The notes under the pieces were generated by a model. The model was given only the letters and a program-made list of their open reading frames with translations. It searched no databases and was not told the DNA's origin. The translations under genes and the position numbers were made by a program. A stretch of DNA of 64,000 nt from Neelides folsomi (lineage: Eukaryota; Arthropoda; Collembola; Neelipleona; Neelidae), in the NCBI GenBank assembly GCA_034687125.1, contig JAQGBZ010000007.1:372001-436000 (forward strand), in the 5' to 3' direction. Shown piece by piece: positions 1-64,000 of the stretch. Each line of letters starts with the position of its first letter. Position 1 is the first letter of the stretch.

Positions 1-1763
1 TCGAACAACTCGTTCCAAATTTCGCCATGAACCAAGCTGTGGTCGTTCGTCGGCAAACCAAGCGGCCCACCACTGTCAATTACAGTGTTTTCGTTGACAA
101 AATCGACATCCGTCGGCTCGTGGCTTCCACCACCAGCTCGAACATCCTGAACCTCAACGACGTCGACGCCCTGATGAAGATCTTGGCCCAGAAGAAGGAG
201 ATTTTGACAGCAGAGTCTTCGGAATGCCAGCGTCATCTCCTCACCGAGTTTTTATCCGACATTCGAAAGATTAAATTGTCAGAGAAGGAGCAGCTCGAAC
301 GGGAAGTCGCCCTCATCGACCGCGATCTCAACCATGTCGTCCAGGAGAACGATATGAACTCGAGTGAACCTCCACCGAGGAATGAAGAAGAAAAACCCAA
401 ATCTCCCTTCATCGTCGGCTTCAACACCCAGATGCCTCATTTCCTCAATGCGGAAGACACCTTCCACAGCCGACGTCGACGGATTGCCACGCACTTCGAC
501 GAACTGAGCCGGATCTATTTGACCTCTCGGAATTCTGAGCTTTTCGACATCAACGACGCCCTCGTACCTGACGACATGCAAGAAGGAATCGACTTCCAAT
601 CTCTTTCCGAATTTGGACGAACTCTTTCCCAAATCTCCCGCTATTCGGCCTTAAAACCCCTTGCCACGCTCTCCTACAGTCCTGACCACCTCTCAAACTC
701 CAACATCGTCTCGAGCATTGAGTTTGACAAAGACAGCGAATTCTTTGCCATTGCGGGCGTGACGAGGAAAATCAAACTGTTTGACTATGCGGCTGTTATT
801 GGCTCAGCCGTTGACATTCATTGTCCAACGACTGAACTTTCCTGTGCAGCTAAAATCAGTTGTGTGGCTTGGAGCAATTATTACAAAAACAATCTCGCGA
901 GCTCGGACTATGATGGAAACGTGAACATTTGGGATGCTGCTGCTGGAACTAAATTACGGTACAATTATTAAATAATAATTATCATGTTAAATTTAATGAT
1001 TCTTAATTTAAAATTTTATTTTCTATTAATTTAAATTGCTAGATAATTAGTAAACGGTCTTTGTTTGACAATTAGATTTTATTGAAAATAAATTTATTGC
1101 AGGACATTGAGCGAGCACGAGAAGCGAGTTTGGAGCGTTGATTGGAGCAATGGAGATCCGCGACTCTTGGCTTCAGGCTCTGATGACTCAAAGGTCAAAC
1201 TCTGGTCGTGTCAACAAGACCGCTCTGTTGGCACCCTCGAAGCAAAAGCCAACGTTTGCTGTGTTAAATTCTGCCCTGAGAACAGTTACATGATTGCCTT
1301 TGGGTCAGCCGACCACTGTGTCCATTACTACGATTTCCGACATCCCAAAGAAGCCCTGGGGATTCTTGCTGGGCACAGCAAAGCCGTGAGCTATGTCAAG
1401 TTTGCTTCAAAATACGAACTCGTCTCCGCCTCGACAGATAGCCATTTGAAATTATGGAATTTGGAGACAATGGACTGCGTCCGATCCTTCTGTGGTCACA
1501 CGAATGAGAAAAATTTTGTTGGTCTTGCAACGGATGGGAAGTTCATTGCTTGCGGGTCTGAGAATAATTCCTTGTATGTTTACTATAAGTCACTTCCGAA
1601 GCCTCTCTTTCACTTCAAATTCGACAATCACAAGAGCATGGTGGACAAAGCAAAACCTGAAGACTCCACCGAATTCGTTTCTGCCGTCGCTTGGAAGAAA
1701 AATTCACCGGTGGTTGTAGCCGCAAATAGCCAAGGAGCTATCAAAGTTCTTGAACTCGTTTAA
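1..1763 (+). CDS. COP1: COP1 (RFWD2) E3 ubiquitin ligase, 3' part
   Basis: Partial gene; the N-terminal RING finger lies before the window. Exons are <1..958 and 1103..1763, joined in phase (CG|G) across a 144-bp GT-AG intron; stop at 1761-1763. The frame is already open at base 3 (EQLVPNF), so the ATG at 27 is an internal Met. The visible protein has a charged helical segment typical of the COP1 coiled coil (about residues 35-110), the [13 protein letters not shown] block, then seven-bladed WD40 repeats with family words [52 protein letters not shown] and a C-terminal IKVLELV. COP1 ligases ubiquitinate transcription factors such as JUN and ETS proteins, binding Val-Pro peptides through the WD40 face. 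This identification rests on long collinear similarity remembered from vertebrate COP1. An AATAAA at 1986-1991 may end the transcript. It converges on the ferritin light-chain gene. Confidence 0.95.
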
Positions 1764-1985
1764 TCCTCAATTCTCGATCTTGAAATCTTAATTACGATTA
1801 TTAAATTTTAAATATTTTCTCTTCGACTATTGTTTTCATTACTTGTTATTTCCATTCACAAATTTTGTTTTTATCATGAACATTTATTTCTTGTTGAACC
1901 TACTATTATGATGATTTATATGTATTTGGAGGGAGTTTTATTATTGGTGAAAAAATGTGAATTAAATTTATCTTGAGACCATTTG

Positions 1986-1991
1986 AATAAA
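1986..1991 (+). terminator. Candidate poly(A) signal of COP1
   Basis: AATAAA hexamer 223 bases after the COP1 stop codon, in AT-rich DNA between two convergent genes. A sequence match only. Confidence 0.4.
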
Positions 1992-2100
1992 AATTATATT
2001 GCTTAATGAGATTTCTTTTTAAACACTATGTAATTAACAATTCTCGAGATATGATTTCAATGAATATTAGTAAGCAACAGGACATTTTTTATTGTCGATT

Positions 2101-2106
2101 TTTATT
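2101..2106 (-). terminator. Candidate poly(A) signal of ferritin light-chain gene
   Basis: TTTATT on the plus strand (AATAAA on the minus strand), about 43 bases past the stop codon of the minus-strand ferritin gene; this spacing gives a short 3' UTR. Confidence 0.45.
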
Positions 2107-2148
2107 GAATGAGTTAAAGTAATCATCCACATTTTAAAGGCACCATAC

Positions 2149-3500
2149 TTAGATATATTTTGAATTGATTATGTCGGTGTCGAAATATTGGATGGCCAGT
2201 TTCAAATGTACTTCATCTTCTCCGTCTACCTCAATCTGATGCAATGTCTTAACTAAATTCGATAGTCTCTTGAATCTGACTACGTTCTTATGTGACAACT
2301 CTTCTACTAGAAAGTGGGCAAACTAAAAAAGAAATTAAATGAATAACTTTAGAAATTTAAGGATTATCTACATATAAAGCTACAAAATATTAATTATTTT
2401 AATTATATTTTACATAATGATAACCAATATTGGATTAGATGATGTTCGTATTTAACCATATTTAATAACTACTACACATTTATTTAATTAATTCACCAAA
2501 AATTAAAATTTAGAAAATTGGTATTAATTTTTTTAACTTACCTCAACTTGTTTATTCAAAATATTAATAATTTCAGCTATATCTTTTGATGTTTTTTCTT
2601 CAATTTCTTTCGAGAGCGACAGAAGTTTATGCAGCCAATCAATTTCATTTTTTCCATTCATGGCTTCATTGCCCATTCCATCAAAGCTTTTAATATCAAA
2701 CCTTTCATCGATTTCAGTTAATGCTCCAGAAGCCTTAGACAATAACGTTAAAAACAATTACATACCTATATACATTATGTGCGTATTGGACATAGGTGTG
2801 TGTAATCATTATTAATTCCAATCGTAAGTATTACATTACTTAATATGAGAATCGTTGATTCAATGTTAATACGTATTGTATGTATGCTATGTACCTTAAT
2901 AGTAATCTTTTCAATTTCTGTTAATTTTCCTTCCCTAAGAACTATATTTTTGAGCAGTTTGGAAGCATCATTCCAATAATCATCCGATAATTCCATGAAG
3001 AAACGATGAAATCCAGGGCGATTTACATTCCAACTATTGAATTGACTCCCCTACGGATATTGTCAGAAATAAGTTTAAGTAAAATACCTTATGCATATTA
3101 GTTACCTACACGTATTTATTTATGAATATTATATAGGTATTAGCAATAATTAAATTTCATCAAGAAAAGATAAAAATTAAAGAATGGCTTACTAAAAAGA
3201 GGTAAAACATAGAATTGTCGAGTTGACGCTTAAAGAGCTTTGCAATATTTTTATTTATAAATTCCGGAATTTTGATTGGGGAACATCCTTTTTGAATGTC
3301 TAATAAAAAAGATACAAACAGTTGAAAGTTTAAATATTAAGACAATACCAAACTATTTAATAATAATATTTATACCTGTAGGACTTACTTCTTTCGTCAC
3401 AACTTATGTTCAAGATAAAATTATTGGCCTCTCCATTTGTTGTTGAAGGGAGAGTTGTAAGGGAGACAAAACCGACGAGAAATGGAAAAACGAACCTCAT
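2149..3500 (-). CDS. Secreted ferritin, light-chain (Fer2LCH) type
   Basis: Five exons in transcript order: 3500..3389, 3299..3193, 3050..2895, 2733..2542, 2322..2149, all with GT-AG borders and matching phases; 741 nt, 246 residues. Starts MRFVFPFLVGFVSL, a signal peptide, so the product should enter the secretory pathway as insect ferritins do. The four-helix ferritin fold is recognisable from the VNRPGFHRFFMELSDDYWNDA block (helix B) and from FLVEELSHKNVVRFKRLSN (helix D). The ferroxidase ligands are lost: the EExxH of heavy chains reads DYWND, and the helix A Glu is absent. That identifies it as the light, mineral-nucleating subunit. Such subunits co-assemble with the heavy chain into a 24-mer that stores and transports iron. 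Its partner, the heavy-chain-type gene, starts 385 bp away on the other strand. No CAGTGN iron-responsive loop was found by eye. Confidence 0.88.
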
Positions 3501-3885
3501 CTTCTTCGTTGTTGATTATGAAATGAGCTTGACTTCTTAACTCCACACGACTTCCGATAAGATAAAGAGGGTGGTTGTTCAGAATGGACTCATGGACTCA
3601 TCACCCATGAGAATTATATGGAGGGAGTACAGTATGTATGATATATTTATTTAATATATTGATTAATATGTGTCTTGGGATTCCGACGAACGTGTCATTT
3701 GATTCGTAAATCCTCGAGGAGTTTTTATATGGTGCAACCCTGGGTTCAAAACTCTTCATTACAACATTAGCTTTAGAGTGGGAGTTTGAGAAGGCAAAGT
3801 TCAATCTCGCATTTTCCTTCGCTATTTCTCCGTCACGTCCATTTCTTATCAAATTGAAAACTTACGCTCTTAAGAAACATTCAAA
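3501..3885. promoter_or_regulatory. Shared divergent promoter of the two ferritin genes
   Basis: The 385 bases between the start codons of the minus- and plus-strand ferritin genes must hold both 5' UTRs and both promoters. A double GATA word (GATAAGATAA) lies at 3556-3565. A TTTTATATGG stretch near 3723 could serve as a TATA-like element for the plus-strand gene. The division between UTR and promoter was not resolved. Confidence 0.55.
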
Positions 3886-6800
3886 ATGAAGAGCTTCATC
3901 TTCTTTGTCTCCTTCTGCATACTTTCAACAATGGCACAAGCAGTTGGTAATTGATTTTTTACAATTTTGTTTTTTAATTACCATAGTATTTTATAAAATT
4001 ACATTTTAATAACTCTTAAATGATAAAGTTAAGCCATTTTTCCATACCTTCATTTCATTTATTAGATGACAAAGAAAAACAGGAACTAGAAAAACAGGAA
4101 CTAGAACGACTACAAGAAAATTTCCCATTAATTTGTGCTAACGAAATTCAAAATCAATTTCAACACGAGCTTGATGCGTCTCTTACGTATTTAATATTGG
4201 TGAGTATAAATAACAAATATACATACGTAGGTATGTACTATTACCATATACATATACAGGTAGGGGTACCTGTGTTAATCACTAATCTTTAATATTATAG
4301 TTAATCGTTAAAATCTATCATTGTAGGCGTTCGATTGGGAATACCTCCATTATACTACTTTGTAGTAATTTATAAGCTGGATTGCCATTGTTGTAAAACC
4401 TCAAACGTAAACTCCCAAAGTTTTTCTCATTTTTTCTCTCGTTTCATTTTCTATTGTGCCCTATCCCTTGGCCATCCAACTCTACTGGTCTCAATCCTCC
4501 TGAATCATTCCTTTTGGAGAAAAGTCAACTATTGTTGAGCTCAAAGCTGGAATTGTTGATGAGTTCAGCCAAATACCCTTTAGTTGTAATGCATAAAATG
4601 GCTTTCGGTCTTTGGTCGTTTGGAGATAGCTGTATAAAAGGCCATTGTAGCTCAAGTCTCAAATCAAGATTATATTATTAATGTATAAATAAGTAAACCG
4701 TTTTTTTAAAAAAAAAATATGGTTTGTTGTCTATTTTTTATTGCTATTATATAAATTCTTAAATTTGTTTTCAGAGTGCCCAATTTTCGGCATATGACAA
4801 ATTTCGACCAGGATTATCAAAATTCTTATTGGACAGTGCAAACGAAGAAAGAGATCACGCGAAGAAACTTATCGAGTACTTTCTCATGAGAGGACGAAAT
4901 TTGGCCAAAGAGAAAACTTTGGATATCACCATTTCATCTCACACAACTGTATTCTAAACACATTATTTTATTTATACTGCTTTTTAGTGATTTTCGAACG
5001 TATGTAGGCATTTCAACTTGTAATATACCGTTAAAACTCAATTAGAAGCCCGGGCTTCTATTCAAACTGGGACCCTCTAGACCCGACTTTTAATTGAATC
5101 CGGCTTTTATTTGAATCCGGCTTTTATTAAAATCGGGTAAAATTTAAGTCACGATTATTTTTTTATTTATTTGAAATCGGATTAAACCATGCTTAAATGA
5201 ATGGGAATTTCCTCGTAGTATATGAATAGACCACCAACAATCGTCTATTTTAATACCCTTGATCAATGATTAACATATTTGTTTCTACCGTGTGTGTTTC
5301 ATTGTTAAAAATATACCCGTATTTTAATTGAACCAGGCTTCAATTCGACCCCGGCTTTTGTTACGATCTTGGACCCCCTAGACCCGGCTTTTAATTGAAT
5401 CCCGGCTTCTATTTGAATCAGGCTTCTATTTGAGTTTTTACGGTATATATTAAATAATAAAAAGTAGATTTGCATAAAGTTACCTACTATTTTCTGTATC
5501 ATTTTCATTTTTATTGAAAAAGATTTAATTATTACGGTAATTTTGCTAGTCTAACAAACCTATGCAATATTGATATTACAATATATACTAATTAAATAGT
5601 ATTGTCGGTCTTGCTCATGCATATTTTCACAGGATATGCTGACGAAAGAGGCAAACGCGCTTTTGGATCTAACATCGAGCCTTGTCGATTTCGTAAAAAT
5701 ATACAAAGAAGACTATTCAAATTTAGAATTAACTAATAAAGCAAATGAAGCAAAGGCGATTCTGAATACAAAAAGTTCTAATTTTGTTGAAAAAATCAAG
5801 AGTGCCATAGAAGCTTTAAGAAAGGAACGCTCGAATATTTACGATTCACTAACATTGCTCATGCTCACAAAGGTAAATTGGTTCATTCATGCTTGAGTAG
5901 GTACATTCTTAGGCTATTATGTGCCATTTTACTCTATTTACTTATTTATTTAACAGTTTTTAATCCATATTATATTATTATTGTTTAAATATTTGTCTCT
6001 TTCTCCCCACACAACTTCTTAAATTGTAAAGGTAAACCTGTCCAAACATAATACGTACATGTAATAAGTATATATAGGTTCTTATTGCATGCAATATGTA
6101 CTAGTTTTTTTTAGTTTTCTTTAATAAAATGTAATTGTTGTTTTCCTCTTTGCTTTAAATATCTTAAAACTATTTTACCAAATACTAATTTATTATCAGT
6201 TATTTCTAAAATACTTATACTTTTACAAATAAGGAGAAACGGATGAATTCGAAAACTCATTTGGAGCTAAATTCGGAAACTTATTTGGAGCTAATCGATA
6301 AAGCTGCCGTTTTTGTGAAATCGCAACTTTCGAATAATAATAATGAGCTTCATACAAATGAAATTACTTTATTTGAAAATATAAGTAAAGACATAAATAA
6401 AATTTGGGAGAATACAGTATTTAATCAAACAACAAAAGAATCTGAGACAAAAACTAAATTAAAAGAACCTATGTTCGATCTCTTCAAATTAATAAAGGTA
6501 TGTTTCATCATTCGTGTTATTATTAAATTAACAAGTAACATTATATGCTTTGATAATTTTAACTCACCCAGTTTAATATTATTACAATATTTGTCATTAT
6601 TTAGACACCTTTGGTTCAAGTTTATAATTTATACTGTTCCCGGGAACGCTCCTATATGAGAGTGTTCCCGGGAACGTTAATGGGAATGTTCCAATACATG
6701 CGTCCCCACCAACGTTCACGGGAACCTTATCTCTGGCATGGGAACGTTCCCAACGAGTGGCAATCCTAATAATTTACAAATACAAGGGTTATTCCTTCTT

Positions 6801-7295
6801 ATAAGTCCAACTTTAAAATAAGTTGTTTTAAAGTTGGACTTATAGGAAGGAATAACCCTTGTATATAGGAATATCTAGTCATTGAAAAATAAAATGTGCG
6901 AATCTTTATAGAAACCATTGGAACCAAAAACTCCTTCATATTATGAATCCATTAAGTCAGCTTACCAACTTGAGGAATATGTCACGTCGAAGATCAAAAA
7001 ATTGGTTAAAACATGTAATGATGAACATGATGATCACGTAAGTGTTTCAATTCAATTCATTTTTCTTAATTATATAAAAATTCATTGATCGTTAGTTTAA
7101 ACTAAACAATTCATAATGTTGATCCAATCATTCCAGGCTAATGATTATCTTATCGGAGAGTTTCTCCAAGAACAACATGAAAGCCTCAGACAGCTTTCGG
7201 GTTATATCAAAACCTTGGATAAATTGAAAAAGGGTGAAGATATGTCAACACTGAACGAAATTATTTTCGACAATAAGCTTCTCAGTGGCACTTAA
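3886..7295 (+). CDS. Secreted ferritin, heavy-chain (Fer1HCH) type, with 168-residue insertion
   Basis: Seven exons: 3886..3946, 4066..4199, 4775..4948, 5633..5872, 6234..6497, 6912..7037, 7137..7295; 1158 nt, 385 residues. Starts MKSFIFFVSFCILSTMAQA, a signal peptide. Exon 2 carries helix A (HELDASLTYL; Glu and Tyr at ferroxidase positions). Exon 3 carries helix B with NEERDHAKKL, the intact EExxH iron site. Exons 6-7 carry helices C-D (KKLVKTC, EFLQEQ). This is therefore the catalytic subunit, oxidising Fe(II). Exons 4 (240 nt) and 5 (264 nt) encode 168 lysine-, asparagine- and glutamate-rich residues, probably helical, not recognised as ferritin, inserted in the B-C loop. Both begin and end in phase 0; skipping them gives 217 residues, normal for a secreted heavy chain. 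Exon 2 has a perfect 15-bp tandem repeat (4074-4103) and exon 5 a near-perfect 24-bp one (6246-6293). Confidence 0.85.
5026..5445. mobile_element. 420-bp inverted-repeat element in ferritin intron 3
   Basis: Ends are inverted repeats: TACCGTTAAAACTCAA at the left and the reverse complement of TACCGTAAAAACTCAAATAG at the right, about 23 of 25 matching including the following AGAAGCC. A block of about 60 bp (..CCCTCTAGACCCG.. then repeated GAATCCGGCTTTTATT units) near 5070-5128 recurs in direct orientation near 5360-5430. There is no ORF. The TA at each tip and the short TIRs suggest a non-autonomous Tc1/mariner or pogo-like element, but no transposase is present to prove it. Confidence 0.6.
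6636..6751. repeat. Array of GTTCCCGGGAAC palindromes
   Basis: Two perfect copies of GTTCCCGGGAAC (6636-6647, 6664-6675) are followed by variants GGGAATGTTCC, GTTCACGGGAAC and GGGAACGTTCCC (to 6751). The array lies in ferritin intron 5, just before a long hairpin. It may be the remnant of a repeat element; no coding function was seen. Confidence 0.6.
6781..6863. repeat. Long near-perfect hairpin, 38-bp arms
   Basis: Arm 6781-6818 (starts TACAAGGGTTATTCCTTC) pairs with 6826-6863 with a single mismatch around a 7-base loop. It is inside ferritin intron 5. It could be a miniature transposable element or a hairpin RNA source; the sequence alone does not decide. Confidence 0.75.
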
Positions 7296-7595
7296 AACTT
7301 CAGCCTTATTATCATTTATGTATAAACATATTTTAAATCTGAATTAAATCATAAATACCATTAAATCAAAAGAAAAGTCTAATTATCCTTCTATTTACAT
7401 AAATACGATTGGAGCTTGATATGTATCATGTTACACATTCCCTCCAAGATAGGAATAAGTTAAATAGCGAATTCAGACAGACATTTAAATTGAGTAATAA
7501 GAAAACAAAGTTGAATTTAAGGAAGCAAAATACGTAGATGAGTAAGAAAGGGTCATGTGATATTGAACAACATCATATAATGGTCAAAGTTGGCT

Positions 7596-7601
7596 TTTAT
7601 T
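7596..7601 (-). terminator. Candidate poly(A) signal of IDE
   Basis: TTTATT on plus (AATAAA on minus), 23 bases past the IDE stop codon. The 7296-7623 gap between convergent ferritin and IDE genes holds only 3' UTR-like AT-rich DNA. Confidence 0.5.
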
Positions 7602-7623
7602 TCAATGTTCTATCCTTCGTTGG

Positions 7624-10600
7624 TCAGAGTTTCGATTTACTTCCTATAAGCTGAGCATCCATTGGAATAACATTCACTGCTGGATAAAGCCCTTGCTGCT
7701 TCTTCCATTCTTCAACATTCTCAACGAGCTCCTAAAATGAAAAAAATTATCTCTGTAAAAGTCATTCTTCAAACTCGTGATAAATATTAAGGTCATACGT
7801 GTGAAGTATCGATAGCATTTTCTTCTTGCGCATTTGTCCCAGCCCCTCCTTCAATCATTGAAACAACATGAATACTAAGCTTCTTTTTATTTGGAGCTCC
7901 CTTCGCCAAATGATCCTTTGAACACAGAAAAATATTGATAAAAATCACCATTAATAATTTTTAAACCATTTAAGTTATTTACTTACATTGAAGAACTTGA
8001 GAACATCTTTGAGGGTGAGAGTCTCAATCTCCTTGAGTTCAACGTTCTGCTTATCAAAATTGTAGCGCTGTTGGGCGATCTCATTCCATATGATGTTTGC
8101 ACGATCGGCGATTTTCTTTGGCTTCTCAGCCTTTCGAACAGCCAGAGTGGTTCGGTGTTGAACAAATTCCTCCTCTGTCATTTTCAGCATCATCTCCTAA
8201 AATATTAATTAAAATGTAAAGTAATCAATAGAGAAGTTATTTAAATAAAGGAAATATCGAAGAAGGTTAAACAAAGCCCAACCTCAAGACTTTCCAGAAA
8301 TGCTTCAATCCGACTTTCCACAAAAGCAGGATGACGGTCGCTCTGAACCAGAATCTGCATCCCTTGGGTTCCTTGTGCTCTCCGGACATTTGTAAATACT
8401 ATGTAACCAAGTTGTTCCTTCGTTCTTAGCTGATTGTAACACGGCTCATTTCCAATGTGCTCAATCAGCTCCAAAATCACATTTTGATGAGTACTCTGCA
8501 TTCCTGTTTGATAGAGGACGGCTGCACACGAACTAAGATGGCTAAGATGTGTTGCTTTGTAAAGACTGGCCCCTAAAACAATTAAGCATGAGTAAAAATC
8601 ACCATAAATCAAAATGCAATCTATAGTTATTTGCATTTACATAATAAAAAAAATTAAATACACTATCTATGATAATAAAAATAATAACATAATTTGAAAT
8701 ACCACTGGGCAAATTGATCTCTCGAAGACGCAAATGCTGTGCGGGTATAATGGCACGAGAACCATTTTCTTCAAACTTCTTTTCATACTTGCTGACAAGA
8801 CTCGTCGCTTCCTTATGGAGTGAATAAAAAATATTAATTAAAAATTCATTTTTTACATTTTAATTATACATTATATATTTTGACAAAATATAATTTTACT
8901 TCTTGTGTGAGATTCCCGTAGAGGAACCATTCCAATTTAACATTCGAGATGAAGTTCTTTGCATAGGCCTCAAGCTTCTCAAAGGTCAATTCTGTAAATA
9001 TCAAATATAATATTGTGCTTTATGAATATATTGTTGATCAAGCATCTTTGCATTGGGGTTATGTAATCTTGTATTAATCGAGATTAGGCTCACCCTTCAA
9101 CTCAGCAAGCATTTCTTGGTTTGACCATCTTTTTTCTCTTAAGAGATAAGTCATGTAATATGACGAATGAGAATAGGGTTGCTCATCCTTCCAGTTCTTT
9201 AAAGTTCGTTCGTAAACTTCTTTCAAAACATCAAATCGCTCACTGGTTGCTTGAAACTCCAAAATCCGCTCGATCACTCGCTCAAGGAGAAGATCAAACT
9301 TGTGGTCATATCCATTCACCAATACCTGATAAAGGATCAATTAGATGTGGAATCTTCAAGGGAATTTAATTTACCTCCTGGCCATAAACCGAATCAACGA
9401 TGTTGTAATGAAGGTCGGCAAGTCCTGCATCGTAGGAATATTCTGTTAAGGAGTCTTTGATGAGCGAAACCATCATGTGATTCATGTTGGCATGAAGCGG
9501 GTCCAAGAGTGGCAAAGAGCTTAATTATTCATATAAATTAATTTCCATTCTAATCCTCAAAAGAAAAGTTTTTATTGGAATTTTTAACACCTGTAAATCT
9601 CAAGTCGAACCAAGGCCTTTGGAAGGAGAAATTCGTTGTCTTGAAGAAACCACGCATGGGATAGTGGCGTGTCTTGAATCACTCGAGGAATTATTCCTGT
9701 CTATATATCCAAGAAAAAATATTTGAAATATACAAATTATCAGTAGATATCGGAAATAACTTATGTATAGAAATCATAATAACTGTCTACATAATTATTT
9801 AACTGGGATTTGCATTCAACCTTTTCTTCACGTTTCTTCATTTCGAAAAGTGAAGGGACAAATTCATTCTTGGTCGGAAGTCTCAATTTCTCATTCAACT
9901 TGCAATCGGTCCACTCCTATAAAAAAGATTTTGAAATTAAACAAATCGAAGCGAACATTTGTAATACAGTAAATCCAATATCAATAGACAATACGTCAAT
10001 AATTAACACTTATTTATTAAAACAGAAATAACTCATGTTGGTAAAATTACCTTGAGTAACGTGGGTTCGATATCGTTAATGCTGTATTTCACGCCGTACC
10101 ATTCTTCACTTAAGTTTGCACTTTCTTCAAATTCTTTCGCAGTCATTAAAATCCTAAATTAATTACATTTTCATTATTATTCTTGAATTAAGCCATGACG
10201 CCATGAGCTTATAATTCAAAATGAACAGCGATTGTGAAACACATCATAGCTTAGATTATAAATATGGAATGATAGCGAATTAAATAAATTCTTTTAATAC
10301 AATAAAAATACGAGGAAACATTTGACATACCGACAATTTTGAGGGGAGAGATAACCAAATAAATCAGTTATTAAACTTTCGTCATATTTGGAAAGAATAT
10401 AACCAGTAGAAAGGGCGTCTTCAAGTGGATAATCCTATTGAAAATAAGTTTATTATAAGTAATGAATTTAGTAAAGATTAAAATTTAAGATATGTGAAAA
10501 TTTATGAAGATTAAATTTTAAATCCTTACATGGATCACACTTGAAAGATGAGACACATACGACTGAGGCCTTTCCTTATCCTTAAATCTGAACAAAATGG

Positions 10601-12357
10601 CGTTCAAATCTCTGTTTTCTTCCCAAATCCATTTTTGTGGTTTCATTTGTTTAAGCATTTCGAGATACTAGATAAAATTAATTTATCAAAATAACTTTTT
10701 AGGTACATTTGCTTTAACAAAATTTACCTCGAATATATGAGCAATGATCTCATTCGTGTGCAGAAGCCCTTCCTTGGTCAAATCCACCGAGATTTTAAAT
10801 TTTGCAAATCCTCTTGCTGGAACTTGTGAACCAGCGTCCAAATTGTTCACCCAATTTTTTTCTTTGAGTAATGAAAGCAGGGATCCAGGCCCTTCGTGAC
10901 CAATTAAATGGGATATGTATCCTTCCGGCTAAAAGTTTGTGGATTATGAATTATATTTGAGGAAAATTGTATTTACTTACATTTAAAATTTTAAATAATG
11001 GATTATTTATTAATTAATTATATTTACCATTGTTTTGTAATGGCAAACAGTATCAGGAATCGGAAACATGATTGTGAGATGGCGAAGATCTTTAATAGGG
11101 ACCACTTTGATGATTTTTTTCAATTCATTCCCTGTGTAAGGGCTTTCCGTCCAACGAGGCATCTCAACACTTTTGTTTTCAACCTCACTGAACATTTTAA
11201 TCGCCAACTCTTCAAGTTCGTCAAGAGTTTCAGTTCCAAGAATAGCAAGAGTCATGAGATTGGCCGAGTAAAACTTTTTATGGAAGTTCAATAAGGCATC
11301 ACGAACATCAATTGACCTCTCTCGAGGACGAGTCCACAATGTTTGCAAATTACCTGTAAAATCGCAAATTATGGTTACCCAACTTTTCTATCTGCAGTTA
11401 ATTAAAATATTAATTTCATGTTGAAATGTTGATTGATAATTTATAAATACTGCTCATTTGTTTTACCAGTAGCAAAGTGAGAATATGGATGGCTCAAGTT
11501 TGTGGTCGATAGTTCAATTTGATGAACTCTCCACGGATCAGAAGGAATGTTCTTTTCATGCTCGGAATTCACGGCATTCACTTCTCTCTCAGTTGCAGAT
11601 TCGGTAAACAAAGGTTTTAAAAAGAATTGCGAAAATCTGTTGATAATCATTATAACATTAATTATTAAAACTTTCAAAAGAAATGAACAAATCATTTATT
11701 TAGTTCATTTTGAATGGTTACATGTCCAAAGCTCCTTCCAATTGTTTTGGAGCAACATCAAAGTAGTAATTCGTATGATCTCGGGCCGTGTAAGCATTTG
11801 ATGACCCAGCGTGTTCGGAGAGATACTTGGAGTAGCAGTTTTCTTCTGGATACTTTTCCGTTCCCAGAAACAGCATATGTTCACAGAAATGAGCAAGGCC
11901 AGGAAGGTCTTCTGGGTCGTTCATGCTACCTAAAAATTAATCACATAATTATCGATGATAATTTATCGTCATCTCCATGTGGTGGAATAAAATCTGGATT
12001 TTTGATCAGAAGATTTACCTGCAGCGATTGAAATAGAAGCTGCCGATTTGTCAGTGTGTGGATCGCTGATTAAAATTGCCTTGAGCATATTTGGCAGCTC
12101 CAAAGCTCGATATTCTCTTTTGTCAAGAGGCGATTTTTGAACCGATGGGAATTTCTTTGTAACTTGATTTACACCCATTTTTGACGCGACGGTGGTCGTG
12201 CTGGAGAATCTGATGAAATATTTGCAATACTTTCAATTCCAATCAATTCTTCATTTAGAAATCCACGAATCTTAATGAGCGCAACTTACCTAATTGAGTC
12301 TATAAGCCTAACTGCTTTCTTAGTTATGATTAATATTCTTAGTCCTATAAAAGCCAT
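7624..12357 (-). CDS. IDE: Insulin-degrading enzyme (M16 zinc metalloprotease)
   Basis: Nineteen exons in transcript order: 12357..12290, 12209..12019, 11929..11722, 11636..11467, 11353..11028, 10928..10728, 10667..10530, 10434..10331, 10153..10051, 9916..9821, 9700..9591, 9519..9375, 9325..9094, 8991..8900, 8811..8703, 8572..8283, 8196..7987, 7915..7799, 7731..7624. Phases agree throughout; 3018 nt, 1005 residues, against about 1019 in human. The inverted zinc motif HFCEH in [13 protein letters not shown], with the distal Glu in [13 protein letters not shown], gives the active site. Other family blocks are [36 protein letters not shown] and [15 protein letters not shown] cuts insulin, amyloid-beta and similar small peptides in the cytosol and mitochondria. 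The first Met opens a basic, hydrophobic, Ser-rich segment like a mitochondrial presequence; a second Met (12176-12178) matches the cytosolic start of vertebrate IDE. One donor (after 9821) is the weaker GTTGAA. Confidence 0.95.
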
Positions 12358-13976
12358 TCAAATGTACAAATTTTGAAATCGCCAATTTCCTGTTGGTCTC
12401 ATTACTCCAATAGAACCTATATACAAATCGTGTCAATGATATTACGTTAGTTAATTAGAATATTGTTATAAAAATATGCGTGAAAAAATATTTACCAACA
12501 AGGAAAAAGGAAATCTGATGACCAGGAATGAAAACTCCTCCTTAACGCCAAGGTTGAAACTTTGCCATTTTGCCGATTTTCAAGTTCTGTCTACCAAATT
12601 CCGCACGAAATAGATTAGAGTCTTTCAAGATCAAGATCTTTATAAAAATCGTTCCAATGTGCAATACCGAAGCAGAACATAACAAAAATGATATAAAAGT
12701 AATACATTTTTCATTCATCATAATTCATACGTATATCGTATTATATATTTATATGAATGAAAAATGAGATCATAGTTTTACAACAATAAGAAGGATTAAG
12801 AAAACTATAAAAATCAATTTTCGCCATTCGAGCAATCTTGTCTATCTGACTGACAAGAATGGGAAAAATAATTATTCCGAATTACTTATCAAATGAAGTA
12901 AGGAATTTGAAAAATCGCCAGACCTGGAGAATTATCTTTTTTGTTTTTATACATAACGATAACGTAGGAATAATATATGATTACATTTGGGTATATACAA
13001 TTTAATTGTCTGCAACTTTTATTATTGTGATGATGTTAATTTGACAAGAGGGATTAGTGGGAAAGAGGAATCATTTCAAGTATCATATCAGTAGAGAATA
13101 ATGAATTACTACCTAAATCTCTTCAATTATTTCTACTTCGTATCGTGTAATTATGAACGAGTACACATTTTTGTAATATTTTACAAAGCACACATATTTA
13201 ACATCAAATATTAACTAATGGACTAATTCATACTTCAATGTTTATTTGTTTAAGCTTCTAATGTTAACAATTTGTATGATATGTGAACATATACATACAT
13301 ATATGTATATGTTTATAAGTAGTTAGGTATGTATGTAGAGTAAGTAATTATACAAATTGTAAGGTGTGTATTTACGATTAGTTTCAACTTTCAAATGACT
13401 ATTAAACAAAAAACGTCAGCCTCTATTAAAGTTTAGCCTATTAATGCAAGTATAGGCATTTGAATTTGTGTAAATAACTTTAAATTACATTACACATATA
13501 AGTTCATATCTTATTTATCAGTTATGTTATAACGTTAAAAGTTACACTTATAATTCATAATACATAAATAGGTTTGCCTTAATGACGCGTCAATCCAAAC
13601 GAGGTTTGACGAGCAAAGTAACAAAATACGGGTATAATTTAAATGCATTAACAAGTGAGTTTGGTTCAGTTGATGTAAAGTGAAGTGAATTGTATTTAAG
13701 ATTCTCAATGCTTCCTGAGCTTCGCTCGACGATAAAACTTATAAACGGATTCTTATTGCCCCATCTCACATTTCGCTAACTCCACAGATTTCCCATATCC
13801 AATTCAACATATCAGATTTAACTTAACAATAGTTAACATTAACATAAATGGGACAATTTCAATTTAATTGATTTGTTTTATTAACATGATTCGATTGTTG
13901 GTTGTGAGTGATCTGATCCTTTTTGGATAATTTAATATTCAATTTTGGGTTTTCGTTGTTAAGTTTTAATCTGAAA
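12358..13976. other. Intergenic DNA between divergent IDE and SGLT genes
   Basis: AT-rich with no gene seen. It contains the upstream regions of both flanking genes, a short inverted repeat (ATTTTTCATTCAT near 12706, with its complement near 12755) and a TA-rich ATGTATAC-type microsatellite near 13285-13335. Confidence 0.5.
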
Positions 13977-16900
13977 ATGGAAGGAGCAACTTCGACTGGG
14001 CAACTTAATTGGATTGATTTCCTCGTTATTGCTGTTTATTTCATCGTAATTTTAGGTGTCGGATTAATAGTGAGTAACACTTTGACATTACATCTCAAAT
14101 ATTTAATTATAATTACTAATTAACAGATCATTTCTATATTATTAGGTAATGTTGATTAATTCACAATACTAATTTTTATTAACATGAGAGTTCGAGTAAA
14201 TTAAAAAAAATATTAGCCACTTGACATTTAAAATAAAAATAAAAAAATACTTGCTAATGAAAATGAAACTAATATAATCTTTTAAAATAACTAACAAGTA
14301 TAGTTAGCTAATATGAAGAAGAAATGAATGGAATGTTTGGAATTTCATCATTTATCATATGAATTCCTTTTCGTTGTTAAAAGAAATTGAAATTTCCATC
14401 GCCCTTGAATTTGGTTTTATCCATGAGGAAACATTTATTCTCTATTAATGTATACCATTTTATTATAATATTTATTTGTTGGTTTATTATAAGATCAATG
14501 TTATAAAAAGTGAAGTAAATTTCGTCTTTGATGGCGATGATGTAGAATCCAATATTATGGATATGACTGCCAGCCTGGCATGGCATTGTGATTGAAATGA
14601 GGAATTTATTAGTGTCAATGAATTGTATTTTAAATGTGGTTTGTGGAAGGTTACTTAAACTGATAAGTGTATTGTTTTATTATGTAGACTAACACGTACA
14701 ACTTAATATCTTTTAAACTTAAATCATTAATGTTTAAAATACAAATTTTACTATTTTATATAAATTTATATTCTTTAGTCGTCTTACAAGAGCAAACGGT
14801 CGAGCGTTCAGGGATATTTTCTCGCATCCAGAAGCATGCATTGGATTCCGGTATTTTTCCTCAATGAATGACTTATGAAACTCCTTAAGATTTATCAAAA
14901 TTGGCATAAAAGTTTATAATGTTGAACAAATGATATTTCGATATTAATTAGGTAGGAGCTTCATTATTTGCTAGTAATATCGGAAGTGGACATTTCATTG
15001 GATTAGGTGAGATTTGAATCACCTGTAACAATCTACCTAATATAATACCTAAATATTTGATATGATGTACTTTAATCATCTGATATCAATATTTTATTAT
15101 TTAAATTATTGAAGTATTCCCTTATCTATCTATTATTATATAATTTATTGTCTTTTTCTATAGCGGGAAGTGGAGCAGCTTCAGGTATTAATCAATTTAT
15201 ATGCAATATGATAATTGGAGCATTCTTTGAATCAAGATTCATTCTTCTATTATTACTAATTAGGAATTGGAATTGCGGCATTTGAGCTAAATGTATGAAT
15301 ATTATTATTCTATACATGAACTATATAAGATTTTCATTTTAATGATCAAAAAAGTGAGTGATGATTCTTGTTTATGCGTTGTATTTGTGTATAAGATGAG
15401 ATCTCTTTATGAAATTTAGGCAATTTTCGTTTTAATGATTCTTGGATGGATTTTTGTTCCGGTTTATATGGCGGCTGGGGTTTACACAATGCCTGAATAT
15501 TTAAGGTTAAGATTCGGAGGGCAAAGAATAAGAATCTTTTTAGCAATTTTGGCTCTCATCTTATACGTATTCACAAAAATATCGGTAAAGTATTAACTTA
15601 AGCTTACCTATATAAACGTTGAATGTCAAACAATAATAATAATATGTAATTAATTATATGTCTAATTTACAAAATTTAACATTGAAGGCGGATTTGTACG
15701 CTGGAGCTCTCTTTATTCAACTAGCTATGGGACTAAACAGCGATGAAGGGCTTTACATCTCAATTGGAGTTTTATTGGCCATTTCAGCTATTTTTACTAT
15801 TGCAGGAGGGTTAACGTACGTTTTTTGCATTTATATTGGATAATAATTCATCATTACAATGAGTATTATTGTATAATATCCGTAAACTTTTATTTCAGAG
15901 CCGTGATTTTTACGGATTTGGTCCAAACGATATTAATGATAATTGGAGCCTTCATTCTCATGGGATTGTGTAAGATTAATCTTTCATTCATCCTCAGTGA
16001 TTCAAGATTCAAGTTTAATGAGAATTTGAATTTCTTTAGCTTTGAACGCTGTTGGAGGTTACAATGAACTTATAAGGAAATATCCTCACGCCAATCCATC
16101 ACCAAACGCGACTCTGTTCGACTCGAACAACAAAAGTTGCGGGGCAGTTCCAGACGATGCCATGCATTTGTTCAAAGATATCAATGCTGGCAAATCGGAT
16201 CTCCCTTGGACTGGTGTTATTTTTGGTAAATAATTTTATGATTTAGGTCAAATATTCTTCCTAACTTTCAATGTAATTAAACTTCTCCAGGTGTCACAAT
16301 TTCTTCTATCTGGTATTGGTGCTCTGATCAGGTTAGCTCCTTAAATACTTACAAATCACTTTTTACTCACTCAATATTTGCAACGTTATGTGTATATGTA
16401 ATTAGGTAGAATTTGTTCAAAAAGTATGATGTATAGAATAACGACAATTTGTATACCTATATCTGTATTATTATTATTACTTAATTATTATAGGTCATCG
16501 TTCAAAGAGTCCTTGCTTCAAAGAACATGAGCCATGCTAAAGGAGGTTGCATGCTTGCAGGTTAAATATTTAAAATTTAACATTAGAACTTATAGTCACT
16601 GTAATTGTATATATCTCTATGTACCAATATTTATCTAGTAGGTTTAAATAATTTTAATGAAAAGCTTCACTTTGTTTTAGGATATTTGAAACTTCTTCCA
16701 ATGTATCTCCTCGTGTTTCCTGGAATGGCGGCTCGTGTATTGTACACTGATAGAGGTATTTTATATTTAAAATACTTAACTTTCACACTACATTCTTAAT
16801 CATAACATTTATAAGATCTTCATATGTTATGAAAATATTAAATTTTCATTTAATTTTGTTTAAAAAGTTGCATGTGCACATCCTGACGTTTGTAAGGAAA

Positions 16901-19700
16901 TATGTGGATCAACTACTGGATGTTCGAATATTGCATATGCAGAGCTTGTAATGAATCTGATGCCTGTTGGTATGTTCAAGCATTTAGCATTTTAATACCA
17001 ATTAGCATATTCCATGCCCTAGTATTTCCGCTTTGTGAATTTTAAAGTAATCTATTTGATTTGAAGGGCTCGCTGGAATGATGATGGCTGTTATGTAATT
17101 ATTCATTAATGAAGCTACATAAAATCTTTTATTAGTATTATTATGTATTTACTATAAATAAATACATTCCTATATATAATATTCGACGGTTTATATGGTT
17201 TGTATATAGGATGGCTGCTTTGATGAGTTCTCTTACTTCGATATTTAATTCAAGTTCTACTATTTTCACCATCGATATCTGGACTCGTATCCGAAAAAAT
17301 CCGTCTGAAACAGAACAGCTAATTGTTGGCAGGTAAGCCTTTAGTTCAAATAAGGATAATTTAACTATGCTCGATACTTAAACATATGTATATTAACTTT
17401 TTATTGAAATCTTAAGTTATTTTCTTCATTTTTGATAACCAAAAACAGGCAAAGAAATATTAATAATGAATTTAAAGGGTCTTCATCTTATTTTTATTGG
17501 GAGTTTCAATTGCATGGGTCCCCGTTCTTTCAAGTCTTAAAACCTCACAGCTATTTGTCTACATTCAAGAAGTCTCAAATTATTTGTCTCCTCAAGTGAC
17601 CGCGGTCTTCCTTTTGGCACTTTTTAATCATAGAACTAATGAAGCGGTACGAAATATTTGAAAAAAATTAATTTCTAATGCCTTCCTTCCTAAATCCAAC
17701 GAAATACCCATATTAGTTATATAGAGTACATTGGTGCTTTAAAAACCTTAAATTACTAACAATGCTGATTGAATGTGAGACAAACACAATTTAATTCTTG
17801 AAGGCAACCTATTTGTTTACTAATCAATTTACTAAATGACGCATTAGTAAAATGGGCCAAATTAATAATGTTTTATTTTTGTTGGGATGTATCTGTTATG
17901 CGTAAAATGTTTAATTAATATAAACAGAAATGTTTCAAATAACAATTTAGCAATGAAGTCAAAATGTAAACTTTCCTCAATTACAGTATGTTGTTTAATT
18001 ATGGTTGAAATTTAATAATTTCTAGGCTCTCCGTCTTATTCCTTGTGTTTGTGAGCATCATTTGGGTCATAATTATAATTTCATCATCCTCGACGTCTAA
18101 ACTTTTCACGTACATTCAAAGTATTACTAGTTATCTTGCTCCTCCTGTTTGCGCTGTTTACATTTCTGCCATCCTCATCCCTCAGGTTAATGAGCAGGTG
18201 TGGTTCAAGTTCCTTTCTCCGCTTTCACTCACCCGCAATTCTTATTATTAATTTTAATTGCATTCCAAACTATTCTCCGTCTTTCAATCCTTGTCTATAT
18301 ATCTGTGTTTTACAAGCTTTAATAACAAAAAAGCGATAGTTCATAAGTGTCTGTGGAGTATTATTATCACTATCATTAATGACACCTTCATTAATAACAA
18401 GAGATAATATTTATTTGTGAATGATTTTAATGCATGAGCATTGTGATAAGTTATGCAAAGTATTAATATCTAGTAGGTATTACAAGTTATATAATATAGT
18501 TATACATGAATATAAAAGTATGTGTACAATCTATTGTTATTATACATGTTTGTTAATTAAATTAGGTAACTATGTTTTGTATTTATGACGTTAATTATAT
18601 GATCTTCTACAATAAAATTATATATGTTTTATAGTAAGCCAAATCAACTTTAATATTTAAAGAGTAATTTAATAGGGAGCCTTCTGGGGTCTGGTGATTG
18701 GTCTACTTCTTGGAATATTAAGATTCGTTATTGAATTTTCATTTGCAGCTCCAGTATGTGGGGAAGGTATATATATATATTATTTATTTTAATAATCACA
18801 TTAAATGAAATTCTTGTTATGTAGCTAGAAATAAATAAGAAAGTTACTTATTGTTATTATATCTAATATCTCTATATTAGCTCATACAGATTCTAGATAT
18901 AAGTATGCATAGATATTTGTATTTGTTACATATGTAATATATATGTATACATACATACCTACTCTATATTTTCCCTACAGATTTAATTGACACAAGACCA
19001 GAATTCATCAGAGTTTTTCTTGAAGATATTCATTATCTTCATTATGGATGCTTTTTGTTTGTCATTACTCTTTTAATTACTTACCTGATCAGCATTATGA
19101 CGGATCCAATTGACCCGAGAAAGGTTGGTGTTTAATATATTACAAGATGGAATCCTTATTATTTACCAAGTCAAAAATACATTTACCTAGTGACTCTTAT
19201 TAATATTCTCTTGTATAGCTTTATCGGTTGACATTTTGGACCAGACATAGCCAAGAAGTTCGCCTCCCTCTTGACGATGAAACGGATGTTCCAAGTGCGA
19301 TTGTAGAAAATACAATTGGTAATTAAATGAATGAACATTGCTATTGATTTATGTAATTACCTAAAATATTGAATATCATAAAGATAAAGAAGAACAAGAA
19401 GAGGAGAATGTACTAAAGAAAATGTTCAATTGTATATGCGGAATGGATAATGGTAAATCAGACGAACTTTCCAATGAACCAAAGTTGAGTCCAGAAGAAG
19501 AAGCGTCTGCAGCTGCAAAGTTTTTGGATGAAACCACATTTTGGAAAAGGTTAAAAATTAATTTGACTTTTTTGGTATATGCCTCCAGTTGTTTGTTAAC
19601 TTACAATTACATAAAAAAATTCTTATTTTGCAGAACGATCAACACTAACGCATTATTCCTCATGATAGTAGCAATTTTTTTCTGGGGATTTTATGCATGA
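13977..19700 (+). CDS. Sodium/glucose cotransporter-like (SLC5/SGLT)
   Basis: Twenty-one exons used per transcript: 13977..14069, 14779..14850, 14952..15006, 15164..15184, 15264..15292, 15420..15584, 15688..15815, 15899..15969, 16040..16225, 16291..16331, 16494..16560, 16681..16755, 16868..16969, 17067..17094, 17210..17332, then 17478..17646 or 18026..18197, 18676..18766, 18981..19123, 19219..19318, 19384..19549, 19634..19700. That gives 663 or 664 residues, as in human SGLT1. It is a 14-helix membrane symporter moving sugar with sodium. Sugar-site residues known from SGLT1 are kept: Asn and His in [16 protein letters not shown], Glu in AAFELN, Tyr-Trp in SIWYWCSDQ, Lys in GYLKLLP, Gln in YIQ. 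The sodium-site [12 protein letters not shown] is also kept. The protein ends in the hydrophobic last helix (FFWGFYA). ATG 13977 is the first ATG in frame. The exact SLC5 subtype is not clear. Confidence 0.92.
17478..17646 (+). other. SGLT alternative exon a
   Basis: 169 nt, entered after AG|G and left in phase 0. Encodes a helix pair with [18 protein letters not shown] and [11 protein letters not shown]. It aligns residue for residue with exon b and with the single corresponding stretch of SGLT1, so only one can be used per transcript. Confidence 0.85.
18026..18197 (+). other. SGLT alternative exon b
   Basis: 172 nt with the same entry and exit phases as exon a, one codon longer. Encodes [19 protein letters not shown] and [12 protein letters not shown], closer to SGLT1 around the sugar-binding Gln (IQSITSYL). 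The 379-bp intron separating it from exon a is open to regulated mutually exclusive splicing. Confidence 0.85.
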
Positions 19701-20627
19701 GCAACTCTTGTATGATCACTAAAAGTATAATAATAATTAAGATATCAAACGTATTGGTAAAATATAAGAACTTCAAAGTATCAATATATGAGTTTAAGTT
19801 AATACATAACATATGTTATATAAGTGATTATTTATTTAATTGCACATTCTTTATTTTCCCGTATAAAATGTATCCTAACACTTAATTCGAAATATGATAT
19901 CATTGTAAATGTAAATTTACAATGATTGTGAGTTTATCAGTATCAAATTTTTTAATTAAGATTCCGATTGTACTTAATTATTATCATGATAAATAATGTT
20001 TTTTATTATATTACAATTGATTTATTGCCACATTTATTTTGACTGAAAAAAGTTAAAATGAAGTTTGCATAGATAAACAAGTGTTAATTTGTTACCGACA
20101 AGCTTTTCTCTCATAAAACTTAAAATATTCTTTCGTTGATAATTGATTAGATGTATGTGTACATACAATAAGTCCAATCTGAAGTGAAAATTAAGAAATA
20201 AAACTTATTATTAAATAAAATTACATAAAAGGTAAAAGTAAATATGTCAAAGAGGTACAGAAAAGGTAAAAAAAATTAAAATAAGAAAACGAGAGTACAT
20301 ACCTAAATGCCCATTTACTTATAAATATTGTTCTATGCGGGTATCTGAATTTTCTGAATGAGTAGTACTTACTTAATATAGTGCACGTTTGTCAAAGCAC
20401 TATCTTATAAAGGAAAATCGCCATCGCGTAAAATTAAGTATTTAAAATCTCTAAAAGTTGACCTTAAAATAGTCATTCCTCAATATTCGTCTGTATCCAC
20501 TTACACATCATTCGTTAATAATTCTGAATACATCATCTTGGGATGATTCTAAATATCGTTAAAAAGAAACAAAAACTTCTAAAATCACTTGTCAATAAAG
20601 GAATGACATTCGAGGAACAATGTCTTT

Positions 20628-21736
20628 TTAATAAAATGCACTAAAATCAAATTCCGGAGTTTCAAGCGGAGCAAGCTCTGGAATCGTTAATCTCGGTGGA
20701 CTCAAGTTGTCAATGTCCGGAACATACTGACTCGGGATTGGAATGCTTTCACTCTTCTTTGACTCCATTTCAGCACCAGACCCCAAAGGGATTGATCTTT
20801 CTTCTGACTCGTACTTGGACAGCTTTTCCTTCAATGCTTTGTTTTCCTCTCTTGAATCATTCAATTCAGACAGAAGCTATGGAAATCAAATTGAGAATTG
20901 ACGAATTGAGTCTTAAAAATCTTTTATTGATTTTTACTAACCTTATCGACAAGACTTCGGAGAGTTGAATTAAGCGTTAGCAATTCCTCAATCACATCGG
21001 AATCTTTCTTTGGCCTGATGACTCCAGTTGGGCGTTCAGCAACACTTTCTCGAAGTTTTTGATATTCCATCACAGAAGAAAATTCTCTCTTGTCTTTAGA
21101 CTGAAGAATTTGTAAAAGCGAATCAGCCTGATCAAATTGAGTAAGAATCTCAAGATGAGATTGGGACGGGTTTTTGGGAAAGTGAGTCATGATTTTCCTC
21201 TTTTGTTGGATGTTCTCTTGAGAACTTTCCTTACACACTTGGAATTTTTGAAAATCTCTAAAAAAATGAAAATGACATAAGTATTTTACTCTTTATTTTA
21301 ATTCTCAATTAGCAACAAATAAAAAGAAATGGTTACCCAATTGTAACATTTGAATCTTTAAGTTTCATGATAACAATTTTAAGTTTGCATTTTCCCATAT
21401 GCCAAACATTGTCTAGTATTTTATTTGCATTCATAGATAATTTATTTCGTACTTGATAATTACGGCAAGTTCAGCTTGTCGATTGTAAAACTTCCTTTGT
21501 TCTTCTAAAGATCTGATGACAAGGGAGTCTTTGTCAGAGAGCTTTTTCTCGAGATCGTGAAGGATTTTGGCAGCTTCCAAATGACACTCAGCAGCTTCAG
21601 AATAGCAACCTTTCCTCAAAAGCTTCACAGCCCGTCGACCAGCTTCATGTGCCTAACACGCAATTGATTAAAATTCAGGAAAATTGATTGATATTGACAA
21701 TTGCAGACTTACTTTATTCAGAAGGGAATTTTCCAT
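20628..21736 (-). CDS. NRBF2: NRBF2-like autophagy factor
   Basis: Four exons in transcript order: 21736..21713 (24 nt), 21652..21453, 21257..20942, 20876..20628; 789 nt, 262 residues (human about 287). N-terminus MENSLLNKAHEAGRRAVKL continues into a helical MIT-like domain (about residues 1-85, GCYSEAAECHLEAAK) as in NRBF2. A middle part with a short coiled coil (about 175-200, ELNDSREENKALKEKL) follows, then an acidic, proline-rich tail ending LAPLETPEFDFSAFY that matches the NRBF2 C-terminal PPLDFPSPELPLMEL region in pattern. NRBF2 binds ATG14 in the class III PI3-kinase complex I and promotes autophagy. Similarity is clearest in the N-terminal domain; the rest is supported by layout. Donor after 21453 (GTACGA) is weak but keeps the frame. 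Confidence 0.8.
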
Positions 21737-24700
21737 GGGAAATTTAAAGTATCCAATTCAGTCTCCAAATCCAGTACTACCAATATCAGTTACCACTGTC
21801 AATTTATATAATTAATCCTAAACCGAACCCTAACCCGAAGGAAAAAAGGAAATGCGAAGACTGAAAAGACTAAATTTAATATTAATATCCAATTCAATTT
21901 TTGAAAATGTTTTATTTTCCTCGGCTCGAATCACAGATTTTAGGTTACTGGTATGAAACAATGTTTTATAATGTACCAATGTATGAGCTTTTTGAGGTTT
22001 TTTGAGTGAAGTTTACAAAGCACAAATATGTATATACAATACATACACATATAATACATATCTGTAGGTAAATATTTATTTTATCAATCATGTCATACAA
22101 AATGATTTTTATACTCTCTTAATCATAACTCAGAATTAGATATAATTTAATAAAATTAACAAATATATTTGAATGCAATTTTTACACAAGGTATGATTCT
22201 ATACGTATTTAATATTTATTACTAGTAAGCATTTTCAATTATCATAATGGAATGGAATTAAACCATGAATTTCATTAGGTACTTTGATACCCTAATTAAT
22301 GACCTGATGATAAGAAGAGATTCAAGTCAAGACTCCAAGTCATAAACTTACTTACACTTACCTCTTGTAGAAAGTTGTTGGTACATTAGGGATTATAATG
22401 TATTCTTTGCTTTAAACCCAACCTTGCATCCACAGGTATGTACAATTCGCACATCGTTCATTTTTGTGGATTCACAGCAGGCATTTGATAAGAACAAGTA
22501 AAATATGAAGAAGGATGAAGATGAGTGAGTGATCTTGGGCTTTTTTGAATAAATACTTAATAAAACACTGAATAAGGAAAGCTAAGTAATGGTGAATAGA
22601 ATTAGAACATTGTACAAGCACAATGGGTAAATCTCGCATAAATTAATAAATCTCGAGAGAGGAATGATGGTATGAACTAACGATTCATATTCTATTATTC
22701 AGTTATTCCACATGCTAATTGTGAGTGAAGAACAAGAGAGTCGAGTAATGAAATCATAGTAGCATATTATCATTCCTTTTTATAAGTTTGAATCACTAAT
22801 AACATTCTTTTACATTACATCTCTACAATTTGTAGATTCACCTTCTTCCATATAACTTATATATTTGTATGTAGGTATGTACCTACATGTAAGGTATTGC
22901 ACATATAGTAGATACCTTTAAGTATATTTATATTGTGAAAAACCCTAATGATATGATATGAGAAATAAATAAATAAGTTAGATGAGATAAGCTTTTATAT
23001 TTACAGCTTTCTTGGGGTATTTAGATTGAATCTTATTGGCTTTGTTTTTCGCATACTAATATTATAGTCTTTATAGGATTAATGATAATGAACTACAGTT
23101 AATTTGTATTAATAGTGATCTAGTACGGGAATTTGTTTGTTTGTTTCGTACTTTGTGAGAATCAGCTAGATGGATGTACTCGGAATGATATACAAATAAA
23201 ATAGTATTCCAACTGCGTGGGCGTCTTTTTGCAAAATGTCATGAAATCTTTGTCGACGAGATGTTTTAGGCATGTATGCATGAAATGAGGAGTTTGAACA
23301 TCCCCTTTATTCCAAATAGTCTGAGAGGAAATAAAGCAGCGTAAATTCTCTCAGGATCTCCGTATCTTTCAATGTGGCAAGAAAGGAGTTGAGAAGACTT
23401 GGAACTAAACTTTTCGATCTTTTCATCAACTTTTTGAATGAGCAGAAGTTGTGAAAGGAGTGAAAGGACTCAAGCACCACTTTGCTCAAATATCGTCTCA
23501 TTCAATTTACTCAAACCAATATTCTGGATTCTAAATCAAAGACTCAAGTGCTGGGAACACATTTGTATAATTAATTACCCTCGAACAAAAAGGTGACTAC
23601 GGGTATCAGATGTGGATTTGTTAGAGGAACAATGTTTTCTTTTATTGCTAAAAGAGTTCAACTCATTCTCAGCCTTCATTTAGAACCAAAAAGTCAACAT
23701 ACACATATACCATATACTTACTACACTATAATTTCCAAAGGAATATATAAGACTGTAAAATACAAACACGGTCTACATAGAGTATATGTACTGTGGACTA
23801 CGCTATATTGTCGAGATCACTCTGTATGTGAATCTGTATGCGCTACAATACCTGTATATTTGTAATAGTTTTTATTGGCCATTCAAGAACCAAATACACA
23901 TGAAACTAGTATATTAAGATATATTAATCACTCTGTTATTATTTATTTTATGTGAATATGTATGTGTATTTGAGTATTTGTGTATGAATGAGTAATAAAA
24001 TATAGCGTTTGTTCATTTCATTCAATCCGATCTGAAGGTGTTTCAAATAGCTCCTGTGTGTTCAATGAGTCACAAATATTAAACATGGTTTATTTGCCCA
24101 TTTGATGGATTCACTTCTATACCCTTCTGACTCATATAAGATGTTAATAACTATTGTGCTCCGAGGAGACTCATGATAATGTTGATCTTTTTATTTGCAT
24201 ATGATTATGTACACAAGATATTATAAGGCGAGCATAAAGTTTGTGGGCATGTTCTATTGATTACATATTTATTTGTTTTCTCGTACAATCAAATAATGAC
24301 AATATTTACTCGGAAAATGAAAACTTAAGGAACTTTCCTAATTTGTATTCATTGTTTAAGGCTTTTCCTTAATTTGCCATAATTTCAACATTTCCCACTT
24401 GCGACTTCTGAGACACAAATTATGAGAGCTATTGTAATCTATAACTTATCAGACTTATTGGTAAGAAACTCATTTAACTAACAAACACTCACAAAATAGT
24501 TATTATATAAGTTTAAATAAACAATTATCGAAATCGTTTATTTTGTTAAATTTGATGCTAATCAACTCTAGTTCATTAAAGCCTAAAATGTTTTGACTCT
24601 AGTGTAATTAATATATTTGATTGAGTGTTGACAATTTGGAGAGTCATGGGATATCCAATGAAAGAGATGGTTCTTTGAATGTCACTTTCTTTGGAAATGT

Positions 24701-27480
24701 GTATTTAATATAAGTCCGTTAATGAATGTGCTCCGAATTTTGGTCGAATCTTGTCTAAACAATTGAATTAATTGACAATTTAATCGACGACACGTTCCTG
24801 AGAGCTAAAATGTAAATGACTAGTTGAATTTTGAGCTTTAAACTTCTTGAGCCCATTTGTTTGGTTTTCCTGAATGTGTCTAAAAGGGATGGATGAAAGC
24901 TGTTAAATTAATTCCTGGCGACTTGTGAAGCTGGAAGCTGGGAAACTCCATAAGTTTCATCTCAAGTGTCTCAACATTAGTGGTATGATGACAAAGATTT
25001 TGTCTATTAAAGTCATCAAAGAGTATCTGTATATAAGGACTGGTACGAGGGCTCGGAGCACTTCCTCCTAAGGAATGGAAGAATGGAACACTTTGCCCAA
25101 ATGAGACATTCATGCACCGAGGAAGGGGCGAGTGGTTAGAAGAAGTATGTAAACTCCCAATGCTACACTTCTGCAAGAAGTGTGTATTTTTAGTGATAAC
25201 GAAGAGAGTTATTAAATGAAATGTGCGGACGTGGGTGTTAATTGGAATACAATGATTGTCAAGAGAAGGGCTGGAGGGCCGCCGTGCGACACTCGGAGTT
25301 CCTCCAAAGGAAACCAAGGGGAAAGTTCATGTCTCCGAATGGAAATGAGGATGATCTCTGGCGAGCCCCCACGGGGGGAGGGATGTTCCTCCAATACCTA
25401 ATTATTATTGTCTCAACATGAGGATCGCCAGGGCTCGTAATTACGTATTGAATGCGATCATGCAGTGGGGTTTGATTGGGCAGGAGGGCGAACGTGGGCG
25501 AGAACATCCCTCATAGTATTTTGACCTTTCTGCAAATCACCAGTTTAAAAGTCTTAAAAAGGCAAGGTTTGGGAGCCGAAGGCCTCGACTGCAACTCCTC
25601 GGGTCGAGGATGCAAAGCTGACTACCTGTTATTCTCGAGCATCCCTCGATTGTGGTCTACCATCGCTCCACATGAGGATCGTCGGAAGAACGTGGAAGAG
25701 GATCAGAGAAGAGCTGCAGCCAATTGGGCCATCCTGTATTTTCGCCTATGACTCATCTTTTACGGTATATATTTTAATTAGGGTCTGTCCAAAAACGGTC
25801 AGGAAGGTGGGAGAGAGCGCCGTGGCACGTTTTTGCTCCTCGGCCGGAATGAGGCCCGGCACGAAGGGCGGCCAGTCCGGACCTTCCACCTTCCCCACCA
25901 CACACACCTGGGATGAATGAATTCGGGAGAATGAGAAACTGACTCTCTCCGACCCGCTCGCCCCTCTCGTTCAACCACAGTTCCAAGTCCACCCAATCTG
26001 CCCTTTTTTGGCTAAGGCTACTTTGACAACCTACGCATCCATCTCGAACAACTTGGAGGTGGGCGTCTTTATATTCTTAATATTTATAATAATGTCCAAA
26101 ATAATGGTGAGAGGAAAATGAGAAGATTTGGCAAGCCGGAAGAAGGGGAGAGAGAGCCCAAGAGGCAACAGGTCACACACACCACCATCGTCCTTTTTGG
26201 CACTTTCATTCAGCTCGTCCTCACGTCACGGGTTTCACGGGTTCCCGAGGGGCCGCGGCGTCAACCACCGTCGGGCGTCCTCCCACTGCCACCCAGGACT
26301 CCAATAATACCCGATCAACCATTTTATATCCTCGATAAATACGACCTTACGACTAATGGGCCCTGGGAATGTTCTAATATTTACAAGGCTCCTTCATTCT
26401 TCTTCCCATCTCCGGTCCCTCCCAGAGACCAATGATCAACAGTCATTTTACCTTCATCCATTTCCTTCTCCATTTGATTAACTTCCTTATTACCCTCAGA
26501 GCGCATTATTTATTGGAGTGGTTCCTCTTTCTATTAATAAGCCATCCTGACTCAAGTACGTCAGCTCGCTTCCAATCCGATTCGGAGCCATTGAGAACTT
26601 CACCTTCTTCCTCGCCCAAATCCTATTCAACGCCGTTTCAAATTCTTAGCCTAAGTATGTCCTCAATGCTTTTTCACAACGTCTTTAAACTTCAAACAAA
26701 TCTCAGCTCACAATTAAAACCATTATTAGTAAAATAAACAATATTTGGAATCATCATGTGAATTCGTACAAATGTTGGTTCTCCAACGCATCCAGACTTT
26801 CTATTCAATGAACCATGAAACAAAATATTTATATTACTCTTTCAGTAACAACATAAAATGTATGAAAAGAAATGATATAAAATAGGAGCCTATTTTCGAA
26901 ACACAATAAAGACTAAGAAATTTTTATTTTTAGTGAGATTTTGGGAAAAGACGATCGCACATTTAAATCACGTCAAAGCTCCAAGATTTTTTTAATCTTT
27001 TATGAATCTCAATAAGATACAAATAAATTTTGATCGTTTTATTCAAATTTTTTGTAAGTCGAAGGGCAAAAGAGCAGATGTTGAGAATGTAAAAATAATC
27101 CCTAAGTAGTACCATTATTAAGACCCCTCAAAGGCCTTAAAATGAAAGAAATAATCCTCATTGGTAAGTAAATGGCATTAAAACCCGAATTGTGTCTCCA
27201 GATCGGTTTATTTGTTCCCTTTGTGAAGGGGGGTTGTAGGAAAGAAAGGATGAAATGGGTAAATTGATATTGATGAAAGGTGGATTTGAGAGCAGACGGG
27301 AGGATTGCGGGAGCGTGGTCAGGTGAGGGCGGAAGGAAGAAACGGGTGGCCAACGGAAGAGCGGAGAGCGTCGACGAGACGAGGGTGGCAAAGAAGATGT
27401 TGGCATCCCTGCAACTGAAATCCGCATTCAGTTTCATTGACATCGTTGCCACGCGTTACGCAAAAACCCACGCCTTTTCT
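21737..27480. other. Gene-poor upstream flank of the EGR locus
   Basis: No gene was recognised. To about 24.9 kb the DNA is AT-rich with short microsatellites and a near palindrome ATGTAGGTA-TG-TACCTACAT at 22869-22888. From about 25.0 to 26.4 kb and again from 27.2 kb the base composition is much richer in GC, like the EGR gene; ORFs here overlap on both strands, carry no known domain and lack convincing starts, so regulatory DNA or untranslated exons are more likely. Confidence 0.4.
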
Positions 27481-27495
27481 ATCAAGTATGCCTCA

Positions 27496-27505
27496 TATAT
27501 AAAAG
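27496..27505 (+). promoter_or_regulatory. TATA-box candidate
   Basis: TATATAAAAG in an otherwise GC-rich stretch, 2.1 kb before the EGR start codon. It could direct a long 5' leader for EGR or another transcript; nothing links it to the gene except orientation and position. Confidence 0.35.
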
Positions 27506-28617
27506 TCCTCGAGTATATCCATCCCAGTTTGCCAATGGGTCTCGTCTCGTGCGAATTCTGCCGGTACGCATTTGAGTGGCTGGTGAAGACCCTCGGCGGC
27601 ACCGCGGACCCGTGAGGTGGAGGAGACCTCTCACCTGTTGCTGGCCGGATGGGGCCGGCTTTGTGTGCTTTAGTTCTCGAGTGGAGTGAGTGTGAAGTGA
27701 GTTGGATCCTTCGTGAGGCGACATGGGGCTGAGTGAGACGGAGGAACGTTGGTAGTCCCAATTGGTCCGCGGGCCTCCGAAGAAGGCCAATATCTCCCTG
27801 ACCCAAGAGTCTCGTAGTATGGTGATCGCCGTTGACCTCGGAAAAAGTAAGGGCCCGGGTTTCCCCTTCCCTCCGTTCCCTCAGGCGGGGAATGAATGGG
27901 ATTCCTCCGCTCTGGTCGACGGCCACGTAAGGGTTGGACGGAATAAAGGAGCTCCGCGGATCTGCTCATCATCCTTCATGAGAAAACCCTCGATCCTTTG
28001 GCAGTCTGGGAGGGGACAGGTAGTAGGAGAGGTGAAAATGTCAAGCTGAACTAATTAAAAGTCATGAGCTCGGTTCTTCGTCCCCCCTCCATTCTCTCAG
28101 TTTAAGCATCGCCAATAAAATACAATCGAGATCCCTTTCTGTCCTCTCATTCTCTTTCTCTCTCTTCCAGACTCGAGTCACTTACGGATGGCAACATGTC
28201 TGTCACCAAGCGTAGAGAGGAGTGACAATAGAAGGTGAGTTCTTCTTCCTCTTCGATCGGACAAGGGCCCTCGTCCACGTGTGTTCCCATGAGTTGACAG
28301 GCTTAAAATAGCGGCCCCCTAAATTTAGGGCCAAAAAATAGGAACCATATTGGGTGGGCGAAATGAATCTAAAAATAGGGGAGTGATTCGCAAGAAGGGC
28401 TATTTCGGGCAAAGGGGATTCTTCCCTCCTCCCGCATTCCGATATCCCCGCGGGGCGGTGGCGGGAGACCCGGAAGCGCCCCGACTCCCTGCCGCGGGAA
28501 ACCCCACGACCGGCGGGAGTCCCAGTGAGCGACGACGGCCCAAAACGTATACGGCCTTACTCACACACAAACACACACTCACCACAGTTCTTCGTGTCTC
28601 GGATTTATTCGTAGAGC

Positions 28618-28625
28618 TGACGTAA
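28618..28625 (+). promoter_or_regulatory. CRE-like site
   Basis: TGACGTAA, one base from the CREB/ATF consensus, 28 bases before the CArG box and within 1 kb of the EGR start codon. Confidence 0.45.
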
Positions 28626-28653
28626 CTCGCTCGGCAAACTTCGGGCCCCCCGT

Positions 28654-28663
28654 CCTTATATGG
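28654..28663 (+). promoter_or_regulatory. Serum response element (CArG box)
   Basis: CCTTATATGG fits CC(A/T)6GG exactly. In vertebrates EGR genes are immediate-early genes driven by SRF at such boxes. It lies about 0.9 kb before the EGR start codon in a GC-rich upstream region with neighbouring CRE sites. Confidence 0.55.
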
Positions 28664-29256
28664 CCAAGTTCAAGAACAACAGGCCTAAAAAACAATTACA
28701 CTCACAAAAAATTATTTATGCTTTTTTACCATTTTCGATCCCATATTTAAATGGTCGTTGAGGTGGACCAGCTGAGAAATATTTCTTCCCCTGTTATTAC
28801 TCCGAGCCGCAGTTCGTCTCCGCTCAACTTCCTCCCGATGCCCCGTTGAGAAAGGAGCCAAATGGGGGTTTGGGCGTTTTCCCACGACGGCGGTTCCCGC
28901 CGTCCACGTCCCTCTGCCCAGAAATCACGAAGGGCTAGAATGGCGGGTTTGGCCAGTTTGCATGGTTTTTCATTCCGGCGGCCGCACGAGGTGTCGGGTG
29001 GGACCGCTTGAGCAGGGTCCCGAGGCGAGATGGGTGTGGACGAGAGTGGATCATTGTTCTCCGCACGAGGATGGGTGAGCCGGCTGAGTGGCCGAATGCG
29101 GGGGCGGACAACAACATCGAGTGTGTCCCAGGTGGAGCCGGGAGCCCCTCGACTCATGATCTCGCCCAACAGGGGAGTCGGGTCCGTATCGACCGAAGCG
29201 GGAACACATGGACGGTGCACATGATTCCCGCAGACGTCATTAGAACTTTGGGCGCC

Positions 29257-29264
29257 TGACGTCA
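29257..29264 (+). promoter_or_regulatory. Consensus CRE
   Basis: TGACGTCA, the full palindromic CREB/ATF site, 322 bases before the EGR start codon. A second partial copy (AGACGTCA) lies at 29232-29239. Confidence 0.5.
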
Positions 29265-29453
29265 TGGCCCCTTAGAACCAGGGGCCGGGCGGAGTGGCCA
29301 GGAGGTGAGTTCATTCATAAAATTGAGCGTGGAAAGTCGGAAGGGCTGGTCGGCGTAGGTTCAGTGTGGAGCAAGCCATGGTGGCAGGAACATCTCACAG
29401 TGGGCCTCCAGTGGATCTTCTCTAGGGGGAATTGAGATAGGCATTGGTGGTAG

Positions 29454-31184
<1,731 letters not shown>

Positions 31185-31991
31185 TGCGGGTAGCCCGCGA
31201 AGTCCCTCAAGTCAAACCGCCGGATGTATGTATATGCCTCTTATTTATTAAACTGTACATACGCCAGCCCTGCGGAGAGATTTTGGTACACATTCTCAAG
31301 CACTTCGGTACAGGCTTTGCTGAGTACTAACACTGTTAAACCAGCATATCTACTGCCACACTTGAACCGGAATGAGTACATCACCAACGACGGTTTTCCG
31401 CTCAAGAAACCCAGGCGGAAACTCCACATTCCCCCATAGTCCACGAATGAAATCTCAAGGAAGCAGAAATGACTTTGTAGAATTGCACTCCTCTCTATTC
31501 TCTTTTGCCAAAGATACGGAGGGATGAAGAAGTGGCCGCTAACCGATTCCTAATCACTACTATATATTTAAATAGTCTAATACTTTCCTCCTTCGACTTA
31601 AGTGAGCGGGGAGTTTCGGGACAGTCGACAATCTTTCCACCCGCTCTTTCGCTCCGAACATTTGCTTCTCCATCACTCACATGGGCTCCTCCTGTCCGAG
31701 GGCCCAAACTCCATTTTTGAAACTACAACACATTAACCCAAAGAACTCTTGTCAGCTTTAAGATTTAACGTCTCCTTCCTGCATCTCGTTGAGTAAGGAC
31801 ATGTGTGTGACTTGGATTGGAACCCTCCTCTAAATCTATCGTAAATTTACTTTTTCACTCATGCTCTGTTGTACTCTACGTCGTGCCGTATGCTACGGTT
31901 TACCTGTGTAAAAACTCTTATTTTAATTACTACTTCTATCTATATCATAATAAGTAAACGTGCCGAACGCACCTTTCATTTCTACTTTTTC

Positions 31992-31997
31992 CAATAA
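31992..31997 (+). terminator. Candidate poly(A) signal of EGR gene
   Basis: AATAAA about 810 bases past the EGR stop. The region between has ATTTA words and AT-rich stretches like an unstable immediate-early 3' UTR. Confidence 0.35.
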
Positions 31998-31999
31998 AA

Positions 32000-34900
32000 A
32001 CAAAAGGGACATCGATCGACGAAGAGTTGGTGTGCATTGTAGATGACTAAAACTAGTAGCTGGAACTTGTTTTGTTAAAGTGGTGAATTAGCTGTAGATC
32101 TGTGTAAGTACTGTAATAGCCTAGCCACAATGCACATTTTAACTTGATAAGAAGTACTATAGGAAAAACACGTTCTCTCTTCGGTGTAGATATTTATATG
32201 TAAAATAAGCACGCAATCAATGTTGAGATCACGAGGAAGATTTGTTCATTTCTTCGGATCTTCAAAGTTCGGTGCATTTTTAACTATTCATATATGGAAA
32301 CTGTGTGATTTGAGTTGGGGAAACTCGTGTTGGCTCCTCGAGGGCAAAGTGAATCATATGTAAAAGGATATCTGGATCGGCAATCATCATCGAGGAATAT
32401 TAAAAGTATTATTCAAATCAAATTAAATATGTATTACTAAACTTGTAGTGAAAATGATATAGTTTATATGAACACAGATTAGCTGTACGGTCGGTGAAGC
32501 TTGGACAGTGCATACTATATTAAATATACATTACATTCTTACCAAAATACGTACTTCAGTGTTGTTGATTTTTGTATTTTTTCTTCATTTTTGCGTCCGC
32601 CTATTCTCATTTCCTACTTTGGATATTCAACAAGTTACGAACGAGACCAATTAGCATCTCATTTTTAACAAAATTGTTCGCGGTATTTGTATGGTTGTTA
32701 CTTGAATTAATATTAATGCTAAAGTTGCGTACTCGACCGTACGTTCGTGTGGTGCACTATGAGTTGTATAATTTTGATATATACGTGGAAGAGCTCAATC
32801 ATTTAATGGCCTACTACTGTTGTCCGGTGAGGTGGGAGGTTGGGAGTAACAAAAAAGGACCCTCCTCACAAGTTCAAATTAACTCTGCCCCACGTTGTAA
32901 TCTTATGATTAAATTACTATTTATAAGTACTATATATTGTATTACTCTTTACTAAAAAATCTCATGAGGTGGACTCTTTAAAAATGAATGATTAAATAAG
33001 GGTAAGTATTCACTAACCGTCGTCAACTCAAGGGAAACAGAAGGAGAGACTCGTGTGTGGGGCAAATACAATTGTCGGAGCACCAAAGTGGTACAGGATT
33101 ACAAACCATGAGAAACACATTCGAAGAGAACAAACAATCTTGTGGAAATGTTGTACCTGCACAAATTGTTTTCGATCATTATGTGATTTTTATTTTGATG
33201 TACCTATTTGATGTAATGTGAGATACATTAAAAGTTGATGTGTACTCTAACGCACCCATTTTTCCCGCATTTTTCATCATTCCCGCCTTCATACTGCATC
33301 CACTAAACATATCGTATTAAGGCTCCTTTTGGGTGTCTTACAGGTGTTTGATGGGCAAATGTAGAAATAACGGAAAAGTCCACAGACAGGAAGGAAGAAA
33401 AGAGAGAGGGAAAATGAATCATTCCATATCTCCGTAATGGATAATCAAATAATGAGTCGCCTTTAATAAAGAACCCACCAAGGGACACACATGTTTGGAA
33501 ACTCCTTAATATTCCAATCTTAATGAGGACGAAACTGAAGGAAATTCACCAAGCGTATTGCAATACACTAATACACCCAATAGTTATAATATATTATTAT
33601 TAGTTAGATGCTATATTGTAGATGTAAGGATGATTCTTTATTTGAAACACATATCCCGATGTATGAAAGGATTTTGCAGTGTTTATTCGGCTCAAGTTTA
33701 CTGACTGTGAGACGAAACTAATCAGAATTTAGGAAACTTTCTCCTACTCCTCCCAATTTCCCCATGCACTTTTATACACAAGGCTTCTCGCATTATCTAA
33801 TTGACTAATTGCTCATTCTTTCATTATTGCAAAAGTTTTTCAATAAGTCTGGATTCTTAACCTACCTAAGTTCATCTCCTGTCCTTGGGGCCTTGTACTG
33901 CACTGGAGGAACGACGGATTTAAAACCAAATCTTCAAGACACATTTCTCATTGTCCCTCATCCTCATTAAACATGCTTCCTTAGACATTGGACGAAGATG
34001 GGCCAGGAGCGAATCGACGTCCTAATGAATAATAATTGAGACCCTTAATGGAACCATATCGGATAAGGCATTGGAGAGGAATAAAAGTGTCAGAACAATT
34101 TCCTTCAAATCCGATGTCTCATATATAGCATTAATGAACCTCTCCAAATTTCATTTCCCCCCTTTACCTCAATCTTGATTAAAATTGAATCCTAGCCTCT
34201 TGTTTACTCTGAATATCTTGTGTTCGCTCCACTTGACAAAAATTGCTTTTTCCAAAAATAAGCTTGGATTCGGAGTATTTATACAAAAAATCGATGTGTT
34301 TTTTCTGGCCTCTCTTTGCGTCATGAAGCCTTAATTGTAACTTTTTGGTGTTTCATTATGAAATTAAGCCCTTGGATGTGTTAATTGAATGCTCTAGTGA
34401 TTTGAATCCGCATAAAAACATTTACCCCCCATACTAATTTTTATATTCAAGAAACCCACCATTTAGTATTTATCCCACTATTGATTCATATTCATACATA
34501 TGAACATGTATTTTATTTATATTTACTATGAATGGAAATACAGGGGTTGTATCAAATATGAAATACATATTTTAGTAAAATCTAGTTTTAATGTATTGGG
34601 TTTTTTGTATTTAGCTATCATTGATTCATTGACATCTCCGTCAGCTCCTTATTATCAGCGTACACATGAGAATGAGCTCTCAATACCCACCATGAGGTTC
34701 ACCGAAGTATCAATCTTTCTCAATGAGTTGATTAATCATTGTTGAATGGCATTAGAAGTGTGGTAGTGAGCAAATGGAGTCTGGATCTCCTGGAGTTTGC
34801 AACGAAGGAGGAAATGCAGCCTGTTGATGGGATAGCCTCCTTAGGCGGCCCAATAACTAATAACAGAGAGGTGAATTATTTGGGAGGTGGAGGCTCGCGA

Positions 34901-37900
34901 GGTCTTGAGGGCACTTGGGGCCATTCAAGTGAACCTCGAGTCCCCTTTTTACTCGAGGGTAAAAAACTCTCTGGAGCAAGGTATGGGGCTGAGGCACTTG
35001 AGACTCCGCATACTTTACTTCACTTCCTAAAAAGATTCAGTGGGTTTTTTTCCCTTTGTGAGCCGACGTGAGGTTCATAAAAAATAGCACATCTGTTGAC
35101 AATTTTGGCCAATTCGAAGGAATTGGGATTCCTGGACGTTTGATTCCTTCGGCCCATCGCCCTTCCCACCTCCTCACTCATCGTCTCCACTAAACAGGAT
35201 GATGAATTTCCGAGTGAGAGCGTCAAAACGAGGAGTCTCCTCCCTTTTCAATTACTTCCACGTGCTTTTGAAGCCCGTCGCCTCGCCACGTTTTCACCTC
35301 TTTCGCTCAGAGAATGGGGGATTTGAATGGGCGAGTCGGTCTGGGCGCACAGATGGGACTTCAACTCGTCCCCGACTCCTTCCAACATCCGAGTTCCAAT
35401 GAGGGAAAAGAGACCATTTAGCGAGAGACTTTGTAAATCCGAAGATGGTCGATTTGAAGAAGAGAAACAAAAGGGAGCTTCAAATGATTTAATCGATTTA
35501 ATGACGCCCATCACTCCACAAGCTATGTACACAGTATATTGCTATATCCTCAAAGTAACAGATATCAGAGGGCAATTATGTGAGGTATGTGACTTCGTAC
35601 ATTTTGGTTATATTACATATGCAGGACTGTTCCTTATCCGACCATCTCGAGCTGGCCATTCAAAGGTTCGTGTGATTGGGGAAGAAGAATAACTCATTCC
35701 TCACCGTCGGCCGAGTCTCTAATTCTGTTGACATACCCATTCTCCTTCTAATTCTCCCTTCAAATACGTCCTCTTGACATACGCTCGGTCATTACATTTA
35801 ATTTTCTGACGATTACGATCCCCTCTCTCTTCATTTCCTCGATCCTGTCCTTGGAGGAATGGAAAGTGGAGGAAATGGACACCTCTTGTTCCTCCCATGG
35901 ACACAACAACAGACTCGAGAAAACCTTGTTCCTCTCAACATGGGTGATATGGGATCTAAGGAGCTTTGTTCGGCCCACATAATCCCATTTATCAGCTCCA
36001 ATTCTCTAATTAAAACCCAATTACGCTCGCCCTCTTGATTCAATTAGCCTCCTTTTCCATTCCTAACGTTGGTGGACTTCACATCTTGTGTCAAGAGGGG
36101 CAGGTGATATCTAACAAATACCAATCTATGCAGCATGTAGGGTCTTTGGTGTGTGCGATTTAAATGTGACGCATGAAAGATTAAACTCTTTGTCCACAAA
36201 TTATTTGGGGGAATGAGATGAAAATAGTAATTTCATTTGGGCCGATTTGACTCTTGGGAGATGAAAGGAGTTATTTATACGACCCTTTAGATGAGTGAAG
36301 GAGGATCTGAGAAGAAGCCTTGTACGGCCCTTTTTATTACCTCGCTCCTCAACGCCTTTAATAGAAGAAGACTCTGAAGTGAGAAAGAGTTCCCAATCTC
36401 GGGCCTCATTTTGCTTCCAGGATTTTCATTCATAGGTGAAGTTCCACATGGAGGTTCCTACGAGGGAAAAGCGGAGAGGGGAAGAGGATCGATCGGATAA
36501 CCCGTACCCGGGTGACGTAATGCCCGAATGACGTGGTTCGGGTTGAGTCCTCAGACGTCACACAATATTTGGGGAGTTACCCTAGGCAAACTAATCAATA
36601 AGTATGTTCCCCTTGTTGGTGCGAAGGAACATCCTCTTTCTACTCCGACTCCCGAGAAGTCTTCTCATGAAGCCATTATCTTGATTTCTTCCATATGCTC
36701 CGCTCATCACAATTAAATCCTCCCATCCTCCTTCTCCCATTCATTCTCTTCATTGATGGAGGTCCTTGAGACCAACTTGGGATCCTCCACACCTCCGTCC
36801 GAGTCCTTTGAAGGAAAGGTCTCCCAAGGAACCCATCATTTGTTATATAACACAAACACCCGAGTCCAATTCGCAGAACAAGACGGATTGATCGTCTTTT
36901 CCGGCCTTTTCACCCCTTCCGCCTCTCCTGTCACTCAGCCGAGATGACACTTGAATTTTATTACGCTTCTCCTCCCAATCCATTCCATTCACAACTCACG
37001 TAAGACCAGGAACCACGTGCCACTCATAGTAATGTTTCCCATTAATTTCATTTTCTTTCAAAGCTCCCCGTCTTTCCCCGCCTCTCTCTTTGATGAAAAC
37101 GATCTGGTTGGGCTCATTCATCAACGCAGTGCGTAGAAAGCACGAGCCGCTAATCGCCAACCGCTGCTTTACATAGGACCATAATTACAACCCTGGCCTT
37201 GTGACAATTTTCAAACTTTCCCAAATCTTCATCTCCTTCAATATGAAAGCTTTTGAGCAATTAAAAACAGACTTTAATGGGCCAACAAATAATTATCCAT
37301 TCATACCTGGCTCGCGTATTTATTTAGCATATCTTTCTTTTATATAGAGCTTCAAAACTGGGCGATAACTGATTTTTATGTCCAACATTTGATATTTGAA
37401 AACATATGTTCCATTTATAATTATTTATATAAATGTTTATCATTCAATTGACTCCGCCATACTTAAATGGATTGCAGGGTGAGTGCCGAAAGAACTGATA
37501 GCAATCAATTGAAATATCTAAAACTAAATCTCCCATGGAAAAATCATATAAGTACATACACACATTGTACATTGCATACTTAATATGTACCACGTACACG
37601 CCCCAACCACTGTTGCTTGTGAACCTTACCCGCTTCATTTCTTTGTCCATCCTGGTTTTGCAACATTCACGATTGTAATTAATTGTCAAACGCGAATATA
37701 TTATACCGAATTATAACAGATGTACATATGTCGTTTCACTAATCTAAGAAAAATTAGAAATATTTATACATTCAGGGTATTACGAACCCACAAAAATAAT
37801 AAAAATAAAGTTTCAAAGAGAGAATGTATGGATGCAAAATTATCATGGGTATGCAAAATGTATGTATCATATCATATGTATGATAGGTAAATCATTTGTA

Positions 37901-40900
37901 AAGCTTTGTTTATAATACCCACTTTTGTACTATATTTATGGTAAATACCTATAGGTATACCTACATAAATATTGAGTTTTTATATTAAAATATATTTATT
38001 AAAATATAATATATTTACATATAATAGCTTAGACATTAATTTAGTTGTGAGTCTTCAGCTTATTATGATCATTTGGGCATATATTTGTAATAGTAATATA
38101 TAACTATGTAATTAAATTAAAGTTCATTCATTCGCCTGTTCGTTCAAGCGTACTCATAAGATTTGAAAATCTTGAATCATTGTCAAAGTGTCACATGTAC
38201 AATAAAAATCAAATATTTACTTAAAATTCTTAACAATGAGCAAATAGAATTAAAAAGCCATAGTCATACTCACATCTTTTATCATATGAATATTAGAGTA
38301 TGTTTAAGCACTAACAATAAGTGTATGACTATTAGATAAAAATTTATATTTTATTTTTTATTTAAAATGTTGAGATTTTAAAGAAATTCAAGATCTCCAA
38401 GATGTACTTATCATTAATCTTTGATAATATCACAATATATTTAGTACGCTAAATAAAATATACTTCATTCAATCTAATATATGGATCCTTACATTATCTG
38501 TATTACATGATTATCGGTAATTAGTAAATTAGGAGTTAGGAGCTTAAAAGTTTTAAATTTATTTAGTTCGAAAGATAGATAAAATAAATGTCATTTACTT
38601 TACCTTAAGGGAAACAACATGAAAGCTGAAACAACAATTTTAGGTTCGAGTTGAGTGTTTTAGTACTCTTTAAATACATTTTATTGTTTTTTTGTTGACC
38701 ATTAGTACTACTTGAACAAATAACTTCTATAGTATGTGATTTTATATCTGTGATTAGATTCTCTAGTACTTAATTTACTATAGATTTTCTTATATATTGT
38801 AAACAATGAGGGATTTAATATATTAAATGTATATATTATATGATGCTTATAGTGGCCTATTCCCAGATACAATTAATGGAATATTGGTTATATGGGAATA
38901 AGAAAAAGATCCGCATTGGATAATTGATACTAAAAGTCTGATCGAGGCAAATGAAAGAAAATTATTGTCAACGGTAAGGAAGGATATTATATTTGCTTAG
39001 TTGTTTAGAGAATCTTTGTCGAAGTAAATGGGCAAATGGAAGTCGAGAGGATCTCGTTAAAAGGGTGGGATAATTGTTTAATAGCTCTCCATTGATTTTA
39101 GCTAGGATGTTCGAATGGTGGTAGAAAACTACTAGAGTGCTCATTAGCTCCATTTTCTACTCTAACTTCTGTTAGAAGTCATGGAAGTGGGGGAAACCAA
39201 ATTCTCTATGAAATCCCTCACTAATTGAGACGTGTTAACGAATCTGCGGTCGGGATTATACTTTATTTAACTCAGGTTTGACTACAAAGTTCTGAGCAGT
39301 TTTATGCTGTCTCTGCTCTCTCTAAATCCAATAAGTTACTTTAAACCCTCCCATCCTCCCGTTAATTATCTCTTGAATTAATTAACTAAAGATGAGAAAC
39401 GTGTTGAAACCATTTGTTTCTCAAAGTTTCCTCTACTACATGTGACACAAGTTAAACAATTTTTTTACTAGTAAAGGAGAAAAAAACAATCAAAGAATTA
39501 AAAAGTAATTTGATGAAAAATATGTATTTTAATAAGCCCGGACTAAAATTGAATTAGCAATCGTTAGTTTTAATATGAGTTTTAATTTAACGCTTCACTT
39601 TAAGATTCAAAGTTTACTTCCTAAGGTTTATTGGATTATTTCAAAATTCTGATATTTTGTTTTTAAAAGTAAATGTAAATCTTAGCACAATAATGCTAAA
39701 TGGCTAGTAATCTCATTAATGCCGTTAATTCGATTATCAATGCTTATTAGAGGTCATGGAAATGTTGATATCATTTACATGTGATCATTAAGACCAGGGA
39801 GCGAAGTGAAACACGAGCTAATGAAGTTTTTGTCATCGTATCAGTGAAATCTATCTTGTAGCATACATGTGTCAACAGATCCAACTCGCTACGTGAATTT
39901 CCGTCCACTTCTCAGGTTTCCGAATCTGAATTGGGATGAGTGTGGATGTTGGATGGTGAAGGTATGTGTACATCTATTTGATCCTCTTGGCTCATCTCAC
40001 CTCGCTCTGACTGAGAAAGGGATCCACCACTTGGTCTGTTACACAAGACCACAAAGACCCACAACGCCGAATCTGAGACTTTCCCCAAATGGCGAGGATT
40101 TGCGATGGAGCGACCACCGTCAACTCTCTTCTTCGATTCCCTTGCCATCTACCACTTTAATTAAACATTAACTCCATACAAGAACCGTTAACTTTTAACT
40201 AGCCAAACACCCATTTAAATATTACTTCAATAGTAATTGTCACAATGTTTTATGAGCTTTGATTAAATCATGGAAGCCTGAACAAACCTTTATTTATAAT
40301 AAAAGTTCTTTCAAATTGTCATTATACAATTATTTATTACTACTATAGTATTACATTACACAGAATTGGAAAGTGATTTGTCTAATAGTATTCATATTAT
40401 ACATCAACTCTATGAATATTGAGTAGGTATGCATATGGTCACACATTCATTATTAATAAGTGTCTTCAAGTAGACATTATTTATTGTTTTATTTTATTCA
40501 CATAATATCTACAAAGTTTAAATTATTATAAATTATAAACAAAATAAATGCATCAATAATTGATAGAAAATGACTAACAAAGCGTAGCGTAGGTGTACTA
40601 CAAATCTGCATTAAAGTTCATGAATACAATTGATACTAAAAAATCACTTGTTTATCATACATGCTAAAAACAAATCCACAATGCATTATCATCTAGATAT
40701 AAAAGTTTATCTAAATAAATTATTATTTTGAATTTCAAATATTCAATTCTGATTCCTCTGATTCGAAAGTTAAAAGAAATCGTTTAGGTATCTGAGATGT
40801 TTTCAAAAATTATGAATTATTAGCTTTTGAAAAGATTTAATACTTGACCTCAATAGCCCAATTAGATAAACATTATTGACGCTTGAAAGTATCGAGTATA

Positions 40901-42190
40901 ACACGAATGTAAATTGTAAAATAAATATTTATACATCTACTTAATGTTAGTTAATAAATACATTATTTTGATTGAGCTCATTAAATTTTTATTTGATTTT
41001 TGAAGTCTTAATGCGCAAAACACTAAATGACTAATTTTCACAAATGCTAATGTTAAATGTTTATGCATTTAACTTACAAATTTGCTACTCTTACTGAATA
41101 TATCGATCGGAAATATTAAAAGAGTTAATTAATTGGATGTTTATTCTTTGATGTTTATTCGTGCAAGGAAGCGGAAACAGTCCTTAATTTTATGTTTAAT
41201 TATCCGAAGAGAAAAGATTAACTCGATCGAGCTTCTACAGCCCAAGTTGGAACCAAACATTAATATTGAAGCTGCCAATCCACCATTACTTTTTTAACAA
41301 AGGAAACGAAGAAACGATTCATTTGAATTTGAAGTTCTTCACCTCCAAAGTTCAACTTTCAAAATCAACTTTTCCAGTCATTCAGAGTTTTGGAAGTCTT
41401 TATGATCAACAATTCATTTTCATTTGGAACCCTCACTCACAGCTTTTAAGATGAATTTATGAAACTTTCCTCGTTAATAAAATTCAGTAAGTAAAGAGCA
41501 TAAATTTTACACCTTTATTTTGAGAGCATTATAAGCATTCAAAAAATGTGTCTTCAGTGCAAGGATATTTATATAGGTATATATTTTGGAACTTTAATAA
41601 TTTTACATATATTATGTATTAAATATTTAATCCAATTTTTGCATCATTGCCATTTTTATAAGTAATACTATTCTGATAATATATTTTACATTTTGCTGAT
41701 ATGTTCACATTATATCTATAGAGTAACTATTTACATTCATTTTTATACATTCATCATAAAAACACGTAAATGCTCCCACAGGAAACTTAAATATAAATAT
41801 AAAAATATTCATAATATATGTTAATAAAATGATTTGTCATTGAATCTACGTATCTATTTACCACATTAAAACATCCATACTAAATGTAAGTACATAGTAT
41901 TGAATACAGGAAGAAAATAAAGTTTTTAAATTCAATTTAGTCGACAATTTATCGTTATAATTTTAATTCCATTGTTGGCAATTTCATTAAATATATTAAT
42001 TTCATAATTCATATTTTGCATCATGATTATAACTTGCTTTAATTGACATGATCTCCTAAGAACATGAATTATCAATTGGCTGTGAGGCACTGGGAAAGGG
42101 CTTGTGAATTTGCGAGGAATGACGTAATGTTTATAACCTCCAAGTAAAAATATGCCGTTGGAGCATGAAGCCGATTCTATATAGGTTTAA
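32000..42190. other. Ten-kilobase stretch without a recognised gene
   Basis: Mostly AT-rich. The 34.6-37.2 kb part is richer in GC and is punctuated by many overlapping but unconvincing ORFs on both strands. A CRE cluster lies at 36.5 kb. From 37.2 to 42.1 kb I see only AT-rich DNA with short simple repeats. Distal control DNA for EGR is a reasonable guess for the GC-richer part. Confidence 0.4.
36513..36560 (+). promoter_or_regulatory. Cluster of three CRE-like sites
   Basis: TGACGTAA (36513), TGACGTGG (36529) and AGACGTCA (36553) within 48 bases, about 5.3 kb downstream of EGR. Three such words so close in noncoding DNA suggest an enhancer bound by CREB/ATF-type factors. Confidence 0.35.
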
Positions 42191-42192
42191 GC

Positions 42193-42295
42193 ATGGTTTG
42201 TTCAGGAATCCCGTGGATGGATATAACCACGATAGTTATAATATATCTTATGATATGCCAATCCTCCCCACCTGTCTGGATAACTCTTAAGAACG
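42193..42295 (+). CDS. Possible signal-peptide exon of the EGF-7TM-RING-CH gene
   Basis: ATG at 42193 opens MVCSGIPWMDITTIVIIYLM, a hydrophobic leader, then ICQSSPPVWITLKN, and ends at a good donor (G|GTGAGA) in phase 1. In-phase continuation could be at 42422 (WRSAGLKTISAMAGG). Another protein-like stretch, 42494-42720 (SDLFLQLPPNYVFDSLHF), lies in a different frame. I could not join these into one reading without a break, so the 5' end of this gene is unresolved. Confidence 0.4.
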
Positions 42296-42756
42296 GTGAG
42301 AATAATTGGAGATTGCGGAATCGAGTGGGTGGATGAGTAGATGCATACACAGGGCTTATTGGAAAACCAAAGTTATTATTTTTCCTATCAAGAACACTGA
42401 TTTAATTTTCTCTTCAATTAAAGTGAGGAAGTGGCGCAGCGCAGGTCTTAAAACGATCTCTGCCATGGCTGGTGGTTCCTCCTTTTCCCAAATAAGTTAA
42501 TCCCCTATGGGTCCATCATCATGATCCCTTGGATCTTGTGAGGAAAAAGTCAAGGGTCAACCTTCAACCTCCCTTCGACCTCACCATCGAGGGACGGAGT
42601 GACCTCTTCCTTCAACTTCCTCCCAATTACGTCTTCGACTCCCTTCATTTCGCTGACGAGAGTTCTCTTTGTGTGTCTTGGTTTCTCTCTAAATTAATGG
42701 AATTTCATCCCAAGTCCTCGATGTGATTCCATTGTTCGACCACACATGCTGAGCAG

Positions 42757-45700
42757 ATTTTCCTAACCATACAAATCTTATCTGTGCTGGCTTTAAGTCG
42801 AAGGGACTTGATGGTCTTACAAAGCGCGGTCGAGGACGACCTCACAATTATCTAATGGCGAATTATTTTCATGGGTTCTATTCTGATCTGATTCGGGGAA
42901 TGTGTGAAGCCAATTGTTCTGGACATGGGGACTGTCTCAATGGAACTTGCTTCTGCGAGGTAAATCACTTATTTCTTAATATTTAAATTCCTAAAGATAA
43001 AAAGTGAACAAGGAAAACTAATTTGATCAGATTGAACAAAAGACTTTGAGAAGAACATGATCGAGATGAACTCTTTGATCTTCGAATTACAAATACAAGA
43101 GAAAAGTTCAATCGAAGAATTTGTATAATTTGATTCAACTTTTCCAAAAATCCCTGGAAAAGTTTTAATGCAAAATATTTTCATTTCCACTTTTTTGTAT
43201 GGTGAAATGGAAAGGTTTTGAAATACGAGCTCACTTCGATGATGACTTCTCAAATTACTCTTTAACTTTAAATAATATTCCAATAAGTAATATGAACCTT
43301 ATTTAAAAATTAAATGAAACTGAAAGGGAATTGCCCTTTTATTTTTTAATACTTACTTTTATTACTTTTTATTTATTTACTCACATTACATTTCCCATTC
43401 ATTAAGGACATGTGTCACTGAACGAGTGCAAGTGTCCTTAATGGTCCATTCCATGTATGTGGAATAAAAGTATTTAAATTAAATGTAAAACTCTCCAAGT
43501 TCACAACAACTTATAATACAAATTCCAAGAAATGAATAAATATTTAAATAATGATCCGACCTTCATTTCTCTTCCAGATCAAATTCTCGGGAGCAGAGTG
43601 CGGAGGAACGAACATCAATTACCACATGAGCCTCGCTTCAATGTATTTAGTTGTCGCTCTCGTCACGTTTTGCCAACTCTTGATCTCGGTGGCTATGTCA
43701 TGCAAACAAGTCGGAAAGGGGAACAGGATCCGGGAAGCGTTCAGACCAACCACTCCGAAGGCCATTTACGCCATCGTCTTCGTTGCAGCCTCCATGAGAG
43801 CAGCCTATTTTGCTGCCTCTGTAAGTGCCCGAGGAATTGAAAGTTAATTGAGCAACCAGCTGATTGGGATTTATTTTAGGCAACCCTTGCGGGCGACTGG
43901 CTCGTTAGCCTTCTCAGTGCGTACTATCCGCTCCTCCTTACAGGATCCTCACTCATTGTTTGTTTCTGGGCAGAGGTTAAATATTACACTTTTATAACTA
44001 CCATCCCATTTTAAATTTGGTACTTGATTAAATAAATTTTGGATTTGTTTGGGTAGATATTTCACCTTCGAAATGTATGTTTCGAATCACATCGTTTCCT
44101 ATCAAAGTCATTTCTTGGATTCCTCGCTTTTAATGTTGTTACCTATTCGTTGCTTTTGGCACAACTCCTCCTGGTTCTCGCTAACAGTGACGAGCAAGAA
44201 AAAGTAAGCAAATATATCATCGTATTTTATTCTAATTTAATTTTTACAATAGGTGTATTATGTAGCATAATATGAGTATTGCGATTTATTTTAATATTCA
44301 GTAATAACAATGAACAATTTTATGGAACAGAGTTACTACTTGAATGTATTTAATGGATGCTATGCTGTACTCCTCCTCATTGTCGTCATCTTTTTCCTCA
44401 TTTACGGAGTAGAGGTGTATTTTAAGGTATAGCTTCTTTTTTAAATCTTACTCTTTTTTATGAAATATTATAAAGCGTAATTTTTAATACCAACAATCCA
44501 CATATAAATACTTACAAATTACCAAACGTAATCTTGTAATTAAGATAATTAGCATTATTATTAATGTAAGTTGACTCACATTTATAAGCATTTGTTTTAT
44601 ATACTTTATAGTGTAAATATATTGCACAAATCGAATATGAATATTACTCTTCGATGGAAAGAGCAATTTTGGTGCCTTTTGATTAAACAATATGAGTTTG
44701 AATAATAAACGTTTGACGTTTTGCGATTATGCTTTGAGTTATTATACGATTGGTCAATATATTAATATACTGATCCAAATGCACTTTTTAAAGTTTATTA
44801 AATATTAACATGATTTGTAATCAACTAACATTGTTTTACAGATTCGGGGAGGATTTTTGCTATTGAGTCCAAATAAGAGGAACGGAGATTCATATGCCAA
44901 AACAGACACCATGGCACTCGTTTCTGGACAAAAGGCATGAGCATTTTATAAAGTTTTTAGAATTGTGTAATTGCTATTTCTAGTTTTTTGCATTAAATGA
45001 CTCGAGGAATTTTTTAAAAGTATTTAAATGCTTCAAGCGCATGAAAGAAGACTTTGTCCTATTCTATGCCATGCATACTAATACACATTATTTAATTATT
45101 TGTTATATATCTTAGATAATAAGGATATATCTTAGATATAATATAAATCCTTACTGTTTTAAATTTATTATGTATCCACTGGTCAATCAAATTATCTTTG
45201 AAATATAAAAGTTGTTTTTTAATTTACCCAACCCAATCTAATAGCATTGTTTATTTATTTTTTAATGATAACATGTTATTATATTAGCAGTTGGGTTGAT
45301 TGAATTTAAATTATTAATTCTAAACTCCCTATAATATTAAATCTGATTAAGTTTTTCAATGTCAATTCAAGTCAGTTTATTTGTGTATTATAATAGAAAA
45401 TTATATGAAATTATTTATTGCGGTCAATACTAACTGTTTGAATTGTATTGACATTAGCTTTGCGGAAGCTCTCAACCAGTCAATACATCACAGCTTAACC
45501 AGTCCAGACTTGGACTCATTTCTCAGGCTTCCATGCTCCTTGTCACAGTCGTTTTTATTTTATCTGATATACTTGGAGAATTTTGGAAAAGCAAGTAAGT
45601 TTGTAGTTTTAATTCAGAAATTATCCATACATAATTTTCACATATTGAATATTTGAAATTAAAATGAGATAATGTTTATAGGGTGAGAGTGGAAAGTCGA

Positions 45701-46650
45701 AATTACCACGACATTATATTTCGGGTTGTCGAAATTGGAGCAGCCCTTTGGTTCCCATGCGTTCTTTGGAATGTCAATCGACCTGAACAACTTTGGATTT
45801 TAAATCCGAAAAAGATTCTGAAAGCAAATACCAAAACGACAGCCATTGTGGAGAAGCAAAAGGATTTACTTCTCAGTCAGCATGATTCTGAAGGGGCCGG
45901 GGCCGATTGTCAAGACGAGAATTTGAGTCTTTCGGAAGGAAATGTTGGTTGTTACTTTTGCTACGACCCTGAAAGATCTGATGCTGGTCCACTCATTCAA
46001 CCTTGCGCATGTCGAGGTGACGTCGCCACGGTTCATCATGATTGTCTTCGACGTTGGCTACTTCAAGTTAGTCCCAATAATCATGAACAAAATGCAAAAG
46101 ATCATAACTTTTTACATTTTGAGTATTTAATATTTTAATGGAATTAAATGAAATATTTTGAATCTTGTCAATTTAGATTGCAGCAGAGAATCAAACAACA
46201 AGCTGCACTGTTTGTAAAACTCCGTACAAACTTGAACGAGAGAAATCATTGAGTTGGTCGGCTTGTTCGGATGTTTCTGCTTCTCATTGGCTTCGCTTTT
46301 CCCTTATGGTGGCTGCAATTTCTGGAATTTTTATGTCGACCTGGGCCCTTTGTCATATTTTGCCCACAGCTCCATATCGAATTCTCGTCGTCGGATTTGC
46401 ACTCATTGGGACTTACATTATCGCAAAGTGAGAATCTTTATTAATTTGCACATTTTCTATTTATATAATTTTTAATTTCTTATATTAACTTTTACACATT
46501 TCTTATAGATTGTTCTATATGTGATTTTATATACTTATTTTCAGATTTCTTGGACAAAATACTTTTTCGGCGTATCAGCAGGCCAAAGTTTCTTCTGTTA
46601 AAATCATCTCGAGGGACAACGAGGAAGTGGCTTTAGAAACAAAGATCTAA
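42757..46650 (+). CDS. EGF-like, seven-pass membrane protein with C-terminal RING-CH domain
   Basis: Supported exons: 42757..42959, 43578..43820, 43880..43975, 44057..44203, 44331..44426, 44842..44934, 45458..45594, 45682..46066, 46177..46427, 46545..46650; the 5' end is unresolved. Order: extracellular segment (CAGFKSKGLDGLTKRGRGRP), one EGF-like knot (CEANCSGHGDCLNGTCFCE), about seven hydrophobic helices, then a cytosolic RING-CH (45950-46225) with CYFC, CAC, HHDC, CTVC zinc ligands in C4HC3 order, two more helices (VAAISGIFMSTWALCHIL) and a short tail. RING-CH domains recruit E2 enzymes, so a membrane ubiquitin ligase is likely; the substrate is unknown. The 44842 exon either ends at an in-frame TGA (44938), giving a five-helix form without the RING, or uses a GC donor at 44935 to join 45458 in phase 0. 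I do not recognise a named family for the whole protein. Confidence 0.75.
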
Positions 46651-48918
46651 AATCTTAATTTACTCTTTCCAAACTGTGATACGTCCGTTGCTCTTATGTT
46701 TTCTTTATTCAATTAACATAAATCCGGTGAATTAATTGTTGATTACTCACTAGTGATGCCACGATACCTGATGATCTTTTTTATTATATTTTATTTGTTT
46801 AATTTAAGCGTTAATAAGAATTCAAATTCACGTTTAATCCAAAGTTAATAATGGAAAACAAAGACTAGATGATATATTTAAGAATATATTTCCGTTAACG
46901 ATAATCTATTTATTGTTGAATTTTAACGATTAAACATATACATCATCTTTTTCTTGTAATACTAACTATAATTGTAATTATAATTGTAATCTTGTAATAT
47001 TACTATATATTGCACTTTGGAAAAGAATAATTTCACTTCGGGTTTCAACTTTGGAAGAGCCAAAATGTGCCCAAAAATTAATAACATGCACAAATTAGTT
47101 AATACCATGTATGTGCTATATCTTACATATTACCATTTTCCTCAATCTTTTATAGGCATCACAGTAGCTTCTTATAATATCTCCTTATAATAAAGCTTTA
47201 TAAGATCCTTTTTCTAGTTAAACTTTGAGTGGTAATTAAATTTTTAATGGATCTGACTGAAGCCAAGTTTCGTTAATGCACAGTAATAAGAGGTGTATCG
47301 ATATACTTAGATCTTTGTCCAGAGTTTTTGACTTTCCTAAATAGAAAACTTTTGTAGATCTAATAATTAAAATATATAGATGATAAAACTCCTTTAAATG
47401 TCTATATATTTAATATTCGCAAAATTATGCAATGTGGTTAGGAACTCTCTGAGTAACAAAAATTATTCTTTTCTGTTAAATATTTGTATTGGGAAGATGT
47501 ATGTTAAACTATTTGAGCGTTTTCGCTCCAAACAAATCAAAACAGTACATATTAAATAATTATTTGTCCATTAAATAATTAAATACAATATGTAATTACA
47601 TCATACATACAAATACTATGTAGGTGTCGTTTTCATAATCGGTAAAAAGTTTTCCTAATAGCTATATATGGTTAGATATATTAGAATTGAATTGATACGT
47701 AGATAGATATTTAGCATACATACATATATCGTTATTTCGATCCGCGATATAAAAAATGGTAAGAAATTACCCATTTACATTTTTACCATGTGAGAGGAAA
47801 GTCAAAAACGGAATGAGCTAAATCAATAATAAATCAGTGAGTTTTTGATGGTCAAGCACATATTTATAACTATTATCGCTACAAGATTGTAATTTATGTG
47901 GTCGTTTATTAGGTCATTAATATAAGATTAGTTACATAGTTGGATCAAATACCAAAGGGTTGGATAGAATAGAAGTAATATGGCCAGGTCTTTGACTTTT
48001 AACTTCATCCTCATTCTTCCAGCAAAGAAAATACATAAAAGCATGTTTAACGAGTGCTTATTTGCACACGGTGTGGTTAAGTTTAAGACTATTAAGGTTG
48101 AAGAAATTTAACCTTTATTATTTTTTAATTAAAATGGAGAATAAAATATCTTATTTATTGTGTTTGTAAACAATTATTATATATACTACAGGTCAGTTTT
48201 AATCAGTTTTCTGTTCATATTAATCTCCTTTTCTTTAATGGATGTTTTAAAATTTTAATCAAGATGCTATAAGGGTTTAATACAGTTTAGTATAAACTGA
48301 TATTGTTTTATAGCCAAGTATAGAATATTGTTAAAACTACAGTACACCTTTCCACTAATAGACTTGCAGAAAATTTAATTCTTTTTATTTAATATGTGTA
48401 ATATGTAAAATCCAAAGCCAAGGAATTGAGATGATAATAAATCTTACACCCATAATATATAAAAGGAATATATACATATTATATATATTTAGTTAAATTC
48501 AGGATGTTATGAGCCTTCCTTTGTTCTATTCGAGTTATGTGGATGTAAGACATTCACTCGCCAGTTCATTTGTGCTTGTCAAAGTGATAACGTGATAAGT
48601 CATTCCTCACGTCAATTCTCTAAAGCGAGAATCTTTGTCGTTGAATAAAAGTATTTGTTGTCCTTTAACCACAATTAATACAGTTCCCTCATTTCAGCAC
48701 GAAGTAAGTTAAGTTCATCATCACCAATTAATAATCATCTTTCCGCAATATATAATGTTCCTTTGAGTGGATTGAAAGTGATATCGTGAACCGTGATATC
48801 GAAATGCATGAGTTATATTACACAGACAGACACACAACTAATAATGGTGTCAAGAAGGCACAAAATTAAAGTTGGTTAACATTTTTATAAAATGTTACCA
48901 AATCCATACTATGCATAG
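46651..48918. other. Intergenic DNA, no gene seen
   Basis: AT-rich with runs such as repeated TAATTGTAAT near 46970 and CATACATA tracts near 47720. No ORF resembling the missing RalGPS PH domain was found on the minus strand here. Confidence 0.5.
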
Positions 48919-49759
48919 TATTTATTACATAGCTATGTATTCTAATCTTTGATGACCATACACATTATATGCAATACATTTGTGTCGGATGGGGGTTCGA
49001 GCAACAAAGATTTCTTGTAATTGTCGTCTTCAACAAACTTGATGAGTTCATCGATGTAGCGGCAAGATTGTAAATTTGCTATTAAAGTCCTGTTTTTTTG
49101 GAAGATACCAATAGCTCGACTCTGTTTGATAGATGGAAATTATCCGAAATATGTAATTGGCAGACGAATTCTCCTTCAAATTGCATGGATTCGCCATGGT
49201 CAAATACTCAATGTCAGTCAGATATACCGCTAAAATAGACAATGGTTAAGTATTTTCAAACATAGGTTTATTATAGATTCATATTAGCTATTTAAGAAAT
49301 GGTATGCTACCGATATGTGGAACACATGGAAATTTGAGTTATTTATTACATAGCTATGTAATCCTTGGTGAACACACACATTATATGCAAATACATTTGT
49401 GCGGAGACGGTATGTCGGATGGGGGTTCGAGCAACAAAGATTTCTTGTAATTGTCGTCTTCAACAAACTTGATGAGTTCATCGATGTAGCGGCAAGATTG
49501 TAAATTTGCTATTAAAGTCCTGTTTTTTGGAAGATGCGAATAGCTCGACTCTGTTTGATAGGTGGTAATTATCCGAAATATGTTATTGGCAGACGAATTC
49601 TCCTTCAAATTGCAAGATGGATTCGCCATGGTCAGATACAAAAGATCAGTCAGATATACCGCTAAAATAGACAATGGTCAAGTATTTTCAAACATAGGTT
49701 TATTATAGATTCATAAGAAATGGTATGCTACCGATATGAGGAACACATGGAAATTTGAG
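48919..49759. repeat. Tandem duplication of the RalGPS last-exon region
   Basis: Unit A 48919-49338 (420 bp) and unit B 49339-49759 (421 bp) are direct copies with few differences. Each carries the end of the penultimate coding exon, the following intron and the last exon. Small indels distinguish them: about 13 bases only in B near 49400 and about 12 only in A near 49290. Confidence 0.85.
48967..49229 (-). pseudogene. Duplicated RalGPS last exon, frameshifted copy
   Basis: Matches the intact copy at 49381..49661 including its acceptor. It lacks one Ser codon and has one extra A in the A-run after CATCTTCC-type sequence on the coding strand, so the frame runs into a stop at 49048 after [16 protein letters not shown]. 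If spliced in instead of the intact copy it would truncate the product; decay is the simplest reading. Confidence 0.7.
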
Positions 49760-50837
49760 AGTATCCAAATGCTCCCTCAATTTCGAAAAGTTGTCTTGTT
49801 CTGAGAAAATCTCTGCGTACTTATCGATTAAGTTTTTCTCTTTCTTTGTTACAAACGCCCACGTTTGACTCAGTCTAATAATAATATGTGGTTTTACATT
49901 TTAGTTGAAATTAAAGTAAATTATTTATTGAATAATTAAATTTAATTTAATAAGGACTTACCGGTACAAAGAGGCACATCTGAGCGCAGAAATAATGGCA
50001 AAGAGAGATAGTAAATTATTAAGCTCGTAGAGACGCTTCGAAATTTTGAGAAAATGTGAAATGACTTCAGCTCTTGCCTTCGGAGTATCCTGGTTAAGAA
50101 CTTCTTCAACAGTCCAAAAACTCACCTTGAGTACAATAATAATTTAGTTAATTTCAATTTTTAATCAGTCTTATTTTATTACAAAGGCTCTAAGAGATAT
50201 TTTAAGTTCAACGTTATTGTGATGTAATTTAATCTTACATGATTAAAGCGACGAGTATAAGCAACGATATTTGGAGCAATCTGCTCTTTGTTCTTTTTAA
50301 CCCATCCGCATGAAATGAGTTCTTCGAGGTCAATCAATCCAAAAAGCTCAAAGTCAATATGTGTAAGTTGGATGGCAAGCTCTTCTGTTTGAAAACTCAA
50401 GGCTACAAACGGTGTTGCATTTAATTTAGGCAGTGAGCTAAAAAATAATCAATCAAATAATTGTTGTCAAATAAAATATCTGAATTATCAATCAATTCAA
50501 TTTTTGAATAGTCAAATAATGTACATATAAATACTATTAAGTATCTATCAATTTTAAGAGATTATTTAACTAACCGGGTGCTGAAAGTCTTTTTGGGTGT
50601 CCTTGGTTGTTGATCTTGATCGTCTTGAGAGTCGAAACAAGACATTTTTCTGAATCCTCGCGCTGACTATTAATAATAAATAAAATCAATAATATTGTTT
50701 AAATTTGAGTAGATTGAGTACTCGTACAATTAATATAGATAGATGATCAGTGTTGTATAATAAATGTTAAAACTTACTTGACTAGGGATGAAAGAAGATT
50801 CCCTTGGAATTTCAGTATATCTTCCTAATGATGACAT
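49381..50837 (-). CDS. RalGPS-like Ral guanine nucleotide exchange factor (RasGEF domain only)
   Basis: Six coding exons in transcript order: 50837..50778, 50666..50575, 50437..50239, 50125..49962, 49874..49732, 49661..49381; 939 nt, 312 residues. The RasGEF (CDC25) domain fills about residues 55-300: [78 protein letters not shown], and [22 protein letters not shown]. These match RalGPS1/2 ([29 protein letters not shown]) better than SOS or RasGRF. Such proteins load GTP on RalA/B. Vertebrate RalGPS continues with a PxxP segment and a PH domain that anchors it to membrane; here a stop follows SPHKCICI and no PH exon was found. A further, noncoding 5' exon probably ends at 51249 (AG|GTGAGT on the minus strand). 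Confidence 0.85.
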
Positions 50838-51248
50838 TAACTGTAGAGTATTATTTCCTTCCTTGATTCAGCGTATTCATATTGGAGATTCCCATTAAAA
50901 ATTATTATAATAAAGAGATTATTCAATCGAGATTCAATTCCAATTTCAATCAGAATTCTGTGGCAAACAATTAAATCCAATTAAGAGTCATATAAATAAA
51001 AAAATCTCCAATAGAAATACTTTAACAATTTTCAAAACCTGAAATTCCACTTTCTTTCGAAAAAGAGAAAATGAAAACGAAAGAAAAATGAATTTCGTTT
51101 CTTGAGTATTAAAACGCAAACTTTGGGGGTAGAATCAACGATTATATAATTTAAAGGCTTGTAATATAATGGTTAATCTCTTGAAATTACTAAAATTTAA
51201 TTGTAGTTAAAGTTTTAACTGATTTAAAATCGAGGAAGTTTAACTCAC

Positions 51249-51340
51249 CTTGAGATCTTTCTCTGGCTCTTTCTCTCTGTGTATTTTATGAAATGATTTG
51301 GAAGCTCTCTGATTGATTGAGAGGCAAAGGAGATGAGGGC
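51249..51340 (-). other. Probable 5' untranslated exon of the RalGPS-like gene
   Basis: On the minus strand, AGATCTCAAG is followed by GTGAGT at 51248-51243, an excellent donor, upstream of the first coding exon. The 5' limit is not defined. Confidence 0.4.
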
Positions 51341-51560
51341 AGGTTATAGGGCAAGGCTACATTTCATTTCCCTTTAGTTGGAAACGTGTAAATATAAATA
51401 AACCCAATTGGCACCTAAATTTATCTTTAAATCCCTTCCTAATCCGCCTATGCTCACTCTCCTCTCTTATACAACTAGCCAAATATATCTTAAACACGAT
51501 TATGATTATTATAACTAGTAGAAAGAACTACAGGTATATACCATTATAATTATAAATACT

Positions 51561-51992
51561 TACAGTAAAAGCTCAAATAGATCGCGGGGGCTCAAATAGA
51601 ACGCGGGTTCAAATAGAGCGCGGGGGTAAAAATAAATTCTGTGAATAGAACGTTGGGCTCAATTACAACGCGGGTCTCCTCTCAAATATACCAGCGAATG
51701 TATATTATACGTGTGCAACCATTCTTTAACATACTTAACATTCAAATATAGTTCAAAATTACTAATGATTTCACTTAATTCAGATAAATGTTAGATTTAA
51801 AGTGAAACATCACCAATAAATCATTGAATTTAAACTTAAAACTCTTAAATTTATCTTTCTATTTAGAGATAAAATAATTTTATTTAAATACAACGCGGGA
51901 CTCGAATAGAACGTGGGTTCAATTAGAGCGCGGGGGGGTAAAACAAATTCTGCGAATAGAGTGCGGGGCGCTCTATTTGAGCTATTACTGTA
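51561..51992. mobile_element. 432-bp inverted-repeat element with GCGCGGG-rich subterminal blocks
   Basis: Left end TACAGTAAAAGCTCAAATAG and right end (complement) TACAGTAATAGCTCAAATAG match at 19 of 20 bases. A block of about 60 bp containing AATAGAACG(C/T)GGGTTCAA, TAGAGCGCGGGGG and AAATTCTG lies at 51591-51650 and again, same orientation, at 51901-51960. AT-rich middle, no ORF. The CAGTA tips flanked by TA are like pogo/Tigger elements. Confidence 0.65.
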
Positions 51993-53138
51993 TTATAGTT
52001 TACCGTGTATGCATTTGTATGTAATATATATTGGAATATATTGGAATTTGGAATAGATGTTCATCTACCTGTTCTTTTTCTTTATTCCATGGGTGTATTA
52101 CATAAATTATTCGTTAAAGTGATCCCCTAGATGCTGCTTGACCCTAAACCCGAAATCACCCGGTCCCCACCCAAAGCAAAGATTCAACCGAATAAAATCC
52201 AATGATCCAAACTTTGATTTTGAACCTAATTAATTATGGAATACTATTATATAACGTTTTAGTTGTATAATAAATATAATTTTTAATCTAAATATGATTA
52301 TTGTGAGTATCCTTATCTATACTAGATATAATATTAATTACAAATAAGTCAAATAACTAGGTAAATCCACATTATTGGAGACAATTTTTGTGTTTCTCCT
52401 AACATTTATTAGCATCATGGGTATATGCATTATTGGCTAGAATGTTGTAGACAAATACAATTTAGCTAAACAAATAAATGTAAACCTTTTAATGATGGTA
52501 TTTTTAATTAAGATTTTGGTTTATTACAGTTTTTACCTTTTTACCTATTGCTCATTTTCCGATAGATTTAAACTTTTAAAGAAATTTTCAGTTTTATGAT
52601 ACATATGCACATATGCTGCTAATCGTAAGATTAAATTGATCAAAAGTACGAGGGTGGAGAAAGCAAATATACACCTACATATTTATGTTGACGTTATTTC
52701 TGTGCCATATCTTTTATAAATTGTTAAATATATTGCTATTTTAGGATGAAAATATACCTATATATTTTGCTTCAGTACATAAATAAGTATGAGTATAGTA
52801 TCGATAGTAAGAACAAGTAATAGTCAAAAAACGATCAACGTTTTGTTCATTCACTTCCTTTTTTATATGCTATCGACCCTTAAAGAAAGGTTTTTAGAAT
52901 GAAAGGAGTAAAAGATTTCTTCTCCATACTTTTGATTAAATGATGTTCTATTTTGATGGAAAGAGCTTGGGCAAACAAAAGAGAAGACAACACTCGATGA
53001 AACAACGATGATGGGTCTATAAATCAGAGATGGGTCACTGATTTTAAAAGCAAGTAATCCATTTTATTTCACATAAGTTCCTGACATTTTCTCAAAGTAC
53101 TTCAGAAGTTTCAATCAACCGAATTACTTTTCCCTTAC

Positions 53139-53147
53139 TATAAAAAG
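53139..53147 (+). promoter_or_regulatory. TATA box of the AKH/RPCH gene
   Basis: TATAAAAAG, followed about 30 bases later by pyrimidine-rich TCATTCTTCC where transcription may begin. A short noncoding first exon would then end at 53233 before GTAAGT; its intron ends TTTAG immediately before the start codon. Confidence 0.6.
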
Positions 53148-53358
53148 GCCAATGATTTGAAGTTGGATCATTCTTCCATCACCTTTCCGACCGTTCACTG
53201 TTCCATATCATACATATTGCTGCAATTAAGATCGTAAGTATTCCAATTTTCCCCCCAAATGCCAATATTTGGTATGTTTAAACTATCATTATAATTGGTT
53301 ATTAATTCCAATCATGATTAAGGAGTAGTATTTATAAGTTCTTTTTTAAATTGTTTAG

Positions 53359-53750
53359 ATGGAAAACAGCAGGATGATCACACTGGTTTTTGTCTTTGGA
53401 CTTGTCGCTGTTTTGGGGTTTCTTTCCGTCGACGCCCAGGTGAATTTTTCCCCAGGTTGGGGAAAACGGTCAAATTCACCTAACGGGTTTATCACCGGTC
53501 CCCTGGTTGGATTCTCCAATGATCATGAAAATGTTATGAAAAATCAAGAAGGGCCTGGAAATGAGAATTGTAAAACGCCTGTTCAATTGCTCCTTCGAGT
53601 TCATCAATTCATACAGGTTGGTTGGAAATTAAATTAATAATTTATGGTAAGGTCTTCATGTGAATTTTCAAATTTTGTCCTTTTGTTTAGAATGAGGCAA
53701 AAAAGCTGTCAAAGTGCGAGTTTATGAACAATTTGGAGGCAAACAAATAA
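53359..53750 (+). CDS. Adipokinetic hormone / red pigment-concentrating hormone precursor
   Basis: Exons 53359..53616 and 53691..53750; 105 residues. Signal peptide of 26 residues (LVFVFGLVAVLGFLSVDA), then directly QVNFSPGWGKR: an octapeptide, an amidation Gly and a dibasic cleavage site. The mature hormone should be pGlu-VNFSPGW-amide. It differs from crustacean RPCH (pGlu-LNFSPGW-amide) only at position 2. The rest is a linker and a C-terminal associated peptide with two cysteines (NENCKTPVQLLL and LSKCEF), the same two-Cys layout as crustacean RPCH precursors. AKH/RPCH peptides mobilise fat and sugar or concentrate pigment via a GnRH-type GPCR. The intron inside the associated peptide (CAG|AAT) is in phase 0. 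Confidence 0.93.
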
Positions 53751-56714
53751 AGAAGATTTAAAATGCAAGTTTTCGCCAACGACTCTTAACAAATTGTCAT
53801 GACGTGTCATATAATTAATGAGTAATTTTATTCTCCGTTACCTTGTATTTGTATTGTTTTTAACATGTAAAATTTAACGTTGTGACTGGCAGACTGTTCT
53901 ATTTATATGAATTATGTATATCTAATGTTAGTATAGATGTTAACTTTTAATCCTTAATTTAGAAATATAAACAACCACACAAAATATTTTTATGTAGTTA
54001 TTTTTTATTTTACATTGGAAATAAACACAATTAAAATTATATTTGGAGAATTGAAAAGCATGCACATAAAAGGGTATTTACTAATGTTAGTAAGGTTTAT
54101 GATAAATGATCTAATGATAACTGTGTATGGTATGCATACAGTGTACCTACCCTATACGGTATCCGTATATATTCTATAAAGCATACCCACTTATGGAGGT
54201 TATATTCATTTTAGATATTAATATTATAATGTTACTACTTAAATGTATTATGAATTCTCCGTTTAAGCATAATGATAGGTTTATTAAATGTCAAAAATAA
54301 AGATTGGGGTGAATGATTTCAATCAATTTATTATGAGCATTTTGAGCTGAGCACCCATGTTAATTGGTAAAAAGAGGAAATGAACGGAGGAACTTCAAAG
54401 GTTAAAATTCGCGCGAATTTAAATGTTGCGAAAAGCGAATAAACGAAATGATTAATCCTCAATCAAATTTAACTCATGCATGGTAAATGCATATTATCTA
54501 TGGTATATCTTTATGTATGCGAATCCTCTTCTTTCCCAATAAAACTTATATTATTAAAATACGACGTTAATAAAGGAATGCAATGGATGAGAATGATTTC
54601 AGCTACTTAATTCAGTATTAACGATCTCATAACTACACTTCATAAAGTACTCTACCTATACATAGATCTAATAAACAGATCGAATGATTTTATTTATTAT
54701 TTAGGTAAATACTAAATACTTACTATATTTGCGTTTGAATGTTATGTAGAGCACTTAAAGTTAATGTAGTAGTGTGTGTACTACAGGCAAGAAAAATTTT
54801 TAATGTTATTTCGTTGAATCAAATTTCAATTTATTGGTCATCATTTGCATGGAGTGAATTACATGTTTTTATATCAGATACACATTTGTAGCAAGAATTT
54901 AGTACTTAGGATATTTGTCATCGATGGAGAGAGTTTCCAATTTACTAATATTTTAATTCATAATTAAGCCTTTTCGTCTCTTTACCATTTAACAACGATC
55001 CATAATTTTAATGGATGTTTACTCTATTAATTATACTTACCCACATCAAATAGAAGATGAAATTATCTGTCACAAAGAGACTACTTACGATTAATAAGCT
55101 TATCAGGAATACTTTTTAAATGTAATGTGTTACACGTAAATATCAAAGTATGTAGATATTATACATTTTTAAATCTAAACTAAATATTTCATATTAATAG
55201 ATACTTAATTTGTCTATATGTTCACATATTATATGATATGGTATACAATATGTTGTGCATAAATTTCAAGTAACATTTGTTTGGACTATCAGTATGAATA
55301 TAACATATTCAGTGTTTCAATTACAATTGCAACAACGACTTATATTTATATATTTATAAATGTTTAATTATATAGTATATGGAAGTATGATTTAATGTGC
55401 AAAGATCTACAAATAGATATACCGTATATATCCAAAAGATACCCGGGGGTAGATCATGGGACTTTAAAAGATGCCCGGATTCATGGGCATAATATAAACT
55501 TTGATGGAAAATATAAACTAAAACGTCATATAATATTTAAATCAACTGTTCTTTAATATACTTACTACTCATAGTGGAAAAAACACTGAAAATAAATTTT
55601 CCATTGATCCAAAAAGCATAAACCAATGGAGGAAACCATAATAATTTTGATAAAAGGTTTTTATTTGAACTCAAGTCTCATTCCTTTAATTATGCCCGGT
55701 ACCCAAAAGATACCCGGGGGTCGAAGACCAAATCCTAAAAGATACCCCGGGGTATCTTTTGGGTATATACGGTATGTACATATAACATTGAACTCAATTC
55801 ACTACTCTCATTCTTGTTTTGTATATCTACTAAAATTTCTATTAATTTCTATAATTAGGTCATTTATTACAAAGTATACTGAATCAAAATTGATGTTTAC
55901 ATTAGTTTTATAGCTTATAAGAAATATTTTAAAAAGAGAAAACAGTTTAATGTCTCAAGCACATTCACATTGTACTATAATAAAATGAATGAAATATATA
56001 CCAAACACTTTCATCAAAAATGATTCAAAGCCTATAATGTAAATAAATGTAAGAATTCTTGAACAAAAATTATTAATTATAACTTACTAAATAACAAAAT
56101 ATTGTATTTCATATACTAATACATAGAGTACAATTATATATAATATTTATGTAATGTATTTTATTTATTCGTTAATCCTTTAAAATATTAACTTTGAAGT
56201 ATGGCATTTTCGTCTTTTATAAATCTAACAATTTAAGTACATTTTTGCATTTTAATAAATTTAATTGCGAAAATGAAGAATACTTGAGAAAAATAATGTG
56301 TGTGCGTGTGATTGGATGGTAAATTCAAGTCCCTGAATATTCAATAATACAGAAAATGCAATTTTTAATGCATTATTAGAAAAAAATGATTTAAAGAGAA
56401 AGAAAATAATAAGTTGTTTGACTTCACACAATGGAATGAATAAAGAAATATTAAATATTTGTAGTTATAAACTATAGATTACGTATAAGTACATATTTTG
56501 ATAAGACAATAATAAATTGTGAAGTAACAAGACGTAGAATTCAGAATAGTAATATTAGCGAAGGATTTGCGATTTTCTCCTTATTCAATATTTATCTGTT
56601 ATAATATATAAGTATATATTAGTTGAATTGCGTGCTTCCTACGTGATTATCAGAAGAAGTTGGAATTTGAATAATATTTTAGCTGTCAGGATTGAAAACT
56701 TTTTGGGTTTATTC
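53751..56714. other. Intergenic DNA with one inverted-repeat element
   Basis: AT-rich; no gene seen apart from the element at 55420-55774. It contains the downstream ends of the flanking convergent genes. Confidence 0.5.
55420..55774. mobile_element. 355-bp inverted-repeat element
   Basis: Left end TACCGTATATATCCAAAAGA and right end (complement) TACCGTATATACCCAAAAGA differ at one base; the match runs on through TACCC. A block with CCAAAAGATACCCGGGGGT and a second AAAAGATNCCC copy lies at 55432-55477 and again in direct orientation at 55701-55748. No transposase ORF. Confidence 0.65.
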
Positions 56715-59700
56715 TCATAGTGTCTGAATGATTTCGTATTTCTTTCGAAAGTCCATCTTTTGAGTCTTGGGGTCCAATTTGTCTTTTTTCTTTGCCGCGA
56801 GTTTGGCTCTCATTTCTTGGGCCGTCATGTTCAAATTCAATGATTTATCAGACGAGCTTGACGAATACGGTGTTGGTGAAGGTGAGGCCGAAATGCTTTC
56901 TGGCGGGGTCGGAGACGCTCCAGTAGAACTCATCTCTTCATCATGCATGTTCCCATTCTTCATCATCCCTTTCTTCAAAGAATTCGTCTTGCTCTGAAAA
57001 AAATGCTAAGTGGTGAAAAGTTGGTTATTTAATTTAAGACCCCATTATAAAATAATGATCCCAATTTCAATAATGGCGGAAATAACCAAGTTAAAGGTCT
57101 TTTGAGTCATTTAATACGACTAGAATCGTTTTACTCCTTCGTATTATTGGACATAATCACACGTCAAATTATGCCATTCTTCACACGTTTTAATTGTCTT
57201 GAAGGTTTATAGGCGTAATAAATGAGACTGCTCTTCAGAATTTTAGCAAAAACATGTGCATTAATTAACTAGCATAAAGGAGGAGTTAAATACTGTATTT
57301 ACAAACTTTAATAAAATATTACTTAAATGTTCTCAATCACTTTTATATACAATATTCCTTCATTTTTCCATTCTATCTACCAATATACTCTAGATCAGAC
57401 TTACCATTAATTTAACATTTAAACCTAGCATTGGAATATATCCAGTACATTAAGTCATTTGCTAAATGACTTAAATTTCCCTAGGGTTTACAACAGATTG
57501 ACTCAAATAATGTCAATATAACAAACTTCGGGAATTGTGGATGGATTTAATTTGCTGGTGAATGATTAGATCCAAATGATGAAAAATGTGACCTACTATG
57601 TATTTAACTCTTAAACAATGAATATGTGACCCAATTCTCAAAGTGATACAATTGATGGTTTTGCCCTCATGCGAGCTTATGAATTCCTGTTGCATTCAAA
57701 TCCCTACCTTCAAGGTATGTATTTCCCTTATACTCATTATGCTTCAAGGGAAGAGTTGAGGGACAATCAAGCGGTTGAATCAAATGAACGTGAATATTTG
57801 AATTTATCCTCAAACACAAACTCTGCATTGCATAACGCATTGTTTTTAGAATAATTAATGAAATATGTGCGGGGGCATGCGGCTTGTATCTTCAGACGTT
57901 GATTCACATTCAAAGTGTCTAATAATATGAGTAGATCAAAGATTCTGGGTTTTTGAATTGATAAAATTGTAAAGTTGTTTACTCAACTTGCAAACTTTTG
58001 CCTTTTCTCTAACCCATAATTTCAATAAAATAGAAAGTTACCTAAATACAATATAAGTACTTACATATAAAAATAATTTAAACTATGTTATAAATACTAT
58101 TACTTACATTACATACCTAAATACCTACTTCTATATAATAAAATTTAATACAAAGATATAAAATATTTATTCGTTCATTGTAGTCAATAAATATACTTTT
58201 TAAAATTGAATGAACTGAGTCAAACCGAATTTAAGAACTTGTTAGGAATTTCAATCATTTTGAGGCAAATGGTTTGAAATATAAATATTTTAGTAGAGAC
58301 CTACAAAATAGTACGATAAACGGCTATTCTACTTTAAAGTCAATAATCTAAAGGTTCAAATGGGTTTTGGTCTCCACTTTCTATATTATTTTAAATTTCA
58401 TTGGCACATGTTTAAACGACAAGTTCTACAGATAGTAGAGGATACTACAGATATAAGTAATTGTGAACGTGCTATTTTGAAATTATTTGATACCGAGAGA
58501 CAATTAGTATCCTATTATCGAATCGCATTAATCCTTAAGAATTTAATCCTTCTTTATTGACAAAATCCATTTGAATGTTTCAAGATTGAGGTTGGGGAAC
58601 AATACCAAAAAGCATTGAATGAATTACCTTCAAATGGTAAATTTATAATATTCACGAGTTCTGTACCTATTAACTAGATTTATTATTGCAAATTCGAAGT
58701 CACATTTTCTATTTACCATACATCCTAGGATAGGTATACACGTTATCAGTGTAATTTATGAGTATTGAGTTCTTATATTTTAAACGTTATTGAGTAAGTA
58801 TTGACTAATTGAAATTTAAACCTTGTACATCTGTGTTTTAAAAATATTCCAAGTTGTGTTCGAATGTTCCCCGATGGCTCTTTCGTTCTCTCTCATTAGT
58901 CCATGTCAACAAGGATCAAACTCATTGTTCTCATATAGGGCATTTAACATGCACTATTGGGTTTAAATACTTAATGATGGCTCGGTTCAGAACTTTCAAA
59001 GGGATTAAGTTCAATAAAGAGTTAGGCTATGAATGCGTAATTAATTTTGATTAATTAGCAGCAGAGCATGTATTTGCATATGTACAGCATTTATTTGCAA
59101 TCCAAGTCTTGAGTTTTATAGTTATTAAGCTGCTCAAGCATGTTCCGATCCTATTTAGCATAATCTTCCTTACCCTAACAGAAGGTCAGGTAGGAACATA
59201 ATCCAATGTTGGATTCGTCACTTTATCCTTCCTTCTCTGACCATTAACTTTTAGTCTTCATTTCTGGGTGATGAAAACTAAATAAAGTACCATGGTATAT
59301 TTTAAACTTACTTGTCAGACACATCCAACCTACATAAAATGCAAATGCCTCTTTCCACTTACTTAAAAATAATTAATTATAAGGGGTAAATTTTACAAAA
59401 TTACAAATACAAAGATATTATTACATTAATTACAATTTCAAATATTATTGCAACCAAAACTAAATGGGTAAATTCGACTAATAAAGGTAGTGATATGAAT
59501 GACATTCGATGGTATTCATTTCGTAATGATACAAGAATTTATTATGGTTGGGGCGGAATGTGGGCAAATCTCTTTGCAATTATTATTTTATTTAATAACT
59601 GTTTGTTACTCACATTCATAGAGTACGTGTATACCTAATCAAAATGCAAAGTGAAGGTTATAGGAAGAATCCTCGAAGTAATAAAATTGAATTAATCAAC

Positions 59701-62700
59701 AAAATCTACTGACGTAAGGTTTAAGCATCTCTTTGTGATAATAAAAAATTCCATGATGGGCGAAAGAGCAAATGATAAAAAGAGAATAAAATGTTCAATT
59801 TAACTCTGCGGATTTTTGTAACTCGTCAGTGAAGAGCTTTAAAATCCAAAATGGTTCCATGATGTTAAAAACATCTCTGATTCTCTTCAATGTTCTCCTA
59901 ATGCATAATGTCAAGAATGGATGTGTAAAGCGAATTCGAGTATTTTTTTCAACCATCTCGAACCTTCCAGGTTGGTGAAGAGTGGTTTGCTTACAAACTG
60001 GCTCATGTTCCTCCAATCCTCGTGCAAATGTTGTAGTAAAATGTGTGTATAATAAAATAATAACTAATTTAGACCAACAATGGCTACAAACTTCCATCCA
60101 AATGGATGTGAGAGCGAGTGATGATGACGAGTGCGAGAAATGCCAACTTCCACATTGTAGGTACACAACACATGATTGTGGAGTCAGGATGTGTTCTTCA
60201 CATAAATTTCGCAATCGAATGAACAGGAGTCTCTCTATCTTATTTGTCAAATAGGAAGTGCAAACGAGAAAGAGTTGATTATCTCACTATACATGGTAGG
60301 TATATGAAATTGTTCAATACTCTTTTTACTATGTACGTGATAAACATTGGCAAGATCTCGGAATTTGGGATATGAAGAACACTCAAATTTCCAATGATTT
60401 TTTCGTTCCGTATTTATTTTATATGATGGGATGCACATTGAACCATTCAGTGCTCACATGATAACAAACATAAGGTGTTGTTTCTTTATATTAAATATAC
60501 CTACATTAAGTATATATAATATATACATATGATAACTCCGACAATTAAATAGTAAATAGAAGGTTCACCATTATTCGAACCAATGATAAAAGATATTTTT
60601 CAACTCTTTTGTTTCACTTCGAGGTGTCTCGCCCCGCAGAAGACTTATACAATTATTAGAGATTTTATTTCTAATATAACTAATAAACTAATATCCAAAT
60701 GAAATTCGTTTAATATAATATATAATACATAAGTTTTTATGCATTTGTTAATATGTAAGTAGATGAATATTATATGTATCTACCGGTAGATTTGCCCATC
60801 GGCAAGCGAGCTCCTTTGAGCTCTTCGTTTAACGACACAATTATTTAGGGAAAGGAAATGAAACGATCAATTTCCTATTCAATTCAAACACAACTTATGT
60901 CGTTTCCTACTGTGCATTCTGTCACCATTTTTCAATATTCCTCGGTCACTTAAACTCCTATTTATTCTCTAAGCCCTACCAGATAATATTTGAAAGAAAT
61001 AATCCACATTTTTCTAACGATTTCTTTTAATTGTATAAATACAAAATATTTCTTAAATACAGACAAGTAAGTTAATAGTTTCCTCAATAGCAGTACAGTA
61101 ATCATTACATGCTATATACCTATTAGATTATAATTATAAGCAATTGGGTTTACCAAAAGATGGCAAAAATGAACCAGAGAAGGAAAGAGATAAAACTATT
61201 TACAATTTTAATCCTAGCTATAAATAAAAGGAATTATTATGCTAATTAATTAAAGATGGTACCAATACCAATATGAAATATAACAATTGACAAATAATGA
61301 GAGGAATTTCACGGTTAATTCAGTATAAAAAGATTTACGATTAAATGACGTTTCTGGCCAAAGTTATATTTTGAAAAAAAAAGTGTTTCTACCTCTATAG
61401 CGGAAATCATAGTTGAAAATATTGACATTATTCTAATGTAAAGATAAATTGGAGCATTCTAATTTCTGAGTGAGTCTTTTTATCATGCAGTCTTTGCTTG
61501 TCGGTAGAAAGTAGAAATAAATAAGGATTTAATGAAAGTATTGCATATTCCACCTACACGTTTAATTTATGTTATTGATGTCAAAATGTCACAAGTCAGC
61601 AGATTGTCATTATCTCGTCACAATTGATAATATTATTTTGTAATTTGACAATCGTTTACTATTTGAATATTTAGTTTTTCTTACTACATGTATCCCAGTG
61701 CAACAAATTGCGCGACAATCCATTCAATGATATATCACATATCAATGATAAGTAAACTATAAATATAAAAACAATAAAAAGTATCGTAGTCTGAATACTA
61801 TGTATTATAGCTTACTTTGATTTAAGCTTTATCTAACTATCACTTATTATTTACCCAATTCCATGCATATTTATCTGTAAAATACTTATTAGTTGTTAAA
61901 TTTGTACAAACCTACAGCCCTATTTACTCATATGTAAATGTGTATATAATACATACCTAGTCTATATTTGTGTGTGAACATGGAGTATGGAATTTAATCA
62001 GTGGAATAAAGTTCAATTCCCGTTAATATCATATAGTACATAGCTATCTTTCATTATAAAATAAGATATTAGCTATATTTATACTTTTGCAAATAGAAAT
62101 GAAAAGTGAATACCTAGTAAATTTGGGTTTTTCTAACGATGAGTACTTTATGTAATAATACTATATGTACAGATATATAGGATTTGTGCTAAAAAATATA
62201 GTTAAGTATTATATGAATAGTAAGAAGCAGAGATATGGGCTTGAATCTCACCGGCAAAGATCCGGATCCGCTGTCCGAAGCATGTGAAGTTCGATCGTCA
62301 TCAATGTGCCCGTTTCCGTTCATTTCTTTTTCAATGTGACTGGCGTTGAGGTTCGTGGTCTCTGCTGGCCTTGGCACGGGAGTCTAATAAAGATGAAAAA
62401 CACTTGTTCATACTTTCCAACTTGTTTATTTAAAATATGAAGGTGAAACGTTGTGCGACTCAAAATTAACTCTACCTTGAGGTATAAGACATTGGGCATG
62501 GCCCCTGTGACAACTATACTCTTTGACTTGTAGTAGTCGTCAGCGACGTCGTCGAGGACCAGGAGTTTCGTCTCGTTGGGAATTGCCTTGATTCGTTGGA
62601 CCACTTGCTTGTGGTTCTCGTTGGCAATGTTCGTCCCGTTCACTTCCATGATCCGATCTTGGGACTTGAGTCCTGCAGCCTCCGCCGGCGATCCCGGATC

Positions 62701-62835
62701 GACCTTCCCAATGTACTGCCCAGGCTTAGACTTTTCTCCATGGAGGTTGAAGCCATAGCCGTCGAAGTCGTCCCATTTGAACAAATGACAGAGTCTTGGC
62801 GGCGGAGCGTCCCCCAAGCTCTCGCTCGCCATCAT
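56715..62835 (-). CDS. NHERF/EBP50-type scaffold with one PDZ domain
   Basis: Three exons in transcript order: 62835..62476, 62383..62252, 56993..56715; 771 nt, 256 residues. A PDZ domain (about residues 12-95: [20 protein letters not shown] with carboxylate-binding GYGF, then [30 protein letters not shown]) is nearest to NHERF PDZ domains. A Ser/Pro-rich linker and a basic tail ([29 protein letters not shown]) follow; this is the ezrin-binding segment, as in mammalian NHERF1 (QMDWSKKNELFSNL). The last residues QTL can also act as a PDZ ligand. Such proteins tie membrane transporters and receptors to ERM proteins under the apical membrane. Mammalian NHERF1/2 have two PDZ domains; this gene has one. 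The second intron (56994-62251, about 5.3 kb) is the longest in the window and appears empty. The start uses the first of two adjacent Met codons. Confidence 0.9.
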
Positions 62836-64000
62836 GAAGGAAAGTGAAGAAGAAGGAAGAAGTTCACGTGGAGTCCTCGGTGGCGAGGGAGAGTGTTGTT
62901 CGTTGACAGGTAATTGAATGTCCTGAATGCCCGCAGCTCTCGCGGTTCCTCCTCATTTAAGAAGTGTTGGAGCGAGTGGTCGGGACGTTGGAGAACTCCA
63001 CTTTCGACGAGGATGGGAAAGACTGGTGAGGACGACGAGGTTCGACAAGACAAACGAAACCACTTTCCGACCCAAGGATGAAACCTCCCATTTAATTTAG
63101 AGAGACGTGAAGGCTCCTCTTTCCCTCAACCTCCCCTTCTTCTGTTCAATCCCCCTCGAGCAAGTGGTTGCCTCCCTCACCCTCTGCAATCAAGCTCTCA
63201 TCCCTCAACCTGCACGAGGTACACCCCACTCTCACTTACATTCGCATTCACTAATAGAAACGAGATCTGTCCTCTTCGTACACAATTACAACATGTGCTT
63301 CCGGTTCCCCGCGTGTGCCTCACAACATAACGCAAACGGACGTTAAAAGGATAATGATACAATACTTATAAAGAGCTCTAACATTCCCGTATTATACCAT
63401 ACAATTAAGAATTAATTGCCGTTTAATTCATATACCTACACATATTACCTAAAAATTTTGTACCAAAATATCTTTATTCTCACAAACTCACAACACTGAC
63501 AAGTTGTGAGTCAAAAGTCGTTAAAATCTATTCAAAAGGAATAGGTATGCATTTGTTGCAAATTCCCCGAAAACAATTTTTCGCACATTTGAATACATGA
63601 AATTTAAATGAATTTTTAATACGAGATCGGTCGTGTTCAAAAGAATAGAGACTTGAACTCTGAATTGGATTCCCCTTTTTTAAATTGAATAATGGACTGA
63701 AGATGAAAGTGAATAACTGAATGGCGACAATGGGATTTTGACATTTAATGGTGGTGTTTAAATGGAAAACATTTGTAAGGAGTCTAAAGAAGATTGGTTT
63801 CTCACAAAAAGATAGGAATTACATGCCTACTACATAAGTACATAACTTCTAATATATAGATACTTTGTACAGGACAAATTTAGGCTTCCCATTCAACATC
63901 CTCATTGAAAGAAGAATGAAAGTAGAAACTTGGTAGCTTTCGCATATTTGAAACTATTGATTGATTGATCAATTGATCACAAACGTCAAGTATATTTATA
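62836..64000. other. Upstream region of the NHERF-type gene
   Basis: The first 300 bases are GC-richer and should hold the 5' UTR and promoter of the minus-strand scaffold gene. Beyond about 63.35 kb the DNA is AT-rich with no gene seen. Confidence 0.4.

Follow-up and report, generated by a model that had tools for sequence, protein, structure and literature searches.

Two tandem exons, very probably mutually exclusive, encode alternative sugar-binding hairpins in an SGLT-type transporter gene of the collembolan Neelides folsomi

Results

An SGLT-type SLC5 gene lies in a 64,000-nt stretch of the Neelides folsomi genome, and one of its helix pairs is encoded twice. The stretch, here called the window, spans positions 372001–436000 of contig C7 (JAQGBZ010000007.1) in a 75.1 Mb draft assembly of 840 contigs (GCA_034687125.1). 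On contig C742 of this assembly, COX1 translates under the invertebrate mitochondrial code with AAA as Lys at conserved positions, which speaks against a flatworm. We built the exon model by hand (Table 1). Three acceptors, at 19384, 19390 and 19393, keep the reading frame at one exon, and we chose the first for the model. The predicted protein has 663 residues with the first of two alternative exons, A, and 664 with the second, B. Human SGLT1 (7wmv, residues 25–664) matches the 663-residue form at E 6.5e-210 and human SGLT2 at E 1.6e-206. Other solved relatives match it far less well, with bacterial SGLT at E 1.9e-69 and an iodide transporter at E 2.4e-15. By full-length homology and by its sugar-contact residues, the gene is a member of the SGLT branch of SLC5.

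Table 1. Features of the SGLT-type gene, in window coordinates
Feature	Position	Strand	Description
SGLT-type SLC5 gene	13977–19700	+	22 exons, 21 per transcript; 21 GT-AG introns; hand-built exon model
Constant exon upstream of the cassette	17210–17332	+	Final AG starts the Arg codon that A or B completes (R427 of human SGLT1)
Exon A	17478–17646	+	169 nt; TM9-TM10; peptide VFILFLLG...NEA
A–B intron	17647–18025	+	379 nt, third longest of 21; folding no better than shuffles
Exon B	18026–18197	+	172 nt; TM9-TM10; peptide LSVLFLVF...NEQ; one extra residue before TM10
Intron 3' of B	18198–18675	+	478 nt, second longest of 21
Constant exon downstream of the cassette	18676–18766	+	Phase 0 entry; begins GAFWGLVIG

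The rest of the window holds open reading frames (ORFs) that resemble unrelated families. On the plus strand, two WD40-repeat ORFs (27–1763) appear COP1-like by eye, a long ORF with C2H2 zinc fingers at its end (29466–31184) has the look of an Egr-type factor, and a RING-variant domain ORF (45683–46138) appears MARCH-like. On the minus strand, a PDZ-domain ORF (62320–62835) appears NHERF-like. Searching the window against Rfam at gathering scores gave no matches.

Protein and Pfam SSF searches of the genome, whose match counts are lower bounds, found no second SGLT-type gene. The exon A peptide had at least three matches, and all three fell in the gene described here. The full protein had at least 20, 19 of 20 in this gene and the last a weak match on contig C60 (E 0.019). 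At least 15 matches to SSF were recorded, four in this gene and 11 on nine other contigs. A comparison of ORF pairs across nine regions around these other SSF genes revealed no duplicated SSF exon. Similar same-strand pairs occurred in only two of them, L039 and L045, and we rejected these as candidates after comparing 20 of their ORFs with Pfam, none of which matched SSF. The three plus-strand ORFs examined in L039 are zinc fingers; the 15 in L045 have no Pfam matches save two below the cut-off in a single ORF. Separately, a run of short similar ORF pairs on the plus strand of L045 (70–2123) suggests a repeated block lying more than 2 kb ahead of the SSF match, and eight of its ORFs match no Pfam family.

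Exons A and B each encode a version of the same SGLT helix pair. On its own, A matches residues 428–482 of human SGLT1 (7wmv) at E 6.9e-16 and 60.3 bits. B matches residues 429–483 of the 7sla structure of the same protein at E 4.7e-13, and residues 429–482 of 7wmv at E 2.6e-10 and 43.1 bits. Against the Pfam SSF profile, A and B each score above the cut-off and align to one stretch (344–396 for A, 344–397 for B). The cassette corresponds to residues 428–483 of human SGLT1, helices TM9-TM10; from the alignment and published numbering, we place most of TM9 within it, together with the loop and TM10. An earlier sequence-only reading had proposed two versions of one helix pair, and these matches bear it out. 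Its exon coordinates, lengths, AG/GT splice sites, AG|G entry and phase-0 exit were all correct, as were the flanking junctions it named at 17332 and 18676.

The two exons are clearly related and considerably diverged. Twenty-six of 56 aligned residues are identical, as are 52% of aligned bases. Their alignment scores 122, against a mean of 9.9 (SD 7.7) and a maximum of 42.5 in 2000 shuffles. When the 122 stop-to-stop ORFs of 28 residues or more in the gene region (13501–20300) are compared, A and B form the sole similar same-strand pair at E ≤ 1e-3, and no third copy of the exon was found. Differences number 27, 20 and 33 at the three codon positions, and the same codon is used at 10 of the 26 shared residues. 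We obtained a dN of 0.55 and a dS of 3.3 (NG86) or 2.2 (LWL85), values that are only rough because synonymous sites are saturated. The gap between dN and dS suggests that both exons have been maintained as protein.

The duplication that produced A and B is probably old. Identity to human SGLT1 is 31/56 for A and 29/56 for B, much like that of the constant flanks (57/102 and 16/30). We built a small tree of 57 columns from A, B, human SGLT1 and SGLT2, and 12 bacterial sequences chosen from 41 aligned. A and B are not sisters in it; B joins SGLT2 with support of 88/80, too weak for dating. The divergence between the exons, the saturated synonymous sites, the flank-like identity to SGLT1 and, with its weak support, the failure of A and B to group together suggest an early duplication. 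Among the relatives gathered, an uncultured-bacterium record (L063, positions 501–1905) carries an SGLT, interrupted by a frame shift, that is 46% identical to the animal protein in one segment (129/281), above the best-segment identity of the 42 other relatives listed.

The reading frame permits A or B, and not both. The exons are neighbouring, internal, homologous and similar in length. Each completes the Arg codon opened by AG at 17331–17332 and exits in phase 0, so either fits the constant flanks. Given these splice sites, a full-length in-frame protein arises solely from A alone or B alone. If A is joined to B, the frame shifts and a stop follows 24 residues into B; if both are skipped, a stop comes after six residues past the Arg. 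Messages that stop early with several exon junctions downstream are, by an established rule, expected to be degraded. Since several junctions follow the early stop in both aberrant messages, each would be expected to be removed by nonsense-mediated decay, and the frame itself would thereby enforce exclusivity. The sequence-only reading had argued that joint use would duplicate helices and break the topology. That rationale gives way to a stronger one, as joint inclusion fails at the frame shift and stop.

Other barriers to joint inclusion are probably absent. The 379-nt intron between the exons leaves room for both splice sites, and the donors at the cassette (GTAAGC, GTACGA and GTGTGG) do not look like the U12 donor, which argues against a U2/U12 mismatch. 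Splice-site scores, from a model derived from the gene itself, are mid-range: of 21 sites each, the donors of A and B rank 15th and 9th and the acceptors 8th and 5th. Intron lengths speak both ways: the two introns beside B, third and second longest of 21, favour an exclusive pair, and the short one ahead of A (145 nt) counts against it. In one survey of human mutually exclusive clusters, 60% hold exons whose length is no multiple of three, a steric block is possible in 9%, and a U2/U12 mismatch occurs in 0.79% (PMC5740500). The gene described here falls in the first of these groups.

No clear sign of intron pairing as the selector between A and B emerges. The sequence-only reading had suggested looking for complementary pairing in the A–B intron, and nothing unusual appears there: folded alone, it gives a z of 0.71, and 75 of 100 shuffles do equally well. 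Of seven intron pairings tested, the best joins the first of the introns around the cassette (145 nt, preceding A) to the third. None of 100 shuffles reached it at first, but 25 of 800 did subsequently, and it ranks fifth of 89 intron pairs in the gene. For both reasons we give it no weight, and no pairing stands clearly above controls. In the arrangement we propose, the spliceosome would choose A or B according to cell type or stage.

Several features of the two exons could be explained without exclusive use of both. One of them might be used and the other be a duplication relic no longer spliced in; in favour of this, A lacks Pro466, the Pro after Trp-Val is missing from B, and B scores below A against 7wmv. 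Yet A and B are both open across 56–57 codons with intact AG/GT sites, each is closer to human SGLT1 than to its partner, and any such relic would need to be recent, since dN lies far below dS despite the saturation of synonymous sites. We consider a relic improbable. It is harder still to credit a poison switch, in which one exon is productive, the other lowers transporter levels via decay, and double inclusion or skipping is the regulated event. Both double products do shift frame and stop early, as such a switch would have it, but a poison exon needs neither SGLT residues like YIQ nor an in-frame sequence that passes the SSF cut-off.

An error of assembly is the least credible of these accounts. 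A draft genome in 840 contigs may contain false joins, and A and B could in principle come from two genes or alleles. Their DNA identity of just 52% speaks against this, the genome searches yielded no second SGLT copy within their lower-bound counts, and no other pair of similar ORFs of at least 28 residues occurs in the gene region. Homology, identical phases and the frame failure of both double inclusion and double skipping together lend strong support to the exclusivity proposed in the sequence-only reading. Very probably, then, A and B arose by tandem duplication within one SGLT gene and are mutually exclusive.

Discussion

The swap between A and B changes some residues with a reported place in sugar binding or gating and spares others. 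In PMC10803289, sugar contacts include Q457, F453 is an external gate residue, and TM10 is a gating helix, bent by a Pro465-Pro466 motif; the C6-OH pocket of SGLT2 differs from that of SGLT1 in having S460 for T460. In PMC9616851, F453 and Q457 line the water path, and D454, on M10, contacts the inhibitor tail. Both exons retain F453 and Q457, and the YIQ glutamine that the sequence-only reading took for an SGLT1 sugar ligand is this Q457. At position 460, Ser in A faces Thr in B, the very difference between human SGLT2 and SGLT1. At position 466, A has Gln and B has Pro, leaving the double-proline motif complete in B and P-Q in A. Residue 458 also differs, with Glu in A against Ser in B. The Asp454 of human SGLT1 and SGLT2 is absent from both isoforms, replaced by Val in A and by Thr in B. 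The TM9-TM10 loop also changes, and Ile in B replaces the Pro found after Trp-Val in A and human SGLT1.

Some of these substitutions are rare among bacterial relatives. Gln466 occurs in none of the 41 aligned sequences, nor in any of the 35 that align well. In these 35, positions 465–466 read PP in 25, PA in five, GP in two, and SP, AP and PG in one each. An acidic residue stands at 458 in two of the 35 and at 454 in 15. Outside the cassette, where we read residue numbers by eye off the human SGLT1 alignment, equivalents of N78, H83, F101, E102, Y290, W291 and K321 are conserved. Position 287 is Ser, as in SGLT2, and the remaining C6-pocket positions, 283 (Val) and 286 (Ser), resemble neither human paralog.

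The gene probably makes two different transporters. Because the sugar contacts checked are conserved, both isoforms would be expected to be Na+/sugar transporters. They would differ in affinity, C6-side sugar preference, gating or Na+ coupling, and the residues swapped make a difference in substrate or coupling plausible. More tentatively, and with considerable doubt, we suggest a splice switch between two modes: B as an SGLT1-like Na+/glucose symporter with Thr460 and the Pro-Pro bend, and A as a form with altered coupling, C6 pocket or substrate, marked by Ser460, Glu458 and the lack of Pro466. Neither isoform can be assumed to work as an ordinary SGLT, given the loss of Asp454, Gln466 in A and the unusual residues at 283 and 286. 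Coupling in SGLT1 reportedly requires a negative charge at 454. If that rule holds, one may speculate that Glu458, one helix turn on, could substitute in A and that nothing would do so in B, which would count against B as the ordinary SGLT1-like form.

Exclusive exons at a transporter's substrate helix have precedent, and their occurrence in an SLC5 gene is, on good support, the new element. Exons A, B and F of NKCC2 (SLC12A1) are mutually exclusive tandem duplicates that swap one membrane helix and alter ion affinity along the kidney, and transcripts show each of them in use. The present gene likewise uses tandem duplicated exons to swap a helix of a Na+-coupled transporter. It differs from NKCC2 in transporter family and in the helix concerned, and its exon use is predicted from sequence. 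Human SLC25A3 and SLC39A14 lie outside SLC5 and have different folds. Like the gene described here, they are transporter genes with mutually exclusive alternative exons, according to PMC5740500. A third mutually exclusive exon of SLC12A1 is mentioned in PMC9741552, and the term 'SLC5' has no occurrences in the main text of either article. Among the papers listed in our searches of a mostly non-subscription literature, no title or abstract opening described mutually exclusive exons in an SLC5 gene.

The comparison with human SGLT1 and SGLT2 (SLC5A1 and SLC5A2) frames what the collembolan gene may do. It belongs to their family by full-length homology and keeps their sugar contacts, and the S460/T460 difference between the human paralogs recurs between its exons. 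It departs from both in the loss of Asp454 from either isoform, of Pro466 from A, and in residues 283 and 286. Humans have separate genes where this animal has one gene with two helix versions. If the two-mode switch is true, splicing in a single gene does what several SLC5 paralogs do in vertebrates. If confirmed, A and B would provide a natural matched SGLT pair identical but for the hairpin that gates and binds sugar, and with it a clean natural experiment on residues 454–466 and on splicing as a replacement for gene duplication.
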